This document shows positions 1 to 64,000 of a DNA stretch of 64,000 bases, one piece after another. Source of the DNA: PVC group bacterium (GTDB lineage: Bacteria > Verrucomicrobiota > Kiritimatiellia > CAIKKV01 > CAITUY01); NCBI GenBank assembly GCA_945870225.1, contig CAMBRF010000016.1, forward strand, positions 1-64,000, in the 5' to 3' direction. The notes under the pieces are model-generated. The model saw only the letters and a list, made by a program, of their open reading frames with translations. It made no database searches and had not been told where the DNA came from. The first letter of the stretch is position 1. Each line of letters opens with the position of its first letter. The translations under genes were made by a program, and so were the position numbers.

Positions 1-65
1 GTGTCGCCGTCCGTAGAACGTGATAGGCTTTGCCGTCCTTTGTTTGCAGAGAAGATCCGCCTTTT

Positions 66-1430
66 CTATTTCCCAATACAGAAGCGGGAGAATATATTAT
101 TGAGCAATTCATCGTGATAGACTCGTCCTGTGGCTTCTCCCAGGATTTCTAGAGAGGCCCGCAAGCTTGAAGCGGCGAGGGCCGTCTCTGGGGGATCGTT
201 CTGCAGGAGACGGCTCGCCTCGGAAACTTCCTTGAGAGTTGAAAGAACTAGGGTTCGGTGTCGCTCCGAGATCACCGCATGGGGCTGCGCCATACAGTGT
301 GTAGAAATTTTTTCGCTGATAATTCTTTTTACAAATGGAATGTCATCACCAGAACGCAAACTTATAAAAATGACGGACCGGTCAGTCATAGATGGCGTAT
401 TGGCTTTTTTAGGCAGATCGGATTTATTGACCAGGATAACTGATTTCTCAGGGGGGATCGTCTTGATTTGCTCGATATCGACCGGATCTAACGTTTGTGA
501 TCCGTCTATAAGGTAAAGAACTAAATCAGCCTTTTCCAGCGCGCTTCTGGTCCGGCGTATGCCTTCGCCTTCAATCTCGCAGTCTGTATCGCGCAGACCC
601 GCCGTATCCACAAGTCGGACCGAAAGACCATCTATGACTAATAATTCCTCAATAGTATCACGTGTCGTGCCTGGCATTGGTGTAACGATTGCCCGGTCTA
701 TGCCAAGCAGTGCATTAAGGAGCGTCGATTTCCCCACATTGGGTTTACCGGATATGACGACCAGTGCGCCTTCCCGGAGCAAATGACCCTCATCCCATGT
801 GTCCAGTAGGTCCTGCAAGTGTTGCTCGCCCTGCTGGAGGCGGCGGACGACTCCATTGAGAAGGGTGGGGGGGAGCTCGTCCTCGGAGAAATCGAGCGTG
901 GCTTCCAGGTCAGCCGCTGTAGAAATAATTTCGTCATAGGCCTTTCCAAATGAATCACTTAAGCGTCCTGAAAGCTGCTCAAGCGCGGCTGTGGCGGCCC
1001 GATCGGAACGTGCCCGAATCAGATCCAGAACGGCTTCGGCTTGAAGTAGATCGATGCGGCCGCTCAAGAAGGCGCGTTTTGTAAACTCACCAGGTTCAGC
1101 CGGTCTAGCCCCTGCGTCCAGTACAGAGCGGAGAATTCGTTTGGTAGCGATTGATCCGCCGTGTCCTTGAATTTCGATGGAATCTTCGCGCGTGTAACTA
1201 TGTGGGGCGCGGTAGATGAGCAAAATCACCTCATCTGCCACGCCGTCCTTCGACAGGATGCGTCCATGAACGAAAGAATTCGATGCCCGTTGCGATGCAG
1301 GCGTTCCTTCACACGAGAATATCCGGTCGGCGATGGGCAAGCTTGCCGGGCCGGAGACCCGGATGATTGCGATCGCGCTCTCTCCGGGGGCGGTGGCCAC
1401 GGCCGCAATGGTATCGGTGTCTGGATTCAT
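66..1430 (-). CDS. mnmE: tRNA modification GTPase MnmE
   Basis: Works with MnmG to install the carboxymethylaminomethyl group on the wobble uridine of certain tRNAs; cytoplasmic. The 454-residue protein has the N-terminal folate-binding domain (opening DTIAAVATAPGE), then a GTPase domain with G1 GKPNVGKST at 228-236, TTRDT at 255-259, G3 DTAG at 275-278 and G4 NKSD at 335-338, and it ends in the family's C-terminal CIGK. Length matches the usual 450-460. The frame extends upstream past 1430, but family alignment starts at MNPDTD, so that ATG was chosen. The gene is visibly less GC-rich than the gyr and fts genes. It diverges from the gene at 1571. Nothing can be assigned in bases 1-65. Confidence 0.96.
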   Translation of the reverse strand: MNPDTDTIAAVATAPGESAIAIIRVSGPASLPIADRIFSCEGTPASQRASNSFVHGRILSKDGVADEVILLIYRAPHSYTREDSIEIQGHGGSIATKRILRSVLDAGARPAEPGEFTKRAFLSGRIDLLQAEAVLDLIRARSDRAATAALEQLSGRLSDSFGKAYDEIISTAADLEATLDFSEDELPPTLLNGVVRRLQQGEQHLQDLLDTWDEGHLLREGALVVISGKPNVGKSTLLNALLGIDRAIVTPMPGTTRDTIEELLVIDGLSVRLVDTAGLRDTDCEIEGEGIRRTRSALEKADLVLYLIDGSQTLDPVDIEQIKTIPPEKSVILVNKSDLPKKANTPSMTDRSVIFISLRSGDDIPFVKRIISEKISTHCMAQPHAVISERHRTLVLSTLKEVSEASRLLQNDPPETALAASSLRASLEILGEATGRVYHDELLNNIFSRFCIGK

Positions 1431-1570
1431 GGTTGGCCGGGGATTGTTCCATAATTCTGGTGAAAATTCACGGGGTAAATGATACGAATCCAACCGCCAA
1501 CGACAATATTTCACGGAGTCACACGTTTTACTACTCATATAAAGAGCACTATTAGACAAAGGAGATTCAG

Positions 1571-2164
1571 ATGAAGGCAGTAAAATGGATGGTGGTGATT
1601 TTATCCGGATTGACCGTCTGCGCACTGGCGCAGGAAAAAGGGCCGAAAGAGGGCCGGGACGATGAAGGTAGGCGGAAAATGGCGCGCCCGCCCATGGATC
1701 AGGAAGGCATGCTCATGCGTGCACTGGCGCCGGACTCGAAGTGGGCCAAGGAACTTGGCATAACCGAAGAGCAGCGCGCCGCCCTGAAAAAACTTTTCTC
1801 CGCCTCAAAGGCCGAGACTGATGCGAATTTTGAAAATATTCAGAAACTAGGGATGGAGCAGGCCGCATTGCTGAGTCAGGATGCCCCGGACGAAGCGGCG
1901 GTCATGAAGGTTGTGGATCAGCTGGGTGCGCTGCGCAATCAGATGGCCCGGCATCGGATCAGCCAATTGCTGGCCGCCCAAAAAATCCTGACCCCTGAAC
2001 AGCGGGCCACGCTGCGGGCGCAGATGAAGGACCGCATGGAGAAGTTACGCGAGAATCGCAAGGAAGAGCGCGGGATGAAAGATGGTAAGGCCGGCCGGAT
2101 GCACGATGAAGGTCCGGGTCCCAAGGAAAATGCTCCGCCGCCTCCAGCCGCTCCCGCACCCTAA
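1571..2164 (+). CDS. Spy/CpxP-like periplasmic protein (LTxxQ type)
   Basis: Small exported, helical protein of 197 residues. Residues 1-20 form a signal peptide ending ALA before QE. The mature part is charged and Met-rich, with two LTxxQ-like stretches (ITEEQRAAL near 65 and LTPEQRATL near 140), the hallmark of the Spy/CpxP and heavy-metal-sensor superfamily, whose members act as periplasmic chaperones or stress and metal sensors. The tail is Lys, Arg, Gly and Pro rich and probably disordered. A good ribosome site (GGAG, 8 bases upstream) supports the start. It stands alone between divergent mnmE and a terminator. The family is fairly sure from the motifs; the ligand or client is unknown. 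Confidence 0.8.
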   Translation: MKAVKWMVVILSGLTVCALAQEKGPKEGRDDEGRRKMARPPMDQEGMLMRALAPDSKWAKELGITEEQRAALKKLFSASKAETDANFENIQKLGMEQAALLSQDAPDEAAVMKVVDQLGALRNQMARHRISQLLAAQKILTPEQRATLRAQMKDRMEKLRENRKEERGMKDGKAGRMHDEGPGPKENAPPPPAAPAP

Positions 2165-2183
2165 CGTTTCTTTTCTTTAATGA

Positions 2184-2216
2184 AAAAAGGCGACCGCGTA
2201 GGCGGCCGCCTTTTTC
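2184..2216. terminator. Bidirectional intrinsic terminator
   Basis: A 14-base stem (arms 2184-2197 and 2202-2215, one mismatch) with a four-base loop, rich in GC at the tip and with A and T runs at the base on both sides. It lies between two converging genes and can terminate both. Confidence 0.85.
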
Positions 2217-2224
2217 ATTTCTTC

Positions 2225-2665
2225 CTACCAGATACTCGGGTGTTCCTTGACACTAACCCACTCATCCTGAACTTCCGACCAAACCTGGATGAAAGCCGCA
2301 TGCCCGTGCACGGGGGGTTGATATAGGCGCCTTCCATCCGCCATATAGCGGACAATCGGTTCCCGGCACACCGGTGCAGGTTGGTACCGGGGTGGGGGAC
2401 ATGAGCGCATGACAGGCGGCTCACAGCGAGGCGGACCGCGGAACTGGTAAGCTGGCTGAGGTCGATACACCTGCCGCTCATAGACGATCTCCGTGCGGGA
2501 AGCCCGTGGGTTACAAGCGTTCAACACTGCGCCGCCAATCACCACGCCGGTCAGGATCTTACCCGCCGTGGCCCATTCGCGTTGTCCCGCCTGGGCCGTG
2601 CCACCCGGAAGACTTGATGTTGCCATCATTAATCCCGCCACTCCTGCCGCCACCATCGTTTTCAT
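2225..2665 (-). CDS. Small exported proline-rich protein
   Basis: Unrecognised 146-residue protein. Residues 1-26 look like a signal peptide ending AQA. A short glycine-rich hydrophobic stretch follows (ILTGVVIGGAVLNA, about 37-50), which could sit in a membrane like the glycine-zipper segments of small envelope proteins. The rest is rich in Pro, Arg, Tyr and Cys (PPRCEPPVMRSCPPP region) and ends in a Trp-containing tail. A clear ribosome site (GGGAGA, about 6 bases upstream) supports the start. It converges on the gene at 1571 across a shared terminator. An envelope role is inferred only from export and composition. Confidence 0.6.
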   Translation of the reverse strand: MKTMVAAGVAGLMMATSSLPGGTAQAGQREWATAGKILTGVVIGGAVLNACNPRASRTEIVYERQVYRPQPAYQFRGPPRCEPPVMRSCPPPRYQPAPVCREPIVRYMADGRRLYQPPVHGHAAFIQVWSEVQDEWVSVKEHPSIW

Positions 2666-2790
2666 GTTATTCTCCCATTACGATTGTTCAGGCCGAATTA
2701 GCCCTTCTATTCGATAGACGCAGAAGGGTGTGGTTTTATTCACGAGATATTTCCCAAAATGAGTAGCAGCCGTATCTTTCGGCTGGGGAG

Positions 2791-2810
2791 GGCGGCCATT
2801 ACTGGCGCTG
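2791..2810 (+). repeat. REP-like hairpin repeat, degenerate copy
   Basis: Preceded by GGGGAG and carrying the left arm GGCGGCCA with a decayed right arm. Same family as the intact copies at 59065-59084 and 59535-59554. Confidence 0.55.
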
Positions 2811-2861
2811 ATCTGACCGGCTGGTCCAACCCCTGAATCCGTGTGTTTGACCCATCTGTAA

Positions 2862-2915
2862 TGTAGCACCGATCTGTGATCGGGGAAAACGGACCGATCA
2901 CAGATCGGTGCTACA
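2862..2915. repeat. Perfect 22-bp inverted repeat
   Basis: Arms 2862-2883 (starting TGTAGCACCGATC) and 2894-2915 are exact reverse complements around a 10-base loop. There is no U-run after it and no gene ends close by, so a transcription terminator is unlikely. It resembles a REP or MITE-type dispersed palindrome. Confidence 0.8.
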
Positions 2916-3307
2916 AAGACCCGACCACGATAACACGTATAAATACGACCAAATCTTATCCGTGCCCTCAGCGGTTCAGATTCTTCTTCTACTGCGGGAG
3001 ACATCAGATGTCCGACAACCCTGGTGTCCCGGATTGGCGCCAGTGAATCATTATCCTTTGGGTGGTCCCATTGACTTATAGTCAAGCCAATGGTAAAACC
3101 GAGTACATCACTGAGGGACAATGCGGCATGCAATTAACGTCCGGCATTTTCGGCGACGCACCTTGAATCATGGCGCGGTCGCCCTTAGCTTTGCTATGCG
3201 TCAAAACGGCTTCGTAACTCATTGGTTATCAACGAACGGTTTGATCGTTTAATAGAAAACAGCAGAAATGCGCCGTGCGATGCTTGACGGCTAATACAAG
3301 TTCGACG

Positions 3308-3982
3308 ATGAAAGAGATGAAATCTCTAAGATACATGGCTCTGATTCTGGCGACAGGCATGTTGCTCACTTTTGCTGCAGGCTGTGGGACCATTGTCAGT
3401 CTCCAGAGAGATCGCGAGGAGTCAGGATACACAAACCGCAACTTTAGTGGTCCGTCCAAAGTGGTGTATGGAGGCGTTAGACGTGATGCACATTTGTTCG
3501 TGAATCTGGAGGACTGTCCGGCCCCTGTTCTTGTGAGAATCGGTCTTGTCGTTGATCTTCCGGTCTGCACCATTGCTGACACCGTTTGCCTTCCCTATAC
3601 AGTCTATCGGCGGCTTACCGAACACAAGCGGGCATGGCGTCGCGTTGAGGTGGATTTCTATCCTGGTGGTTTCCATCTGATGTCAGACGACGACCGGGAA
3701 CAGCGATACAACGCGACAGTGACTGAGTTGTGCGACATTCTGAAGCGTATTACCGGAAAGAAAGGGGCAGTGAGAATCACCGTGGCAGTGCATCCTGGTT
3801 CGGAGGATGTGCTCACATCAGATCAGTACGGAGCACTGCTGGATGCTATTCGGGCGAATCCAAGTTACACACTCGTTCGCGCAGACTCCCTTACCACAGG
3901 GCAAGCACATAACTCACGCTTGAACAATAAGACATCGAACCAACCAGCGCCTGCGACGGGCATGCCCGTGCCCGGCCGGTGA
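3308..3982 (+). CDS. YceK/YidQ-like lipoprotein (DUF1375 type)
   Basis: Predicted lipoprotein of 224 residues. A signal peptide leads to Cys26 in the lipobox-like FAAGC, directly followed by GTIVSL, then a YGGVRRDAHL stretch and a conserved-looking segment VVDLPVCTIADTVCLPYT. This arrangement (Cys-Gly-Thr near the lipid site and a Leu-Pro ... Asp-Thr ... Leu-Pro motif) is the pattern of the YceK/YidQ family, whose function is not established. The C-terminal half (about 110-224) is an addition beyond that small family. No strong ribosome site decides between ATGs at 3308 and 3317. Base use is lower in GC than in neighbouring housekeeping genes. Confidence 0.65.
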   Translation: MKEMKSLRYMALILATGMLLTFAAGCGTIVSLQRDREESGYTNRNFSGPSKVVYGGVRRDAHLFVNLEDCPAPVLVRIGLVVDLPVCTIADTVCLPYTVYRRLTEHKRAWRRVEVDFYPGGFHLMSDDDREQRYNATVTELCDILKRITGKKGAVRITVAVHPGSEDVLTSDQYGALLDAIRANPSYTLVRADSLTTGQAHNSRLNNKTSNQPAPATGMPVPGR

Positions 3983-4010
3983 CGTCAGGCTGGTCTAGAA
4001 AGGAGGACCC

Positions 4011-5207
4011 ATGCGATCACGACCCCTGCGGAGCATAAGCATAGTATCGGTAACGGCTTTGGCTCTGGCCCTGTTCGCACAGCCCTTGTCTGCGGATGAT
4101 GCCTTATGCCTTACGGTCATGCCTTTTGATGAGGAACCCATTAGTTTTGGCAAATTGGCCAGTCTATTCTTTGTGGTTCAGAACAACTCAAAGCACGTGG
4201 TCGTAATTCAACAGGTCACGCCTTTGAATGATGTTAACGAGCCACTAACCCTCTCAAGTTCAGTCTACGGTAGCCTCCGGAAAGATGATGCGGCCGATGC
4301 GTACGAGTTTAATCCACTCAGTCAGCAGGCCACACAGCTTCCGTTCTATGGTGGACTGCTGCTGCCCGGCGAAAAGGTTGTTGCCTTATCTCGGCATCGA
4401 CCTGTGGCCAAGCGCGAAGAATTGCGGATCACATATTACACATCCTCACAAGTATATGACGGCAGTATCGAATCCATGCATCCTTTCCAGGTGTATGTTC
4501 GCGCTCAAGAGAAGGAGGCTATCAGTCCACGCCGATACGTGCCCTTTACAATGGCAAGGTGGAATGAAATCAATGGGACATCGACGGTCACGCGTTCTCT
4601 CGGTCCTGACAATATGTCGCGCGCGGTCATCATTCCAACACTGGAGGATAAGGCCATTTCGCTCGATGTAAGCGTGGTGTTTCGCTATGAAGGGGCGCCT
4701 TTTTGCCTCGAGGACGCGACCAGATACGCTTCACGCATCTCTGGAAAGAGCGTCGATCTTCTGCGGTTCGGATTCAGCAGTTTCCTTAACCAATACGTGG
4801 TCTTCGAAGAGGGCGTTTCATGGCTTCTCGCGTCGAAGGAACAGAAGGACAAGGGTTCTTTGCTCACAGCTTTTCCTCCTGTGTTGCTGAATGATCTTGA
4901 TTCGTCGCCGTACATAAGAGTGAGGATTGGAGACAAACAGGAAGGGTTTGGCATGGGAGGCATGAAGTCCTCGAGGAAACTCTGGGATTGTTACCCTGTA
5001 TACTATGGAGATGGGATGTATACTCGAGGGGAATTCCTGCATTTAGCCAAAGAAGAGGTTGTCGAGTTTCTTCGACTGGCGCGAACAAAGGGCAAGATCT
5101 TGAAGCCGCACAATTACTTTTTCAGCGCCCTCTACTACACATTATCGGAAAAGGAATCTTCCCGCCCAGCGCCTGCTGCGGACTCTCAAAAATCCGGGCG
5201 CCGCTGA
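4011..5207 (+). CDS. Exported protein of unknown function
   Basis: Unrecognised 398-residue protein. Residues 1-28 form a signal peptide ending LSA before DD. The mature part begins with a probable beta-sandwich (FVVQNNSKHVVVIQQV), reading like a domain that describes or binds extracellular ligands, and contains no catalytic motif that I recognise. A strong ribosome site (AGGAGG, 5 bases before ATG) supports the start. It lies 28 bases after the YceK-like gene and 22 bases before the next lipoprotein gene, so the three may be co-transcribed. Composition is lower in GC than the core genes. Probably periplasmic. Confidence 0.6.
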   Translation: MRSRPLRSISIVSVTALALALFAQPLSADDALCLTVMPFDEEPISFGKLASLFFVVQNNSKHVVVIQQVTPLNDVNEPLTLSSSVYGSLRKDDAADAYEFNPLSQQATQLPFYGGLLLPGEKVVALSRHRPVAKREELRITYYTSSQVYDGSIESMHPFQVYVRAQEKEAISPRRYVPFTMARWNEINGTSTVTRSLGPDNMSRAVIIPTLEDKAISLDVSVVFRYEGAPFCLEDATRYASRISGKSVDLLRFGFSSFLNQYVVFEEGVSWLLASKEQKDKGSLLTAFPPVLLNDLDSSPYIRVRIGDKQEGFGMGGMKSSRKLWDCYPVYYGDGMYTRGEFLHLAKEEVVEFLRLARTKGKILKPHNYFFSALYYTLSEKESSRPAPAADSQKSGRR

Positions 5208-5229
5208 GGTGTAGCGTTGGCGAGAGACT

Positions 5230-5574
5230 ATGATGAGACAGCATCAGATTGCGCTTTGCGTCATAACGGTGCTTGCGATGGTACTGGCTGGCTGCGAAGA
5301 CCATGACTCTTCGACGGATCAATCCGGGACCCATGAGGCACTTGTGATGAACGACACGGCCGAGAGTATTCAGATTGAGTACACCGGAGTCGGGGTCGTT
5401 CTGCATGTCAATCACACATCGACGATTAAGGCCCGCAGAAGTGAATATATCGATCTATGGTTCAACGCGTCAGGGATTGGCAGTGTTACGGTGACGCAGG
5501 GGAACAATAGGAAGACATTCCGGCGACCTGTTGAACATCCTGTGTTTACGATTAATGGGGATAATATGAACTAA
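5230..5574 (+). CDS. Small lipoprotein, unknown function
   Basis: A 114-residue predicted lipoprotein. The signal peptide ends in the lipobox VLAGC with the lipidated Cys at residue 22. The mature part of about 90 residues is Asp, Ser and Thr rich at the start and then predicted mostly beta (ALVMNDTAESIQIEYTG and a later VTVTQGNNRKTF stretch), consistent with a small Ig-like or beta-sandwich fold. The start could also be the ATG three bases downstream. It is the third member of a compact set of exported genes in the same orientation. No function is assigned. Confidence 0.6.
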   Translation: MMRQHQIALCVITVLAMVLAGCEDHDSSTDQSGTHEALVMNDTAESIQIEYTGVGVVLHVNHTSTIKARRSEYIDLWFNASGIGSVTVTQGNNRKTFRRPVEHPVFTINGDNMN

Positions 5575-5579
5575 TAGCG

Positions 5580-5774
5580 GTGAACAGGGACACACAAATA
5601 GTTGTGGTCCCTATTGGCCCGACATGCTTCTATGCCTACCCTGTGTTTCGGCAGGGTGAGGCGTTTCATCGAGCCGTCCTGATTTATTGTTTTTCGACTG
5701 TCTGCTTGGCCCTGTCGCCTGTTTTGCTCCTGTTTTTACTCCGGATTACCCGCTTGCATAAATTCCGGCTTTAA
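5580..5774 (+). CDS. Doubtful small membrane protein
   Basis: A 64-codon frame starting with GTG, five bases after the preceding stop. It encodes one convincing hydrophobic segment (about 33-54, ending in a Leu-rich stretch) followed by a basic tail, so it could be a small single-pass membrane protein. There is no clear ribosome site and no recognised family. It may be chance. Confidence 0.25.
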   Translation: MNRDTQIVVVPIGPTCFYAYPVFRQGEAFHRAVLIYCFSTVCLALSPVLLLFLLRITRLHKFRL

Positions 5775-5811
5775 CGCTGAATAAACCTGATCTTTTTTAC
5801 GTCCAATCCTT

Positions 5812-6390
5812 ATGGGGACCGAAGTCACAACCGATCATCTTGAACGTGCGCGGCATGGCGACCTGGAGGCCTTTATGGCGCTGTTCCAGGAGGCCCGTCC
5901 AATGGTGTTCAGCGTGGCCTATCGGATTGTGGGGGCGGACGATGCCGAGGATGTGCTGATGGAGACCACGCTCAAGGCGTGGAAAGCCTTGCCCGGGTTC
6001 ACCGGACGGGCGGGATTGCGCACCTGGCTGTGCCGGATCGCCCACAACTGCGCGGTAGACTATTTGCGGCGCCGCCCGCGCTGGGCCGGCCAGGGCGCTG
6101 ATGAATCACCGGAAGGAGGGGTGGACCCGGCCGCTTTGCCGGACCGCTCGCAGCGCCATCCGGCGGAAACGATGGCCGGCGCGGAGCTGGATGCCCAGAT
6201 CCGGGCGGCTATTGGAACGCTGTCGCCCGAGCATCGGTCGACGTTGCTATTGAGGTTTGTGGATGGATTGGGTTATGCCGAAATCGCCGCCGCGACCGGG
6301 GTGTCGATTGGAACCGTGATGTCACGGCTGTTTAACGGCCGTCGAAAGATGATGCGCCTTTTGAAGGAAACGAGGGAGAATCTCTCATGA
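5812..6390 (+). CDS. ECF-family RNA polymerase sigma factor
   Basis: A 192-residue sigma-70 factor of the extracytoplasmic-function type: region 2 at about 15-90 (AYRIVGADDAEDVLMET and the RTWLCRIAHNCAVDYLRRR promoter-melting helix), a variable linker, and region 4 at about 125-185 with the helix-turn-helix GYAEIAAATGVSIGTVMSRL. It redirects RNA polymerase to a stress or envelope regulon. The stop overlaps the next start by four bases (ATGA), coupling it to a membrane-anchored partner, the usual sigma/anti-sigma arrangement. No clear ribosome site is seen before the ATG. Confidence 0.93.
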   Translation: MGTEVTTDHLERARHGDLEAFMALFQEARPMVFSVAYRIVGADDAEDVLMETTLKAWKALPGFTGRAGLRTWLCRIAHNCAVDYLRRRPRWAGQGADESPEGGVDPAALPDRSQRHPAETMAGAELDAQIRAAIGTLSPEHRSTLLLRFVDGLGYAEIAAATGVSIGTVMSRLFNGRRKMMRLLKETRENLS

Positions 6391-6755
6391 ATAAGCTATC
6401 ATGGAAAAACGTGACCGGGCGGCTGAAGGCCATCGAAGCCCCGAAGACCCCTTCCGACAACGCGGACTTCTGGCAGGATTTCAAGGCACGTGCCACCCTG
6501 ATGCGCCAGGATGAGCCGGCTGCGGAGCGGCCCAGGATGCCCGTTGCCCTGCGGTGGGGTTCTGTTACCGCCCTGGCGCTGGTACTGATCGTTGCGGGAT
6601 GGTTCATGCTTCCGGCAACGTTGGGTGCGGTGACTCAGATCAAGGCGCTGGAAGTCGTTGCACCTCACAGCGGTGTCATTATAATGAATGACCAGTCAGG
6701 CAGAGGCACCATCCTCTGGATTACCGGAATGGAATCGAAAAACAGCAGCGGGTGA
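6387..6755 (+). CDS. Putative membrane-anchored anti-sigma factor
   Basis: A 122-residue protein coupled by a four-base overlap to the ECF sigma gene. It has a charged cytoplasmic N-terminus (1-50), one transmembrane helix (about 55-78) and a short outer part with the stretch LEVVAPHSGVIIMNDQSG. No zinc-binding anti-sigma HxxxCxxC motif is present, so it is not a ZAS-type factor. The assignment comes from gene order and topology, not from a recognised domain. If correct, the cytoplasmic segment holds the sigma factor and the outer segment receives the signal, possibly from the secreted protein encoded next. Confidence 0.6.
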   Translation: MNKLSWKNVTGRLKAIEAPKTPSDNADFWQDFKARATLMRQDEPAAERPRMPVALRWGSVTALALVLIVAGWFMLPATLGAVTQIKALEVVAPHSGVIIMNDQSGRGTILWITGMESKNSSG

Positions 6756-6759
6756 TCAT

Positions 6760-7170
6760 ATGAAAACACGTTTTGCCTTCGCATGGGTTTGCGCCCTGAT
6801 GATGTCCGCAGCCACGGTCTTCGCGGGGCCGACCCTGACCATCCGGCTGGTGGATGCCAGCAACTCTGGCAAGGGGGCCGGTGGCGGATTGGGCGATGTC
6901 GCCCAGCTTCTGAAGGAGAATCTGCCGTTCAATTCGTTTCGTTTACTGGCGAGCCAATCCATGCCGCTGCCGGCGGATGGCACGGTTTCGCTGGCCGCGG
7001 GGATCCAGGCCCGTTGTTCCGGTGATCAGCGCAATCTGCATGTGGTCATCGAGCGGGGGCGCAAGGCGCAGATCCAGTCCACGGTTGAACTCCGCAACGG
7101 CGTCCCCTTGATTCTGGGTGGGCTGCCTTCCGACACGGGAAAACTGATCGTGATCCTGCTGGCCCGGTGA
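6760..7170 (+). CDS. Secreted protein of the sigma cassette
   Basis: Unrecognised 136-residue protein with a signal peptide (1-22, ending VFA before G). The mature part is predicted as a small beta domain: TLTIRLVDASN, a glycine-rich stretch, and a C-terminal PLILGGLPSDTGKLIVILLAR. A Shine-Dalgarno-like GGTGA precedes the ATG, which lies 4 bases after the stop of the putative anti-sigma gene. Position suggests it is the envelope effector or sensor of the sigma cassette. The C-terminal wording resembles the closing strands seen in secretion-related proteins, but the match is too weak to name a family. Confidence 0.55.
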   Translation: MKTRFAFAWVCALMMSAATVFAGPTLTIRLVDASNSGKGAGGGLGDVAQLLKENLPFNSFRLLASQSMPLPADGTVSLAAGIQARCSGDQRNLHVVIERGRKAQIQSTVELRNGVPLILGGLPSDTGKLIVILLAR

Positions 7171-7195
7171 CAGGCCCCCTGTATTACACCGCTTT

Positions 7196-7224
7196 TTGAC
7201 AGCCTAAATTTTTTGTGATAGCTA
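7196..7224 (+). promoter_or_regulatory. Candidate promoter for lysA-dapA
   Basis: A perfect -35 TTGACA (7196-7201) with a 17-base gap to a weak -10 (TAGCTA, preceded by TGTGA). It lies just upstream of lysA. No lysine riboswitch-sized leader fits in the short gap. Confidence 0.4.
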
Positions 7225-7256
7225 TTGCGCCCAACAGAAGGGCACATAAGGAATTT

Positions 7257-8504
7257 ATGCAGGCATTTACGTATCGATCCGGTCAGCTGTTTGCCGAGGG
7301 GGTTGCGGTCAAGGATCTCGCCCGGCGCTATGGGACCCCGCTCTATGTCTACAGTCGCAACCATCTCCGCGAGCGGTACGAGGCCATCGCCTCGGCGATG
7401 GCGGAAGTGAAACCGCTGATCTGTTATTCGGTCAAGGCGAACTCCAATGCCGCCGTGCTTAAGACGCTGGCGGCCGCCGGGTCCGGTTTCGACATCGTAT
7501 CCGGGGGCGAGTTGTTCCGGGTGTTGCGCGCGGGCGCTGACGCCTCCAAGGTCGTTTTTGCCGGCGTGGGCAAGACCCGTGAGGAAATTGAGTATGCGCT
7601 CAAGGAACGCATTCGCTTCTTCACGTGTGAATCGGAACCGGAAGCGCGGCGCATCTCCGAATGTGCGAAGCGACTGGGCCTGACCGGGCGCATAGCCTTT
7701 CGTGTGAACCCGGATGTCGATCCCAAGACCCACAAGTACATCAGCACCGGCAAGAAGGAGAACAAGTTCGGGCTGGATCTGGATCGCACGATGCAGGCGT
7801 ATGAAATGGCCGCCGCGCTGCCGAACATCGAGATTGCCGGGTTGCATCTGCACATCGGCTCGCAAATCCTGTCGGCCGATCCGTTCGGTGCCGCGCTGGC
7901 CAAGGTCAAGGACTTCTGCCTGGCGCTCAAGGCGAAGTATCCGTCCTTTACCACGATCGACATCGGCGGCGGATTGGGCATTGACTACAAGCCCGACCAG
8001 CAGTCTCTGGACCCGAAGGTGTTTGCGGCCACGGTGATGCCGTTCCTCCGGGAACTCGGACTCAATGTGGTGATGGAACCGGGGCGCTGCATTGTCGGCA
8101 ACGCCGGCATTCTGGTTTGCACCGTGCAATACGTGAAGGAAAGCTATTTCAAGAAGTTCATTGTGTCGGACGGGGCCATGAATGATCTGATCCGGCCTGC
8201 GCTCTATCAGGCGCATCATGAAGTTTGGGCGGTGTCCGCCACGGATAAACGCGTGCCGGGCGACCTGGTGGGGCCGATCTGTGAATCCGGCGACTTCCTG
8301 GCGGCCGACCGCGACCTGCCCGATGTCGGGGAAGGGGACCTGCTGGCCGTGCTGAGCGCGGGTGCCTACGGGTATGCGATGTCCTCGAATTACAATAGCC
8401 GCCCGCGTGCGGCTGAAGTGATGGTGGATGGCGATAAGGCGTTTGAAATTCGCCGGCGCGAGACATTGGAAGATCTTGTGCGCGGCGAAAGTGATATCCG
8501 ATAG
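7257..8504 (+). CDS. lysA: Diaminopimelate decarboxylase LysA
   Basis: Last step of lysine biosynthesis: decarboxylates meso-diaminopimelate with pyridoxal phosphate in the cytoplasm. The 415-residue protein has the PLP lysine at Lys60 in CYSVKANSN, the phosphate-binding GGGLGIDY at 237-244, EPGR at 274-277, the partner-subunit Cys342 in CESGD and the C-terminal YGYAMSSNYNSRPR at 371-384, all diagnostic of the fold-III decarboxylases. The ATG at 7257 has an AAGGA ribosome site; an upstream in-frame start lacks one. dapA starts 11 bases after the stop, so the two form an operon for diaminopimelate and lysine. Confidence 0.96.
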   Translation: MQAFTYRSGQLFAEGVAVKDLARRYGTPLYVYSRNHLRERYEAIASAMAEVKPLICYSVKANSNAAVLKTLAAAGSGFDIVSGGELFRVLRAGADASKVVFAGVGKTREEIEYALKERIRFFTCESEPEARRISECAKRLGLTGRIAFRVNPDVDPKTHKYISTGKKENKFGLDLDRTMQAYEMAAALPNIEIAGLHLHIGSQILSADPFGAALAKVKDFCLALKAKYPSFTTIDIGGGLGIDYKPDQQSLDPKVFAATVMPFLRELGLNVVMEPGRCIVGNAGILVCTVQYVKESYFKKFIVSDGAMNDLIRPALYQAHHEVWAVSATDKRVPGDLVGPICESGDFLAADRDLPDVGEGDLLAVLSAGAYGYAMSSNYNSRPRAAEVMVDGDKAFEIRRRETLEDLVRGESDIR

Positions 8505-8515
8505 GAGAGACGATT

Positions 8516-9385
8516 ATGTTTGAAGGAGCTTATACAGCACTGGTAACGCCGTTCAACAAGGATGGCAGTGTGGACTATGGAAAGCTGCGCGCCCTGATCG
8601 CCATGCAGATTGAAGGCGGGATTGACGGTATTGTTCCGGTCGGGACAACAGGTGAATCGCCCACGCTCGATTTTGATGAGCATGAAAAGGTCGTCGAGGT
8701 CTCCGTCGAAGCCTCACGTGGCAAACTCAAGGTGATTGCGGGAACCGGGGCCAATTCCACTTCCGAGGCCCTGCAGTTGACGAAGCATGCCTTAAAGGCT
8801 GGCGCTGATGGCACCTTGCAGGTCACGCCTTACTACAACAAGCCCAATCAGGAAGGTCTTTACCGCCATTTCTCGGCTGTGGCCGATCTGGGACTGCCTG
8901 TGGTGTTGTACAACGTACCCGGCCGGTCATCGCGGGAGATTGATGTGGCGACGATCGCCCGTCTGGCCCGGCACCCCAAGGTGGTGGCCGTCAAGGAAGC
9001 GGCCGGCAGCGTGGATCGTGTCAGCCAGATTCTACGCGCCTGCTCGATCACGGTCGTGTCGGGTGATGACTCTCTGACCCTCCCCATGATGGCGGTGGGC
9101 GGGAGCGGGGTCATCAGTGTGGCCTCGAATATCGCGCCGCGCCCGGTGGCGGATCTCGTGCATGCCGCGCAGGCGGGACAGTGGGATAAGGCCCGCGCCC
9201 TGCACATGAAGTATCACCGGTTGTTCACCGACCTCTTTCTGGACACCAACCCGATCCCGATCAAGGCCGCCATGGCCATGGCCGGGATGATAGAGGAGGT
9301 CTACCGCCTGCCGCTTTGTGAAACCAGCGAAGCGATCCGCAAGAAGCTGGCGGAGTGCCTCAAGGAAGTGGGCCTGCTGGGCTGA
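8516..9385 (+). CDS. dapA: 4-hydroxy-tetrahydrodipicolinate synthase DapA
   Basis: Condenses pyruvate with aspartate semialdehyde, the first committed step to diaminopimelate (needed for peptidoglycan) and lysine. The 289-residue TIM barrel has GTTGES at 43-48, the catalytic tyrosine Tyr132 in LYNVPGR and the Schiff-base Lys160 in VVAVKEAAGS, matching the canonical spacing of the E. coli enzyme. Strong ribosome site AGGAG. It follows lysA by 11 bases. Its last 26 bases overlap the 3' end of the convergent FAD oxidoreductase gene, so no terminator fits between them. Confidence 0.96.
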   Translation: MFEGAYTALVTPFNKDGSVDYGKLRALIAMQIEGGIDGIVPVGTTGESPTLDFDEHEKVVEVSVEASRGKLKVIAGTGANSTSEALQLTKHALKAGADGTLQVTPYYNKPNQEGLYRHFSAVADLGLPVVLYNVPGRSSREIDVATIARLARHPKVVAVKEAAGSVDRVSQILRACSITVVSGDDSLTLPMMAVGGSGVISVASNIAPRPVADLVHAAQAGQWDKARALHMKYHRLFTDLFLDTNPIPIKAAMAMAGMIEEVYRLPLCETSEAIRKKLAECLKEVGLLG

Positions 9386-10718
9386 CCAGGGCGGGATCCA
9401 GCAAAACGCCTTGTTTGACCAGTTGGTTCTGCAGGGCCGTGATCGGAAGGGCCTGCACGTTGCCTCCGGTTTGGCGGAGGGCCATGACGGCGGCTGTGCC
9501 GCAGGCTTCACCGGACACCGCGCATCCCGGCAGGGAACGTGTTACCTCCCAAACCGTTGTGTCGGCGGAGAGACACCGCCCTGCGACGAGGAGGTTGGCC
9601 GTCTGAACACCCTGAAGAGCCGAAAACGGAATGGCGTAAACAGGGCCAGCTTGTCGCCAATCGCCAATCAGGCCGATCGTGTCTTCAAACCATTGGTGAA
9701 CGTGGCGTGCCCCGAGTGAAACCGAACCCACCAGGCGCCGGGTCATCCGGAAGCAGGGCAGGGTGGGCGGGGACACCAGTTGGACATCGGCCTCAGGCTT
9801 GCGGGCCCGGATGGATTCCAGCCGCTTGCGGATCAACTCCCGTGTTTCGAGAAGGTGCGCGGTGACCTGATCGGCGTCGTCGCCCCGGAAGAAGGGGCCC
9901 TCGGCCTTTTCCTGTGTTCCCCGGGGATTGTAGCGGTTGGAGAGGCAGTGAAGATTCATGCCATTCTCCTGAAGGGTATAGAACCAGCCGCTGAGCACGT
10001 TGGAATCAAGTGATTCTGTCTGTTCACCGGCCAGAAAGCAGAGGTCGGCGTCACCGGTGGCATCCACCACGGTCCGGCAGGCGATGGCGCTGCGGCCGCT
10101 TTTGTTCTCCACCACCACGTGGCTGATCCGGTCCCCGGCACGGTGCACGGCGCAGAGGCGGGTGTCGTACAGAATCTTGATTCCGGCATCCGTCACCCGC
10201 TTCTCAAGGGCCAGCAGATAGGATGACGGATTGAAGCGTGTCTCGAAACGGGTTTTCCATCGAGTGGCCGCGTCGCCGCCGGGTTGCCAGCAGGTGGGTA
10301 CGCCGATGAACTGGGCAGACTTGTTGTCACGGCCTAAATTGGCGACCGACAGTTTCAGAAGCTCTTCGGCGAGTCCGCCGCTCACCTGACGTCCCCGCCC
10401 GTCACAGAGGGGGAGCCAGACGGTGACATTCCCGAGTGTAGCCAGACCCCCGAGCGCGCAGGTTTTTTCCAGCAGGCATACGTCGGCGCCCAGACGCGCC
10501 GCGGCGAGTGCGGCGGCCACGCCGGCGATTCCGCCGCCAGCCACCAGTACGTCGCAGTCGTTTGACACCGGCAAGGATCGGGAAGGCTCCTCGATCACTC
10601 CGCCCGACGGGTTTACCGTGGATCCTAACAGCATGGACGCACCCACTCCTTCGCTTGTTCCGCTGGGTTCAACGGGACGCCCCACCATACGAAGGTCAAC
10701 GGAAGGAAACAAGGGCAT
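9360..10718 (-). CDS. FAD-dependent oxidoreductase
   Basis: A 452-residue flavoprotein of the FAD_oxidored (PF12831) type. The ADP-binding Rossmann fold lies at about 54-85 with GGGIAG (61-66) and the acidic end LLEK; ATGDADL near 215 and the C-terminal PGCAVSGEACGTAAVMAL cap also fit. Members in this group often sit near carbohydrate or secondary-metabolism genes, but the substrate here cannot be told. About 50 residues precede the FAD fold. No start has a clear ribosome site; the longest ATG is given and downstream ATGs (10688, 10634) are possible. Its 3' end overlaps dapA by 26 bases on the other strand. Confidence 0.8.
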   Translation of the reverse strand: MPLFPSVDLRMVGRPVEPSGTSEGVGASMLLGSTVNPSGGVIEEPSRSLPVSNDCDVLVAGGGIAGVAAALAAARLGADVCLLEKTCALGGLATLGNVTVWLPLCDGRGRQVSGGLAEELLKLSVANLGRDNKSAQFIGVPTCWQPGGDAATRWKTRFETRFNPSSYLLALEKRVTDAGIKILYDTRLCAVHRAGDRISHVVVENKSGRSAIACRTVVDATGDADLCFLAGEQTESLDSNVLSGWFYTLQENGMNLHCLSNRYNPRGTQEKAEGPFFRGDDADQVTAHLLETRELIRKRLESIRARKPEADVQLVSPPTLPCFRMTRRLVGSVSLGARHVHQWFEDTIGLIGDWRQAGPVYAIPFSALQGVQTANLLVAGRCLSADTTVWEVTRSLPGCAVSGEACGTAAVMALRQTGGNVQALPITALQNQLVKQGVLLDPALVSPAGPLP

Positions 10719-10791
10719 TTGTAAGTTGCCGGGTCTCGTCTCAAGGTCTTGATTTCAGCCTATTTATTGAACCCTTCCTGTGGCGTTTTGA

Positions 10792-13419
<2,628 letters not shown>

Positions 13420-13460
13420 CGAGCGGCAAGCTCGCCTCTTCTCAGCCTGGAAAAAACAAC

Positions 13461-15950
13461 ATGTATACGCGAAACGAACTGATTCAGAACATCAATATCG
13501 AAGACGAGATGCAGCGCTCGTACATTGACTACTCCATGAGTGTCATCATCGGGCGTGCGCTGCCGGATGTGCGGGACGGGATGAAACCCGGTGCCCGCCG
13601 CATTCTCTACGCCATGCGGGACCTCGGACTGCTGCACAACCGTCCCTACAAGAAGTGCGCTTATGTCGTTGGTGAAGTGCTGGGTAAATACCATCCCCAC
13701 GGCGATACGGCGGTTTACGATACCCTGGTCCGCATGGCCCAGCCGTTTGCCTTGCGCTACACGCTGGTGGACGGGCAGGGGAACTTCGGCAGTATCGATG
13801 GCGATAATGCCGCCGCCTACCGGTACACGGAATCCCGTCTGACCCGCATGGCCGAGGAAATGCTGACGGATCTCGAAAAGAATACCGTCAACATGACGCC
13901 GAATTATAACGGCGAGCTGAGCGAACCGTCGGTTTTGCCTGCGCGTGTGCCAAACCTTCTGATGAACGGCAGCACCGGCATTGCCGTGGGCATGGCGACC
14001 AACATTCCGCCCCATAACCTGGGTGAGTTGGTGGATGCCTTGGTTTGCCTGATCGACAACCCTGAAGCCACCGTGGATACCCTGATGAAGCATGTCCGGG
14101 GTCCGGACTTCCCCACGGGCGGCATCATCTGCGGGCTCAAGCCGATCCAGGACATGTACCGGACCGGGCGGGGCCAGATGAAGGTCCGCGGCCGCGCCGG
14201 GGTCGAGGAGGGCAAACAGGGCAAGGAGAGCATCATCATCTCCGAAATCCCCTACGCCGTGAACAAGTCCTCCTTGCTCGAGAAAATCGCCGGGCTCGTT
14301 CAGGAAAAAATTATCGAGGGCATCTCCGACCTGCGCGACGAGTCCAACAAGGACGGCATTCGCATCGTGATCGAGCTCAAACGCGGAGCCGTGGCGAAGG
14401 TCATCCTGAACAACCTTTACAAGCATACCCAGCTGCAGACGACCTTTGGCGCGATTATGCTGGCGATTGATCACGGCCGGCCGAAGGTCATGAACCTGAA
14501 GGAGATGCTCGAGGCGTTCATGGATCACCGTTTTGAGGTGGTCACGCGCAAGACGCAGTTTGAGCTGGATAAGGCGGAGGCCCGCGCTCACATCCTGGAG
14601 GGGCTGAAGATCGCCCTGGATAATCTCGATGCCGTGGTGAAAATCATCCGCGCGTCCAAGGACCGCGATCAGGCCCGGTCGCAGTTGATGTCCAAATTCG
14701 GGTTGAGCGAGATCCAGACCAACGCGATTCTCGACATGCGTCTCTACCAGCTCACCGGGTTGGAGCGCGGGAAAATCGAGGCGGAGTACCTTGAACTCAT
14801 CAAACTCATCTCCTACCTGCGCGATCTGCTTGCGAGCCGCGAGAAATTGTTCGCCCTGATCCGCGCCGACCTGCTCGAGGTGAAGAAGGCCTATGCCGAT
14901 CCGCGGCAGACGGATCTTGTGCCGGACGAGGGCGAAGTGAACATCGAGGACCTGATTGCCGATCGCGGCTATGTGATCACGATCACGCACACCGGCTACA
15001 TCAAGCGCACGGCGGTCAGCACGTACAAGGCCCAGCACCGGGGCGGCAAGGGCGTCGCCGGGATGGACACCAAGGAAGAGGACTATGTTGAACAGCTCTT
15101 CGTGGCCAATACCCACGACTACATCCTGTTCTTCACCCCCCGCGGACGTGTCTACTGGGAGAAAGTCTACGAGATCCCCGAGGCCTCACGGGCGGCGCGG
15201 GGCAAGGCGATCGTCAACTTGTTGAACATCGAAAGCGGCGAGAGCATCGCCGCCACGATCAAGGTTCGCGAATTTGCCGAGAACCAGTTCCTGATCTTTG
15301 CCACCGAAAAAGGCGTGGTGAAAAAAACCAACCTGGCGGCGTTCAGCAACCCGCGCAGTGCGGGCATTATCGCCATCGCCATTGACGAGGGAGACCGCCT
15401 GATCGGCATCAAGCAGACCGACGGGCATGGCGAGGCCGTCCTGACCACGCGGAATGGCATGAGCATCCGCTTCAAGGAAGCGGAATTGCGCGACCAGGGT
15501 CGTGATACCCGCGGGGTATGCGGCATTAACCTGAGCGACGATGATCGCGTGGAAAGCCTGGAGATCGTTGATCCGCGGGCCACCTTCCTGGTCTGCACGG
15601 AGAATGGTTACGGCAAACGGACGAGCTTTGACGAGTACCGCCTGCAGAAACGCGGCGGCAAGGGATTGATGACCATCCGGACTTCCGAGCGCAACGGGTG
15701 CATCGTGGGCGCCCACGCGGTACAGGAGAACGATGCGATCATGCTGATCACCGCGCAGGGGCAGATGATCCGTTCCCCTGTGGCCGATGTGCGTGTCATC
15801 AGCCGTGTCACCCAGGGCGTGCGCCTGATTCAACTCGACGAGGGCGATAAACTGGTGGCCGCGACCACAGTCGAACCGGAAGACGACGCCATGGTGGAGC
15901 CCTTGAGTGAAGGGGCGGAGGCTTCCGTCACGCCGCCAGCGGCGGAATGA
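13461..15950 (+). CDS. gyrA: DNA gyrase subunit A
   Basis: DNA cleavage-rejoining subunit. The 829-residue protein has the catalytic tyrosine Tyr122 in AAAYRYTESR, the helix GEVLGKYHPHGDTAVYDTLV at 71-90, a coiled-coil tower and a C-terminal beta-pinwheel with the GyrA box QHRGGKG at 525-531, which marks it as gyrase and not ParC. Position 83 is Thr in GDT, where E. coli has Ser. It lies 41 bases downstream of gyrB; a short hairpin (13420-13434) occupies part of that gap but has no U-run, so co-transcription is likely. The ribosome site is weak. Confidence 0.96.
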   Translation: MYTRNELIQNINIEDEMQRSYIDYSMSVIIGRALPDVRDGMKPGARRILYAMRDLGLLHNRPYKKCAYVVGEVLGKYHPHGDTAVYDTLVRMAQPFALRYTLVDGQGNFGSIDGDNAAAYRYTESRLTRMAEEMLTDLEKNTVNMTPNYNGELSEPSVLPARVPNLLMNGSTGIAVGMATNIPPHNLGELVDALVCLIDNPEATVDTLMKHVRGPDFPTGGIICGLKPIQDMYRTGRGQMKVRGRAGVEEGKQGKESIIISEIPYAVNKSSLLEKIAGLVQEKIIEGISDLRDESNKDGIRIVIELKRGAVAKVILNNLYKHTQLQTTFGAIMLAIDHGRPKVMNLKEMLEAFMDHRFEVVTRKTQFELDKAEARAHILEGLKIALDNLDAVVKIIRASKDRDQARSQLMSKFGLSEIQTNAILDMRLYQLTGLERGKIEAEYLELIKLISYLRDLLASREKLFALIRADLLEVKKAYADPRQTDLVPDEGEVNIEDLIADRGYVITITHTGYIKRTAVSTYKAQHRGGKGVAGMDTKEEDYVEQLFVANTHDYILFFTPRGRVYWEKVYEIPEASRAARGKAIVNLLNIESGESIAATIKVREFAENQFLIFATEKGVVKKTNLAAFSNPRSAGIIAIAIDEGDRLIGIKQTDGHGEAVLTTRNGMSIRFKEAELRDQGRDTRGVCGINLSDDDRVESLEIVDPRATFLVCTENGYGKRTSFDEYRLQKRGGKGLMTIRTSERNGCIVGAHAVQENDAIMLITAQGQMIRSPVADVRVISRVTQGVRLIQLDEGDKLVAATTVEPEDDAMVEPLSEGAEASVTPPAAE

Positions 15951-15965
15951 AGCTGCGGTGGAACG

Positions 15966-16442
15966 CTACGCCAGGATATAGCGGACGATGAGCCAGTAGG
16001 CGAGGTGGTTGGCCGCCAGGCTGTAGCCGGAGGCCAGCACATCGTCGATGACAATGCCCAGTCCGCCGTGAAGGTCCTGTAATCGCCGGGCAGGCGGGGG
16101 CTTGATGATATCGAACACGCGCGCGCTCACGAAGGCCATGGCCACGACCCAGGGGATCAGCGGCAGCCCGATCATCGCGATCGGGAAAGTCAGGTACTCG
16201 TCGGCCACAATCCGCCCGTCGTCCTTCTCAACAAAGTGTCGTTCCGCGATTTCGCAAATGGGGATGGCCAGAATCGGCAGGATGACCGCCGCCAGGATCT
16301 GCCAGAACAGGCCATAAGGCCAGATGGCCATCACGATCAGGATGCCCGGCAGGGTCCCCGCCGTGCCGGACGCCACCGGGCTCAGGCCCAGTCCGAACCC
16401 CGTGGCGAGGGTAATCGCCATTCGGCGAATCCATGGCATCAT
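15966..16442 (-). CDS. pgpA: Phosphatidylglycerophosphatase A
   Basis: Dephosphorylates phosphatidylglycerophosphate to phosphatidylglycerol in the inner membrane. The 158-residue protein has several hydrophobic segments and the PgpA motifs SGTAGTLPG near 26, EKDDGRIVADEYLTFP near 73 (acidic catalytic residues) and FDIIKPPPARRLQDL near 112, with DDVLAS afterwards. Length matches the family. It is the last gene of the minus-strand division block, 14 bases after the GtrA-like gene, and converges on gyrA with a 15-base gap. Confidence 0.92.
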   Translation of the reverse strand: MMPWIRRMAITLATGFGLGLSPVASGTAGTLPGILIVMAIWPYGLFWQILAAVILPILAIPICEIAERHFVEKDDGRIVADEYLTFPIAMIGLPLIPWVVAMAFVSARVFDIIKPPPARRLQDLHGGLGIVIDDVLASGYSLAANHLAYWLIVRYILA

Positions 16443-16456
16443 GACACAGTCTCCCT

Positions 16457-16954
16457 TCAGCCTTTGAACACCAGATGTTTGCGCAGGACGTAATTGATCA
16501 GGAGCGACACCATCACGTTGACCGCGAAAGCGTGCGTGGTGGTGATCCCGAAGCTGGTGATCAGAATCCCCATGAGGAGACTGCCGACCACGACGCTGAC
16601 CCCTGACACCAGGTAGAAATAGAAGAATTCCAGCACGCGATGGTGCCTTCCCGGTTCAAACACCCACAAGATATTGATGACATAGGCGGTCAGATTGGAG
16701 AACAGAAACGCCACGGTATTGTCGATCATGGAATTCCGGGCCCGCAGGCCGTTGGAGACCTCCGGAACAGTGAGGTGGAGCGAGCCCGCGATGACGTCGT
16801 TGCTGCTGAGGGCCGGGAGGAATTTGAGCGCCATGATATAGAAACAGGCGATATGGACCCCGGTGGAAAGTGTTCCGGCGAGGCCGTACTTGATGAACTG
16901 AACCAGCGGGGTGTGATGATCGCGGCTCTTGAACTGCTTGAGTAGCGCGCGCAT
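16457..16954 (-). CDS. GtrA-like flippase family membrane protein
   Basis: A 165-residue integral membrane protein with four hydrophobic helices (about 20-45, 80-97, 108-133 and 140-158) of the GtrA family, whose members are thought to flip polyprenyl-linked sugars across the inner membrane. The start of the first helix, LVQFIKYGLAGTLSTG, and the end, LINYVLRKHLVF, follow the family pattern. Its ATG shares one base with the ftsZ stop (TAATG), so translation is coupled. Placement with ftsZ and pgpA suggests a cell-envelope lipid or glycan role; the transported sugar is unknown. An insertion with extra polar residues sits between helices 1 and 2. Confidence 0.8.
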   Translation of the reverse strand: MRALLKQFKSRDHHTPLVQFIKYGLAGTLSTGVHIACFYIMALKFLPALSSNDVIAGSLHLTVPEVSNGLRARNSMIDNTVAFLFSNLTAYVINILWVFEPGRHHRVLEFFYFYLVSGVSVVVGSLLMGILITSFGITTTHAFAVNVMVSLLINYVLRKHLVFKG

Positions 16955-18141
16955 TACTTCTCCACCACAACCCGTCGGCGCATGAAGGTGGGGATATCCA
17001 GATCTTCGCCCATGTGATGCGTCGGTTCAACATCCTTGAAAATCCCCTTGCTGAGGGATTCAAACCCAAGCTGGGGTTGGGTCACCGTCGGACGTTTTTT
17101 CTTTTTTCCGCCGCCGGCGGGTTTGGGCGCCTCCTCGGTTTCGGTCTCCGGGTCTCCGGCCTCGGGCGCACGGGTTTCCTCCTCGGTCCAGAACTGGGAC
17201 GCCACCAAGGTGACGGAAACCGTGTCCCGCCACTGTTCATCGATGGCGGTTCCCATAAAGATATGGGCATCTTTACGCACCACCTTACGGATGGCGTTCA
17301 TGATGGATTCAACCTCGCGGATCGCCATATCGGGACCGCCCAGAATGCTGACGAGAACGGACTCGGCATTGGCGAGCGCCGCACCATCTTCGATCAACGG
17401 GCTGTGCAGGGCGGCCTGGGCCGCCTCGTCGGCGCGGGTAAAGCCTCGCCCTTCGCCATAGCTGAATACGCTCACGCCGCCGCTGCAGCGCGCCACGATC
17501 CGCAACGTGGCGAAATCAATATTGATCAGTCCCCGCTGGACGAGCAGTTTCCAGATGGCGAAGACGCCCATGCTGAGAATGTAGTCGGCCTGACGAAAGG
17601 CCTCGGCGGCCGTCGCGTTGCCGCCGGCGGCGGCGAAAAGCGCCTGATTGGGCACCACGATCACAACATCCGCATGATCCTGAAGGGCGGCGACACCCTG
17701 ACGTGCCTGCGCCATGCGGCGCTCGCCCTCAAAGGCGAAGGGAAGGGTGGCGAAGGCGATGACGAGTGCGCCTGTCTCATGGGCGGCACGCGCCACAACC
17801 GGCGCGGCGCCGGTTCCGGTTCCGCCGCCTAGCGCCGCGACCACGACCACCAGATCCATGGTCGCGCAAAGGTCGCGCAGTTTCCCGAAATCATCCTCGG
17901 CGGACAGGCGGCCGACGGTGACATCCCCTCCCGTGCCCATGCCGCGGGTGATCTTTTCACCGATCTGCAGGCGGACCACGCCCTGTGTGCCTTCCAGCGC
18001 CTGCGCGTCGGTATTGATGGCCACCACGGAAGGCCCATTCTCCCATCCCGTGGCCATGCTGCTGACGGCATTACACCCGCCACCGCCGATGCCCACGACG
18101 CAGATCTGTTTGGCCCCGATCAAATTATCACCTGTTGCCAT
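16954..18141 (-). CDS. ftsZ: Cell division protein FtsZ (divergent)
   Basis: Tubulin-like GTPase that forms the division ring. The 395-residue protein has the N-terminal GIGGGGCNAV, the tubulin signature GGGTGTG at 105-111, a T7 synergy-loop equivalent NIDFA near 205 and the C-terminal conserved peptide DLDIPTFMRR that binds FtsA and other partners. Much of the GTPase core is unusually divergent from textbook FtsZ, and a Pro-, Glu- and Lys-rich linker precedes the tail. A GGAG ribosome site lies before the ATG. It starts 15 bases after ftsA ends and overlaps the next gene by one base. Confidence 0.95.
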   Translation of the reverse strand: MATGDNLIGAKQICVVGIGGGGCNAVSSMATGWENGPSVVAINTDAQALEGTQGVVRLQIGEKITRGMGTGGDVTVGRLSAEDDFGKLRDLCATMDLVVVVAALGGGTGTGAAPVVARAAHETGALVIAFATLPFAFEGERRMAQARQGVAALQDHADVVIVVPNQALFAAAGGNATAAEAFRQADYILSMGVFAIWKLLVQRGLINIDFATLRIVARCSGGVSVFSYGEGRGFTRADEAAQAALHSPLIEDGAALANAESVLVSILGGPDMAIREVESIMNAIRKVVRKDAHIFMGTAIDEQWRDTVSVTLVASQFWTEEETRAPEAGDPETETEEAPKPAGGGKKKKRPTVTQPQLGFESLSKGIFKDVEPTHHMGEDLDIPTFMRRRVVVEK

Positions 18142-18156
18142 GCACGCTACTCCGGC

Positions 18157-19359
18157 TTACCGCCCTGCTAAAAAATCCTGAACTCGTTTGACGAAAGAGC
18201 GCGCGCCCCGCGCCGACTGGGCGTCTTTGCACGCATACCGAATCAACCCTGCCGCCGAGGCGTACTCGGGGCGCTCGGTGACGGCGGCCAGGCCGCTGAA
18301 GCCCATGGGCCGGCCCACCATGCAGGGTGCTCGGAAAATCCGCTCGGCCAGTTTGATCAACCCCTTCATATGCGCCCCGCCGCCGGTCAGGACGACGCCG
18401 GCCCCGATCTGGTTCTGGATGCCCTGCCGTTCGATATCACGAAGGATGATCTGAAAGGTTTCGGCCATGCGCAGGTGCATGACGTTGTTCAAGCCTGCGA
18501 GGCTGACGGAGCGGCCGGGGTAGCCCACTTCGGGGGGGAGGGTGACACGCTGGCCACGGGCGGCCTCCTCGGCAAGGACGCTGCCCGACTCGCATTTCAA
18601 ACGATCCGCCTGGGCGCGGGGGATGTTGAAGGCCAGGGCGATATCGTTAGTCACATGATCGCCGCCAATCCCCAGCGCGCCGGCGGCGGCGAAGATGCCG
18701 GCGGCATACGCGACATAGGTTGTGGTGCCGCCGCCCAGATCGATCACCAGCGCCCCGCCTTCCTTCTGCTCCGGGGTCAGCACGGCCAGAGCGGAACAAA
18801 GTCCGCCGAAGGCGACATCGGTGACATCCATGGGGATTTCGCGCAACAGCTTCACGGAGTTCCGGACATGGTTGCTTTTCGCATGCAGCACCAGCATGTC
18901 GAGCGCGAGTGTTGAACATTCGAACCCCAGAGGGTTTCCCACACGCTCGCCATCCACATAAAAAATCTGACCGACGGAATGCAGAATCTGCCGTTCGCTC
19001 GGCAGGGGTACGGCGCGGGCCACCGCGGTGACCTGCTCGACATCATCCGCACTGACGCCCCCGGTGGGATTCTGGACGGGAATATTGCCCCGGTTCACCA
19101 GACTTTCGACATGGGCCCCGGAAAGCGCAAGATGGACCTGGTGGATGGCGACCTGCCCCGACTCTTCCGCGCTGGCCAACGCGCCCTTGACGCAGGTCAG
19201 GGCGTTGTTGAAATCCGTCACTTCGCCCTTGCGTACACCAGTGGAGGCGTGCTCCCCCATGCCGATGATGACAATATGCCCGTCCTCGCGCAGTTCGCCG
19301 ATGAGGGCGACCACTTTCGAGGTTCCAATTTCCACTGCGACAACGGGGGGTAACGCCAT
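18157..19359 (-). CDS. ftsA: Cell division protein FtsA
   Basis: Actin-like protein that anchors FtsZ filaments to the membrane and recruits the divisome. The 400-residue protein has the ATPase phosphate-1 motif VAVEIGTSKVVALIGEL at 8-24, the 1C/SHS2 domain after it, phosphate-2 VIDLGGGTTTYVAY near 205 and the adenosine motif VVLTGGGAHMKGL near 325. It ends in a basic amphipathic tail (RSFVKRVQDFL), the expected membrane-targeting helix. It lies between ftsQ, 120 bases upstream, and ftsZ, 15 bases downstream, on the minus strand. Confidence 0.95.
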   Translation of the reverse strand: MALPPVVAVEIGTSKVVALIGELREDGHIVIIGMGEHASTGVRKGEVTDFNNALTCVKGALASAEESGQVAIHQVHLALSGAHVESLVNRGNIPVQNPTGGVSADDVEQVTAVARAVPLPSERQILHSVGQIFYVDGERVGNPLGFECSTLALDMLVLHAKSNHVRNSVKLLREIPMDVTDVAFGGLCSALAVLTPEQKEGGALVIDLGGGTTTYVAYAAGIFAAAGALGIGGDHVTNDIALAFNIPRAQADRLKCESGSVLAEEAARGQRVTLPPEVGYPGRSVSLAGLNNVMHLRMAETFQIILRDIERQGIQNQIGAGVVLTGGGAHMKGLIKLAERIFRAPCMVGRPMGFSGLAAVTERPEYASAAGLIRYACKDAQSARGARSFVKRVQDFLAGR

Positions 19360-19479
19360 AACCGATATCCTGTTTGTTCGTCAAAAAGTGATGTAGTGTT
19401 TCGAAAACGCCCTCATCCTGCAATAAGGAAGTTCAGGATCATAGTTGAGTCATGTTTGAGCCGGTGCCAGGCCGTTCTC

Positions 19480-20358
19480 TCAATACTCCTGAGCCGGAAC
19501 ATACTGATCGCCGTACGTTAGATCCAGATTCACCACGCGCCGTCCGCGTTCCTCCGCGGCCCGCAGACTCGCGGCCAGATACGTTATTTTTTTCTCCAGA
19601 GTCTGCCGCGCTTCCGGCGTCATGAGCAAGCCGAGCCCGGGCCAGGACAGGCGGACCCGTTCTCCGGCGGCGAGGTAAATTTCGAGGTATTCCTTCGAGC
19701 TCACATCAATGGAGGCGATGCGGACCTGTTCACCGGCCTTGATCCGGTTGCACGCGTCCAAAGTCTCAAGGGCGCTCTGTACCTGTTGGTCCACCCTGGC
19801 CCCCGGCCGTAGATTTCCGTCCGTGCAACCGGTAATCACGGCGAACTCACGCGTGCCGCTGCGCAGTGGGAAGACGTACCCTTCACGATCAACCCCCATC
19901 GAACCCCATCGTCCCAGCCGCGCCAGAGGGACGCGCTCCACGATGTTCACGATCACGGTGTCCGGCAGTTGACGCTGGATGACGATGGATTTGGCGAGGG
20001 GGGTTCGCAGCAGAAAATTGGAGCGGACACGGCCCAGATTCACGGCAAACAGATTGGTGCCTTCGCGCAGCCCGGTGTAATCCCGGATATGGGCGGGTGT
20101 GATGACCTGACCCTCCACATGGACGGTCAATTGTTTAAGGGTGTAGGTCGGATTACCCCAGAACAGCCATTCCCCCGTTTTCCACACCAGAAAAGCAATC
20201 AGGACTAATCCGGTGATCCCGGCCAGGGGGATCCAGGCGGCCCGGGGAAGGACCGGTTTGAGTCCGGCTTTGCGATCGCGCGGGCGGGGGGTGGACTTGG
20301 ATGAACTGCCGCGCCGGTCAGGGTTTTCGTCTCCGCGGCCTTTACTCCCGAACCACAT
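19480..20358 (-). CDS. ftsQ: Cell division protein FtsQ/DivIB
   Basis: Bitopic membrane protein that links early and late divisome components. The 292-residue protein has a basic, Arg- and Lys-rich cytoplasmic tail (1-38), one transmembrane helix (about 41-60), a POTRA domain (about 72-150, containing VEGQVITPAHIRDYTGLREG and the strand IVNIVERVPLARL) and the FtsQ beta domain after it. ddl ends 13 bases upstream, so ddl and ftsQ form the classic pair. The gap to ftsA is 120 bases and shows no gene. Confidence 0.88.
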   Translation of the reverse strand: MWFGSKGRGDENPDRRGSSSKSTPRPRDRKAGLKPVLPRAAWIPLAGITGLVLIAFLVWKTGEWLFWGNPTYTLKQLTVHVEGQVITPAHIRDYTGLREGTNLFAVNLGRVRSNFLLRTPLAKSIVIQRQLPDTVIVNIVERVPLARLGRWGSMGVDREGYVFPLRSGTREFAVITGCTDGNLRPGARVDQQVQSALETLDACNRIKAGEQVRIASIDVSSKEYLEIYLAAGERVRLSWPGLGLLMTPEARQTLEKKITYLAASLRAAEERGRRVVNLDLTYGDQYVPAQEY

Positions 20359-20371
20359 GATACTTACTCCT

Positions 20372-21319
20372 TCAACGTTCGTCGCCGCTCAGCGCGGCCA
20401 TTTCCATGATTTGTTCACAAAGACGGGGGAATGTGATGCCGGCTTCCAGTGCGGCTTCCGGCAACAGGCTGGTCTCCGTGAATCCGGGGATATTATTAAG
20501 TTCGAGAACAAACAGGCGGCCATCCTCCATCAGGCGGAAGTCCGCACGGCCCAACCCGCGGCACTGCAACGTCTTGAAAGTCTTCAGCGCAATCGTCCGG
20601 CAACGGGCTTCCGTGGCCGCGTCCAATGGGGCCGGGCAGAGGTGTCGGGATTGACCCTTGCTGTACTTGGCCTTGTAATCATACCAGCCGTCCGGAGCCA
20701 GGATCTCGATGGGGCGCAGGACCGTTTCGCCCACAATCCCGACCGTCAGTTCCCGTCCCGGAATAAAGGCTTCGACCAGCACCTCGCCGTCATATTGGAG
20801 CGATTCCCGAAAAGCCTGATTCCAATCCTGCTCCTCCATGACTCGAAACACGCCGATGGTAGACCCCTGACAGGGCGGCTTGACCACTACCGGGAGCGGC
20901 AGGGTGCGGTGGTCGTCAGGTCCGAGGATTTCAAAGGGTGCAGTGGGAATGCCGGCCCGCTGGAACATATTCTTGCTGAGTCGTTTATCAAACGAGGTGC
21001 GGCTGGACAGCGGGCTGGATCCTGTATACGGGAGGTGCCGCTGTTCCAACAGGGTCTGGATCTGCCCGTCCTCGCCGAATTCCCCGTGCAGGGCGATAAA
21101 GACAGCCTCCACGGTCCCCGGGAGATTCAGCGTCCTCTGGATGTCAACCTCAGTCACCTCGTAACCGGCCTCGCGAAGGCCCCTGGCCACGGCGGCTCCG
21201 GAACGCAGAGAAACCTCACGTTCAGAGGACGGACCGCCTTTCAATACGGCGACTTGTTTGAATCTGTGCTGTGAATCCGTCATTCCCGCCCCGCTGTGAT
21301 GAAACGCTCGTCCCTTCAT
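20372..21319 (-). CDS. ddl: D-alanine--D-alanine ligase
   Basis: ATP-grasp enzyme joining two D-alanines for peptidoglycan precursors. The 315-residue protein shows the ligase signature HGEFGEDGQIQ, FDKRLSKNMF, the ATP-binding VVVKPPCQGSTIGV, YDYKAKY and the metal and substrate loop ELNNIPGFTETSL. Length is normal. The ATG at 21319 has a GGTGAG ribosome site; an ATG at 21283 (MTDSQH) is the alternative and fits the usual N-terminus. First gene of the minus-strand division block seen here; mur genes that often precede ddl are not in this position. Confidence 0.93.
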   Translation of the reverse strand: MKGRAFHHSGAGMTDSQHRFKQVAVLKGGPSSEREVSLRSGAAVARGLREAGYEVTEVDIQRTLNLPGTVEAVFIALHGEFGEDGQIQTLLEQRHLPYTGSSPLSSRTSFDKRLSKNMFQRAGIPTAPFEILGPDDHRTLPLPVVVKPPCQGSTIGVFRVMEEQDWNQAFRESLQYDGEVLVEAFIPGRELTVGIVGETVLRPIEILAPDGWYDYKAKYSKGQSRHLCPAPLDAATEARCRTIALKTFKTLQCRGLGRADFRLMEDGRLFVLELNNIPGFTETSLLPEAALEAGITFPRLCEQIMEMAALSGDER

Positions 21320-21397
21320 AACGGCTCACCCCATCGGGCTCAAGCAAAAACACAGGGCCGATCGTCGAACTTCCAGGGGGCTATGATAAAAATGAGG

Positions 21398-21427
21398 TTG
21401 AAAGGGTTCTTTTGAATGGGCTAGTAT
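21398..21427 (+). promoter_or_regulatory. Candidate promoter, possibly leaderless
   Basis: TTGAAA (21398-21403), an 18-base gap and TAGTAT (21422-21427). The next ATG (21435) begins only 8 bases after the -10, and no ribosome site precedes it, so transcription would start at or beside the ATG. Confidence 0.4.
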
Positions 21428-21434
21428 CCCCCTC

Positions 21435-22190
21435 ATGAAGACGAAAGCCCTCCTCTCGACAATTGTGATTGTTTTCGCATGGGTCACTTCCGCGCTGGCT
21501 GTGGATGGTGGATCCTCTGCCCGGCAAGGATCACTTTTCAACGGTGAATCCGGGCCACGGCTGGACGCCGTTTACGCCGGGGGTCCGCGCCTTTTCAGTG
21601 TAGGCGTCTATTCCCTGTATCAAAAACGCGCGATGTCAGATGACAACGATTTTGTCACGGACTGGCGCATCCGCAATCTCATGACGTATGTGGGATTTGA
21701 TGTGCGGCCGTGGTTGACGATCCAGGGCGGCGTGGGCCAGAGCGATCTGAGCGTGGCCGGCGATAGTCGGGATGCGGGATTCGAGTGGATGGGCGGCGCC
21801 ACACTGCGGCTTCTGGATTACATGCTGCTTGAACCGATCGTGGGTGAGGACACCTATTGGTTCGGTTTGGATTCGACGCTTCGGTATACCAGTTCCACGT
21901 CGGAAGGTTTTGCGAATGACATTACCTGGGGAGAGATGTTCGGTTCACTCACCATGAGTTTGACGAGTCGGCCGGAGCGATTCGGGTTTATGGATCGGAT
22001 CAGTCTCTACTTTGGCCCGGCGGTGTCGATGATCCGCGGGAAGGATGGCGAAACAGAAGTCACTGAAGACCAGTTGGTCGGGTTCGTCGTCGGCCTGCAA
22101 TTTGTGCCAAGCGACAATATTACGCTGACATTAGAGGCCCAGCAGTTTGACGAAATGTCCATCGGTGGTGGCGTCGGCCTGCACTTCTGA
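21435..22190 (+). CDS. Putative outer-membrane beta-barrel protein
   Basis: A 251-residue exported protein: signal peptide 1-22 ending ALA before VD, then alternating hydrophobic strands with turns (RLFSVGVYSLYQKR, VRPWLTIQGGVGQSDLSV, GFEWMGGATLRLLDYMLL, DRISLYFGPAVSMI) and a terminal strand LTLEAQQFD ... GLHF ending in Phe, the typical last-residue signature of barrel proteins handled by the BAM complex. Size fits a small barrel of 8 to 10 strands. No specific family or ligand is recognised. The ATG follows a -10-like box by a few bases and has no ribosome site. An intrinsic terminator follows. Confidence 0.7.
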   Translation: MKTKALLSTIVIVFAWVTSALAVDGGSSARQGSLFNGESGPRLDAVYAGGPRLFSVGVYSLYQKRAMSDDNDFVTDWRIRNLMTYVGFDVRPWLTIQGGVGQSDLSVAGDSRDAGFEWMGGATLRLLDYMLLEPIVGEDTYWFGLDSTLRYTSSTSEGFANDITWGEMFGSLTMSLTSRPERFGFMDRISLYFGPAVSMIRGKDGETEVTEDQLVGFVVGLQFVPSDNITLTLEAQQFDEMSIGGGVGLHF

Positions 22191-22212
22191 GACTCAAGGT
22201 TCCATAGGAAAC

Positions 22213-22249
22213 AAGGCAACGGCGCGTAACAGGGCCGTTGCCTTTTTTC
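22213..22249 (+). terminator. Intrinsic terminator after the barrel gene
   Basis: An 11-bp perfect stem (22213-22223 with 22234-22244) followed by a run of six T. It lies 23 bases after the stop codon at 22190 and just before the opposed tRNA gene. Confidence 0.85.
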
Positions 22250-22251
22250 TT

Positions 22252-22337
22252 TGGTGCCCGGGGTGGGACTCGAACCCACACACCCTTGCGGATAAGGGAT
22301 TTTAAGTCCCTTGCGTCTGCCATTTCGCCACCCGGGC
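22252..22337 (-). tRNA. tRNA-Leu (anticodon TAA)
   Basis: An 86-base class II tRNA on the minus strand. The acceptor stem GCCCGGG pairs with CCCGGGC, an A discriminator follows, and the CCA end is encoded (22252-22254). The anticodon loop CTTAAAA sits between GGGA and TCCC, a long variable arm is present, and the T arm has GGTTCGAGTCCC. Leucine is identified from the TAA anticodon, the variable arm and the A discriminator. Confidence 0.93.
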
Positions 22338-22341
22338 GCAA

Positions 22342-22408
22342 TGGGGAAGGATTTGAACCTAGTCACTGCGAGCGGTCAAGGGATTTTAAGCCCCGTCACG
22401 CACTTGTG
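22342..22408 (-). pseudogene. Decayed tRNA-Leu-like fragment
   Basis: Right beside the intact tRNA-Leu and in the same orientation lies a second tRNA-like stretch: an anticodon-arm match GGGGCTTAAAATCCC, a variable-arm-like segment, a T-loop GGTTCAAATCC and a CCA-like end. The 5' acceptor and D arm are missing, and two T-stem pairs are broken. A 13-base run is shared with the intact gene (22294-22306 and 22378-22390). Confidence 0.55.
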
Positions 22409-22428
22409 AGGGGGTTGGAGATTTACAT

Positions 22429-23280
22429 ATGCGCAGAGATTTTGCTGTGTTGACCGGCGTGAGCATCATGGCTCTGCTTATAACGACGTCTTTGGCGCTA
22501 TTCTATAGAAGCCAAGCCATCTGCTTTCAGCGGGAATGCAAAGAGGCGATGGATCGGTTGGGCCGAATGCCCACTGTCTCCGCCACGCCGGAGCCCGCAG
22601 CCCTGCGGGAGGAAATCGTGCTGGAGACGCTTACGGCGCACGGGGAGTCCAGTCCCGGCCGCTTCCCCGGACCGTCCCGGGACCCGGACCCTAAAGCTGT
22701 TGAGGAAGACAAGCCCATGTCCGTAGCCGGTGTAACCACGCCTCCACGCGCTTCCGAGCAGGATCGCTTTCGTCGTCGTTCTTCGGACTGGATGGAGAAT
22801 CTCCGGACGAACGACCCTCAGCGCTATGCGGAGTTCCAGGCGCGCCGTCAGGAGATGCAGCAGAGCCTCGAGACTGCCCGGGTTCAAGCGGCCGATTACT
22901 TTATGAACCGGGACACCTCGAAGATGACCCGGCCGGAGCTGGAGGAGTACAACACGATGATCCTATTGCTGGATCAAACATGGGCTTTGAACCAGCAGTT
23001 GCAGAGTGGCTTGCCGCCTGATGCGCGCCAGCAGGTGATGGCTAACATTCGGAGTAATATCGTGGTGGTGGCGCCTTTGATCGAGAAGGAACGCGACAAG
23101 GAATATTACGATATGGCCGTGGCCATGGGGCAGAGTGAACGTGATGCCGCCACAATGGTGGGTTATATCAATCGCATTACATCCAATACATCGTTGCGCG
23201 CCATCCTGCCGGGTATCCGCCGGGGCGGAATGCCGGGGGGCGGGGCATGGCCGCGCGGGAATTACCCGTCTGATAGATGA
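22429..23280 (+). CDS. Membrane-anchored protein, unknown function
   Basis: Unrecognised 283-residue protein. One N-terminal hydrophobic helix (about 8-26) acts as an anchor or uncleaved signal. A Pro- and Glu-rich linker (50-110) is followed by a charged helical region (about 115-245, with many Gln, Arg and Glu: DRFRRRSSDWMENLRTNDPQ and QARRQEMQQSLETARVQ) that is likely coiled coil, and a Gly-, Arg- and Pro-rich tail. A GGAG ribosome site about 10 bases upstream supports the ATG. It converges on the AraC-type gene. Topology and composition suggest a periplasmic structural or scaffolding role, with no family evidence. Confidence 0.55.
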   Translation: MRRDFAVLTGVSIMALLITTSLALFYRSQAICFQRECKEAMDRLGRMPTVSATPEPAALREEIVLETLTAHGESSPGRFPGPSRDPDPKAVEEDKPMSVAGVTTPPRASEQDRFRRRSSDWMENLRTNDPQRYAEFQARRQEMQQSLETARVQAADYFMNRDTSKMTRPELEEYNTMILLLDQTWALNQQLQSGLPPDARQQVMANIRSNIVVVAPLIEKERDKEYYDMAVAMGQSERDAATMVGYINRITSNTSLRAILPGIRRGGMPGGGAWPRGNYPSDR

Positions 23281-23283
23281 CCT

Positions 23284-24102
23284 TTAGCGCGGTCGTTGCC
23301 GTGGCCCGAGCCGGTAGCGTTGCAGGGCGCTGCGCGGTGGCAAGGCGAATTCCCGGCAAAAAGACCCACTAAAATGGGAGAAGTGATGGAATCCAAGTTG
23401 GGCGGATATTTCCTTGAGGGAGAGGGTCGTTCCGGTGATCAAGGCCATGGCCAGCGCCATCCGGCAACGATTACGGTAAGCCTGCGGAGGTAGTCCATAG
23501 GCTCGGCGGAATAACTCGCGCAGATGATACGCGCTGTAGCCAAGTTCCACACAGACGTCCTCAAGATTGCGGTCGAAGTCGCGGTCCTGATCAAGCCAGG
23601 CTTTTAAACGCCCGGCCGGTGTTTCCTTCGAGGGAGAACGCGCCTCCTCGCCATCAACAATGGCGCCCAGGATTCGTTGTATGCCGATTTCCACCCGCCA
23701 CAGGTTTTTCGGCAGGGGATTCTGCTGCGCCGCCCAAAGTCGCTCGAACTCCCAAAGCCAGCCCGGAACCCGTTCCCTGGGTACCGCTGTCACCATCGGC
23801 AGCGAAAGCCAGGCATTCTCCCGACGGATCTCAACCCGCCAGGGGGAACGCGCGGGTTTTAACACTGCGCCCGCCAGGCTGACCACCCAGTTCTCGCGAT
23901 CAGGCCCGAGATCGAATTCCACCAGAGTCCCGCGGGCAGCCAGAAAAAAGAACGATTCAGGTGGCGGGTTCATCTCCCTCCCATTCACGGAAAAACGACG
24001 CATGCCCGAGGCAAAGAAAGCCAGATCGTCAAAATCCAGCTTCTGCTTGTCGCGCTGCTTATGGCGATAAACCCCCAGCAGTCGTCCGGTTATTCCGCTC
24101 AT
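23284..24102 (-). CDS. AraC-family transcriptional regulator
   Basis: A 272-residue regulator from the chosen ATG (a TTG at 24144 would add 14 residues). The N-terminal half is a beta-rich ligand-binding domain resembling the cupin-like arm of sugar-responsive AraC proteins. The C-terminal 100 residues hold two helix-turn-helix units: DVCVELGYSAYHLRELFRRA and LKEISAQLGFHHFSHFSGSF. It is divergent from, and 136 bases away from, the oxidoreductase gene at 24239, so it probably controls the carbohydrate genes that follow. The inducing sugar cannot be read from sequence. Confidence 0.88.
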   Translation of the reverse strand: MSGITGRLLGVYRHKQRDKQKLDFDDLAFFASGMRRFSVNGREMNPPPESFFFLAARGTLVEFDLGPDRENWVVSLAGAVLKPARSPWRVEIRRENAWLSLPMVTAVPRERVPGWLWEFERLWAAQQNPLPKNLWRVEIGIQRILGAIVDGEEARSPSKETPAGRLKAWLDQDRDFDRNLEDVCVELGYSAYHLRELFRRAYGLPPQAYRNRCRMALAMALITGTTLSLKEISAQLGFHHFSHFSGSFCREFALPPRSALQRYRLGPRQRPR

Positions 24103-24154
24103 GGGTGTGTCCCCGAAAATTATAAGTTCCCCCGATTCTGGCAATTTTTTACCA

Positions 24155-24182
24155 TTGAAGTCAACCTATTGAGGTTTATGAT
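24155..24182 (+). promoter_or_regulatory. Candidate promoter with operator-like repeat
   Basis: TTGAAG (24155-24160), a 16-base spacer and TATGAT (24177-24182, five of six matches). The spacer holds the palindrome AACCT-N4-AGGTT (24163-24176). It lies between the AraC-type gene and the oxidoreductase gene, a natural regulator target. Confidence 0.4.
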
Positions 24183-24238
24183 GAGCCCCCGAAAGTAAGT
24201 TTTTCAAGGTACGTCAAACAGGACACGGAGGTTATAGG

Positions 24239-25438
24239 ATGAGCAGCGTGATTCGATTGGGTGTGGTGGGCGGAGCGCGAGGAAAAGGATTCGGACATTC
24301 CCTGGGGAGCCTGAAGGGACGAATGAAACTCTCTGCCATCTGCGACCTCCATCCTGGTGTGCGCGCGGCCTGGCAGAAGGATTTTCCCGATATTCACTCA
24401 TTCGAGGACTACGAGACTATGCTCGATTCGGGCAAAGTCGATGCCGTGCTCCTGGCCACCCCGATGCCCCTGCATGTGCCGCAGTCCATTGCCGCATTGC
24501 GCCGCGGCATCCATGTTGCCAGCGAAGTCACCGCCTGCATTACGATTGATGAAGGACGCAGGCTGATCCGGGCGGTGGAACAGTCCAAGGCCACCTATTT
24601 CTTCGCCGAAAACTACGTCTATTCCCGCACCCACCGCATGATTGAAACCATGATCCGCCAGGGCGTCTTCGGCGAGATCACTTATGTCCAGGGCGGCTAT
24701 TACCATGATTGCCGCAGTCTCGCTTTCAATCAGGATGGCTCCCTGACCTGGCGCGGAATTTTGCGGAGGGATTTCAATTGTCACACCTACCCCACCCACA
24801 CGCTCGGCCCGATCGACCGTTGGCTTGGAGTTCGTGAGGGCAAGGATCGTTTTGTCTCGGTCATGGCGAGCACCAGTCGTCAAGCCGCGCTGAGCGACTA
24901 TGCCGCCCAACGCTTCGGAAAGAAGTCCCGTTACGCCAACCCCGCCGCCTTCAAACACGGCGACACTCAGAAACTCCTCATCAAAACTGCCAACGGCGTG
25001 CTCGTGGATATATTGTTCGACCCCATCAGCCCCCGGCCCGGAAATTGCGCCGAGCATTTCATTACCGGAACGAAGGCTTGTTTCCACAGCAACACGCCGA
25101 TTCCCTACGCCGATGGGATGCGCGCCGGCCCGGCCATTGCGTTCGCTGATAAGGGCAAGAACGGCCACTATCACTGGCAACCGCTGATGGATATGGCCGA
25201 CCAGTACGAGCATCCGCAGTGGCGTCGTCATCTGGCCACCGCCGAAAAGTCCGGGCACGGCGGCGGTGACTACTTCATCCTGCTGGACTTTGCCAATGCC
25301 ATTCAGGGCCGGGGGAAGCCGGCGATTGACGTCTATGACGCAGTGTTGTGGAGCGCCTTCATCGAACTTTCCGACCGATCGATCAGGACCGGAAAAACCC
25401 TGCCGGTGCCTGAATTCCGGCCCAAGGGAAAGCGGTAA
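24239..25438 (+). CDS. Gfo/Idh/MocA-family oxidoreductase
   Basis: NAD(P)-dependent sugar or polyol oxidoreductase, cytoplasmic. The 399-residue protein has a Rossmann fold at the start (RLGVVGGARGKG, 6-17), an ICDLHP strand, LLATPMPLHVPQSI near 75 and the substrate-domain AENYVYSRTHRMIETM near 124; the family's usual EKP after the first domain is EVT here. The C-terminal domain has WRGILRRDFNCHTYPTHTLG. Strong GGAGG ribosome site. It leads the carbohydrate locus, and a glycosidase-like gene follows 55 bases later. Substrate unknown; many members in this group act on inositols or modified sugars. Confidence 0.88.
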   Translation: MSSVIRLGVVGGARGKGFGHSLGSLKGRMKLSAICDLHPGVRAAWQKDFPDIHSFEDYETMLDSGKVDAVLLATPMPLHVPQSIAALRRGIHVASEVTACITIDEGRRLIRAVEQSKATYFFAENYVYSRTHRMIETMIRQGVFGEITYVQGGYYHDCRSLAFNQDGSLTWRGILRRDFNCHTYPTHTLGPIDRWLGVREGKDRFVSVMASTSRQAALSDYAAQRFGKKSRYANPAAFKHGDTQKLLIKTANGVLVDILFDPISPRPGNCAEHFITGTKACFHSNTPIPYADGMRAGPAIAFADKGKNGHYHWQPLMDMADQYEHPQWRRHLATAEKSGHGGGDYFILLDFANAIQGRGKPAIDVYDAVLWSAFIELSDRSIRTGKTLPVPEFRPKGKR

Positions 25439-25493
25439 CCCTGTCCAAGTGTAAAACAGAATTGGCCCGTTCCAACAAGCAGAAGGAAAAAAG

Positions 25494-26480
25494 ATGAGCA
25501 AGTCAGGCTTTCAAGTCCATCAATGGGAAAAACATCCCGCCAATCCAGTGCTTCCTCCGGGTGGGGGAGACTTCGACGTGGCATGCTGCATGAATCCGTG
25601 CGTCGTGCGTCAGGGCGATGAGTACTATTTATTCTATGCGGGAGGTGACAAGAATGGCACGCGGCGCATATGCCTGGCGATCGCCCCGGTATCGGATGTC
25701 GCCAACTGGAAAAGACTGGGCCCCCTCTTTGACGGCGGGGAACCCGGGACGTTCAATGAAGTTTGGAGTGTGCTGCCCTGTGTGCACCGCGTTGGTGGAA
25801 AATGGCATCTGTACTACTCCGGCCTGGGCAAGGGACCGGGTAAAGGACTGCAAGCCTTTGCCGGGATCGGCTTGGCCACCAGCGATGATCTGAAGGTTTG
25901 GAAAAAATATTCCCCGAAGCCCGTCCTGCTCGGGGACGGCTTTCCGGAATGGCCAGATAACAAGGGGATCGCCGGGGGCGGGTGCATCCTGGATATGCCG
26001 CAGTCTGATGGGACGACTCTTTACCGGATGCACTATACGCTGGCAACAGGCACCTCCAGTCCTGATCTGCTAGTGGATCAGGCCAAACAAGCCGTCATTG
26101 CCCACTCACGGGACGGGATCACCTGGACGGATAAACGGGTCATGCTCAAGCCGCGCCTGGAGGCCGATTACGAGAATGCCGCCACGATCGCTCTCAATGT
26201 CTGGAAGACACCCAAGCGGTGGCGGGCCATCTATGCCGGAATCGGATCGCGATTTGGCGCCTATTCCATCACCGAGGCGGTCAGTCAGGACGGTCTAGTC
26301 TGGGAACGCGGCACACCCGGTGAAAACCTTTCCATCCCTCCCTCCGGCACGGGCTGGGAGAGCAAGATGACCGAATACCCCAATGTCATCCGGGAGGGGG
26401 ACAAGCTGCGTCTTTTCTATTGCGGAAACGGCTACGGAGCCACCGGAATTGGAACCGCGCTGGCTGATCCAATAGACTGA
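25494..26480 (+). CDS. GH43/GH130-like five-bladed propeller protein
   Basis: A 328-residue protein built of repeats with the pattern of five-bladed beta-propeller glycosidases: WEKHPANPVLPP, CCMNPCVVRQGDEYYLFYAGG, VGGKWHLYYSGLG, and a final KMTEYPNVIREGDKLRLFYC with GNGYG. These blades match the GH43/62/32/68/117/130 clan by fold. No classical signal peptide is present. I cannot place it in one family because the three catalytic acids cannot be assigned with confidence. It is downstream of the Gfo/Idh/MocA gene and converges with the large secreted protein, their stops being one base apart. Its last motif recurs twice in the protein at 29509-32010. Confidence 0.75.
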   Translation: MSKSGFQVHQWEKHPANPVLPPGGGDFDVACCMNPCVVRQGDEYYLFYAGGDKNGTRRICLAIAPVSDVANWKRLGPLFDGGEPGTFNEVWSVLPCVHRVGGKWHLYYSGLGKGPGKGLQAFAGIGLATSDDLKVWKKYSPKPVLLGDGFPEWPDNKGIAGGGCILDMPQSDGTTLYRMHYTLATGTSSPDLLVDQAKQAVIAHSRDGITWTDKRVMLKPRLEADYENAATIALNVWKTPKRWRAIYAGIGSRFGAYSITEAVSQDGLVWERGTPGENLSIPPSGTGWESKMTEYPNVIREGDKLRLFYCGNGYGATGIGTALADPID

Positions 26481-26481
26481 C

Positions 26482-29442
26482 TTATCGGACGCTGTGATTG
26501 GTGCTGCCTGCCGTGATCGCTTTAAGTGCGGCGGCCAAGGCTGCATCATCGGCTTTGATCTGTTCGGTTGTCCGCCACTGGAACGCACCGGTGACGCCCT
26601 CACTGCCATAAAACGACAGGAGCGCCGATTCGCCGGCAGCCAAGGGGATGTTGATTTGCTGCGGTTTGCCGGGTTCAAAGGCGACGGGACGCGTTACGCC
26701 GTTGACTTCGAAGCCCGACAGCGCGCCGGTCACCGTGATTTGCAGGCGGCCGGTTTGTTTCGCGTCACCAGCGGGGGTCTTGATGCCGACGTGGGTCTGC
26801 GTCCGGATAGGGATGAGCGGTACGCTGACCGGTGAGCGAAGGACCAGTTTGCCCGTTTTGTCGGGGGCGACTGTGATCTGGTCGGTGAAGAAGGACGGAG
26901 CGAACATTTCAGTCTGGGTGTCGGCTGAGACGACGCGCGTGACGGCGAAGTCCTTGTCCGTGATCGCGTCGGTGGGGTCGTCGAGGAAGACGACGATGTC
27001 GGCCGGCGATTTGACTTCGCCGATGCGGTAATCATCGGTGTCTTTGCCCTGGGCGTCCTTGATCCGGGCAATCGAGGTAAAGGGACGCCCGCCGACGAGC
27101 ACTTGCTTGATCGGGACCGGGGAATGCAGCACGACCGTGTCGTAAGTGAGCACCACGCCTATGCGCGGGTTCGGCCGAATCTTGAGGTAGGCGAATTTGC
27201 TGTTGGCGAAGGCGTCTTCGACATAGCTCTCGCGCAGGCCCGAGCAGGACCAGTGACCGGGGCTCCAGTAGGCCGCGGGGCGTTTGAGGTTCGGGTCCAC
27301 GATGTAGTACCGGTCGGGGTGGAGACCGGCGATGCGGCCGGGTTTGTAGCAGTACCAGCCGGCCACGGCACCATCAACGTCGGCGACTTCGGTGACGCCG
27401 TGAATGCGGGCGTAGAGGGTGTTGGTGGTCTTGCCGTCCTGCCGGACGAAGCGGCTGCCCCATGACATTTTTTCGAGCCGGTAATCGCGGCCTGAGGTGT
27501 CGCGATAGTACCCGAAAACATCACGCGAGAAATCTTCAGGAAACACCTGCCGGACGCCTTCCCAGACGAAGGTGGTGGCGCGGATGCGGTCGAGCCAGAA
27601 CTCGTTTTGCCATTTGGCGAACGGGACGACGTTACCGCTGAAGAAAGAGCGGTTTTGAAGCTCATGGCCGGGCATGTCGCCGCGTTTTTCCATCAGGTCA
27701 ATGCCCCAATGGTACCGGGTGGAGAGGCCCGCCTTGGCGAAGTCGCTGTAGTGGGGAAAGCCAAAGATCGCGCCACGCTCGAAGTGGAGGGCATTGGAAA
27801 TCGGTGAGGCTTTGTTGATGCGCTGGTGGCGAAGGCCGTCGGGTGAACCCCAGAGGATGCCGGATCCGATGCCGAGGGAGGTGCCGAGGGAATTGACTTC
27901 GTTCATGTGCTCGGTGCCGTGGAGGGACCCGGGGTTTTCGGCCTGGGCTTTGGCGAAATATTCCGCCATGCCTTGCGGACTGGTCTTGGCAATCGTTCCG
28001 CGGTTATCCATCGGACAGATATAGGATTGGTCATGGTAGACGCCGTCGGAGCCGTAGACTTGGATGTACTCTTTGACCCAGTCGAGGAACCAGCGCTGCC
28101 ACACCGGCTCGCCGAGGTTGTGCTGATCGAAGACGGATTTGCGGTTGGGGTCGGCTTGGAACGGGCTGCGGGTCTCGGCGAGGTAATGCGCGGCGAGGCC
28201 GGCTTTTTCACGGTCAGTCCGGGCTTCGGCGGAGATGACAAAGATCATCGGCTGGAGGTAAGCCATGAGTTTGGCGCCGGAAGCTTTCCAATTGACCATG
28301 TCCTCTTTGAATCCTCCCTGTGCCGGCACCTTAGGGTCCTTGCTTTCGACGGGCTGGTAGGGTGTGTTGTCAGCGTGAAACCGGTCGAACGGTTGCCGGC
28401 GGATGACGGAGGCGAAGGTGACGGTGCGTTCGAGGTGTTTGTTATCGAAGTAGGCCTTGACCGGCGAAAGCCAGCCGCTGCGGGCGTCCACGCTGTTGTT
28501 CATGAAAGCGAGCTGCTGCGTCCATGGGGCGCGCGGTGAGGCGGGTGTAGCTTTGTTCCGCCACTGCCGGTAACGGGCGACGGCTTGCGACCAGCTCTTG
28601 TCATACGCCTGAAAGCGCCAGCTCATCGGTTCGGCTTGCGTGAGTTTGTCGAACGGCGGCCGGTTCATCCCGCACAGAGAGAAGCTCAGGCCCTGCTCGT
28701 TCACGAGGTAAAAAAGTTCTTTATAGGTCTTCAGCTCAGCGTCCTGACACCACACGCCGACCGCGCCGGTGCGGTAGCCGTTGAGCGCGAGAAAACCGTA
28801 ATCCCAGAACCCCGGCCAGGCACTGGCATACAAGCCGTGCTTCATGTTGCGGTCCAGTTGCATGCCATCGAAGATCGGGGCTTCAATCGTGATGACCGGG
28901 AACAACGGTGCCACGGTCAGCGCACAGCCGTAAACGCCTTTGCGCGGCGAGGCAACGGCGGGGGTCACGACGAGGTCGCCGAATTCCTTGTCCACTTCGA
29001 CCGTCAGGACGTAGCTTTCGTCGCCAAACTTTGTCGTGCCATCGGTCAGTCCTTTGTAGGTCAGCACGGCCTTGCCGTCTTTAAGTTCGTATGTGAACGG
29101 GCTGGCGGTGGTGACGTGGTGCTGGTTGGGCCAACGGGAATCGACGGCGTGTTCGTTCCACGGCCAATCGAACAGTTTATTGGCCGCCTTGAACGCCGCT
29201 TCGCCGTCTTGTGTGCCTAACCCGGAGGGTAAGTGAGGCAACACCTTGGTCAGATCGGCGCCGACATCGAGGTATTCCTCGTTGGTCAGTTTGTTGACGA
29301 AGCTTGCCATCACGCCTGAACTGATGGTGGCTTTATAGCGGTCGGTTTCGACGACGACCCCGCGGTCGGTCTGGGTGAATTTCGGGTCCGCCGCCAACGC
29401 CGTCATGGCCGATAGTAACAAGAGGGAAATGTGTTTCAGCAT
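26482..29442 (-). CDS. Large secreted glycoside-hydrolase-like protein (DUF6259 type)
   Basis: A 986-residue exported protein with a signal peptide (1-17, ending LAA before DPKF). After an N-terminal beta domain resembling galactose-mutarotase or GH97-like sandwiches (about 20-290), a TIM-barrel-like region follows (about 300-650) with YGSDGVYHDQSYICP near 460, a strand-end Asp pair typical of a clan GH-D-like catalytic centre, and CGMNRPPF near 255. C-terminal beta domains complete it. This layout matches secreted proteins often annotated DUF6259 in this bacterial group; the family name is from memory, not a search. A GGAG ribosome site supports the start. It faces a convergent neighbour and lies 66 bases after the tandem-propeller gene. 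Confidence 0.65.
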   Translation of the reverse strand: MLKHISLLLLSAMTALAADPKFTQTDRGVVVETDRYKATISSGVMASFVNKLTNEEYLDVGADLTKVLPHLPSGLGTQDGEAAFKAANKLFDWPWNEHAVDSRWPNQHHVTTASPFTYELKDGKAVLTYKGLTDGTTKFGDESYVLTVEVDKEFGDLVVTPAVASPRKGVYGCALTVAPLFPVITIEAPIFDGMQLDRNMKHGLYASAWPGFWDYGFLALNGYRTGAVGVWCQDAELKTYKELFYLVNEQGLSFSLCGMNRPPFDKLTQAEPMSWRFQAYDKSWSQAVARYRQWRNKATPASPRAPWTQQLAFMNNSVDARSGWLSPVKAYFDNKHLERTVTFASVIRRQPFDRFHADNTPYQPVESKDPKVPAQGGFKEDMVNWKASGAKLMAYLQPMIFVISAEARTDREKAGLAAHYLAETRSPFQADPNRKSVFDQHNLGEPVWQRWFLDWVKEYIQVYGSDGVYHDQSYICPMDNRGTIAKTSPQGMAEYFAKAQAENPGSLHGTEHMNEVNSLGTSLGIGSGILWGSPDGLRHQRINKASPISNALHFERGAIFGFPHYSDFAKAGLSTRYHWGIDLMEKRGDMPGHELQNRSFFSGNVVPFAKWQNEFWLDRIRATTFVWEGVRQVFPEDFSRDVFGYYRDTSGRDYRLEKMSWGSRFVRQDGKTTNTLYARIHGVTEVADVDGAVAGWYCYKPGRIAGLHPDRYYIVDPNLKRPAAYWSPGHWSCSGLRESYVEDAFANSKFAYLKIRPNPRIGVVLTYDTVVLHSPVPIKQVLVGGRPFTSIARIKDAQGKDTDDYRIGEVKSPADIVVFLDDPTDAITDKDFAVTRVVSADTQTEMFAPSFFTDQITVAPDKTGKLVLRSPVSVPLIPIRTQTHVGIKTPAGDAKQTGRLQITVTGALSGFEVNGVTRPVAFEPGKPQQINIPLAAGESALLSFYGSEGVTGAFQWRTTEQIKADDAALAAALKAITAGSTNHSVR

Positions 29443-29508
29443 GGTGTGTTCTCCTTCGTTAGGGGTAAGGTAGACAGTATATGGCTTTAGGTAAATAGTT
29501 TTCGCTGG

Positions 29509-32010
29509 CTACTCGCTTACCACCGCGAACTGCACGAACTCCTGGATTCCGGGTTCTTGCTCCGGCAGCGGCAGCCATTTACTCCATCTGGCATCCGGCT
29601 TCGCCGTCGGGCCGGTTCGGTACCAGCGATTGCCGCGGGGCACATCAGCAGTGGCCAATCCGATGGCGGAATGATACCCGTTCCCCGTGTACCACATATA
29701 ATACCGGTCCCCAGCCCGTACGACACCGGGATAGGCCTTCATCTTGCTGTCCCATCCCGCGCCGCCGGGTTTTAAGACCGGATTATGGGGGCTGCGTGTC
29801 CAATGAATACCGTCCACCGATTCGGCGAAACCCACCGCATAGGTGTCGTTCTGTGGATAGGAGCAGTACCAGGCGCGATACAGCCGTCCGTCGCGAATGA
29901 CGCGGGCCACGGCGATGGCCTGTTTCTCCCAGTGATTGTCCGGGTCCACCGGCAGCACCGGATTAGCCGGATGCCGCATCCACTTCAGCCCATCCGTACT
30001 GGTGGCATAACCGACCTGTTTCAGCGCATTGCCCTTCTGATCCGTCCCCAGATACCACATGCGCCAGCCGGTCTCATCCTTTTCCACGGACGGGAACCCG
30101 ACCGCGCCGGATTCCCAGTTGTCCTGGGTCACGGTCAGGATCGGATTGCCCTCATACTTCGTCCAGGTTTTCCCGCCGTCATGACTGTCGGCGCAGGCCA
30201 GACTCCATACCCCGCCAAAGAAGGCGCCCTTTCGCTTGGCCGAGTAGTACATCCGCCAGTGCGTCTCGGTGATTTTCACCGGCTCCGGGCAGATCAGCCA
30301 GTCGTCATCATAGGTGCCGTCCGGACCGGGGGACAAAAGCGGCCCGATGGGGCCGTTTTTCAAGACGGCAGGTTTGGCCGGATCAACATCGAAGTAGAAA
30401 ATGCCACCCTTTTCGCCGGGCCGTCCGAAATACATGCGGATGGTGTTGTCATCCAATAGGATCGGACGGTTATTCATACCCAAATTTAGAACGGGGTTGT
30501 CGGGATGCCGTTGCCAGTGAACAGGCGTCAGGGTGAATTTTTCCGCCACAATTTCCGGCCACCGGTAGGGGAATGTCTTCCAGTTGTAGGAGGGGCTGAC
30601 CGTATCCCGTTTGCTGTCCGGGGTTGCGACCGGTGCTTGCAGTGTCAGACGGGTCAGCGCCGGACCGTAACTTGCCGACTGGGACCGCAGCACGGCTTTG
30701 GCCTGCACATAACGTTGCCCCGTGACGGCTTGTCCACGGGTGACCGCGCTCCATCCACTCCAGCTTTTATCCGGTTTCGGGGTGGGGCCGCTGCGCAGGC
30801 TCACGGCCACCGTCGATTCCACAACACCCGTCGCGAATCCCACCGTCCCGAAGCCGTTGCCGCAGAACCACAACCGCCACTGGCCATCCACGACATCCAC
30901 TTCCGGATACTCCACCATGTCGTCATCCCAGGCCGGTTTCGCGGAAGCGTCGAGTGCCAGAGGCAACGGTGAACGCTCCCAGTGGGTGCCGTCGAGGCTT
31001 TCGGCATAGCGGATGCGATACTCGGGTTTGGCATGCGAATACCACATCTGGAAAACACCGTTCTCATAACGGACATAATTGCGCGACGTCACATTGCGTC
31101 CCGGGCCGGTTGTGAAATCATCCGATAAAACAGGATTCCCCGGATGCTTGACCCAGTCCACCCCGTTTGAAGAGGTGGCGAGACAAAGATGAATGCTCTG
31201 CCGACCGGGGATGATCACCATGGCCGTGTACCACATGTACCAAAGATCGCCCACCCGGATCACCATCGGGACACAGGCGCCGCCGCCATCGGGCGACTTG
31301 GCGTCCCCGCGCTCCACCAGGGGGCCCTCCATGACGCGTTTCCAGGTCACGCCGGAATCATGGGACTCCGCTAGCCCCATAGCCCAGGTCGTGCCCTCTC
31401 CTTTGAACCCCCACCCGGTGTAATACATCCGCCAGTGCGTATCCGTAACCTTCACCACGCGCGGCTGATTGATGAAGTTTCCTTCCCAGTTATCGGTGCG
31501 CGCCCTCAGTACCGGACTGACCGGGTTTTCCGTCCACTTGAGCGGGTCGGCAAGGCTTGCCTCAGCGAACCCCACACCGGTCCCCGCACGGCCGCAGTGG
31601 TACATCTTATAGGTCAGGTTATCCGGATTGCGCACGATGGACACACCGTTACACCAGTTGTCCCAGCCGCCGGTTTGCTTCGGGCCGAAGATGGGATTGC
31701 CCGAAAATTTTTCCCAGCGCTGCGGGGTTGTCCATTGGGCAATCCAGTCCGGGGTGACGTTCCCGGCCTGCCCCATGTCCCTAACGGGCGACGTATAGGT
31801 TCCCTCCGCGCCGGTGGCGGACAGCGCGGCCAGACGAACCCGCCCGCGATCATCAATCACCACTCCTTCGTGACGGCCGGTTTTTAACTCCAGAACCTCG
31901 CCTGCCGCTTTCATCATGATGTCTCCTGTGTCTGCCTGAAGCGCGCCGGCCCACAGGCAGGTCACCAAAGTTAGTATTCCCGCTGTTGTTAGCTTTGTGT
32001 CCATGCTCAT
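29509..32010 (-). CDS. Secreted tandem beta-propeller (GH43-like) protein
   Basis: An 833-residue exported protein with a signal peptide (1-27, ending LQA). It contains two similar halves of about 390 residues. Each is a chain of GH43-like blades (HWRMYYTGWG, WYMWYTAMV; HWRMYYSAKR, GWRMWYLGTD) closing with a KM/DM..YP..V...(W/Y)...GNG(F/Y) motif (near 375-395 and 755-780) and then a PTxKPD...W linker (near 410 and 803). The same closing motif occurs in the protein at 25494. Start 32010 is chosen because GGAGG lies 7 bases upstream. It sits between the kinase fusion (85-base gap) and the DUF6259-type gene. Substrate unassigned; polysaccharide is likely. Confidence 0.7.
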   Translation of the reverse strand: MSMDTKLTTAGILTLVTCLWAGALQADTGDIMMKAAGEVLELKTGRHEGVVIDDRGRVRLAALSATGAEGTYTSPVRDMGQAGNVTPDWIAQWTTPQRWEKFSGNPIFGPKQTGGWDNWCNGVSIVRNPDNLTYKMYHCGRAGTGVGFAEASLADPLKWTENPVSPVLRARTDNWEGNFINQPRVVKVTDTHWRMYYTGWGFKGEGTTWAMGLAESHDSGVTWKRVMEGPLVERGDAKSPDGGGACVPMVIRVGDLWYMWYTAMVIIPGRQSIHLCLATSSNGVDWVKHPGNPVLSDDFTTGPGRNVTSRNYVRYENGVFQMWYSHAKPEYRIRYAESLDGTHWERSPLPLALDASAKPAWDDDMVEYPEVDVVDGQWRLWFCGNGFGTVGFATGVVESTVAVSLRSGPTPKPDKSWSGWSAVTRGQAVTGQRYVQAKAVLRSQSASYGPALTRLTLQAPVATPDSKRDTVSPSYNWKTFPYRWPEIVAEKFTLTPVHWQRHPDNPVLNLGMNNRPILLDDNTIRMYFGRPGEKGGIFYFDVDPAKPAVLKNGPIGPLLSPGPDGTYDDDWLICPEPVKITETHWRMYYSAKRKGAFFGGVWSLACADSHDGGKTWTKYEGNPILTVTQDNWESGAVGFPSVEKDETGWRMWYLGTDQKGNALKQVGYATSTDGLKWMRHPANPVLPVDPDNHWEKQAIAVARVIRDGRLYRAWYCSYPQNDTYAVGFAESVDGIHWTRSPHNPVLKPGGAGWDSKMKAYPGVVRAGDRYYMWYTGNGYHSAIGLATADVPRGNRWYRTGPTAKPDARWSKWLPLPEQEPGIQEFVQFAVVSE

Positions 32011-32095
32011 TGCTGACCCTCCCAAAACCGGATCACATTTTTTCAATTAGGGCGATTCTGGCCAGAAAGGTTGTGATCGAACTCGCGACCTTGTC

Positions 32096-34018
32096 TCAGG
32101 CGTTGCGGAAGTCGATCATGGTTTGCCGGTAGGCTTCGGGCAATCCGACGTCAAAGCGGCGGCCTTTGACGACCACGCCGACAAAACCCTCGTCCTTCCT
32201 GATTTCATCGAGGCAGGAGGTCAATTGGAACTCGCCCCGTTCGCGGATGTTGTGCCGGATATGTTCCCCAAGCCGCTCGAAGATTTGCGGTGTGAGGATG
32301 TAGATGCCGAAAACGGTCAGCACCGTGTCAGGCTCCAGTCCTTCAACCTGGAGGTTGGTTCGCGCATAATCCATGTCGGGCTTTTCGGCAAACTCCGAAA
32401 TGTTGAGAATGCTCCGGTTGTTCTGCCAGACCCCGGCGACGCAGCCGAAATGGCGCGACTCGGTGATGGGTGTGACTTGCAAGCCCACCACGCTTTGCCC
32501 CGTCTTCTCATAGACGTCCAGCAGTTGCCCCACGCAGGAACGGTCCGTCTCGGAAGCATACAGGTGATCGCCGAGCATCAGCAGGAAAGGCTCATTCTTG
32601 ACCCAGTCGCGGGTGCAATACACGGCGTGCCCGAAGCCCTCCTGAACATCCTGGGTCAACAAACTGACCCGCCGGCCAATATCCAGAAGGTAGTTGCTGT
32701 ACTCCTGATTTTCCTTCGAGAGTTTATTGAAGTTCTCGATGGCCGGCGGGGAATTGAAGAAATCCTCAAACATGCCGAGATCATGCGTCTGGGTGATGAT
32801 CCCCACTTCCTCGATTCCGGCCTGAACGGCCTCCTCGACGATGGCGAGGATGACGGGTTTCATGCGGCCATCACGACCCATGATGGGAAACAGTTCCTTT
32901 TTGAGCGCTTTGGTGGCAGGAAAGAGCCGTGTGCCGAACCCGGCCGCAGGGATGACCGCCTTGCGCACACGGCGGCCCGCTTGGATGACCAGGCTGAGGC
33001 AGGTCATGCCGAGTTCCTTTTGGATGATCTCAACGACTTTTGCCTGGGTTTCCTCGTCCTTCATGATGAACTGGGCGGTGCCGTCACCCTGTGATCCCAC
33101 GCCTTTCCCTCCCAGGATATGGGGCTGGAGCGGGCCGTAGTTCAACACTTTGTGCAGGACCGGGGCGGTCAACTGGGAAGGGCAGGCCGGCCCGCAGTAC
33201 TCATCGAATTTCGACTGGGCTTCGCGCATGAGCAGGCCTACGCGCCGGGCATCGCCCGCCTTCAGCGCCTCGACGGCCTCTGCCGTGAGCCCGGCGCTGA
33301 TCGGTCCGAGGTATTGCTGAACGCCGCGCTGGACCTCGTTTTCGGCGAAGGGATAGCAGTGATTCAGGTGGTTTAGAATCTCCTTGGTGTCCTTGCCGGC
33401 ATGCAGATCCACGATGACGAAGTGGAGGTTTCTGGGAATGGTCAGCTCGGCGACGTCGATCCGGTCCCCGTCAAAGGTCATCAGGATCGGCCTGTTCCCA
33501 TAGGCGCAGCCTTGATCCATGCGGCCGCATCGCGATGGGGTGGTGATCTCGCCGAGATAGGCGAACTCCATTTCGCCGCGGACCGTCATCTTGAGGTCAT
33601 ACAGGCGATTAAAGGCGCGGGCCACCATCACACAAACCGCGGCGCTGGAGGAGAGCCCCTTCCGGATGGGCAGATCGGTGAGGTAGTTGTTGATTTCCAG
33701 CCCCCGCACGCGGTAGTGCGTGAGCACTTGGTAGGCGACGCCGGCGGCATAGCTGAAGAACCCGCCTTTCTGCGCTTCGGCCAGCAGGGCCTCGCGGTCC
33801 ATCGGGACCTCGAATGGCCCGAACGGGGTACCGTCGCTGAGAGTGGTCCTGACCACGAGTTTGGAGGGATGGGGGTTAACCTCGGCGTGCAGGCCCTGGT
33901 TGGTTCCCGTGATGATGGTGAAGCCTTTTTCGAGTTCACCGTTGATGCGCCGGTAGCTGCCAGCCCAGTCACTGTGTTCCCCAAATAGACAAATCCGTCC
34001 CGGTACGAAGAGTTTCAT
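32096..34018 (-). CDS. GHMP sugar kinase fused to GalU-type nucleotidyltransferase
   Basis: A 640-residue cytoplasmic fusion. Residues 1-345 are a GHMP kinase related to galactokinase: PGRICLFGEHSDW at 6-18, the ATP loop PIRKGLSSSAA at 117-127, catalytic-Asp region GRMDQG at 165-170 and motif 3 KGVGSQGDGTAQF at 305-317. Residues 353-640 are a sugar-1-phosphate uridylyltransferase of the GalU type, opening AVIPAAGFGTRLFPATK. Together they could convert a free sugar to the 1-phosphate and then a UDP-sugar, like the eukaryotic and Bacteroides fucose-salvage fusion FKP but with other domain types and order. Strong AGGAGG ribosome site. A GmhB-like phosphatase gene ends 58 bases upstream. Confidence 0.88.
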   Translation of the reverse strand: MKLFVPGRICLFGEHSDWAGSYRRINGELEKGFTIITGTNQGLHAEVNPHPSKLVVRTTLSDGTPFGPFEVPMDREALLAEAQKGGFFSYAAGVAYQVLTHYRVRGLEINNYLTDLPIRKGLSSSAAVCVMVARAFNRLYDLKMTVRGEMEFAYLGEITTPSRCGRMDQGCAYGNRPILMTFDGDRIDVAELTIPRNLHFVIVDLHAGKDTKEILNHLNHCYPFAENEVQRGVQQYLGPISAGLTAEAVEALKAGDARRVGLLMREAQSKFDEYCGPACPSQLTAPVLHKVLNYGPLQPHILGGKGVGSQGDGTAQFIMKDEETQAKVVEIIQKELGMTCLSLVIQAGRRVRKAVIPAAGFGTRLFPATKALKKELFPIMGRDGRMKPVILAIVEEAVQAGIEEVGIITQTHDLGMFEDFFNSPPAIENFNKLSKENQEYSNYLLDIGRRVSLLTQDVQEGFGHAVYCTRDWVKNEPFLLMLGDHLYASETDRSCVGQLLDVYEKTGQSVVGLQVTPITESRHFGCVAGVWQNNRSILNISEFAEKPDMDYARTNLQVEGLEPDTVLTVFGIYILTPQIFERLGEHIRHNIRERGEFQLTSCLDEIRKDEGFVGVVVKGRRFDVGLPEAYRQTMIDFRNA

Positions 34019-34076
34019 CGTTACCCCCTCCTGATGTGGCGTGCTTCCTCACGGGTGAGGGAACAGCACCTACACG

Positions 34077-34616
34077 TTAGCGGCCCTCAAGGATTTTGGC
34101 AATGGAGGATCGTAACGCGGCCATGTCGGCCACCTGTCGATCCGCCTGGTCCGAGGTCTCCGCCGCATTGACGAGAATGGTGTGGCATCCGGCGGCTTTT
34201 CCCGCCTCCACGTCTTTCAACGAGTCGCCGATCATCCACGAGTGGCTGAGATCGATGCCGTGCCGCCTGGCCGCCTCGAGGAGCATGCCAGGCTTCGGCT
34301 TGCGGCATTCGCACTGGTTGCGGTCATGCGGGCAATAAAACACGTCCAGCAGTTCAAGCCCGTACTGTTCCTTCAGGACGGTACGCAGGCGGTGGTGCAG
34401 GTCATCCACCGTGGCGGCCGTCATGATTCCCCGTGCGACGCCACGCTGGTTCGATACAATCACCGCCTCATAGCCTTTTTGGTGGATGAGGCGCAGGACC
34501 TCCACGAATTCGGGCAGTAGGTGAAAATCAGCCCACCGTTCGACATAACCGGGGCCGGGATGCCGGTTCACAATACCGTCGCGGTCGAAGAAGACGCACT
34601 TCAGGTTTGGCTTCAT
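34077..34616 (-). CDS. GmhB-like HAD phosphatase
   Basis: A 179-residue HAD-superfamily phosphatase of the IIIA type. Nucleophile motif FDRDG (Asp11, Asp13) starts the protein, motif II is VSNQRG near 55, motif III is KPKPGML and motif IV is IGDSLKDVEAG near 127. The zinc-binding set Cys95, His97, Cys102 and Cys104 (CPHDRNQCEC) is that of D,D-heptose 1,7-bisphosphate 7-phosphatase (GmhB), and histidinol phosphatase shares it. It is translationally coupled to the upstream gene (4-base overlap) and precedes the kinase fusion. Together they can form a phosphorylate, dephosphorylate and activate series. Confidence 0.85.
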   Translation of the reverse strand: MKPNLKCVFFDRDGIVNRHPGPGYVERWADFHLLPEFVEVLRLIHQKGYEAVIVSNQRGVARGIMTAATVDDLHHRLRTVLKEQYGLELLDVFYCPHDRNQCECRKPKPGMLLEAARRHGIDLSHSWMIGDSLKDVEAGKAAGCHTILVNAAETSDQADRQVADMAALRSSIAKILEGR

Positions 34617-35980
34617 AACGATCCCTTCACTTCAAAAGTCTTTTCCGTGAATATCTGCGCGCGCACCGATCCCACCGCGTAGGCCACGGCGCGCAGGGTA
34701 TGGGGGCCGGGTTTCAAACCAGCTGGATCCAACCGGACCGTGGGCGTCTTCCCCAGGGGCTGCAGCGTCTTGCCGTCCAGTAGAAACAGGAACCGCTGAA
34801 AGGTTTCGCCCTGCCGGGCCTCGACCGCCGCTTCCACCGTCACCGCCTCCTGCAAGGTTTCCGTCTCCAGGCCGCGCAGCCTCAAGGTCGAGGCGGGGGC
34901 CCACGGGGAGGTGAGGGGATCGCCCAGCAGCAGGATTTGCAGCGGACAGCGGAGGGCCTGGTAAAAACTTTCCAGGGTGGTGCAGCCTGCGGCCCAGTGG
35001 ACGTAGAACCGCGCATGCGTAAACTTGTTCCAATAGGCGTAGGGTTCCGTAACGGTTCCTGCGGAGGCGCTGGCCCCGGCCCGGATCCATTCCGTGATCT
35101 TGGTCTGATCGGATGGGTCGAACACGGCTCCGAAACTGGTCAGGTGTTCGGCCATGGCGCCCGGGCGGAAGGTTCGGGTTGAACTCATCACCACAACGGA
35201 GGCCCCCAGCATGGCCCCGAGAATATCCGGAGCGGACTCGGGCAAGGCGTTGGTGAGGACAGCGGTGACTCCCTGTGCCCGGAGTTCCTGAACGGCGGGT
35301 GCGAACTCCCATTCACGGCAACGCGAGCGGACGTCGGTGTTGGTGACAAAGTAGACGGTTCCCGCCGGGCGCGTGCCGTCAGCCTGTCTGCCCCTTTGCA
35401 GGCAGGCCAGAACCTCGTCCCGGGTATTGCCGTTCGGGCCGATGTACCCGAGCATCATGCTGGGGATGGGCATGTTCTTCCCGAACCAGGCGCGCGGGAT
35501 GTCCAGCGACTGGGCGGGGAATCCCGCGATCCGCGCGGTCTCGGGGCCGGCGAATAGAGGGGAAGCGTAGAGGCCCTTGGCCACGGCGTCGCGTCCGGGG
35601 AACTGATTGCGCAGGAAGGTGAGGCCTTGAATGGAAACGGGGGGATCCTTCCTGATGCGAAGCGGTATATCGACGGAGTAGGCCCAGGCTAGAATATGAT
35701 CGTCCAGTCCGCGCTCCCTCACGGCCGCCTGGGCCGGGGTCCAGATTTTTTCAGTAAACGTCTCGGGAGATATCTCCAGTTCCAGGGTTGCTGGCAGGTC
35801 CAGGGCGACGATGTTGACCTCCGGCACCTGGCGCCGTGTGGCATAGTCACGGGCAATAGCCATGGAATTGGTGGAATTGCGATTGGCCAGAACCAGCAGC
35901 TCATGGGGCCCCAAGGCCAGGCTGGTTTGGGTCATCCATCCCAGAATACAGACTGTCAGGAAACGACGCATGGCGGTCAT
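34613..35980 (-). CDS. TIGR03790-family exported protein
   Basis: A 455-residue protein with a signal-like hydrophobic start (MTAMRRFLTVCILGW, then a Gln-Thr-Ser-Leu-Ala region) followed by the opening HELLVLANRNSTNSMAIARDYATRR and VNIVALDLP that mark the TIGR03790 family, whose function is unknown. The middle region has IPSMMLGYIGPNGNTRDEVL and later a repeated pattern of hydrophobic strands; the C-terminus is a small beta domain. No start has a ribosome site; ATG 35980 is given, 35971 is equally possible. It overlaps the GmhB-like gene by four bases, so it belongs with the sugar-activation genes. Role unknown. Confidence 0.7.
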   Translation of the reverse strand: MTAMRRFLTVCILGWMTQTSLALGPHELLVLANRNSTNSMAIARDYATRRQVPEVNIVALDLPATLELEISPETFTEKIWTPAQAAVRERGLDDHILAWAYSVDIPLRIRKDPPVSIQGLTFLRNQFPGRDAVAKGLYASPLFAGPETARIAGFPAQSLDIPRAWFGKNMPIPSMMLGYIGPNGNTRDEVLACLQRGRQADGTRPAGTVYFVTNTDVRSRCREWEFAPAVQELRAQGVTAVLTNALPESAPDILGAMLGASVVVMSSTRTFRPGAMAEHLTSFGAVFDPSDQTKITEWIRAGASASAGTVTEPYAYWNKFTHARFYVHWAAGCTTLESFYQALRCPLQILLLGDPLTSPWAPASTLRLRGLETETLQEAVTVEAAVEARQGETFQRFLFLLDGKTLQPLGKTPTVRLDPAGLKPGPHTLRAVAYAVGSVRAQIFTEKTFEVKGSL

Positions 35981-36101
35981 TCTAGGGATCAGCGCCAGGT
36001 TCTTCAATTCGAATAGCGGAAAAAGCGACGCGACAGAATGGGTTCATGCCGCTAGTATCCACAGAACATCAGCCCATGATAAGCCACTGGAGTGAAACCG
36101 C

Positions 36102-38744
36102 ATGAAGCCCACAGACCTGACTTGTGAATACCTGACCAATCCAATCGGTCTTGATGTCAGGCGGCCCCGTGTGAGCTGGGTGCTGGAGAGCGACCGGCGG
36201 GGATGGCGGCAGGGCGCCTGCCAGATCGTCGCCGCGAGCCGGCCGGAACGGCTGCAGGATCGGCCGGACGTGTGGGATAGCGGCCGGATGGAAACCAGCC
36301 AGTCCGTGCATGTGGAGTATGGCGGGCCCGCCTTGAAATCGCGGCAACGGGTGTGGTGGGCGGTCCGGGTTTGGGACGAGCAGGGCGTGGTCAGCGATTT
36401 CAGCCTGCCCGCCTTCTGGGAAATGGGCCTGCTGAAGGAGTCCGATTGGCGCGCGCAGTGGATTCTGGGGCATGAGGCACCGAGGCCGGAAGGACAGACG
36501 GCGGGCCCCGGTCCGTTATTGCGCCGGAGCTTCCGGCTGGCCCGGAACGTGCGCCAGGCCCGTGTCTATCTTTCCGGCCTGGGCTACCATGAACTGCGGA
36601 TCAACGGGCACCGAGTGGGGGACCATGTGCTCGATCCGCTGGTGACCCAATACGATCAGCGGGTTCTCTATGTGACGCACGATGTCACGGCTTTCCTGAA
36701 AACGGGGGAAAATGTCATCGGCGTGCGTTTGGGAAACGGATGGTACAACGCCCACACTCGTGAAGTGTGGAATTTTGAACACGCGCCCTGGCGACACCTG
36801 CCCAAACTACTGCTGCAATTGGAAGCGGAGGATGAAAACGGGCGGCGGACCGTGGTGGTCAGTGATCCCGACTGGAAAACGACCAGCGGGCCGGTGCTGT
36901 TCGATGGTTTGCGCAATGGGGAGACCTATGATGCCCGCGCGGAAAGGACCGGATGGGACGGCGCGGGGTATGATGCGCAGGACTGGGCGGCGGCGGCGGT
37001 AACCCCGTCACCGGGCGGACGACTCGTCGCCCAGACGCTGCCGATCAAGGTGATGCGGACCCTGACCCCCGTGGGGATCACCGAGCCCAAGACGGGCGTA
37101 TTCGTGGTGGACATGGGTCAAAATATGACCGGATGGGCGCAACTGCGCGTGAGCGGTCCGGCGGGGACGCGCGTCACCCTGCGTTATGCCGAAAAATTAT
37201 TGGACGATGGCGACATTGACCAGAGCAACATCAACCATTTGATCAAGTCCGGCGAGTGCCAGACAGACGCCTATATTCTCAAGGGGGAAGGGGAGGAGAG
37301 CTGGGAGCCTTCGTTTACCTACCACGGCTTCCAGTGGATACAGGTTACCGGGTTTCCCGGGACGCCCACGCTCGACAGTTTGCGTGGACAGGTGGTGCAT
37401 TCCGCGTTTGAGGAGGCGGGCGAGTTTGCCTGCAGCAACGAGCTGCTGAACCGTGTACAGGCTTGCACCCGGTGGTCCTACATCGGCAATTTTATCGGCA
37501 TTCCCACCGACTGTCCCCACCGGGAGAAGAATGGCTGGACGGGCGATGCCCTGCTGGCCACGGAGACCGGTCTGTTCAACTACCGTGCGGCACCGGCCTA
37601 CCTGAAGTGGTTGAACGATATGGCCGATGCGCAACGTCCGAGCGGACAGCTTCCCGGCGTTGTGCCGTCGGCCGGGTGGGGCTATAACTGGGGCAGCGGG
37701 CCGGCCTGGGACAGCGCTTTCACCCTCATCCCCTGGTACCTCTACCTCTATACCGGTGATCGACGAGGGGTGGTGGAGCATTACAGCGGGATGAAGCGCT
37801 ACGTGGACTTCCTGGCCACGATGGCCACGGATGACATTGTTTCCTTCGGGTTGGGGGACTGGTGTCCGCCCGTCGGCGGAGTCGACGGGCACAAGACGCC
37901 AGCGGCGCTTACCTCTACGGCCTATTACTATGTCAACTGCCGGATGCTGGCGCGGTTGGGTGAATTATTGGGCAAAGGGGCGGAGGCCCGGCGTTACCAT
38001 CGGCAGGCGGTTCGCATCGCCCGGGCCTTTAACAAGCGCTTCTATGATCCGGCCACCGGTGTCTATGCCGGGAACGGGCAGACCTCCATGGCCTGTGCGC
38101 TCTATCAGGGGTTGGCGGAAAAGCCGGAACAGGGCAAGGTGTTGAACGCTTTGCTGGCGGCGATTGAGGCAAACCAGGGCCGGTTGGACTATGGGATTCT
38201 GGGTGCGAAATATGTGCCGAACGCCCTGACGGACGCCGGCCGGACCGATGTGGCCTTCAGGATGGCCACCCAGACGGAGTTCCCCGGTTACGGCCACTGG
38301 ATCGAGCGTGGCGCCACCACGCTTTGGGAGTCCTGGGACGGAACGAGTTCGCGGAATCATGTCATGTTCGGCGATATCAGCGCGTGGATGTTCAAGGCGT
38401 TGGCGGGGATCAATCCCGATCCGGACAAACCCGGTTTCCGGCACATCATCATTCGTCCCTCTCTGGTTTCCGGCCTGTCATGGGTTCGGGCGGCGCATCA
38501 CGCGATGCAGGGCTGGATCCGGGTTGAATGGAAAACGGAAAAGGACCGGTTTGTGTTGGAGGTCGTTATCCCGGCCAACACGACGGCCACTGTGCATTTG
38601 CCGGCGTCTGACGCCGGACAGGTCCGGGAGGGCGGGCGTACGCTGGCGGAAACCGGAGGCGTTGTCGGGGTGGGAATCGAGGCGGGGCATCCGCTGGTCC
38701 ATATCGGTTCGGGGCGTTACCGGTTTGAGGGCGTTCTCGGATAA
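36102..38744 (+). CDS. Alpha-L-rhamnosidase (GH78)
   Basis: An 880-residue glycoside hydrolase family 78 enzyme that removes terminal alpha-L-rhamnose. It has the N-terminal beta domains typical of the bacterial type (opening DLTCEYLTNPIGLDVRRPR), a second beta domain near 120-330, then an (alpha/alpha)6 barrel with TDCPHREKNGWTGDA near 467-481 (acid catalyst) and WESWDGT near 740-746 (catalytic Glu), and a C-terminal beta domain. There is no signal peptide, so it probably acts in the cytoplasm on imported oligosaccharides. GGAG lies 10 bases before the ATG. It diverges from the TIGR03790 gene. Confidence 0.92.
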   Translation: MKPTDLTCEYLTNPIGLDVRRPRVSWVLESDRRGWRQGACQIVAASRPERLQDRPDVWDSGRMETSQSVHVEYGGPALKSRQRVWWAVRVWDEQGVVSDFSLPAFWEMGLLKESDWRAQWILGHEAPRPEGQTAGPGPLLRRSFRLARNVRQARVYLSGLGYHELRINGHRVGDHVLDPLVTQYDQRVLYVTHDVTAFLKTGENVIGVRLGNGWYNAHTREVWNFEHAPWRHLPKLLLQLEAEDENGRRTVVVSDPDWKTTSGPVLFDGLRNGETYDARAERTGWDGAGYDAQDWAAAAVTPSPGGRLVAQTLPIKVMRTLTPVGITEPKTGVFVVDMGQNMTGWAQLRVSGPAGTRVTLRYAEKLLDDGDIDQSNINHLIKSGECQTDAYILKGEGEESWEPSFTYHGFQWIQVTGFPGTPTLDSLRGQVVHSAFEEAGEFACSNELLNRVQACTRWSYIGNFIGIPTDCPHREKNGWTGDALLATETGLFNYRAAPAYLKWLNDMADAQRPSGQLPGVVPSAGWGYNWGSGPAWDSAFTLIPWYLYLYTGDRRGVVEHYSGMKRYVDFLATMATDDIVSFGLGDWCPPVGGVDGHKTPAALTSTAYYYVNCRMLARLGELLGKGAEARRYHRQAVRIARAFNKRFYDPATGVYAGNGQTSMACALYQGLAEKPEQGKVLNALLAAIEANQGRLDYGILGAKYVPNALTDAGRTDVAFRMATQTEFPGYGHWIERGATTLWESWDGTSSRNHVMFGDISAWMFKALAGINPDPDKPGFRHIIIRPSLVSGLSWVRAAHHAMQGWIRVEWKTEKDRFVLEVVIPANTTATVHLPASDAGQVREGGRTLAETGGVVGVGIEAGHPLVHIGSGRYRFEGVLG

Positions 38745-38767
38745 TCAACGGCGGGCAACCAGCGGCA

Positions 38768-39160
38768 CTACTCCGGATTTCCGGGCTTGATCAAGGCGTC
38801 CAGTCCTTCGAAAGGATTGGCAAGGGCCGCGGTGTCGCGGCCGCCGATTAAAGCCGGGCCCGATCCCCCCAGCGCCCGTTCGCTTTCGGCGGCATGTTCA
38901 TGATCATGGCAGTAGACGCAGAGGAGTTCCCAATTGCTGCCGTTGGTCGGATTATTGTCATGGTTGACGTCCTTGTGGTGCACGGTGAGCTCCCGCAGGC
39001 GCTTGCCTTCGAACTCCCTGCCGCAGCGTGCGCAGACATGGGGGAAAAGTTTAAGTGCCCGGGCGCGGTACCCGGCCTGCCGTGTTTCGGTGTCGCGGCG
39101 CAGTTCGGCGAGCAGCCGGGCTTGCCGTTCGGGATCGGGAGGTGTTTTTTTCGGTTGCAT
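38768..39160 (-). CDS. HNH-type nuclease YajD
   Basis: A 130-residue cytoplasmic protein of the YajD family of HNH nucleases. A basic N-terminal helix is followed by the zinc pair CARC near 42-45, the HNH core TVHHKDVNHDNNPTN near 58-72 and a second zinc pair CVYC near 80-83 with HDHEH after it. The size and cysteine layout fit the family; its biological role is not established. It lies at the end of the GH78 gene in convergent orientation and is followed by tRNA-Gly on the other strand. Confidence 0.85.
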   Translation of the reverse strand: MQPKKTPPDPERQARLLAELRRDTETRQAGYRARALKLFPHVCARCGREFEGKRLRELTVHHKDVNHDNNPTNGSNWELLCVYCHDHEHAAESERALGGSGPALIGGRDTAALANPFEGLDALIKPGNPE

Positions 39161-39276
39161 GAGTTGCCGGGAAGGCTCGTATTTTTTTCAGCACCGGGCA
39201 AGGGAAATGTGCCGGGCTACGATGCTGAATTGACGTGGGCGGGGTTGATTTGCTATAAACGGCATAGTTTCACATC

Positions 39277-39352
39277 GCGGGTGTAACTCAGTTGGTAGAG
39301 TCTCTGCCTTCCAAGCAGATTGTCGCCGGTTCGAACCCGGTCGCCCGCTCCA
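39277..39352 (+). tRNA. tRNA-Gly (anticodon TCC)
   Basis: A 76-base cloverleaf including encoded CCA. Acceptor GCGGGTG pairs with CGCCCGC through one wobble, the anticodon stem TCTGC/GCAGA holds the loop CTTCCAA (anticodon TCC), and the T arm is CCGGTTCGAACCCGG. The discriminator is T and the CCA is encoded at 39350-39352. Confidence 0.95.
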
Positions 39353-39713
39353 TCCAAACTTCTCCAACCCCGGGCTCTCGGACATTAACGGGGGCACCAT
39401 CGGATTTCCTAGGCGCACATCACTCTAACTCGGCTCTCGGACATTAACGGGGGCAGTCTTTTGGCTTGGTCACGACGCCATTGAGGGAGGAGACGCCACC
39501 GTCCATCAAGGTTTCTTATCCCGCATTGCGCGAACCCGCATCACACCTTATGCCCAATAGAAGCGACCGTTCCGGTCAAAGCCTGTGCCCTGAACTAGCC
39601 GCCGTCATGCAGTAGGGTTACACCCCATAGCGCATTAGGGGGCCATGGATTAAATTCCATAATTGAAGAACACGTCCAGCAGCATTCCACAGAAAACCGC
39701 GCAAAATTCAGGT
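39353..39713 (+). other. Scarred interval after tRNA-Gly
   Basis: No gene seen. Two 24-base direct repeats lie just after the tRNA (39373-39396 and 39432-39455). The remaining bases show no ribosome site, family match or terminator before the truncated HAD gene. Confidence 0.65.
39373..39455 (+). repeat. 24-bp direct repeat pair
   Basis: Identical 24-mers beginning GGCTCTCGGACATTAACG at 39373-39396 and 39432-39455, separated by 35 bases. With only two copies this is not a CRISPR array. It begins 20 bases after tRNA-Gly, a common site for integration scars. Confidence 0.75.
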
Positions 39714-39887
39714 ATGAAAAGATTAACCAAGATCACGACGTTGTTTCTGGATATCGGCGGAGTCCTGCTCACCGACGGATGGGATCATCATGCCAGCAAA
39801 CGGGCGGCGACGCACTTCAGGCTGGAGTTGGCCGAGATGGAGAATCGGCATCACCATGACCGGTCGCCTCTACAGCGAGCCGTCTGA
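39714..39887 (+). pseudogene. Truncated HAD-family phosphatase
   Basis: Encodes only the beginning of a HAD hydrolase: a start with KITTLFLDIGGVLLTDGWDH, where the first Asp is the nucleophile, continuing RAATHFRLELAEMENRHH and then breaking off into unrelated codons and a stop (57 residues in all). Full-length relatives have about 200 residues, so the cap domain and motifs II-IV are missing. It lies 34 bases before the phosphoketolase gene; a deletion between the two is the simplest explanation. A product would be nonfunctional. Confidence 0.65.
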
Positions 39888-39920
39888 GCCCAAACAAATC
39901 TTCAAAAAAGGGAATAGACT

Positions 39921-42341
39921 ATGAAAACGAAGCCACTTTCCTCGGAACTGCTCTACAAAATGGATGCCTATTGGCGTGCCGCGAACTACCTCTCGGTCGG
40001 GCAGATCTATCTCTATGACAACCCGCTGCTGAAACGTCCGCTGGCGCTCGCGGATATCAAGCACATATTGCTGGGACACTGGGGCACGACGCCGGGGCAG
40101 AACTTCATTTACGTGCACTTGAACCGGGTCATCAAGAAATACGACCTCGATATGATTTACGTCTCCGGCCCTGGGCATGGCGGCCCCGCCGTAGTGAGCA
40201 ACACGTATCTCGAAGGCACCTACAGCGAAATCTATCCCAACATCAGTCAGGATGAGATCGGGTTGCAAAAGCTTTTCAAGCAGTTCTCCTTTCCCGGTGG
40301 CATTCCCAGCCATGCCTCGCCGGAATGTCCCGGCTCAATTCACGAAGGCGGCGAGCTCGGTTATTCTTTGAGCCATTCGTTTGGCGCGGTGTTCGACAAT
40401 CCTGATCTTATCGTCGCCTGCTGCGTCGGCGATGGCGAGGCGGAAACCGGACCGCTGGCGACATCGTGGCAATCCAACAAGTTCCTCAATCCCGTCACGG
40501 ACGGCGCGGTGCTGCCCATACTGCATCTTAACGGTTACAAGATCGCCAGCCCGACCATTCTCGCACGCATCGAACCGGAGGAACTCGACCAGTTGCTGCG
40601 CGGCAACGGCTGGACGCCGTATTACGTCGAAGGACATGAGCCGGCGCTGATGCACGCCGCCATGGCCGCGACGCTGGATCAGGCGGTGGAGGAGATCAAA
40701 CGCATTCAGCACGAAGCCCGCGTCAACGGCAACACCAGGCGCCCGCGCTGGCCGATGATCGTCCTCAAATCCCCAAAGGGCTGGACAGGGCCAAAATGGG
40801 TGGATGGCCTGCAAATTGAAGGTACGTTCCGCGCGCATCAGGTGCCGCTCTCTGCTCCGCGGGCGAATCCCGAACATCTTAAGCTGCTGGAAGACTGGTT
40901 ACGCAGCTACCGGCCGGAGGAACTCTTCGACGAGCAGGGGCGGCTGAAACCTGGACTCGCCGAACTCGCGCCGAAGGGCGATCGCCGTATGGGCGCCAAT
41001 CCGCACGCGAATGGCGGACTGCTTTTGCGCGACCTGATCATGCCGGACTTTCGGAAGTATGCGGTCGATGTGCCGTCTTCCGGGTCGGTTCGTGCCGCCG
41101 ACGCACATGAGCTAGGCGTCTTTCTGCGCGATGTGGCCACGCTCAACCGGGAACAGCGCAATTTCAGAATCTTCGGCCCCGACGAAACGCTCTCCAACCG
41201 CCTGACCGCCGTGTTTGAGGTGACCAACAGGCAATGGGACGCCCGGGTGCAGGATAACGACGAGTTCCTCGCCCAGGACGGTCGCGTCATGGAGATGTTG
41301 AGCGAGCATCAGTGCGAGGGCTGGCTCGAAGGCTACCTGCTGACCGGTCGGCATGGACTATTCAACTGCTACGAGGCCTTCGTCCACATCATCGACTCGA
41401 TGTTTAACCAGCACGCTAAGTGGCTGAAAGTCACCGCGGAGCTGCCGTGGCGGCGTAAGATCGCCTCGCTGAATTATCTACTCGCCTCCCATGTCTGGCA
41501 GCAAATGCACAACGGCTTCACCCATCAGGATCCCGGGTTCATCGATCATGTCGTGAATAAGAAAGCCTCCGTCGTGCGCGTGTATCTGCCGCCGGATGCC
41601 AACTGCCTATTGTCGGTGTGGGACCACTGCCTGCGCAGCCGCCACTATGTCAACGTCGTGATCGCAGGCAAGTATCAAGCGCCCCAGTGGCTGACCATGG
41701 ACGCCGCCGTCAGGCACTGTGCCGAGGGTATCGGCGTCTGGCAGTGGGCCAGCAGCGACGCCGGCGCCGAACCCGATGTCGTCATGGCCTGCTGTGGCGA
41801 CGTGCCCACGTTGGAGACGCTTGCTGCCGTCTCCATCCTGCGTGAGCATCTGCCCGACTTGAAAGTTCGCGTCGTCAATGTCGTGGACCTGATGAAGCTG
41901 GAACCTCAGAGCGAACACCCGCACGGGTTGAGCGACGCGGCGTTCGACGCGCTGTTCACCAAGGACAAACACATCATCTTCGCCTTTCATGGCTACCCGT
42001 GGTTGATCCACCGGCTCACCTACCGCCGCACCAACCACGCCAACCTCCACGTCCGCGGCTACAAGGAGGAAGGCACCATCACGACGCCCTTCGACATGAC
42101 GGTGCTGAACGACATCGACCGCTTCCATCTCGTGATGGACGTGATCGACCGCCTGCCCCAAACCGGCACCAAGGGACAAGCCCTGAAGCAGCAACTCTCA
42201 GACAAGCTGCTCGAGCACAAGCAATATATCGACCAGAACGGCGTAGATCTGCCGGAAATTCAGAACTGGAAGTGGGGGGCTCCCCAGGGACAGGCAAATA
42301 GGACTATCCGGGGTGAGGTTACCCCGGCTCCAAAGGCATGA
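39921..42341 (+). CDS. xfp: Xylulose-5-phosphate/fructose-6-phosphate phosphoketolase
   Basis: Thiamine-diphosphate enzyme that cleaves xylulose 5-phosphate or fructose 6-phosphate with phosphate to acetyl phosphate plus a sugar phosphate. The 806-residue protein has [19 protein letters not shown], the ThDP-binding GPGHGGPA near 82-90, [20 protein letters not shown] (about 130-150) and [14 protein letters not shown] near 172, then the pyrimidine-binding and C-terminal domains. Length is typical (about 790-825). A purine-rich ribosome site precedes the ATG. It provides a carbon-saving route to acetyl-CoA and ATP. It stands alone, downstream of a deleted HAD gene. Confidence 0.95.
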
Positions 42342-42465
42342 ATAATCCAGGAATCTGAGGGTTGGTTAGGTCTGGACCTGAAACTATCTGTCCCTGGCGA
42401 AAAAGGGCCGATTAGACGCCCGCGCGAAGGCTCCGGAAGTCCAGCCAGTGTCTGCATTTTCCATC

Positions 42466-42494
42466 TTGATACCAAATGGACGGTGCCCTAAACT
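42466..42494 (+). promoter_or_regulatory. Candidate promoter for the glycosyltransferase gene
   Basis: TTGATA (42466-42471, five of six), a 17-base spacer and TAAACT (42489-42494). It lies 40 bases upstream of the ATG at 42534, which also has a GGAGG ribosome site. Confidence 0.45.
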
Positions 42495-42533
42495 GGCGCC
42501 GTTCTGAAGATTGCATGACGGAAGGAGGCGCTT

Positions 42534-44180
42534 ATGGATTTCACCTTTTATGTCTGGTGGTTCTTTCGCCATTTTTTTCTATTTCTGGTCGTCCTTTATC
42601 TTATCAGCGGTCTGGATGATCTGGTGATCGATGCCACGTATTACCTGCGGATCTTTTTCCGATCTATCTTCCGGAGAAAGGTTATTCGTCCGGTTACCCG
42701 CGAGCAATTGGCGCAGATCCCGGAGAAGCCGGTTGTGATCATTGTGCCGGCCTGGGATGAGTCCAACGTCATCAGCCGGATGCTGCTGAACACGATCAAC
42801 ACGGTGCTGTACAAGAATTACCATATTTTTGTGGGAACCTATCCCAACGACGAGGCCACGAAGATCGAAGTTGAGAAGATGCGTGAGCTCTATCCCAACA
42901 TCGAGGTTGTGGTGACGCCTTCAGACGGTCCCACGAACAAGGCCGACTGCCTGAACTGGATCTACCAGGGGATCAGGATTTACGAGAAGGATCACAACAA
43001 GAAGTTTGAGATCTTTGTTTTTCATGACGCCGAGGATGTGGTGCATCCGTTGTCGTTGACCTATTACAATTACCTGATGCCCCGGATCCATTTCGTCCAG
43101 GTGCCGGTGTTCCCGCTGGAACAGGCTTGGTGGGGATTCACAACGGGCATGTATATGGATGAATTTGCCGAGAATCACACAAAGGACTTGCGCGTGCGCG
43201 AGCTGTTGGGCCGGGCCATTCCCTCGGCGGGAGTGGGGACCGCGCTGAGCCGTGAGGCGATGGACTACCTTGCCTCGCTGCGGAACAACCAGCTCTTCGA
43301 CATCACCTCGCTGACGGAAGACTATGTCATGGGCTTGAGTCTGCGGGACATGCCCGGGAAGAAGATCCTGCTGCAACAATCGGTCGATCATGCGGTGACG
43401 GTCAAGCGTCGGTGGCACAAGGGGACACGCGAGAGCGTGGTAAACGAACACATCGCCACGCGGGAATTCTTCCCGTCGAATTTCTGGGATGCGGTCCACC
43501 AGAAGTCGCGGTGGATCCTGGGGATTTCCATCCAGGGTTGGAATTACGGGTGGACGAAATCCCTCGGGCTTAATTACTGTCTGTTCCGCGACCGCAAAGC
43601 GGTGGTGACGAATATCATGACCGTGGTCGGGTACCTGGTGGTCGCCTACTGGGGCATCGCGGAACTGGTCGGTTGGCTGGCTCCGGCTCGGGCGGTACCC
43701 CCGCTGGTCGAAGTGGATGAGCCGGTGTTCAAGCTGATCTATGTGGTGATCGGTCTGTTCTTCTGGCGGTTGTTTAATCGCGCCTTTTGCGTCTGGCGCA
43801 TCTATGGGCCGCTTCAGGCGCTGCTGTCCATGCCGCGCATGTTTTACGGAAATCTCCTGAATTTTGCGGCTACCTGCAAGGCCATCCATCGGTATGTCAA
43901 TGCCCGCCTGTCGAAGCAGACCCCCGCCTGGGGGAAGACGAGGCATGCCTACCCGACCGAAGATCAGATGCGCACCTTCCGTCGCAAGCTGGGCGATCTC
44001 CTGCTGGAGCGCCGCATGATCACAGCGGAGCAGTTGCAGGCGGCGCTTGACCGGCAGAAAACCTCGGGCATCAAACTGGGTTCCATTCTGATCGAAATGG
44101 GGGCCTTGAAGGACGAGGACCTGCAACGGATTTTAACCCATCAGCGTAACGGATCGCCGGCCCATCCGGATGGCGCCTGA
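42534..44180 (+). CDS. Family 2 glycosyltransferase with C-terminal MshEN domain
   Basis: A 548-residue inner-membrane glycosyltransferase similar to the NfrB (phage N4 adsorption protein B) group. Helix 7-29 anchors it; the GT-A domain has PAWDESNVI, a DGPTNKADCLN stretch, the DxD-like HDAED near 165, the acceptor SLTED motif and a KRRWHKG site. Two further membrane regions lie near 354-378 and 402-425. Residues about 484-545 form a MshEN-type domain (KLGDLLLERRMITAEQLQAAL then KLGSILIEMGALKDEDL), a known c-di-GMP-binding module. The next gene makes and degrades c-di-GMP, with a 22-base gap to its start. Probably an exopolysaccharide synthase under second-messenger control. Confidence 0.85.
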   Translation: MDFTFYVWWFFRHFFLFLVVLYLISGLDDLVIDATYYLRIFFRSIFRRKVIRPVTREQLAQIPEKPVVIIVPAWDESNVISRMLLNTINTVLYKNYHIFVGTYPNDEATKIEVEKMRELYPNIEVVVTPSDGPTNKADCLNWIYQGIRIYEKDHNKKFEIFVFHDAEDVVHPLSLTYYNYLMPRIHFVQVPVFPLEQAWWGFTTGMYMDEFAENHTKDLRVRELLGRAIPSAGVGTALSREAMDYLASLRNNQLFDITSLTEDYVMGLSLRDMPGKKILLQQSVDHAVTVKRRWHKGTRESVVNEHIATREFFPSNFWDAVHQKSRWILGISIQGWNYGWTKSLGLNYCLFRDRKAVVTNIMTVVGYLVVAYWGIAELVGWLAPARAVPPLVEVDEPVFKLIYVVIGLFFWRLFNRAFCVWRIYGPLQALLSMPRMFYGNLLNFAATCKAIHRYVNARLSKQTPAWGKTRHAYPTEDQMRTFRRKLGDLLLERRMITAEQLQAALDRQKTSGIKLGSILIEMGALKDEDLQRILTHQRNGSPAHPDGA

Positions 44181-44202
44181 ATCGACCATGCGGAGACCAG
44201 AG

Positions 44203-46740
44203 ATGCCGAATACGGTGCAGGATAATCTTGTGGGCGTGCGCGTGCTCGTGGTGGACGACGATGAGGCCATCCGGCTGTTAACCCAGCGTCTTCTTTCCGC
44301 CGAGGGGTGCGCGGTGGAGGTCTCCGACAATGGTCGCGAGGCCCTGCAGATCCTGCTCCGGCAGGACTTCGATGTGGTGCTGGTTGATCTCCGCATGCAT
44401 GAAATGGACGGGATCACCTTCGTCGAGGAGGCCCGCAACATCTGGCCCTGGCTCGGCTTTGTGTTCATGACCGGATATGCCGATGACGTGTCGGTGGAAC
44501 GCGCTGCCTTGCTGGGGGTAACGCGCATCCTGCAGAAGCCGGTGTCGCCCGCTCTCATCCGCAAAACGGTGCTGGAGGAGTTTGTCGACCGCCGGCAGAG
44601 GATGGGTGGGGTCGCGCCCGGCTTTGAACAGCATCAACGGCAGTTGAGGATTCTCGGGCATCTGGGTGAGGCGGCTCTTGCGTCGAGAACCTTTGTGGAA
44701 GCCCTTCGCCAGCTGAGCGAGGGGTTGGGGGATCTGCTTTCCTGTGATCTGGTGGGGCTGCTGGGTTTTGATGACGGCCAGAAGATCATCGTGCTCAACG
44801 TCCATAAGAAGGTGGCCCAGTCCTTCGTGGAAAGCGCCGAAAAGGAGATTATCAACCGTTACGAGGCGTTGAGCGGGAACGTGCTGCCGGCCTCGGAGGT
44901 ACGCGTCCAGGTCGAGGGGGAACCCGTCACCGCCGACGGCGTGGCCCAGCCCGGTCGCATGCTGACCATTCCTCTTCTGGTGGCCAACGAGGTCCAGGGC
45001 CTCTTGTTGCTGGCGGCCTCGACGCGTGACGCGTTCGGTCCGGCGGATGTCTCCTTTGTTTATCATGCCGCCAACCTGCTCTCCGCGGTTTTGTCGGCGG
45101 TGATCCGGATCCGCCAGCTGGCGGTGCATGATACCCTGACCGGCGTCTACAACCGCGCGCATCTTGAGGAGCAATTGGAACGCGCCTGTATGCTGGCGCG
45201 CCGGCATGACCATGATATGGCGGTGGCCATCATGGACCTGGACCATTTTAAAACGGTCAACGACGCGCACGGACATCTCGTGGGGGATCAATTGCTGCGG
45301 GAGTTTGCGGTGATCCTCAGTAAGGTGGCCCGCACCTCGGATATTGTGGCCCGGTATGGTGGTGATGAGTTCGTGGTGGTGCTGCCGCAGACCGATCTGC
45401 CGGCGGGACTGGGACTGGGTGCCCGTATCCTGAGCGCGGTAAGCGATCACGTTTTCTGTGCCGACGGCCTGAGGTTGCGCATGACGGTATCCGTGGGGAT
45501 TGCGACCACCCGGGATATCGGGATCAATGCTCCCGCCACGGAAATGCTCCGCCTGGCGGATGTGGCGTTATATGCGGCCAAGCGCGAGGGGCGCAACCGT
45601 GTGCGCTTGTGGTCATCGGAGCAAACCAGCAAAGATCCGGAGTCTGGCGGGAAGGATGCGCAAGCGGGTTTGGCCCCGGCCGCTGCCCCGGCGAAGGGGC
45701 GGGTCCTCGTGGTGGATGACGATCCCGCTGTGGTGGGCCTTTTGACGACGATGCTGCAGGGGCACGGGATCGCGGTGGATGGCGAGACCTCCCTGGATTC
45801 GGCCATCCGGAGGATATGCCAGTCGGTCGGCGTTTATGACATCGTGCTGACGGATCTGCACATGCCCGGCGGGGGCGGTTTGAAAATTCTCGACGTGATC
45901 CGGGAGACCGACCGTTTGATTCTTCCCATTGTTCTGACCGGATATGCCACCAAGGATAGCGCCGTTGCCAGTTTGCGGCGCGGGGCCTTTGAGTTTATCG
46001 AGAAGCCCATTTTGCGCGAGGAACTTCTCGTGGTGGTGGACCGGGCTCTGGATCACCGCCGGTTACGCATGGAGAATGAGCGCTACCGTTTGCGTCTGGA
46101 GGAAATGGTCCGCCAGAAGAGCGCCGCCCTCGTGGAGGCCTTGGAGGAGGTTAAACACTCCTACGATTTCACGATGCAGGTTCTGGCGGGGTTGTTGGAT
46201 GCACGGGAACATACCACCGCGCAGCACAGCCTGAGGGTGCGCCAAATGGCGATCACCATCGGGACGGCGCTTGGCATGACCGAGGAGGGGCTTAACAAAC
46301 TGGGGCAGGGAGCCCTTCTTCATGACATCGGGAAGATCGCCGTGCCCGATGCCATTCTCCTCAAGCCCGGGCCGCTGACGGAGGAGGAATGGAAGATCAT
46401 GAAAACCCATTCCGAGGTGGGGTACAATATTCTCAAGACCAGTCCCTATCTGGCCGATGTGGCTGAGTTGATTTACGCGCATCAGGAACGCTTTGACGGA
46501 TCAGGCTATCCCCGCGGACTGAAGGGGGATGTCATTCCCTTCGGGGCGCGCATCTTTGCGGTGGTGGATGCGTACGACGCCATGCGCTCGGATCGTGCCT
46601 ATCGCCCGGCCATGAGTGCGGCCCGGGCGGTCGCTGAAATCCAGCGCTGCAGCGGGACCCAGTTCGACCCTGTCGTGGTCAACGCCTTCATGCGGTGCCA
46701 GTTGGATTTGGAGCGGATCGGGAAATGGGCGGAGGTCTGA
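44203..46740 (+). CDS. REC-GAF-GGDEF-REC-HD-GYP c-di-GMP signalling protein
   Basis: An 845-residue hybrid. REC1 spans 13-125 with phospho-Asp62 (VDLRM); a GAF-like region lies at about 160-310; the diguanylate cyclase domain has GGDEF at 386-390 and an intact inhibitory site RTSD at 377-380; REC2 spans about 499-620 with Asp551; and HD-GYP has HDIGK (His707, Asp708) and GYP at 768-770. Both output domains retain catalytic residues, so it may synthesise and hydrolyse c-di-GMP. Start 44203 is chosen by its GGAG site; an upstream ATG would overlap the glycosyltransferase gene by 11 bases. It should tune the MshEN-tailed transferase upstream. Confidence 0.93.
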   Translation: MPNTVQDNLVGVRVLVVDDDEAIRLLTQRLLSAEGCAVEVSDNGREALQILLRQDFDVVLVDLRMHEMDGITFVEEARNIWPWLGFVFMTGYADDVSVERAALLGVTRILQKPVSPALIRKTVLEEFVDRRQRMGGVAPGFEQHQRQLRILGHLGEAALASRTFVEALRQLSEGLGDLLSCDLVGLLGFDDGQKIIVLNVHKKVAQSFVESAEKEIINRYEALSGNVLPASEVRVQVEGEPVTADGVAQPGRMLTIPLLVANEVQGLLLLAASTRDAFGPADVSFVYHAANLLSAVLSAVIRIRQLAVHDTLTGVYNRAHLEEQLERACMLARRHDHDMAVAIMDLDHFKTVNDAHGHLVGDQLLREFAVILSKVARTSDIVARYGGDEFVVVLPQTDLPAGLGLGARILSAVSDHVFCADGLRLRMTVSVGIATTRDIGINAPATEMLRLADVALYAAKREGRNRVRLWSSEQTSKDPESGGKDAQAGLAPAAAPAKGRVLVVDDDPAVVGLLTTMLQGHGIAVDGETSLDSAIRRICQSVGVYDIVLTDLHMPGGGGLKILDVIRETDRLILPIVLTGYATKDSAVASLRRGAFEFIEKPILREELLVVVDRALDHRRLRMENERYRLRLEEMVRQKSAALVEALEEVKHSYDFTMQVLAGLLDAREHTTAQHSLRVRQMAITIGTALGMTEEGLNKLGQGALLHDIGKIAVPDAILLKPGPLTEEEWKIMKTHSEVGYNILKTSPYLADVAELIYAHQERFDGSGYPRGLKGDVIPFGARIFAVVDAYDAMRSDRAYRPAMSAARAVAEIQRCSGTQFDPVVVNAFMRCQLDLERIGKWAEV

Positions 46741-49113
46741 ATGAGGGCGGGTTCGTGCACGATCAAGCCGCCATCCTCTCCGGAAACGGCGGATATCGAA
46801 ACCTCCTCCGACGGATATGCCGCGCGGTTCGCTGGCGCCACCGGGGCCTGGATGCTGTCGGTGCAGGAACAAAGCACCTTGGCCCTGCTGCCTCCTCCCG
46901 GGAAGACCACGATTCTCGATGTGGGCGGCGGACACGGCCAGTTGGCGGTGCCGCTCACCCGGCGCGGCTATGCGGTGACGGTGCTGGGGAGCGATGAGTC
47001 CTGCCGTCTGCGGATCGCCGAAGCGGAGAAGACCGGCGCGTGCCGGTTTGTGACCGGCAACATTCTGGAGTTGCCTTTCCCCGATCGCGCGTTCGATACC
47101 GTGATGTCGTTCCGGCTCCTGACGCACTGCACCGCCTGGCCGACCCTGGTCAAGGACCTCTGCCGCGTGGCGCGCCACTCGGTGATTGTCGATTATCCGG
47201 TCAGCGGAGGACTGCACGCCCTGGCGCCGGCTCTGTTCGATGCCAAAAAGAAACTGGAAGGCAACACCCGCACCTGGCGTCCTTTTAGTCGCGAGGAGGT
47301 GGATCGGGAGTTCCGGAAACACGATTTTATCCCGGATGGTCGGACGCCCCAGTTCTTTCTCCCCATCGTCTTGCATCGTCTTTTGCGGTGCCGGGGCCTG
47401 TCGGCGGCGATGGAACGGGTCTGCCGCGGTCTCGGGTTGACGCGACGATGGGGGTCGCCGGTCATCGTTCGCATGAAAAGGGCCGCCCTGCTGGTGGCCG
47501 CCTGCTGCCTGCTCCCGGCGTCGTGGTCCTGCGCGGATACGGCGGTGGGGGATTGGGGGCACTTCCTTTCGAACAAGGCCAGGGTTTGCCTGAACAATCC
47601 GGACGGCAAGGCTTTTTCCATCACGGTGCATATGATGCGTTGGCCCCTGGAGAAGTGGAACCCGGCTGAGGTTAAAATGGTTCTGACCGGGCCCGACGGA
47701 AAATCCCTGGCGACCGGGGATGGCGAACTGCAGGAGTCGGAATACAGCGTGAACGTACCCGCCGGGTTAAAGGGGGTTTACCGTCTGCAGGCGGAAGGAT
47801 TTGTCTGGATATCTTCTTCGCTCGATGAGTCGGTCGTCTGGACCGGCGATCCGGCAAAGCGGCATGTGTTCCGCGAGCGGTTCGCGCCGGTTTTTCAGGC
47901 CGTGGTCCCCCGCCAGTGGTGGTTCTGGGTGCCGGAGGGAACAACCCGGTTCACCTGCAAGGCCCAGCGGCCCAGCGAATACATGTCGCAACGCGAAGAC
48001 TGGGGAATCTTCATCATCAGCCCCCGCGGGCAGCGGATCCGCGCCCTGTGGGGCCAGCCGCCCATCACCCCGCCGGCCGAGTATCTGCAGGACATGACCG
48101 CGGAGGTTGAAGTGGAGCCCGGTGCCGGCGGCCGGTTCTGGAGCCTGGAGATGCGCTTCGGCGATTCACACAACTACTCCAAGCCGAACCTCTGTTTCGA
48201 GGGTATTCCGCCCTACATCGCCAGAAGTCCGGAGGAATGGTTTGATCCTGAGACCGGGCTAAAGCCTGCTGTGAAGGTGTACGACGACGATCCCTTCATC
48301 CAATCGGCCCGCATCGATCCGTTCATGAAAGAGCACTGGCCCAACCTGCAGCATTTCTCGCCCTGTCCGTCGCTGGGCGACCCCGATGGCGTCATGATTC
48401 TGGGCGATGCGACATTTGCCCTGTGGAATCCGAACGACCGGCCTCTGGGGTTCCGGATTGGAACCTATCTGCCGAGGGAGGCGGGCGGGGTTTCCTCGTT
48501 GGCGCAGGTGACAATTACCGGGCCGGACGGTGGGTCCGTTTTTGAGAAGAAACTTCCGGTCGTGCATATTCATGAAGGGAACGGCCACCCCACCGATTCC
48601 GTCAAAACGGGTAAGGGCGTCAGCCGGGTCACGGTGCAGGGTGCCGACCGCTGGTTGTCGTTCACGTATCCCGCCACGCCCCTGGTGCTGATGGCGAAGG
48701 ACTCTACCAACGGTTGGAAGTTTTTCCGGTTTACGGCCGGGACCACGCGAAACTGGTATTTTCTGGTGCCGGAGGGAACCCGTGAATTCTCCGTGCGCGC
48801 GGCGGCGGATGATCCGGAAGATGTGATGCATTTTGAGGTCTGCGCCCCCGATCGTACGATGGCGCTGATCTATAGCCGCACGGGTGAGGCGACCATCCGG
48901 GTTCCCGCAGGACTGGATGGAAAAATCTGGCATCTCCGCCCGGAGGTGGGAAGCGCCACCCGCATGATCACAAAAGGGGGGGCGGACACCCGCTACCAGG
49001 AAATGCGCCTGACCGTTGACCTCAAGGGGGTGCCCGGTTACCTGGCCCCCACCTGGGAGCAGTGGTTCGACCCGGAAAAACCGGTTTCAGCCATTGATCG
49101 CGCCCGCCGCTGA
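46741..49113 (+). CDS. SAM methyltransferase joined to an exported beta-rich protein
   Basis: A 790-codon frame beginning directly after the preceding stop, with GGAGG upstream. Residues 1-244 are a class I methyltransferase (ILDVGGGHGQLAV at 58-70, a TGNILELPFPD strand) that ends normally at GSPVIVR. Met245 then opens a signal peptide of about 24 residues, followed by beta-rich exported domains with HMMRWPLEKW and later VPEGTREFSV repeats. No stop or frameshift separates the parts. This could be a real type II membrane protein (enzyme inside, beta domains outside), two genes whose stop was lost, or a second protein started at 47473. Function unrecognised; the ribosome site before 47473 is weak. 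Confidence 0.75.
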   Translation: MRAGSCTIKPPSSPETADIETSSDGYAARFAGATGAWMLSVQEQSTLALLPPPGKTTILDVGGGHGQLAVPLTRRGYAVTVLGSDESCRLRIAEAEKTGACRFVTGNILELPFPDRAFDTVMSFRLLTHCTAWPTLVKDLCRVARHSVIVDYPVSGGLHALAPALFDAKKKLEGNTRTWRPFSREEVDREFRKHDFIPDGRTPQFFLPIVLHRLLRCRGLSAAMERVCRGLGLTRRWGSPVIVRMKRAALLVAACCLLPASWSCADTAVGDWGHFLSNKARVCLNNPDGKAFSITVHMMRWPLEKWNPAEVKMVLTGPDGKSLATGDGELQESEYSVNVPAGLKGVYRLQAEGFVWISSSLDESVVWTGDPAKRHVFRERFAPVFQAVVPRQWWFWVPEGTTRFTCKAQRPSEYMSQREDWGIFIISPRGQRIRALWGQPPITPPAEYLQDMTAEVEVEPGAGGRFWSLEMRFGDSHNYSKPNLCFEGIPPYIARSPEEWFDPETGLKPAVKVYDDDPFIQSARIDPFMKEHWPNLQHFSPCPSLGDPDGVMILGDATFALWNPNDRPLGFRIGTYLPREAGGVSSLAQVTITGPDGGSVFEKKLPVVHIHEGNGHPTDSVKTGKGVSRVTVQGADRWLSFTYPATPLVLMAKDSTNGWKFFRFTAGTTRNWYFLVPEGTREFSVRAAADDPEDVMHFEVCAPDRTMALIYSRTGEATIRVPAGLDGKIWHLRPEVGSATRMITKGGADTRYQEMRLTVDLKGVPGYLAPTWEQWFDPEKPVSAIDRARR

Positions 49114-49126
49114 TTGGATATAAAAC

Positions 49127-50617
49127 ATGACGTCGATACGGGAACTTAAAGAGAAGGCGGGCCAAACGGTCCGCCTGTGCGGCTGGCTGCAGGGGAAACG
49201 GTCCGGCGGCAAGGTGGTGTTTCTGGTTCTGCGCGACGGCACCGGTCTCTGCCAGTGTGTGGTGGAGGCGGCGATCCCCGAGGCTTTTTCCCGGGCGCTG
49301 AGTCTCACGCAGGAGTCGTCTCTGGCCGTCACGGGAACGGTCCGGCTGGAGGCGCGCGCGCCGGGCGGTGCCGAGATTGCGGTCACGGGGTTGGAGACGT
49401 TCCAGACGGCCGAAGAGTATCCCATCAGTCGCAAGACGCACGGCATCGATTTCCTGATGTCCAACCGGCATCTCTGGCTGCGGTCGAACCGGCCCACGGC
49501 CATCCTGCGGGTCCGTCACACGGTCATCCGGGCCATTCGTGATTTTTTCGACGGGCAGGGGTTTACGCTCACGGATATGCCCATCCTGGTTCCCGGGGCG
49601 GGCGAGGACAAGCAGTCGCTCTTCCCGGTCGATTATTTCGGCGAGAAAGTGTTCCTGTCCCAGACCGGCCAACTTTATCTCGAAAGCGCCTGCATGGCGT
49701 TGGGTAAGGTCTATTGCTTCGGCCCAACCTTTCGGGCGGAAAAATCCAAAACCCGCCGCCATCTTACCGAGTTTTGGATGGTCGAACCGGAAATAGCCTT
49801 CGCGGAGGTGGAAGAGGTCATGGATCTGGCGGAAGACCTGATCTGTCAGGTGGTGGCTGCGGTTCTGCGTCAGAACCGGGATGACCTGATCCTGCTGGGT
49901 CGTGACCCGGCGGCGCTGGTGCGGATTCAGAAACCTTTTCCCCGTTTGACCTATACCGAGGTGGTGGACCTGTTACGCAGTGAGCCGCTGCGGCAGCGGC
50001 TGGGTGTGGAAATGGAACAGGACACCGTGCGTCTGAGCGGACTCAGGGCGGAAATGGAGACGTGTGAGACGGCGCTTAAGACCGCCCGCCCCGGGTGGCA
50101 GGAGGAAAAGCTGGAGGCCCGCCAGCGGGAATTGCGCGAGGAAATCCAGGATTTGGAGCAGGATATCAGTGTGCGGCCGGAGCATATCCGGCTGGCCCAG
50201 TCCTTCGTCTGGGGAAAAGACCTGGGTGGTAGTGACGAGACGATCATTTCCCGCCAGTTTGATCGTCCCGTTTTTGTCACCGGGTATCCCCGTGAGGCTA
50301 AGGCCTTCTATATGAAGGTGGATCCCGCCGATCCGCGGCTGGTGCGTAATTTTGACCTGCTCGCGCCGGAAGGTTACGGCGAGATCATCGGGGGCAGCCA
50401 ACGGGAGGAAGATCCCGGGGTGATTGCCGAGAGCCTGAAGGCCAAGGAACTGCGCCCGGAAGACTATGCCTGGTATCTGGATCTCCGGCGTTACGGCAGT
50501 GTTCCCCACGGCGGGTTCGGGCTGGGCGTGGAGCGGGCCATGACCTGGATTTGCGGGCTGAAGCACGTGCGCGAAACCATTCCCTTCCCCCGCACCCTGG
50601 GACGGATCTATCCATAA
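49127..50617 (+). CDS. asnS: Asparaginyl-tRNA synthetase
   Basis: Class IIb synthetase that charges tRNA-Asn, cytoplasmic. The 496-residue protein has the N-terminal OB fold (TVRLCGWLQG, near 14), class II motif 2 FRAEKSKTRRHLTEFWM near 204 with the asparagine-specific EFW...EPE pattern, and motif 3 GFGLGVERAM near 465, ending GRIYP. Against the usual about 430-470 residues there is an insertion near 293-358, rich in Glu, Leu and Arg and predicted to be a coiled coil, between the conserved AsnRS strands. It lies 13 bases after the preceding gene and just upstream of the pilus-like operon. Confidence 0.93.
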   Translation: MTSIRELKEKAGQTVRLCGWLQGKRSGGKVVFLVLRDGTGLCQCVVEAAIPEAFSRALSLTQESSLAVTGTVRLEARAPGGAEIAVTGLETFQTAEEYPISRKTHGIDFLMSNRHLWLRSNRPTAILRVRHTVIRAIRDFFDGQGFTLTDMPILVPGAGEDKQSLFPVDYFGEKVFLSQTGQLYLESACMALGKVYCFGPTFRAEKSKTRRHLTEFWMVEPEIAFAEVEEVMDLAEDLICQVVAAVLRQNRDDLILLGRDPAALVRIQKPFPRLTYTEVVDLLRSEPLRQRLGVEMEQDTVRLSGLRAEMETCETALKTARPGWQEEKLEARQRELREEIQDLEQDISVRPEHIRLAQSFVWGKDLGGSDETIISRQFDRPVFVTGYPREAKAFYMKVDPADPRLVRNFDLLAPEGYGEIIGGSQREEDPGVIAESLKAKELRPEDYAWYLDLRRYGSVPHGGFGLGVERAMTWICGLKHVRETIPFPRTLGRIYP

Positions 50618-50642
50618 GCCGTCTGGCATCAAGTTTTTTGTT

Positions 50643-50670
50643 TTGCTTTCGGAAAGCAGGCCTCTATACT
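50643..50670 (+). promoter_or_regulatory. Candidate promoter for the pilus-like operon
   Basis: TTGCTT (50643-50648), a 16-base spacer and TATACT (50665-50670, five of six matches). A small palindrome TGCTTT-cgg-AAAGCA spans the -35 box and the spacer. It lies about 60 bases before the first operon gene. Confidence 0.4.
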
Positions 50671-50729
50671 CCCTTCTCATATTGGCATGAGATGCCTTTT
50701 TCCGTCCTTTTCCGGGGAGGAGCGATCCG

Positions 50730-51392
50730 ATGAATTCTGTCTTCTATTGGCCGACGATAGCGGTTTTCGCCTCTGTGCTGGCGGTTTCCGGTGTTCATGA
50801 CGCCGGGGCCCAGAACCGAGTGAGAATGGAACCGAGACCGGCGGCGGGTGGACCGGCGGCGGGCGGAGCGGCAACCGGCGGCGGGATTATTCGTCTTCGT
50901 GACCTGACCGGGATGGGGGCCCGCGGGATTGTGCGGACCCCGGTTTACAGTGCTTCAGTTTCCGGAGGGCGTGCCACCGCCCTCGATTGGGCGGAGTTGA
51001 CCGTGCAGTTTGACTCGGAGCCCGAGTGGATCGATGAATTGTCCTTCCAGTATTTCGCGTTGCTCTACAGTCGCGCCACCCGGGAATACACGCTGCTCAA
51101 AGGGGCCGCCACGTATGTCGATGTCGCGCGCGGGCGCGGACATCTGAGTTCGGCCTTTATCCGGCCCAACACCCTGGCGCGCTATGGTGAAGTGCTCGCG
51201 GTGGCCGTTGAGGTGATTCTGAAAGGCGAAACCGTGGGGACCCTTAGTGAGGGCAAGAATGCCGAGCGCAAGCCCCTGCCTGAGACCTGGTGGAAAAACG
51301 AAAAGTTGATCCCTAAGGACGGCTGCATTTTGAACCGGGCGCAAACCCCGTTTGCGTTCATCAACGTCGACGACTACGAAGCCATCAAGTAG
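50730..51392 (+). CDS. Amuc_1102-like exported pilus-operon protein
   Basis: A 220-residue exported protein with a signal peptide (1-27, ending AGA before Q), a Gly- and Ala-rich low-complexity stretch (about 38-52) and a beta-rich domain (ALDWAELTVQFDSEPEWIDEL, FQYFALLYSR, VAVEVILKGE) of the kind found in the first gene of the Akkermansia Amuc_1102-1098 pilus-like cluster. Assignment rests on order and topology plus this resemblance. It is the first of five tightly spaced genes (8 bases to the next). The function is unknown; a periplasmic part of a pilus or secretion platform is plausible. Confidence 0.65.
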   Translation: MNSVFYWPTIAVFASVLAVSGVHDAGAQNRVRMEPRPAAGGPAAGGAATGGGIIRLRDLTGMGARGIVRTPVYSASVSGGRATALDWAELTVQFDSEPEWIDELSFQYFALLYSRATREYTLLKGAATYVDVARGRGHLSSAFIRPNTLARYGEVLAVAVEVILKGETVGTLSEGKNAERKPLPETWWKNEKLIPKDGCILNRAQTPFAFINVDDYEAIK

Positions 51393-51400
51393 ACACGCCT

Positions 51401-53104
51401 ATGTTTGGATCGGACCGCGTTTTAGCGCTTGATATCGGGGCCAGCAAACTGGTGCTGGCCGAGTTCAAGGTTCTCAAGCCGCAGGGCTTGGAACTGTCGA
51501 ACTACATTATCCTGCCCCTCGGGGTGGATATAGACAACACGCCCGATCCCTCGGCTTATATTGTTGCCGGGATTCGCGATGCGTTGCGGGAGAGCGGGAT
51601 CCGGCCCGGCCCGGTGGCGTTGTCCATATCCGGCCAGATGGTTTTCCCCCGTTATGTCAAGTTGCCGCCCGTAACACCGGATAAAATCGCCCAGATCGTC
51701 CGGTACGAGGCCCAGCAGAATGTTCCGTTCCCCATTGATGAAGTCGTGTGGGACTATCAGCTGGTCGCACAGGAGCAGGGCGAACTCAGCGTTCTGCTGG
51801 TGGCGGTGAAGGAGGATCTGGTCAAGAACCTCACCGATTGCGTCGAGGCGGCGGGATTGGACCCCGTGGTGGTGGATGTCTCTCCCCTGGCGCTCTACAA
51901 CACGGTGCGTTACAACTACCCCGAATTATCCGGGTGTACCATGATTCTGGATATGGGCGCCCGTTCCACCAATGTCGTGTTTGTGGAAGGGAACCGGATT
52001 TTCAGCCGCAGTATTCCCGTGGCGGGCGTGGCGGTCACCAAGGACATGATGAAGGAGTTTGAGCTCGCCTATGATGAGGCGGAGCAGCTCAAGGTGGCGC
52101 ATGCGTTTGTGGGATTTGGCGGGGTGTATGAAGGCCATGAGGTGGGTGTGGCGGACCGCACGTCCAAGATCGTGCGGAACGTCATGACGCGCCTGCATGC
52201 TGAGATTGTGCGGACGATCAACTTCTACCGCAGTCAGCAGGGGGGTGGACAGCCTTCAATGGTCCTCCTGTCCGGCGGGTGCTCGATCATCCCGCATGTC
52301 AACACGTTCCTCAAGGAAAAGCTGAAGATGGATGTGGATTACCTCAATCCCTTCCGCAATGTGGCGGTAAGCCCGGATATTTCCGCCGATAAGATTTCCG
52401 AGACGGTCCATGTGCTGGGGGAAGTGGTCGGGCTGGGGTTGCGCCGCTCCTTGTCCTGCCCGGTCGAGATCAACCTGCTGCCGCCCGTGCTGGTGGCGCG
52501 CCGGGTGTTCCGCCGCCGTTTGCCCTTTTTGGGATTGGCGGCGTTGGGCGTGACGCTGATCATGGTGGTCTTTTGGATGTTTCTCCACCGGATGCGGTCC
52601 ATGGCCGAGGAGCGTTTGAGCATGGTGGAGTCGCGCGTTCAGGCCCTCTCCACCCCCAACAATGCCTTAAACGGACTCGCGGCTCAAAAGGGCGTTGTCT
52701 ATGGCAAGGTGACCTCCCTGACCGACTTGATCGAGAAGCGAACCCGCTGGTTGACGATGATCAGCGATCTTCACATTCGGCTGATTGATGGGATGTGGTT
52801 GAGGTTGGTGCAGCCGGTCTATGAGGAAGGGAAGCCTGGCGGACGACTGGTGATTGAAGGCATGAGCTTCAGCGACAAGGTTAGCCACCAGGCCATCAAC
52901 GATTTTGCCGCGGGGTTGAAGGGCATGGGCTACTTTACCGATGACGTGGAGATCAAGAAGATCAAGCCGGCGTCCGGTACTGATTATGTGAATGAGTTTA
53001 CGATCAATGTCAGCATGCGGGATAATAAGCCGGCCGCGCCGCTGCCGGCCAAACCGGCGGATGTGCCGCCGGGTAAACCGGCTGAATCCATAAAGGGGTC
53101 CTGA
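51401..53104 (+). CDS. PilM-like ATPase fused to a PilN-like domain
   Basis: A 567-residue protein. Residues 1-350 are an actin-like, FtsA/PilM-type ATPase (VLALDIGASKLVLAEF at 7-22 and LDMGARSTNVVFVEG near 182-196), equivalent to Akkermansia Amuc_1101. A short segment SCPVEINLLPP leads to one transmembrane helix (about 377-397), and a periplasmic domain of PilN type continues to about 545 before a Pro- and Lys-rich tail. PilM and PilN are separate proteins in most type IV pilus operons, where PilM binds the PilN N-terminus, so the join encodes that interaction in one chain. It follows by 8 bases and precedes a PilO-like gene. Confidence 0.8.
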   Translation: MFGSDRVLALDIGASKLVLAEFKVLKPQGLELSNYIILPLGVDIDNTPDPSAYIVAGIRDALRESGIRPGPVALSISGQMVFPRYVKLPPVTPDKIAQIVRYEAQQNVPFPIDEVVWDYQLVAQEQGELSVLLVAVKEDLVKNLTDCVEAAGLDPVVVDVSPLALYNTVRYNYPELSGCTMILDMGARSTNVVFVEGNRIFSRSIPVAGVAVTKDMMKEFELAYDEAEQLKVAHAFVGFGGVYEGHEVGVADRTSKIVRNVMTRLHAEIVRTINFYRSQQGGGQPSMVLLSGGCSIIPHVNTFLKEKLKMDVDYLNPFRNVAVSPDISADKISETVHVLGEVVGLGLRRSLSCPVEINLLPPVLVARRVFRRRLPFLGLAALGVTLIMVVFWMFLHRMRSMAEERLSMVESRVQALSTPNNALNGLAAQKGVVYGKVTSLTDLIEKRTRWLTMISDLHIRLIDGMWLRLVQPVYEEGKPGGRLVIEGMSFSDKVSHQAINDFAAGLKGMGYFTDDVEIKKIKPASGTDYVNEFTINVSMRDNKPAAPLPAKPADVPPGKPAESIKGS

Positions 53105-53111
53105 GGGGCTT

Positions 53112-54125
53112 ATGCAGTCGCGACGTAATATTCTGATCATGGTCCTGGCGGTGATCATCGTACTGATGTTTCTCGCGGCGGGGGCGCTGGTCTATCGGGA
53201 GTACACGGCCTTTCGTCAGGTTGAAACGGGCCTGCAGAGCAAGTTCAACGAATTAAAAGGGTTGTATCAGCGCGATCCTTTCCCGTCCGAGGCCAACCTT
53301 GCCGTGGAGCGAAAGAATCTCGAGGTGCTGGGTGAGGAACTGGCGGATTTGCTCTCGGTGATGGGGCGCGGTCAGATCGATTCCTTTAATCAGAGTCCGC
53401 CCAAGTTTATGGAACAATTCTGGGAGGCGCGCCGTGATTTGAAAGCCAAAGCCAAGGAGATGGGGGTTGGCTTGGCCGGCGGGGATGACTTCGATTTCGG
53501 GTTTGGCCGGCACATGCCGGGCAACTTGCCTGCACCCCAGGATGTGCCGCGGTTGACCCAGCAGTTGAAAATCACGCAGGTGTTGTGCGGCGTGCTGTAT
53601 AACGCCCGGATTTCAGAGTTACAGGGACTTGGCCGCGAGGAGTTCGAGGTGGACGCCGTGGGCGGGTCCGTGGCCAAACCCGTCGCGACCCGGGGCCGGG
53701 GCCGGGTCGAGGCGGCTTCGATGTCGCTGAATGTGGTCAATTCAAATGCCGGCAAGATCCCGGAGGATCAATTGTTCGGGAATTGGCACTTTGTGCTGCA
53801 GTTTACGGCCAGGGAATCCGCGCTGGTGAGCGTATTGAATGGACTCGCGCGCAGTCCTGTTTTTGCCGTGGTCACCCGGATCGAGGTCGCGGGCGAAGAC
53901 CGGTTGTTTGAACGGGTAAACGAGGAAGGCCGGGCGACGCGCAAAGGCGGCGGGGAAACCGTGGCCAAGCCCGCTGAGGCGGTGGCGGTGGCGAGTGTGC
54001 CCCGGGATCAGCGCGTTGTATGCGGGCGTGAAGTGCCGCTGAAGGTCAGAATGGAACTCAATGTTTTCCAATTCGTCAAGATGCAGATCGCCGCGACGGA
54101 TGAGCCGGCGAAGGGGGCGAAATGA
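53112..54125 (+). CDS. Amuc_1100-like (PilO-like) bitopic protein
   Basis: A 337-residue inner-membrane protein: transmembrane helix 8-28, then a heptad-like helical segment (about 30-75, EYTAFRQVETGLQSKFNELK) and a periplasmic alpha/beta domain with an insertion rich in Gly and Ala (about 185-200). The topology matches PilO and the third gene of the Akkermansia cluster (Amuc_1100), a pilus-associated protein whose fold is PilO-like. It lies 7 bases after the PilM/PilN gene, and its last four bases overlap the next gene's start. Role: stabilises the inner-membrane platform. Confidence 0.65.
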   Translation: MQSRRNILIMVLAVIIVLMFLAAGALVYREYTAFRQVETGLQSKFNELKGLYQRDPFPSEANLAVERKNLEVLGEELADLLSVMGRGQIDSFNQSPPKFMEQFWEARRDLKAKAKEMGVGLAGGDDFDFGFGRHMPGNLPAPQDVPRLTQQLKITQVLCGVLYNARISELQGLGREEFEVDAVGGSVAKPVATRGRGRVEAASMSLNVVNSNAGKIPEDQLFGNWHFVLQFTARESALVSVLNGLARSPVFAVVTRIEVAGEDRLFERVNEEGRATRKGGGETVAKPAEAVAVASVPRDQRVVCGREVPLKVRMELNVFQFVKMQIAATDEPAKGAK

Positions 54126-55120
54126 CGGCGGCGGGAATCAGTCTCTGGCTCAAGAAAGTTTACGATAAACTGGCGGCGGCGGCGGTCCTGCTCGTTCTCG
54201 TGATTTCATTGTTCATGCTGGCCGTACAGGCGCAGTCGCTCAAGCAGCAGCAATCCCGGTTTGATGGCGAACTACAGCGCCAGACGCCTCTCCATGCTCT
54301 GGCGCAGCCGACGGATCGGACTCTTTTCGATATGTCGCGCCTGGCGCTGATCGATCCGTCCCAAATTGGTGAATGGCCGCTCCGCCTGATGGTTCCTGAA
54401 CTCAGGGTGCGCTGCACCGAATGCCAGCGCCCCATTCCTTATGCCGCCACCGTCTGTTCTTTTTGCAAGGCCGAGCAGGGTCCGGATGTGGCCCCGGACC
54501 CTTTTAAGGATTGGCTGAAAAAGAATAATCTCAACACGCTGGACGCCGAGATCGGCAGTGCCGATGCCGATAACGACGGCTTCACCAATCGTGAGGAATT
54601 TGACTTTAAGACCGACCCCAACCAGGCCACGAACCACCCGCCCGCCCTGGCCAAGGTGACCGTCCAGAGTATTCAGCCGATCTCCTTCCGGCTCATCTTC
54701 AAGAGTGTCAGCAAGATGCCAGAGGGGAAGAACCTCTTCCAGATCAACCTGCGCTCCAACGACAAGACCTGGTGGAAGTCGATCGGGGAAGAGGTGGAGG
54801 GCTTTAAGCTCATCACGTATGATGAGAAGGGCCCGGAGGGTCAGGTATTAACGCTTCAACGCGGCGACAAGAAGATCCCCCTGATCAAAGGGCGGGAGGT
54901 TCCGCGTAACGAGTACTTGATCACCCTGAACTCCAAGCTCGATGGGGGCGCCCTGCCGCCTGTCAGGGTGGATGAGGAGTTTACCGTGAAGGGGGTCCAG
55001 TACAGGGTCAAAACAGTTGACATCAGCAGCAACACTGTACTAATACACGACCCTTCGCGCGATATGGATGTGTTGATCAGCGGCCAGGTGTCGGGACCGA
55101 AATCGGTACCCCAGCCCTGA
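54122..55120 (+). CDS. Amuc_1099-like protein with zinc ribbon and calcium loop
   Basis: A 332-residue bitopic protein: transmembrane helix about 18-37, a zinc-ribbon-like set Cys98, Cys101, Cys112 and Cys115 (CTECQ ... CSFCK), then a calcium-loop-like DADNDGFTNREEF at 148-160, followed by a beta-rich periplasmic domain. The pairing of a zinc ribbon with a thrombospondin-type or EF-hand-like loop is unusual in a pilus-type operon. It overlaps the preceding gene by four bases (ATGA) and lies 56 bases before the secretin. Named from its position, equivalent to Amuc_1099. Confidence 0.65.
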   Translation: MTAAGISLWLKKVYDKLAAAAVLLVLVISLFMLAVQAQSLKQQQSRFDGELQRQTPLHALAQPTDRTLFDMSRLALIDPSQIGEWPLRLMVPELRVRCTECQRPIPYAATVCSFCKAEQGPDVAPDPFKDWLKKNNLNTLDAEIGSADADNDGFTNREEFDFKTDPNQATNHPPALAKVTVQSIQPISFRLIFKSVSKMPEGKNLFQINLRSNDKTWWKSIGEEVEGFKLITYDEKGPEGQVLTLQRGDKKIPLIKGREVPRNEYLITLNSKLDGGALPPVRVDEEFTVKGVQYRVKTVDISSNTVLIHDPSRDMDVLISGQVSGPKSVPQP

Positions 55121-55176
55121 CGGGGGCATGGTACATCCGTTTTAAGGCGAAAGTTCTTTTTAAAGAGAGGGCCTAT

Positions 55177-58170
55177 ATGAGACTGCACGGCGTGATATTC
55201 TTTGTGCTGGCGCTTTTGTTGGCGACCAGCGGTACGTCCGTTTTCGCGCAAGACGCGACGGTCGAAGAACTTAAGCAGGAAATGAAAACCCCGGTTGAAA
55301 CCAATCAGCCCGTGGTAAAAGAACCGGCCGTCGAGGTCGCGGCCCCCGCCGCTGCCGAGCCGAAAGTAGAGGCCGTGATCGAGGAATTGGCCCCGGCTCC
55401 TGCCGCCGTAGCTGCTCCGGCTGAAAAGCCCGCTGTTGCCGAACCGGCAATCGAGGAATTGGCCCCCGCCCCCGCCGCCGTGGCGGCCCCGGTTGAAAAG
55501 CCCGCTGTTGCCGAACCAGCAATCGAGGAATTGGCCCCCGCCCCCGCCGCCAAACCTGCGGACGCGGCGATTGAGGAATTGGCCCCGGTCGCGCAACCGG
55601 CGGCGGAAGCGCCCAAGGTTGAGGCAGCTGTCCCTGCGGCGCCCGCAGCGGATCAAGCGGCGGTTGAGGCCGCCGTTCCTGTCGTTGCCCCGGCGAAGGG
55701 TTCAGATGCCGATGTTGAGGCCATGCTGGGTCTCCCCAAAAGAGTTGTGCCTGAGGAGGCGGCAAAACAGTTGGGATCGCCGCAGCGTACGGAGCAGGGG
55801 AAACGGATTGCCCAGGATGAACAAGCCCGTCGGCAGGCCCGCGAGATGGAGGGGCGCAAGAGTGTGGAGTTGGCCGAACGCGCCTGGAAGGCTGGCGACT
55901 ATGCGCTAGCTCTGAGTCATTACCGCAGCGTGATTGAAAAACTGCCCGCCATCGGGCCCAACATGGCCGATCGCAAACGCGCCATGGATCGCATTCCGCA
56001 GTGCGAGTATCAGTCCCTCCTGACCCTCGTCAAGCTGGGCAAGGGAGACGAAGCCCTGACCAAAGGCAAGGAAGCCCTTGCCAAGACTCCTGATAATCTG
56101 GCGATTTCCAAACTGGTGAGGAAGCTTGAGGAGAAGAACGTACCCCCCCCGCCGGTGAATGGGAAGCTGGGTCAGACCCAGGAAAACACCGAGGCGCGGG
56201 ATCAGATGCATATTGGAAAGCAGCAGATGGCCGATCGTGACTTCGAGAAGGCCCGCGCCAGCTTTGAATCCGTATTGGCCCTTGATCCGGAAAATAATGA
56301 AGCGATGCGCTACTTGAAGGAACTGGGCGACCGTAATTATATCGTCAATTCGGTCGAGCGCAATGCCACGGCGGCCAAAATGTCTGCCCAAGTCCGGGAT
56401 ACCTGGAACCCCAAGTACAGGGTTCTCAAGGGCGTGGAAGAAAAGCCGGAGGGTCAGAAGCCGCCGCCACCCAGCTCCTCGATTCTGAAGAAGATGGGCG
56501 AGATCGTCATCCCCGAGATCGAGTTCCGCCAGGCTAATATCAACGACGTGGTCGGTTTCCTGAATAAGGCCAGCGTGGATGGCGACAAGAACGAGCAGGA
56601 TCCTGCGAAAAAGGGTGTGAATATCATCCTGAACCTTAACGCCGGTGGCGCTGTCGCGCCACCCGCCGCCGCGGCAAAGCCCGCGGGCGATGATGTCTTT
56701 GGCGCGGCTCCGGCGCCCGCCGGCGGGGCGGGAGGACAGGCCATTGAAATCACCTTCACCGCCCGTTATATCTCCCTGTTGTCCGCGCTGAAGATCATCA
56801 CCTCCGTGGCTGGGCTAAAGTACCGCGTGGACAACAATATCGTGATGATTGTTCCAAACGATTTCGATCCCTCCGAGATGGAAATCCGGATGTATTCCGT
56901 TGAGCCGACGTTTGTGGAGCGTATCCGGGAGGCAAGTTCGGCCATGCCGCGGGCTCCCGGCAGTATGGGTGGACGCGAGTTGACGGGCATACAGAACGAA
57001 GCGATCGGGAACACGGTTCCGGATTTGAAGGAGTATTTCGAGAAGATGGGCGTGAAGTTCCCGACCGGGTCCTCCATCACCTACAACTCGGCGATCGGCA
57101 AGGTTATTGTCGGCAATACGGCGGACAATCTGGCCACCTTCGAGAAGATTCTGCCGGAACTGAATGTCGTGCCGAAACAGGTTGAAATCGAGGCGCGGTT
57201 TGTTGAAGTCAATGAAACGGATCTTCAGGAAATCGGCCTGGAGTGGCTGCTGAATGACGCCTGGGAAATCGCCAGCAAGAAGGGCGGGGCCTTTGCTCCG
57301 CTCGGGTCGACCGAGCGCATTCAGATGGGCGCGAACGGGTCCAGCGGCGGCTTTACCAAGGGCTTGCGGTTCTGGGGGCAGGATGGCAGCGGCACCGAGA
57401 ATGCACTGGCCGGCGGGCAGGGCACCATGGGCAAGCTGTTATCGGTGTCGAGTGTGCTCACCAATCCCGAGTTGACCATGGTGTTGCACCTGCTTCAGCA
57501 GAACGGCAATGCCGATCTGCTCTCGGCTCCGAAGGTGACCACCCGGTCGGGCGCTGAAGCGACCATCCGGGTCGTGACAGAGTACATCTATCCCACCACG
57601 TTCGAGGTGCAGGGCGGGACCCTCCAGGGGAATAATGCGGGAACCGGGGCGGCCGCCATTCAGGAAACGACCGTCGTGCCGCAGGATTTTGCCACCCGCG
57701 AGGTGGGCGTCATCCTGACCGTTCTGCCTGAGGTCAGTCCGGATGGCAACATGATCAACCTGACGATGACCCCGCAGGTGGTGACTGAGCCGACGTGGTA
57801 TCAATACGGGTCGACGATTCGCCGCGCGGATGGTTCGGAGTCGGTTCTGAACATGCCGCAGCCGTTCTTCCATGTGCGGTCGTTGAGCACACAGATTTCG
57901 ATCTACGACGGGGCAACGGTCGTCATGGGCGGCTTGATCACGGAAGACCTGAGGAAGGTCAACGACAAGATTCCTGTCCTGGGCGACATCCCGCTCCTGG
58001 GAGCCTTGTTCCGGAGCAAGTCTGAGCGCAGCATCAAGAAGAACCTCCTGATCTTCGTGTCAGCGAAGCTGGTGGATCCCGCTGGGCGTCTGATTCGTAA
58101 TCCGGATGCCGAGGCCGCTCCGGCGCTCAAGGTTCCGGTGCCCGGGGCAACGCCTCCGCCCCCGAAATGA
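55177..58170 (+). CDS. Type II/IV secretin, PilQ/GspD-like (Amuc_1098-like)
   Basis: A 997-residue outer-membrane channel protein. Signal peptide 1-25 (ending VFA before Q), a long Ala-, Pro- and Glu-rich low-complexity region (about 40-175, with 24-residue repeats), TPR-like helices (AERAWKAGDYALALSHYRS near 229 and ARDQMHIGKQQMADRDFEKAR near 345), N-type domains, then the secretin core with VMGGLITEDLRKV near 918 and PVLGDIPLLGALF, its family signature. It forms the ring through which a pilus or substrate exits. Last gene of the five; the ribosome site is purine-rich (AGAGAGG). The repeats are unusually long for a secretin N-terminus. Confidence 0.9.
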   Translation: MRLHGVIFFVLALLLATSGTSVFAQDATVEELKQEMKTPVETNQPVVKEPAVEVAAPAAAEPKVEAVIEELAPAPAAVAAPAEKPAVAEPAIEELAPAPAAVAAPVEKPAVAEPAIEELAPAPAAKPADAAIEELAPVAQPAAEAPKVEAAVPAAPAADQAAVEAAVPVVAPAKGSDADVEAMLGLPKRVVPEEAAKQLGSPQRTEQGKRIAQDEQARRQAREMEGRKSVELAERAWKAGDYALALSHYRSVIEKLPAIGPNMADRKRAMDRIPQCEYQSLLTLVKLGKGDEALTKGKEALAKTPDNLAISKLVRKLEEKNVPPPPVNGKLGQTQENTEARDQMHIGKQQMADRDFEKARASFESVLALDPENNEAMRYLKELGDRNYIVNSVERNATAAKMSAQVRDTWNPKYRVLKGVEEKPEGQKPPPPSSSILKKMGEIVIPEIEFRQANINDVVGFLNKASVDGDKNEQDPAKKGVNIILNLNAGGAVAPPAAAAKPAGDDVFGAAPAPAGGAGGQAIEITFTARYISLLSALKIITSVAGLKYRVDNNIVMIVPNDFDPSEMEIRMYSVEPTFVERIREASSAMPRAPGSMGGRELTGIQNEAIGNTVPDLKEYFEKMGVKFPTGSSITYNSAIGKVIVGNTADNLATFEKILPELNVVPKQVEIEARFVEVNETDLQEIGLEWLLNDAWEIASKKGGAFAPLGSTERIQMGANGSSGGFTKGLRFWGQDGSGTENALAGGQGTMGKLLSVSSVLTNPELTMVLHLLQQNGNADLLSAPKVTTRSGAEATIRVVTEYIYPTTFEVQGGTLQGNNAGTGAAAIQETTVVPQDFATREVGVILTVLPEVSPDGNMINLTMTPQVVTEPTWYQYGSTIRRADGSESVLNMPQPFFHVRSLSTQISIYDGATVVMGGLITEDLRKVNDKIPVLGDIPLLGALFRSKSERSIKKNLLIFVSAKLVDPAGRLIRNPDAEAAPALKVPVPGATPPPPK
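55381..55572 (+). repeat. 72-bp tandem coding repeats in the secretin
   Basis: Units of 24 codons (EELAP ... AEPAI) start at 55381, 55453 and 55525, with a shorter, diverged unit beginning near 55573. The first two full units are nearly identical. Confidence 0.8.
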
Positions 58171-58171
58171 T

Positions 58172-59041
58172 ATGGCCACTCGCACGCTGCTTCTGCTAGA
58201 CGGAACAGGGCTGTTTTACCGGTCTTTTTTTGCCATCAAAGGGTTGTCCGCCCATGGGGGGCAACCGACCAACGCGGTATTCGGCTTCATTCGGGCGCTC
58301 CATCAGATGGAGGAACTCTGGAAACCCACCCATCTTGCCGTCGCGTGGGATGGCGGCTCGCCCGAGGAGCGTTTGGCGCTTTTGCCTGAATACAAGGCCC
58401 AGCGCGCCCCCATGCCGGATGCGCTCAAGGTCCAGTATGAGCCCATCCGTGAGTACCTGGATTGTGCGGGGGTTCCCTTAATCCGTCTGGATCGGCAGGA
58501 GGCGGATGATGTTCTGGCCACCCTGGCCCATTGGGCGGAGCGGGAGGGCAGCGACGTGCTGATCGCCAGTTCTGACAAGGATTTATGCCAGCTGGTGACG
58601 GACCGAACCGGGATTATCGCGACGGGTAAGGACGCGCCCCGCGTCGGACCGGAGGGCGTTTTTGAGATGACCGGTGTCCATCCCCATCAGGTGGTGGAGT
58701 GGTTGGCCCTGACGGGCGACACGGCGGACAACATTCCCGGCGTGGCGGGGTTGGGTCCCAAGACCGCCGCCAAGCTGCTGGGTCAGTTCGGGTCCCTGGC
58801 GGCGATGTGGGAGCGGATGGATGAAATCGAATCCGGGCGCTTGCGTGAGAAACTTCTGGCTGGGCGCGCCCTCGTGGAGAAGAATCTGGCGCTGGTCCGG
58901 TTGCGGGACGATCTGGACTGTGTGCCGGGATGGAGCGCACTGGAGTTCAAACCCGAGCTTCCGGGGCGGCTGCGGTCCTTTTATGAGCGGATGGAGTTCC
59001 ACTCGCTGGTCAAGAATTTCGATCAACCGGAACTGTTCTGA
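58172..59041 (+). CDS. Stand-alone 5'-3' exonuclease (PolA N-domain-like)
   Basis: A 289-residue protein equivalent to the 5'-3' exonuclease domain of DNA polymerase I without the polymerase part, like ExoIX/Xni-type nucleases. It has LLLLDGTGLFYRSFFA at 7-22, YKAQRAPMP, the acidic QEADDVLATL near 107, SSDKDLCQLV near 135 and the H3TH motif IPGVAGLGPKTAAKLL near 190. ATG 58172 follows the secretin stop by one base, so it may be translated with the pilus operon by proximity. It is expected to remove RNA primers or process flaps; a separate PolA may exist elsewhere. Confidence 0.85.
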   Translation: MATRTLLLLDGTGLFYRSFFAIKGLSAHGGQPTNAVFGFIRALHQMEELWKPTHLAVAWDGGSPEERLALLPEYKAQRAPMPDALKVQYEPIREYLDCAGVPLIRLDRQEADDVLATLAHWAEREGSDVLIASSDKDLCQLVTDRTGIIATGKDAPRVGPEGVFEMTGVHPHQVVEWLALTGDTADNIPGVAGLGPKTAAKLLGQFGSLAAMWERMDEIESGRLREKLLAGRALVEKNLALVRLRDDLDCVPGWSALEFKPELPGRLRSFYERMEFHSLVKNFDQPELF

Positions 59042-59064
59042 GGGGTTCTTGCAATACTTCCTGC

Positions 59065-59084
59065 GGCGGCCAGGAATGGCCGCC
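59065..59084. repeat. REP-like hairpin GGCGGCCA type
   Basis: Perfect 8-bp arms with a GGAA loop, followed by CTCCCC. Same family as 59535-59554 and 2791-2810, which read on the opposite strand. Confidence 0.75.
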
Positions 59085-59188
59085 CTCCCCACACCGAAAT
59101 CCGGGTTTAGGGTATCCATATCGCTGACGCACGCGCTACATCTTGTGGTTGCATAGGGCGCATTTCACGTTCCTGCAAAGAAAGAGAC

Positions 59189-59461
59189 GATTCACCACCC
59201 GCTCCGCTGGAGACACTGAGGCACGGAGAAACATCCGCACGGAGAATAACTCTGACTGCGCCTCGAAACCCAAGTGTTGAACGAATTTCTCATAGGGCAG
59301 GAACACTGTGGAAGCTGGTCGGGATCCTATCAAGGCTCACGCCCTATGAAAAATTCGTTCAACGTCTTCGCGGGAGTAAGGAAGAGGCAGGGGATGATGA
59401 GGCTTTCTCCGTGTAAACTTCTCAGTGGCTCCTCTTTCTCCAGCGAAGCGGGTGGTGAATC
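59189..59461. repeat. Long nested imperfect inverted repeat
   Basis: Outer arms 59189-59213 and 59437-59461 match with one mismatch in 25. Inner arms 59276-59298 and 59341-59363 match with one mismatch in 23 around a 42-base loop. The intervening arms are decayed but still partly complementary. Confidence 0.75.
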
Positions 59462-59534
59462 CCTTCGCGCAACGAGTTGTGGTTACGCCAGTCAAATGGA
59501 TACCACAGATCAGGGTTTTATCTGGTTTTGGGAG

Positions 59535-59554
59535 GGTCGCCATTCCTGGCGACC
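59535..59554. repeat. REP-like hairpin, compensated copy
   Basis: Arms GGTCGCCA and TGGCGACC are perfect complements around TTCC. Against the copy at 59065-59084 two stem positions differ and both partners changed to keep pairing. Confidence 0.75.
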
Positions 59555-59761
59555 GTCTATTGACTGAGGTTTCTGTAAAGGGTGCTATAAAATAACCGTT
59601 GACGCTCAGGGCGGCATGTAGTAAAACTACGCCTGTTTTCCTTGCCGAAGGTTTCCCTTTCTTTTTCATTTTACATCATTCAATAAGAGCGTAACCCGAG
59701 GGTGTGTTGCGCCATCCCGTTCCGGAATCCCGGTTCGTTCACACATTTCTTCTCTGATGTC

Positions 59762-60358
59762 ATGGTCACCATTGCCATAACCGGCGGCATAGCTTGTGGA
59801 AAGAGCCTTGTCGGGAGCTACATGAAGGAGTTGGGTCTTCCCGTGTGCGAGGCGGATGAGCTCGGTCATGCGGTGCTGGCGAGGGACGGGGAGTCGTATG
59901 CGGCCGTGGTCGGGGAATTTGGATCGACCATTGTCAGGGCGGATGGCGGGATTGATCGGGTGCGGCTCGGGGCGCTGGTGTTTTCGGAGCCCGAAAAGCT
60001 GGAGCGCCTGAATGCCCTGACGCATCCCGCGATCATGCGGAGGCTCCGGGCCTGGATCGTGAACCAGCCTGCCGGGACGGGGTATGCGGCGGCGGTTATT
60101 CCCTTGTTGCACGAGATTCGGGACGAGGGGCATTGGGATGTGGTGGTGTGTGTGACCTCGCCGCAGTTGGATCAGAGGAGACGACTGGCGGAACGGGGGT
60201 TGGCGGAGAACGAGGCGGAGTCCCGGATCCGATCACAATTTGATCAGGCCCGGAAAATGGAGCGCTCCGACTACGTGATCCATAATTGCGGGAGTCAGTA
60301 TCTGCTAAGAGAACAAACAGTGAGAGTAGTGCGGTCAATCCGTGGAGAGGCATCATGA
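59762..60358 (+). CDS. coaE: Dephospho-CoA kinase
   Basis: Last step of coenzyme A synthesis: phosphorylates dephospho-CoA, cytoplasmic. The 198-residue protein has the P-loop GGIACGKS at 8-15, the lid-side ADELGHAVL near 35, an [11 protein letters not shown] motif near 87 and a Pro-Leu-Leu strand (VIPLLHE). Length fits. The ATG at 59762 is chosen by family start (the frame is open further upstream without support). Its stop overlaps the rho start by four bases, so the two are coupled. Confidence 0.93.
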
Positions 60359-61947
60359 TGGACGACAGGAACGATAATCAGCCGGGACGACAGGACCAGG
60401 TATGGCAGGATCCGTTAAGACAGGATCAGGTGCGCCATGATCAGGCGCGGCGCGATCCGCGCAACCGCCGGGGACGGAATAATCGCCCCCCACCACGTGA
60501 CCGGGGGCCGCGGCCGCTTTCGCCGGATGGCCTTCCCCAGATGGGGCCCGGCGGCGAGCCCTCGATACCCCGATCCTCTGGCGATGGCCAGCCGCGTGGT
60601 GATGGCCAGCCGCGTGGCGATGGTCCGCCGATGATGCCCAATGGTGGAGCTCCATCCTTTCCGCCGCCGCCGCAGCGGCCGCAGGGAACGCCGCAGGTTT
60701 TGAAGCTGCAGGATCTTCAGCAGAAGTCGGTTCCGGAGTTGAATGCGATGGCCGACAGTTTCGGGCTCATCGATCTGGGCGCCTTACGCAAGCATGAGCT
60801 GATTTTCGAGATCATGCGGGCGAACGGACGGCTCAACGGGACCCTGCATGGTCAGGGCGTTCTGGAAATTCTGCCCGACGGGTTCGGTTTCCTACGCTCG
60901 CCGTATTACAACTATCTGCCCTGTCCCGAGGATATTTACGTTTCGCCGTCGCAGATCCGCCGGTTTGCCGTGCGAACGGGCGACCTGATCGAGGGTGAGA
61001 TTCGCTCGCCGAAGGAAAAGGAGCGGTTCTTCGCCCTGATCAAGGTGGACCGGATCAACGAGGGGGACCCCGATAAATCCAAGAGCAAGGTTCCGTTCGA
61101 GAACCTCACGCCGCTGTTCCCCGACCGGCGCTTCCTGCTGGAACGGGAACCGTCCGAGGTCTCGATGCGGGTCATGGATCTGTTCACGCCCATCGGACAG
61201 GGGCAACGCGGGCTGATCGTGGCGCCGCCCCGGACCGGTAAGACGGTTCTGTTGCAGAAGATCGCCAACAGCATTTCGGCGAACCATCCCGAGGCCTACC
61301 TGATCGTCCTGCTGATCGATGAGCGCCCCGAGGAAGTCACGGACATGGAGCGCAACACCAAGTCCCATGTTTTGAGTTCCACCTTCGACGAGCCGCCTGA
61401 GCGGCATGTGCAGGTGGCGGAGATGGTGATCGAAATGTCCAAGCGCATGGTGGAGTGCGGGAAGGATGTCGTCATCCTGCTGGACAGCATCACCCGTCTG
61501 GCGCGGGCGTACAACACGCTGCAGCCCCATAGCGGCAAGATTCTCTCCGGCGGTGTGGACGCCAATGCGCTGCACAAGCCGAAGCGCTTCTTCGGGGCGG
61601 CGCGTAACATCGAGAACGGGGGCAGTCTGACCATTATTGCGACGGCGCTGGTTGATACCGGCAGCCGGATGGACGAGGTCATTTTCGAGGAGTTCAAGGG
61701 GACGGGCAACATGGAGTTGTGCCTGGATCGCACGCTGGTCGACAAGCGCGTCTTCCCGGCCATCAACATTGAAAAATCGGGCACCCGCAAAGAGGAACTC
61801 TTGATCCATCCCGATGAGCTCAGTAAGATATGGATTTTGCGCCGCGCCATGAACGGCGTGCCGCCGGTTGAAGCCATGGAGCTGATTGTGAACCGGCTGA
61901 AGAAGACGAAGAGCAATGTAGAGTTTTTGATGGCGATGAAAGAATAG
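60355..61947 (+). CDS. rho: Transcription termination factor Rho
   Basis: Hexameric RNA helicase that ends transcription. The 530-residue protein has a disordered Asp-, Gln-, Arg-, Gly- and Pro-rich extension of about 115 residues (with repeated GDGQPR), the Rho_N helices ([20 protein letters not shown], from 116), the RNA-binding cold-shock-like domain ([15 protein letters not shown]), the Walker A loop APPRTGKT at 290-297 and later Rho motifs ([14 protein letters not shown]). E. coli Rho has about 419 residues, so the extension is substantial. A GGAGAGG ribosome site lies inside the coaE end, and the start overlaps its stop (ATGA). It leads into tig, clpP and clpX. Confidence 0.96.
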
Positions 61948-61963
61948 GGAGAAAACAGGGTTC

Positions 61964-63274
61964 ATGAAAATCACAGTTGAACAGGTTGGTCCTTGCCGCA
62001 AGGTTTTGAAAATTGAGATTCCGGCCGACGTTGTGGCGGCGGAGTATCAGAAAATTGTCGCAGAATTCGCCAAGCGGGCGCGTATTTCCGGCTTCAGACC
62101 CGGCAAGGCGCCGGCGGCGATTGTGGAAAAACAGTTTGCCAAGGAGGTCCTCGAGGAGACCCGCGAGCAGCTGGTTCCGCGCGCGTACCGGGAGGCAGTG
62201 CTCCAGGAGAAGCTGCAGCCCGTGGCGATTGTCGATGTGAGCGATGCGCATGTGGATAAAACCCTGCCGCTGGCTCTTAAGGTGACGATCGATGTGCACC
62301 CCGAATTCTCCCTGCCGGACTACAAGAAGATCGAAATCAAGAGCCACAAGGTGGAAGTCAAGGAGGCGGACATTGATCAGGTCATTGTCAACCTTCGTGA
62401 GCGCAATGCGCATTTCGAGCCGGTGACCGGCCGGGCCGCCACGAAGAGTGACGTGGTGGAGGTCGATTACGAGGGGACGTGTGAGGGACGGCCGCTGCTT
62501 GAAATCGCCCCCGAAAATCCCGAACTGGCGCAGGGGAAGGATTTCTGGGTGCTGTTGGCGGAAGGCGCCCCGCTGTTCCTGCCGGGGTTGCCGCCCCAGT
62601 TGGAGGGCATGGAGGTCGGGCAGACGCGTGAAGCCACCGTGAGCTTCCCGGCGGATTATCGTGTCAAGGCGGTGGCCGGCAAGGAAGCGAAGTACACGGT
62701 TACGGCGCGGGGCATCCGCGAGCGGAGCCTCCCGGAACTGAACGACGAATTCGTCAAGACCATCGGCGTCGAGTCGGTGGAGGACCTGCGGAAGAAAATC
62801 CTCGAGAATCTCCAGGAGGCGGGTGTGGCCGCGGAGCAGAACCGGCAGAAGGACGAGATCGTCAAATGGCTGGTCGAGCATGCGGATCTCAAGGACCTGC
62901 CGCAGTCCATGGTCGAGGAAGAGGCCCGGCATATCATTCAGAATGTGGTGCAGGAAAACGTGAAGCGCGGGGTCGCCAAGGATCAGATAGAGGCCAACCG
63001 CGAGGATATTTTCAACCGTGCCGCCCAATCCTCGTCTGACCGTGTCAAACTGGACTATCTCCTCAGCCGCATCGCCGACGTGGAGAAGGTGGAAGTGGCG
63101 GAGGCCGATCTCGACAAGCGGATCGCTGACATGGCGGCCCGGTACGGCATGCCGCTGGCGCGCATGAAGGCGGAGCTGGAAAAGCGTGAGGCGCTGCAGA
63201 ATCTGGAACACAGTCTGCGGATGGAAAAGGCCGTGGAGGCCGTGCTGGCCTTGGCGGTCGTGACGCCGGAATGA
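61964..63274 (+). CDS. tig: Trigger factor
   Basis: Ribosome-associated chaperone and peptidyl-prolyl isomerase that meets nascent chains. The 436-residue protein has the ribosome-binding loop GFRPGKAP at 43-50, the FKBP-like domain near 150-245 ([31 protein letters not shown]) and a long helical C-terminal chaperone domain. Length is typical. It lies 16 bases after rho and meets the clpP start closely, as in the common tig-clpP-clpX group. Confidence 0.95.
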
Positions 63275-63282
63275 GGATGACC

Positions 63283-63900
63283 ATGAATACAAGAAATCAG
63301 ATGCTGGTGCCGATGGTGGTGGAACAAACGGGACGGGGCGAGCGGGCGTATGATATCTACTCCCGCCTGCTCAAGGACCGGATCATCTTCATCGGGTCGG
63401 GGATCGATGACGATATTTCCAGCCTGGTGATCGCCCAGTTGCTGTTCCTGCAGAGCGAGGACGCTGAAAAGGACATCAGTATTTACATCAATTCACCCGG
63501 TGGCTCGGTGACGGCCGGCATGGCCATCTACGATACCATGCAGTTCCTGAAGTGCGATGTGGCGACCTACTGCGTGGGCCAGGCCGCCAGCATGGGCGCG
63601 GTTCTGCTGGCCGCCGGGGCGGCCGGCAAGCGCTTTTCGCTGCCCAATGCGCGGGTGATGATTCACCAGCCGTGGGGCGGCGTGCAGGGGCAGGCGTCGG
63701 ATATCAGTATCCAGGCCCAGGAAATCCTGCGGACCCGTGACAACCTGAACAAGATCCTGGCGTTCCATACCGGCAAGCCGCTGGACGTGGTGGTCAAGGA
63801 TTCGGATCGCGATTTCTTCATGTCCGCCGAGGAAGCCCGGGCTTACGGGCTGGTGGATGCCGTGCTGACCAACCGGAAGACGTCGACGAAGAAGAACTGA
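63283..63900 (+). CDS. clpP: ATP-dependent Clp protease, proteolytic subunit
   Basis: Serine protease forming the chamber that ClpX or ClpA feed. The 205-residue protein has the catalytic triad Ser103 in GQAASMGA, His128 in MIHQP and Asp177 in DRDFFMS, plus YINSPGGSV near 68. It starts at ATG 63283, preceded by AGGA; an ATG at 63271 overlapping the tig stop is possible. clpX begins 11 bases after the stop, so both are expected in one transcript. Confidence 0.96.
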
Positions 63901-63910
63901 GGACCGACCC

Positions 63911-64000
63911 ATGGCTAGATCCAAGAAAACCGGTGACCCGTTCTGCTCGTTCTGCCTGCGGCCCGCCACGGTGGCCGGACAGTTGCTGGCCGGACCGCCC
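63911..64000 (+). CDS. clpX: ClpX, N-terminal part (cut by window end)
   Basis: The first 30 codons of the ClpP partner ATPase. The start MARSKKTGD leads into the zinc-binding CSFC of the ClpX N-terminal domain, and the order clpP-clpX supports the call. A GAGGA ribosome site precedes the ATG. The rest, including the AAA+ motor, lies beyond the window. Confidence 0.85.
   Translation, partial: MARSKKTGDPFCSFCLRPATVAGQLLAGPP

Follow-up and report, generated by a model that had tools for sequence, protein, structure and literature searches.

A GHMP kinase fused to a GalU-like uridylyltransferase: a widespread bacterial protein and its predicted route from free sugar to UDP-sugar

The window analysed here, a stretch of DNA of 64,000 nucleotides, encodes a genuine single protein with two complete sugar-activating enzyme domains, a GHMP kinase followed by a GalU-like uridylyltransferase. 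From it we infer two activities, their coupling, a sugar and a pathway: with a probability of roughly two in three, the protein is a bifunctional sugar-1-kinase/UDP-sugar pyrophosphorylase whose substrate is a neutral hexose (galactose or glucose), neither a uronic acid nor a heptose phosphate, and whose product goes into glycan synthesis. The fusion is strongly conserved and widespread, and it matches no function-specific curated family; it would extend the small set of known kinase/pyrophosphorylase fusions by one that puts the kinase first, and it may offer a practical single-enzyme route to a UDP-sugar.

Results and discussion

One reading frame with two enzyme domains

The fusion is encoded on the minus strand (32096-34018) by an uninterrupted, ATG-initiated reading frame of 640 aa, with a strong AGGAGG-type ribosome-binding site immediately 5' of the ATG (minus-strand reading ...aggagggggtaacgATG). 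The GHMP kinase extends from residue 1 to ~346 and is followed, after a few linker residues, by the GalU-like uridylyltransferase (351-640), which opens with VRKAVIPAAGFGTR at residue 351; the two domains are thus joined almost without a linker. AlphaFold2 modelled the whole chain with a pLDDT of 87 and a pTM of 0.72, its confidence being low at the phosphate loops 118-122 and 361-371; one half of the model matches UDP-glucose pyrophosphorylases in structure and the other matches galactokinase. The original prediction of two complete enzymes in one 640-residue frame, kinase first, is borne out by the single ORF, the Pfam domains and the folds, and the structure prediction and family search that it proposed for each half assigned both of them (AlphaFold2/Foldseek, Pfam, NCBIfam). 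That a frameshift, or a sequencing or assembly artefact, created the join is practically inconceivable, as the same fused length recurs in about 100 full-length homologous loci from many separate assemblies and nothing was found in favour of an artefact.

Table 1. Coordinates of the two halves of the fusion and of its upstream neighbours in the window.
Feature	Position	Strand	Evidence
GHMP sugar-1-kinase half (predicted), residues 1-350	32969..34018	-	Pfam PF00288; Foldseek galactokinases; invariant residues
GalU-like UTP:sugar-1-phosphate uridylyltransferase half (predicted), residues 351-640 and stop	32096..32968	-	Pfam PF00483; TIGR01099 below cut-off; Foldseek
HAD-IIIA phosphatase, GmhB-like	34077..34616	-	NF006506, 155.7 bits, below cut-off of 178
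TIGR03790 family protein	34613..36007	-	TIGR03790, 107 bits, cut-off 67

The kinase half

Pfam GHMP_kinases_N (PF00288) matches residues 90-174 with 38.2 bits (gathering threshold 22.3, E 1.7e-9), and the SSSAA phosphate loop and a C-terminal glycine motif likewise place this half in the GHMP kinase superfamily; PF08544, the C-terminal domain, scores below its cut-off, with the whole domain being backed by the fold search. The kinase half alone was modelled by AlphaFold2 with a pLDDT of 93 and a pTM of 0.90. Its nearest Foldseek neighbours are galactokinases (2cz9, 2dei, 1s4e, 1pie and human GALK1), followed by mevalonate kinases, and in a profile search of PDB sequences galactokinase reached 3e-14 and heptose kinases 3e-4 or worse. 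The motifs comprise the sugar motif PGRICLFGEHSDWAG, the phosphate loop KGLSSSAA, the catalytic GRMDQ and motif 3, GGKGVGSQGDG; GEHSDWAG holds the Glu, His and Asp which we take to be those that contact the sugar hydroxyls in galactokinase (Glu43/His44/Asp46).

Residue conservation was read from 104 fused sequences, some of them near-identical, which align end to end and in which nearly every motif residue of the two halves is invariant. In the kinase half, R8, E14, H15, D17, W18, S124, S125, E157, R166, D168 and Q169 are invariant, and the phosphate-loop residues are invariant or nearly so, as are the galactokinase sugar-binding motif GEHxD and the catalytic MDQ.

The view that the kinase resembles galactokinase therefore stands, given its best structural neighbours and the preserved GEHSD...MDQ motif, but the half is not GalK itself: it reaches only about 34.5-43 bits against the curated cut-off of 226.65 for TIGR00131, and its other NCBIfam matches are also below cut-off (mevalonate kinase, for example, at 59 bits). 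In the kinase tree, which covers GalK, glucuronokinase-like and arabinokinase-like kinases, the fused kinases form a clade of their own, separate from these three; neither the invariant Arg166 next to the catalytic Asp nor the unusual motif 3 is a feature of galactokinases, and a canonical GalK is encoded by a separate gene of the same genome (C1:233176-234312, 314 bits, above the TIGR00131 cut-off). We speculate that the fused kinase might found a GHMP sugar-1-kinase family not yet described, acting on a substrate outside those of known members, e.g. free glucose phosphorylated at C1. We consider this unlikely; such a family would give bacteria of many phyla a two-step path from free sugar to UDP-sugar without hexokinase and phosphoglucomutase.

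The transferase half

The second half matches Pfam NTP_transferase (PF00483) at residues 353-633 with 74.1 bits (gathering threshold 21.2, E 1.7e-20), and this score, the GxGTR signature, the metal Asp and EKP make it a member of the sugar-1-phosphate nucleotidyltransferase superfamily; its motifs are AAGFGTR...KKE, QEGFGHAV, LGDH, EKP and RRFDVG. Foldseek returned UDP-glucose pyrophosphorylases (8f73, 3juk and 7o2n) with TM (target) values of 0.8-0.88, the first two being UDP-glucose complexes. Residues K370, K374, E375, H464, D484, E545, K546 and D623 are invariant in the 104 fused sequences, and R364, the GTR arginine, is kept in 99 of them. In the other five (L085, L087, L089, L132 and L133) it is replaced by Gln, Asn or His with the kinase half intact; since this arginine is gone, transferase activity has possibly been lost there, and the second step in these lineages may be dead.

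A GalU-type second half had been predicted, and the likeness to GalU holds: the half shares the fold and the catalytic residues of the GalU UDP-glucose pyrophosphorylase (TIGR01099). It is nonetheless not GalU proper, as it scores 176.8 bits against a curated cut-off of 326.8, carries the insertions GRDGRMKP and DYARTNLQVEGLEPD, and falls in the transferase tree into a clade separate from the GalU of its own genome (371 bits). Being below the cut-off for both GalK and GalU, the fusion belongs under neither name. A search for a separate GalU of the canonical kind or a UGP2-type gene (PF01704) found none in seven of the fusion-bearing genomes (G030, G035, G043, G076, G085, G097 and G104); it leaves room for RmlA-like and other non-orthologous enzymes and includes some incomplete genomes. 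The fusion is thus the only GalU-/UGP2-type candidate seen there.

Spread, split forms and the coupling of the two steps

A genome search found the full-length fused protein in 25 of the 97 genomes of the class, its own included; the 24 related genomes (out of 96) carry it at 65-81% identity, which disposes of the concern that homologues might consistently be encoded as two proteins. Among GTDB contigs, a scan turned up 575 relatives, and the best 80 of these, some from the same genomes as in the class search, are all end-to-end fusions matched from residue 1 to 637-640. Record titles place these 80 in Kiritimatiellota, Lentisphaerota, Planctomycetota, Poribacteria, Verrucomicrobiota, Cyanobacteria, Myxococcota, Fibrobacterota (Chitinivibrionales), Goldbacteria, Sumerlaeota, Latescibacterota and a delta-proteobacterium. 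With at least ten phyla among the fused sequences, the fusion is evidently old.

The genome also holds a second copy of the fusion at 73% identity, truncated by a contig end (L158; contig C48, 4957-5454). Because this contig is syntenic and 85-89% identical with G001, a genome of another genus, the copy is probably bin contamination and was set aside.

Split forms occur in cyanobacteria, where 15 of 194 genomes have a match: two are fused, four have adjacent pairs in the same order (three of these overlapping, by mechanical ORF calls), one has both halves apart, one has the kinase only and seven have the transferase only. Nostoc plasmids carry the kinase half by itself (60-63% identity), and a Sphaerospermopsis plasmid has a short piece of the kinase next to the transferase. 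The cyanobacterial sequences form one supported clade inside the fused sequences, in the kinase tree and the transferase tree alike, and the fused member L147 is sister to the split pair L144 in both. Since the split pairs nest inside the fused clade, the simplest reading would be gene fission within cyanobacteria. The coexistence of split and fused forms there amounts to a natural test of the benefit of fusion.

These split forms bear on whether the two halves work together at all. The transferase might be a house-keeping UDP-glucose pyrophosphorylase fed by phosphoglucomutase, with the kinase acting on some other metabolite in a different branch; the cyanobacterial transferases without a kinase, the stand-alone kinases on plasmids and the several fusion-bearing genomes with no other GalU/UGP2-type gene found would all fit such a division. 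However, the adjacent halves, in the same order as in the fusion, provide a Rosetta-stone link between the two steps, and this order when split, together with fusion across many phyla, argues for consecutive steps. We therefore regard a division of labour as fairly improbable.

For the favoured bifunctional enzyme we propose that the N-terminal GHMP domain would use ATP to phosphorylate a free sugar at its anomeric hydroxyl, and that the C-terminal domain would convert the resulting sugar-1-phosphate with UTP to UDP-sugar and pyrophosphate; fusion would fix the ratio of the two steps and hold the intermediate local. A two-step route of this kind from free sugar to UDP-sugar had been envisaged from the outset, and it is plausible as a prediction from both domain assignments and the motifs.

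Which sugar?

The substrate would be a neutral hexose with a free 6-hydroxyl, that is galactose or glucose, giving UDP-Gal or UDP-Glc for glycan synthesis; we infer a neutral hexose as the best fit to the sugar motif. Galactose is weakened as a candidate because GalK is present in the same genome and, above cut-off, in 21 of 28 fusion-bearing genomes. As GalK is found in 11 of 22 genomes without the fusion, there is no sign that the fusion replaces it. A bypass of GalT was likewise considered and dropped: none of the 20 fusion-bearing class genomes tested has galT, yet neither do 20 of the 22 that lack the fusion, and its absence is hence uninformative. As an observation on the class itself, canonical galT is missing from 40 of the 42 genomes tested, and a galactokinase above cut-off is present in most.

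Galactose or a uronic acid had been considered at first, and the uronic acid is now disfavoured, both because of the invariant Glu-His-x-Asp and because a separate glucuronokinase-like GHMP kinase in the same genome overlaps a canonical galU by 4 bp (L159:7325-9210, G000 contig C3); such a kinase lies beside galU at 18 of the 21 galU loci examined. With 48% identity over 306 aa to Arabidopsis GlcAK, it is probably a plant-type glucuronokinase. Glucuronate salvage by the fusion would run from glucuronic acid through GlcA-1-P to UDP-GlcA and feed UDP-xylose, as a mirror image of the zebrafish GKUP, in which the same two steps are coupled (PMC3938481). In its favour, seven genomes have a UDP-glucuronate decarboxylase beside the fusion, on its downstream side in five of them and on its upstream side in the other two (best PDB match human UXS1, E 1e-110 to 2e-123); yet almost all genomes of the class encode UXS and NDP-sugar dehydrogenases, so that this adjacency weighs little. 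Moreover, the fused kinase is not meaningfully similar to the glucuronokinase-like protein of its own genome (20% identity, E 0.018), and it retains the acidic E14 at a position that Asn occupies in glucuronokinases. Taken with the separate gene beside galU, this makes glucuronate salvage distinctly improbable.

A GmhB-like HAD gene lies 58 bp upstream of the fusion on the same strand, and it might suggest a nucleotide-heptose enzyme, an analogue of HddA plus HddC, for which the phosphatase would take off the 7-phosphate after the first step and before the second. The gene keeps this position in about 11-12 near relatives only and is absent from the fusion's neighbourhood in other phyla, HddA/WcbL structures score far below galactokinase, and contig C3 of the own genome carries, at L199:4396-12108, an HddA-like GHMP kinase (GGGTD motif; 143 bits, below its family cut-off), a GmhB-like phosphatase, a sugar-1-P nucleotidyltransferase and a transaldolase-like gene together, a region that is likely a nucleotide-heptose cluster. 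With a lineage-specific neighbour and a separate cluster of this kind, a heptose role for the fusion has very little to recommend it. The three kinases also differ in their motifs, GNPSD in the glucuronokinase-like and GGGTD in the HddA-type protein as against GEHSDWAG in the fusion, and the presence of the other two suggests that glucuronate and heptose phosphate are probably handled by other genes of the same genome.

Gene neighbourhood

The TIGR03790 gene overlaps the HAD gene by 4 bp, and TIGR03790, HAD phosphatase and fusion probably form one transcript in the window. The TIGR03790 gene (neighbour cluster c8) is found repeatedly beside the fusion in Kiritimatiellota/Lentisphaerota relatives; the three-gene arrangement is restricted to near relatives, and no neighbour is conserved across all phyla with the fusion. 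Elsewhere, besides the UDP-glucuronate decarboxylase described above, neighbours include CysD-CysNC with an NDP-sugar dehydrogenase and a UDP-GlcNAc 2-epimerase, a bacterial sugar transferase and, in cyanobacteria, putative glycosyltransferase-like genes. As these are nucleotide-sugar and glycan genes, the neighbours point to glycan biosynthesis rather than catabolism. In L032, L034 and L050, CysNC lies directly upstream of the fusion with a 4-bp overlap, and CysD is present in two of the three (PAPS synthesis); this adjacency suggests synthesis of a sulfated glycan. Further along the window, 39921-42341 encodes a full-length phosphoketolase (1462 bits to NF003619).

Relation to known fusions

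In the open-access literature we found no paper on this fusion, for fusions of a GHMP kinase with a uridylyltransferase only FKP and GKUP, and nothing for AbGHMP (PDB 9ulx). The fusion seems to be uncharacterised and, by analogy, would work like a kinase/pyrophosphorylase of the FKP kind. FKP, the L-fucokinase/GDP-fucose pyrophosphorylase of Bacteroides, likewise combines a GHMP sugar-1-kinase and a nucleotide-sugar pyrophosphorylase in one chain that takes a free sugar to an NDP-sugar (PMC11982464). It was originally set apart by domain types and order; the order and the type of pyrophosphorylase do differ, but the kinase type does not, since the C-terminal half of FKP is also a GHMP kinase (PMC11982464). 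FKP, a GTP-using chain of 949 aa, starts with the pyrophosphorylase and includes a beta-helix domain (PMC11982464), whereas the protein described here is kinase-first, GalU-like in its transferase, and nearly linkerless at 640 aa. Given the opposite order, and with no FKP-type pyrophosphorylase domain among the Pfam/NCBIfam matches listed, it is not an FKP.

The closest known precedent, absent from the original prediction, is the zebrafish GKUP (PMC3938481). The zebrafish/Xenopus protein (DrGKUP) also fuses a GHMP kinase to a short, UTP-using nucleotidyltransferase of bacterial type, but its transferase is N-terminal and its kinase belongs to another clade (PMC3938481). The counterpart of its plant-type glucuronokinase in the present genome is the separate gene beside galU, and the low similarity of the fused kinase to that protein and their separate clades place the fusion outside GKUP. 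Bacterial homologues were reported in the zebrafish study as pyrophosphorylase only (PMC3938481); in the glucuronokinase-like and galU gene pair, bacteria have a counterpart of the zebrafish enzyme made up of two genes.

At two other loci (L141:2617-10175 and L142:6214-10628), an arabinokinase-like GHMP kinase (GGIADYSG) immediately precedes a transferase from the subfamily to which that of the fusion belongs, and the cluster around the L141 pair contains sucrose-phosphate synthase/phosphatase, a GH13 enzyme and a PfkB kinase. Together with the glucuronokinase-like and GalU pair, these indicate that the kinase/transferase logic recurs with different kinases.

Follow-up and report, generated by a model that had tools for sequence, protein, structure and literature searches.

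A short NfrB-type glycosyltransferase with a predicted c-di-GMP-sensing tail beside a GGDEF/HD-GYP gene in a Kiritimatiellia genome

The Nfr system of E. coli is among the closest known counterparts of the locus analyzed here and has been described experimentally. MshEN domains joined to glycosyltransferases have been on record since 2016 (PMC5013675), and in 2021 E. coli NfrB was shown to be an exopolysaccharide synthase that needs c-di-GMP binding by its MshEN domain for function (PMC8669469, PMC8669472). NfrB binds c-di-GMP via this domain with a Kd of 1.0 μM (PMC8669469), and isolated MshEN_N binds it with a KD of 0.35 μM (PMC5013675). In the same system, NfrA is the pore, YbcH is an accessory protein, WecB supplies UDP-ManNAc, and DgcJ is the cyclase that specifically serves and directly contacts NfrB (PMC8669469, PMC8669472). 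NfrB homologues occur chiefly in Proteobacteria, and GGDEF genes adjoin nfr operons in pseudomonads (PMC8669469).

In the window, the 64-kb stretch of contig CAMBRF010000016.1 (assembly GCA_945870225.1) that was analyzed, a short nfrB-type gene is followed by a GGDEF/HD-GYP gene. We consider it probable that they belong to a reduced, rearranged Nfr exopolysaccharide system that receives c-di-GMP from the adjacent bifunctional enzyme. A preliminary description of this DNA had proposed such control and called it new or rarely described. Of the readings considered, this mechanism fits best, and it has been demonstrated by experiment for a homologue, E. coli NfrB, but the novelty fails: MshEN on a glycosyltransferase was rejected as a new arrangement because of the 2016 and 2021 reports (PMC5013675, PMC8669469, PMC8669472).

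The synthase and its MshEN_N tail

The ORFs of both genes were found head to tail on the + strand. The first (42534-44180, +) codes for a short NfrB-type membrane glycosyltransferase of 548 aa, as judged from the ORF, profile matches, a homologue alignment, and a structure model. Its product contains a GT2 domain (PF13641, 112.8 bits in the profile search), with core motifs at D138, D165xE167-D168, TED 261-263, and QxxRW 323-327; D165, E262-D263, Q323, R326, and W327 are invariant across the 32 homologues aligned with it. Transmembrane helices lie at about 10-32, 357-380, and 400-420, so the processive GT2 motifs (DxD, TED, QxxRW) and membrane helices of the NfrB family are all present. The NfrB-family assignment is supported by the NCBIfam glycosyltransferase match PRK15489 (557 bits, cut-off 537), by comparison with E. 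coli NfrB, to which the product is 38% identical and whose glycosyltransferase motifs it shares in full, and by an AlphaFold model (mean pLDDT 89) whose underlying alignment contained no E. coli row. The modeled fold resembles those of hyaluronan synthases and BcsA, the c-di-GMP complex of BcsA included, with cellulose synthase structures ranking top. PRK14716.1-3 was also passed (431, cut-off 409). These results indicate that the product is a BcsA/NfrB-like processive family-2 glycosyltransferase. It scored 478 bits against the NCBIfam NfrB equivalog PRK11234, below the cut-off of 1170, and the complete long relatives likewise scored only 506-551 bits. Since this cut-off is not reached, the product may differ, which weakens the case for an Nfr system.

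The tail of the protein (residues 485-537; 43986-44144, +) is an MshEN_N c-di-GMP-binding motif pair. The NCBIfam MshE-type motif NF053729 covers all 53 of its positions there with 62.6 bits (cut-off 38), and the tail is also matched by the PDB sequences of MshE, PilB, and PilF. Together with the GT2 match, this bears out the earlier description of a membrane glycosyltransferase with an MshEN-like tail. The Pfam MshEN model did not report the tail in the profile search; absence of the domain was nevertheless rejected, as this silence reflects model sensitivity and the NCBIfam motif detects the tail. The AlphaFold model predicts four short helices for it, and the protein ends 11 residues past MshEN_N.

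At the ligand positions of MshE (taken from PMC5013675), the tail has K485, L486, G487, R494, L501, L505, and Q508 in the first motif and K514, L515, G516, G523, L530, L534, and Q537 in the second. Exact agreement is therefore found at 11 of the 14 positions (Leu10, Gly11, Leu25, Leu29, Gln32, Leu39, Gly40, Gly47, Leu54, Leu58, and Gln61 of MshE). The departures are Lys for Arg9 and Arg38, which are conservative, and Arg for Gly18, so that the pattern of two RLGxx(L/V/I)(L/V/I)xxG...LxxxLxxQ motifs five residues apart is followed except at Gly18 (R) and in the two R-to-K changes. The missing Gly of the first motif had been a concern earlier. Its absence is real, but it is not disqualifying: E. 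coli NfrB, a c-di-GMP binder, has Gln at this position, and Gly18 is absent from 29 of 33 NfrB homologues in the alignment and present in the other 4. A loss of binding through the missing Gly was rejected as an argument for this reason, and the alignment therefore does not bring the refutation through lost key residues that the preliminary description had allowed for. This MshEN_N tail is predicted to sense c-di-GMP. By analogy with the isolated MshEN_N, which binds the ligand at submicromolar KD (PMC5013675), a short tail with a single MshEN_N can suffice for function.

The adjacent GGDEF/HD-GYP enzyme

The second gene (44203-46740, +) codes for a REC-GAF-GGDEF-REC-HD-GYP protein, a putative diguanylate cyclase and phosphodiesterase of 845 aa by profile and alignment. 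The ORF listing gave an alternative start at ATG 44170, which yields 856 aa and an 11 nt overlap with nfrB. ATG 44203 seems the more likely start because the protein of the sister genome (G003) aligns from there, and it leaves a 22-nt gap after nfrB. The first REC domain keeps DD, D, and K, and is followed by GAF, the GGDEF domain (45121-45600, +) with an RTSD inhibitory site five residues upstream of an intact GGDEF, the second REC, and the HD-GYP domain (46180-46677, +) with intact HDIGK and HQERFDGSGYP motifs. This agrees with the preliminary description of an adjacent protein keeping both active sites and RTSD. The enzyme probably makes and degrades c-di-GMP.

Its GGDEF domain is the sole intact one of three in the assembly, as the other two read GHSEF and SADRL at the signature. 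Family searches of this 84%-complete, metagenome-type assembly, on which the genome-wide domain counts rest, found no EAL domain and no HD-GYP domain other than that at 46180-46677. Unless further such domains lie in the 16% of the genome that is missing, the enzyme would represent the entire c-di-GMP metabolism of the cell. The genome also offers a natural test of c-di-GMP signaling where the only cyclase and the only phosphodiesterase appear to be parts of one protein. The same searches detected six MshEN proteins and three PilZ proteins elsewhere in the assembly. One of the GGDEF-like proteins (G000:C19:17000-21500; L115:1332-2915, -) is a 527-aa Hpt/REC/GGDEF-like/REC protein that keeps RxxD (RATD) and has GHSEF for GGDEF; it may be a receptor for c-di-GMP and not a cyclase. 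In addition, on contig G000:C41 a UDP-GlcNAc 2-epimerase gene (7797-8834) adjoins a PilZ-domain gene (9086-9400), and the region 7797-9400 is a possible further c-di-GMP-linked polysaccharide locus.

Each of the nine members of the window's family that were sampled has an orthologue of the GGDEF/HD-GYP enzyme, as do 28 of the 58 related genomes overall, and a dedicated cyclase that arose with NfrB was rejected for this reason. In 22 of the 58 genomes, including all six nfr-less members of the window's family, the orthologue occurs without nfr genes; at seven such loci inspected by eye, its neighbors were ClpB, regulators and kinases, or unrelated genes. On this distribution across genomes, the enzyme is best regarded as an old general enzyme, not one evolved for NfrB.

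nfr genes in relatives and in the window's genome

The nfrB gene was found in 6 of the 58 related genomes, and NfrA_C in exactly those six. The orthologue of the GGDEF/HD-GYP gene lies with nfr genes in five of the six. In neighborhoods drawn up by simply selecting ORFs and identifying them with Pfam or phmmer, the order is nfrB-nfrA-DUF4434-REC/GGDEF/REC/HD-GYP in G026 and the same in G043, with wecB in addition, DUF4434 being the family to which E. coli YbcH belongs. In G002, one contig carries nfrA-DUF4434-REC/GGDEF/HD-GYP and another ends in a frameshifted nfrB (G002:C89; L014:1501-2205 and L011:1501-2427); the frameshift splits the gene near residue 233 and marks either a pseudogene or an assembly error. 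In two named Kiritimatiellae genomes, the order is GGDEF/HD-GYP-wecB-nfrB-nfrA-DUF4434, and wecB, nfrA, and ybcH were frequent neighbors in a named survey of 80 loci. The co-occurrence of nfrB and nfrA in the same six genomes and the fuller operons of relatives support reading the window locus as part of an Nfr system, which is thereby extended to a lineage that, judging from its relatives, probably belongs to Kiritimatiellia (Verrucomicrobiota). The gene order in relatives also independently backs the E. coli model, in that the genes for synthase, pore, YbcH, WecB, and c-di-GMP enzyme stay clustered. In two Granulicella loci (L083:7980-11324 and L092:7983-11336) and a gammaproteobacterial one (L044:6663-9443), one ORF gives matches to WecB as well as to the NfrB glycosyltransferase, which suggests a synthase-epimerase fusion.

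The window and the sister genome differ from this pattern. In both, NfrB stops after the first MshEN_N, lacking an MshEN_C-like and further C-terminal region, and the GGDEF/HD-GYP gene is directly next; the NfrB proteins of other relatives run to 672-724 aa. The two short proteins share 70% identity and are sisters in the tree (support 100/99). Since the long G002 form is the next branch (100/99), the short form is, on this tree, derived. Short NfrBs ending after MshEN_N were also seen at one Elusimicrobia and one Kordiimonas locus. G003 additionally carries a long nfrB followed by nfrA elsewhere in its genome. In the window's genome, nfrA and ybcH are intact and lie on contig C1, unlinked to nfrB; tblastn found no nfrB remnant beside the relocated nfrA there, and this NfrA groups as sister with the NfrA of G003 (100/100). 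We class the window locus as a lineage-specific variant of the Nfr system; with only the first MshEN_N left, it can serve as a natural test of which tail regions NfrB requires.

An Rfam search of the 64-kb window returned two tRNAs only, and a promoter scan performed no better than shuffles. Downstream, a 790-aa ORF (46741-49113) combines a methyltransferase domain with a second part that opens with a signal-peptide-like stretch (VRMKRAALLVAACCLLPASWSC) and may represent two genes fused or read together. Further on (51401-58170), a PilM-like gene is followed by pilN-, pilO-, and secretin-like genes, named from reading the sequences only; this suggests a type IV pilus or type II secretion cluster near nfrB, a proximity of interest given that the genome encodes MshEN ATPases at other loci.

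Proposed mechanism, alternatives, and comparison with known systems

What was directly seen are the genes, their motifs, the fuller operons of relatives, the truncation common to G003, and the displacement of nfrA-ybcH onto a different contig; the steps beyond the sequence motifs are inferred from E. coli NfrB. The NfrB homologue would polymerize a sugar across the inner membrane, by analogy N-acetylmannosamine from UDP-ManNAc. Binding of c-di-GMP at the C-terminal MshEN_N, which switches on E. coli NfrB, would do so here as well. Judging from its domains, the adjacent response regulator would supply c-di-GMP through its GGDEF domain, with feedback inhibition at RTSD, and would degrade it through HD-GYP, while phosphorylation of the two REC domains, together with the GAF domain, would set the balance between synthesis and breakdown. 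The polymer would leave through the NfrA encoded on C1.

The truncation and the unlinked pore could mark decay of the system, which weakens this explanation. The short NfrB would then be a remnant of an Nfr operon being lost, with selection left only on the GGDEF/HD-GYP gene, and the restriction of nfrB to so few relatives, the loss of its C-terminal half, the pore genes lying elsewhere, and the frameshifted G002 copy would all fit. We regard this as improbable, since the reading frame is intact with all catalytic and most ligand residues retained, nfrA and ybcH are intact in the same genome, and G003 has the same short form with the same partner, which argues for long maintenance. It is slightly harder still to believe that the tail is structural or serves another ligand, leaving the synthase outside c-di-GMP control. 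Arg at Gly18 and Lys at Arg9 and Arg38 would agree with this, but E. coli NfrB varies at these positions too and yet binds c-di-GMP (PMC8669469), and the tail retains most ligand positions of MshE exactly and scores above the motif cut-off.

The occurrence of the enzyme gene in many nfr-less genomes also weakens the proposed explanation, and it raises the question of whether the two genes are coincidental neighbors, with NfrB reading whole-cell c-di-GMP and the adjacency having no local meaning. Members of the family keep the enzyme as a core gene even where NfrB is absent, it is the sole intact cyclase in the assembly, so there would be no competing pool to isolate from, and its product could be used by the MshEN and PilZ proteins encoded elsewhere. 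This alternative is possible though unlikely, as the same orthologue stands in nfr clusters of several lineages with differing gene orders. Because those three PilZ and six MshEN proteins would share the c-di-GMP, however, "local" signaling remains a proposal. A bolder version of the reduced Nfr system, in which one bifunctional response regulator accounts for all c-di-GMP turnover in this lineage and shares a transcript with a minimal single-MshEN_N synthase, the pore being encoded elsewhere or missing, seems doubtful to us. If true, the c-di-GMP circuit would be minimal by nature, and the distinction between local and global signaling would collapse.

Taken together, the locus resembles the E. 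coli NfrB-NfrA-YbcH/DgcJ/WecB system in its GT2 synthase with a C-terminal MshEN and the same glycosyltransferase motifs, in its cyclase partner, and in having a TPR outer-membrane pore NfrA and a YbcH/DUF4434 protein in the genome. In contrast to the 745-aa E. coli NfrB, the synthase here ends after the first MshEN_N, and its pore genes are unlinked. A response regulator that is soluble and bifunctional (GGDEF/HD-GYP) takes the place of the membrane cyclase DgcJ. The pseudomonad nfr operons with a downstream GGDEF gene (PMC8669469) likewise associate a cyclase gene with nfrB; however, they are reported to hold the full nfrBA-ybcH set plus cyclase, and here nfrB and the cyclase/phosphodiesterase gene stand together alone. 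The MshEN domains of MshE, PilB, and PilF share the 53-residue two-motif c-di-GMP site, but the tail here is carried by a synthase instead of an ATPase, has Arg at Gly18, and lacks MshEN_C. Cellulose synthase BcsA, the best fold match of the model, is similarly a c-di-GMP-activated membrane GT2, as predicted here, but its sensor is PilZ, whereas the putative sensor of the short NfrB is MshEN.
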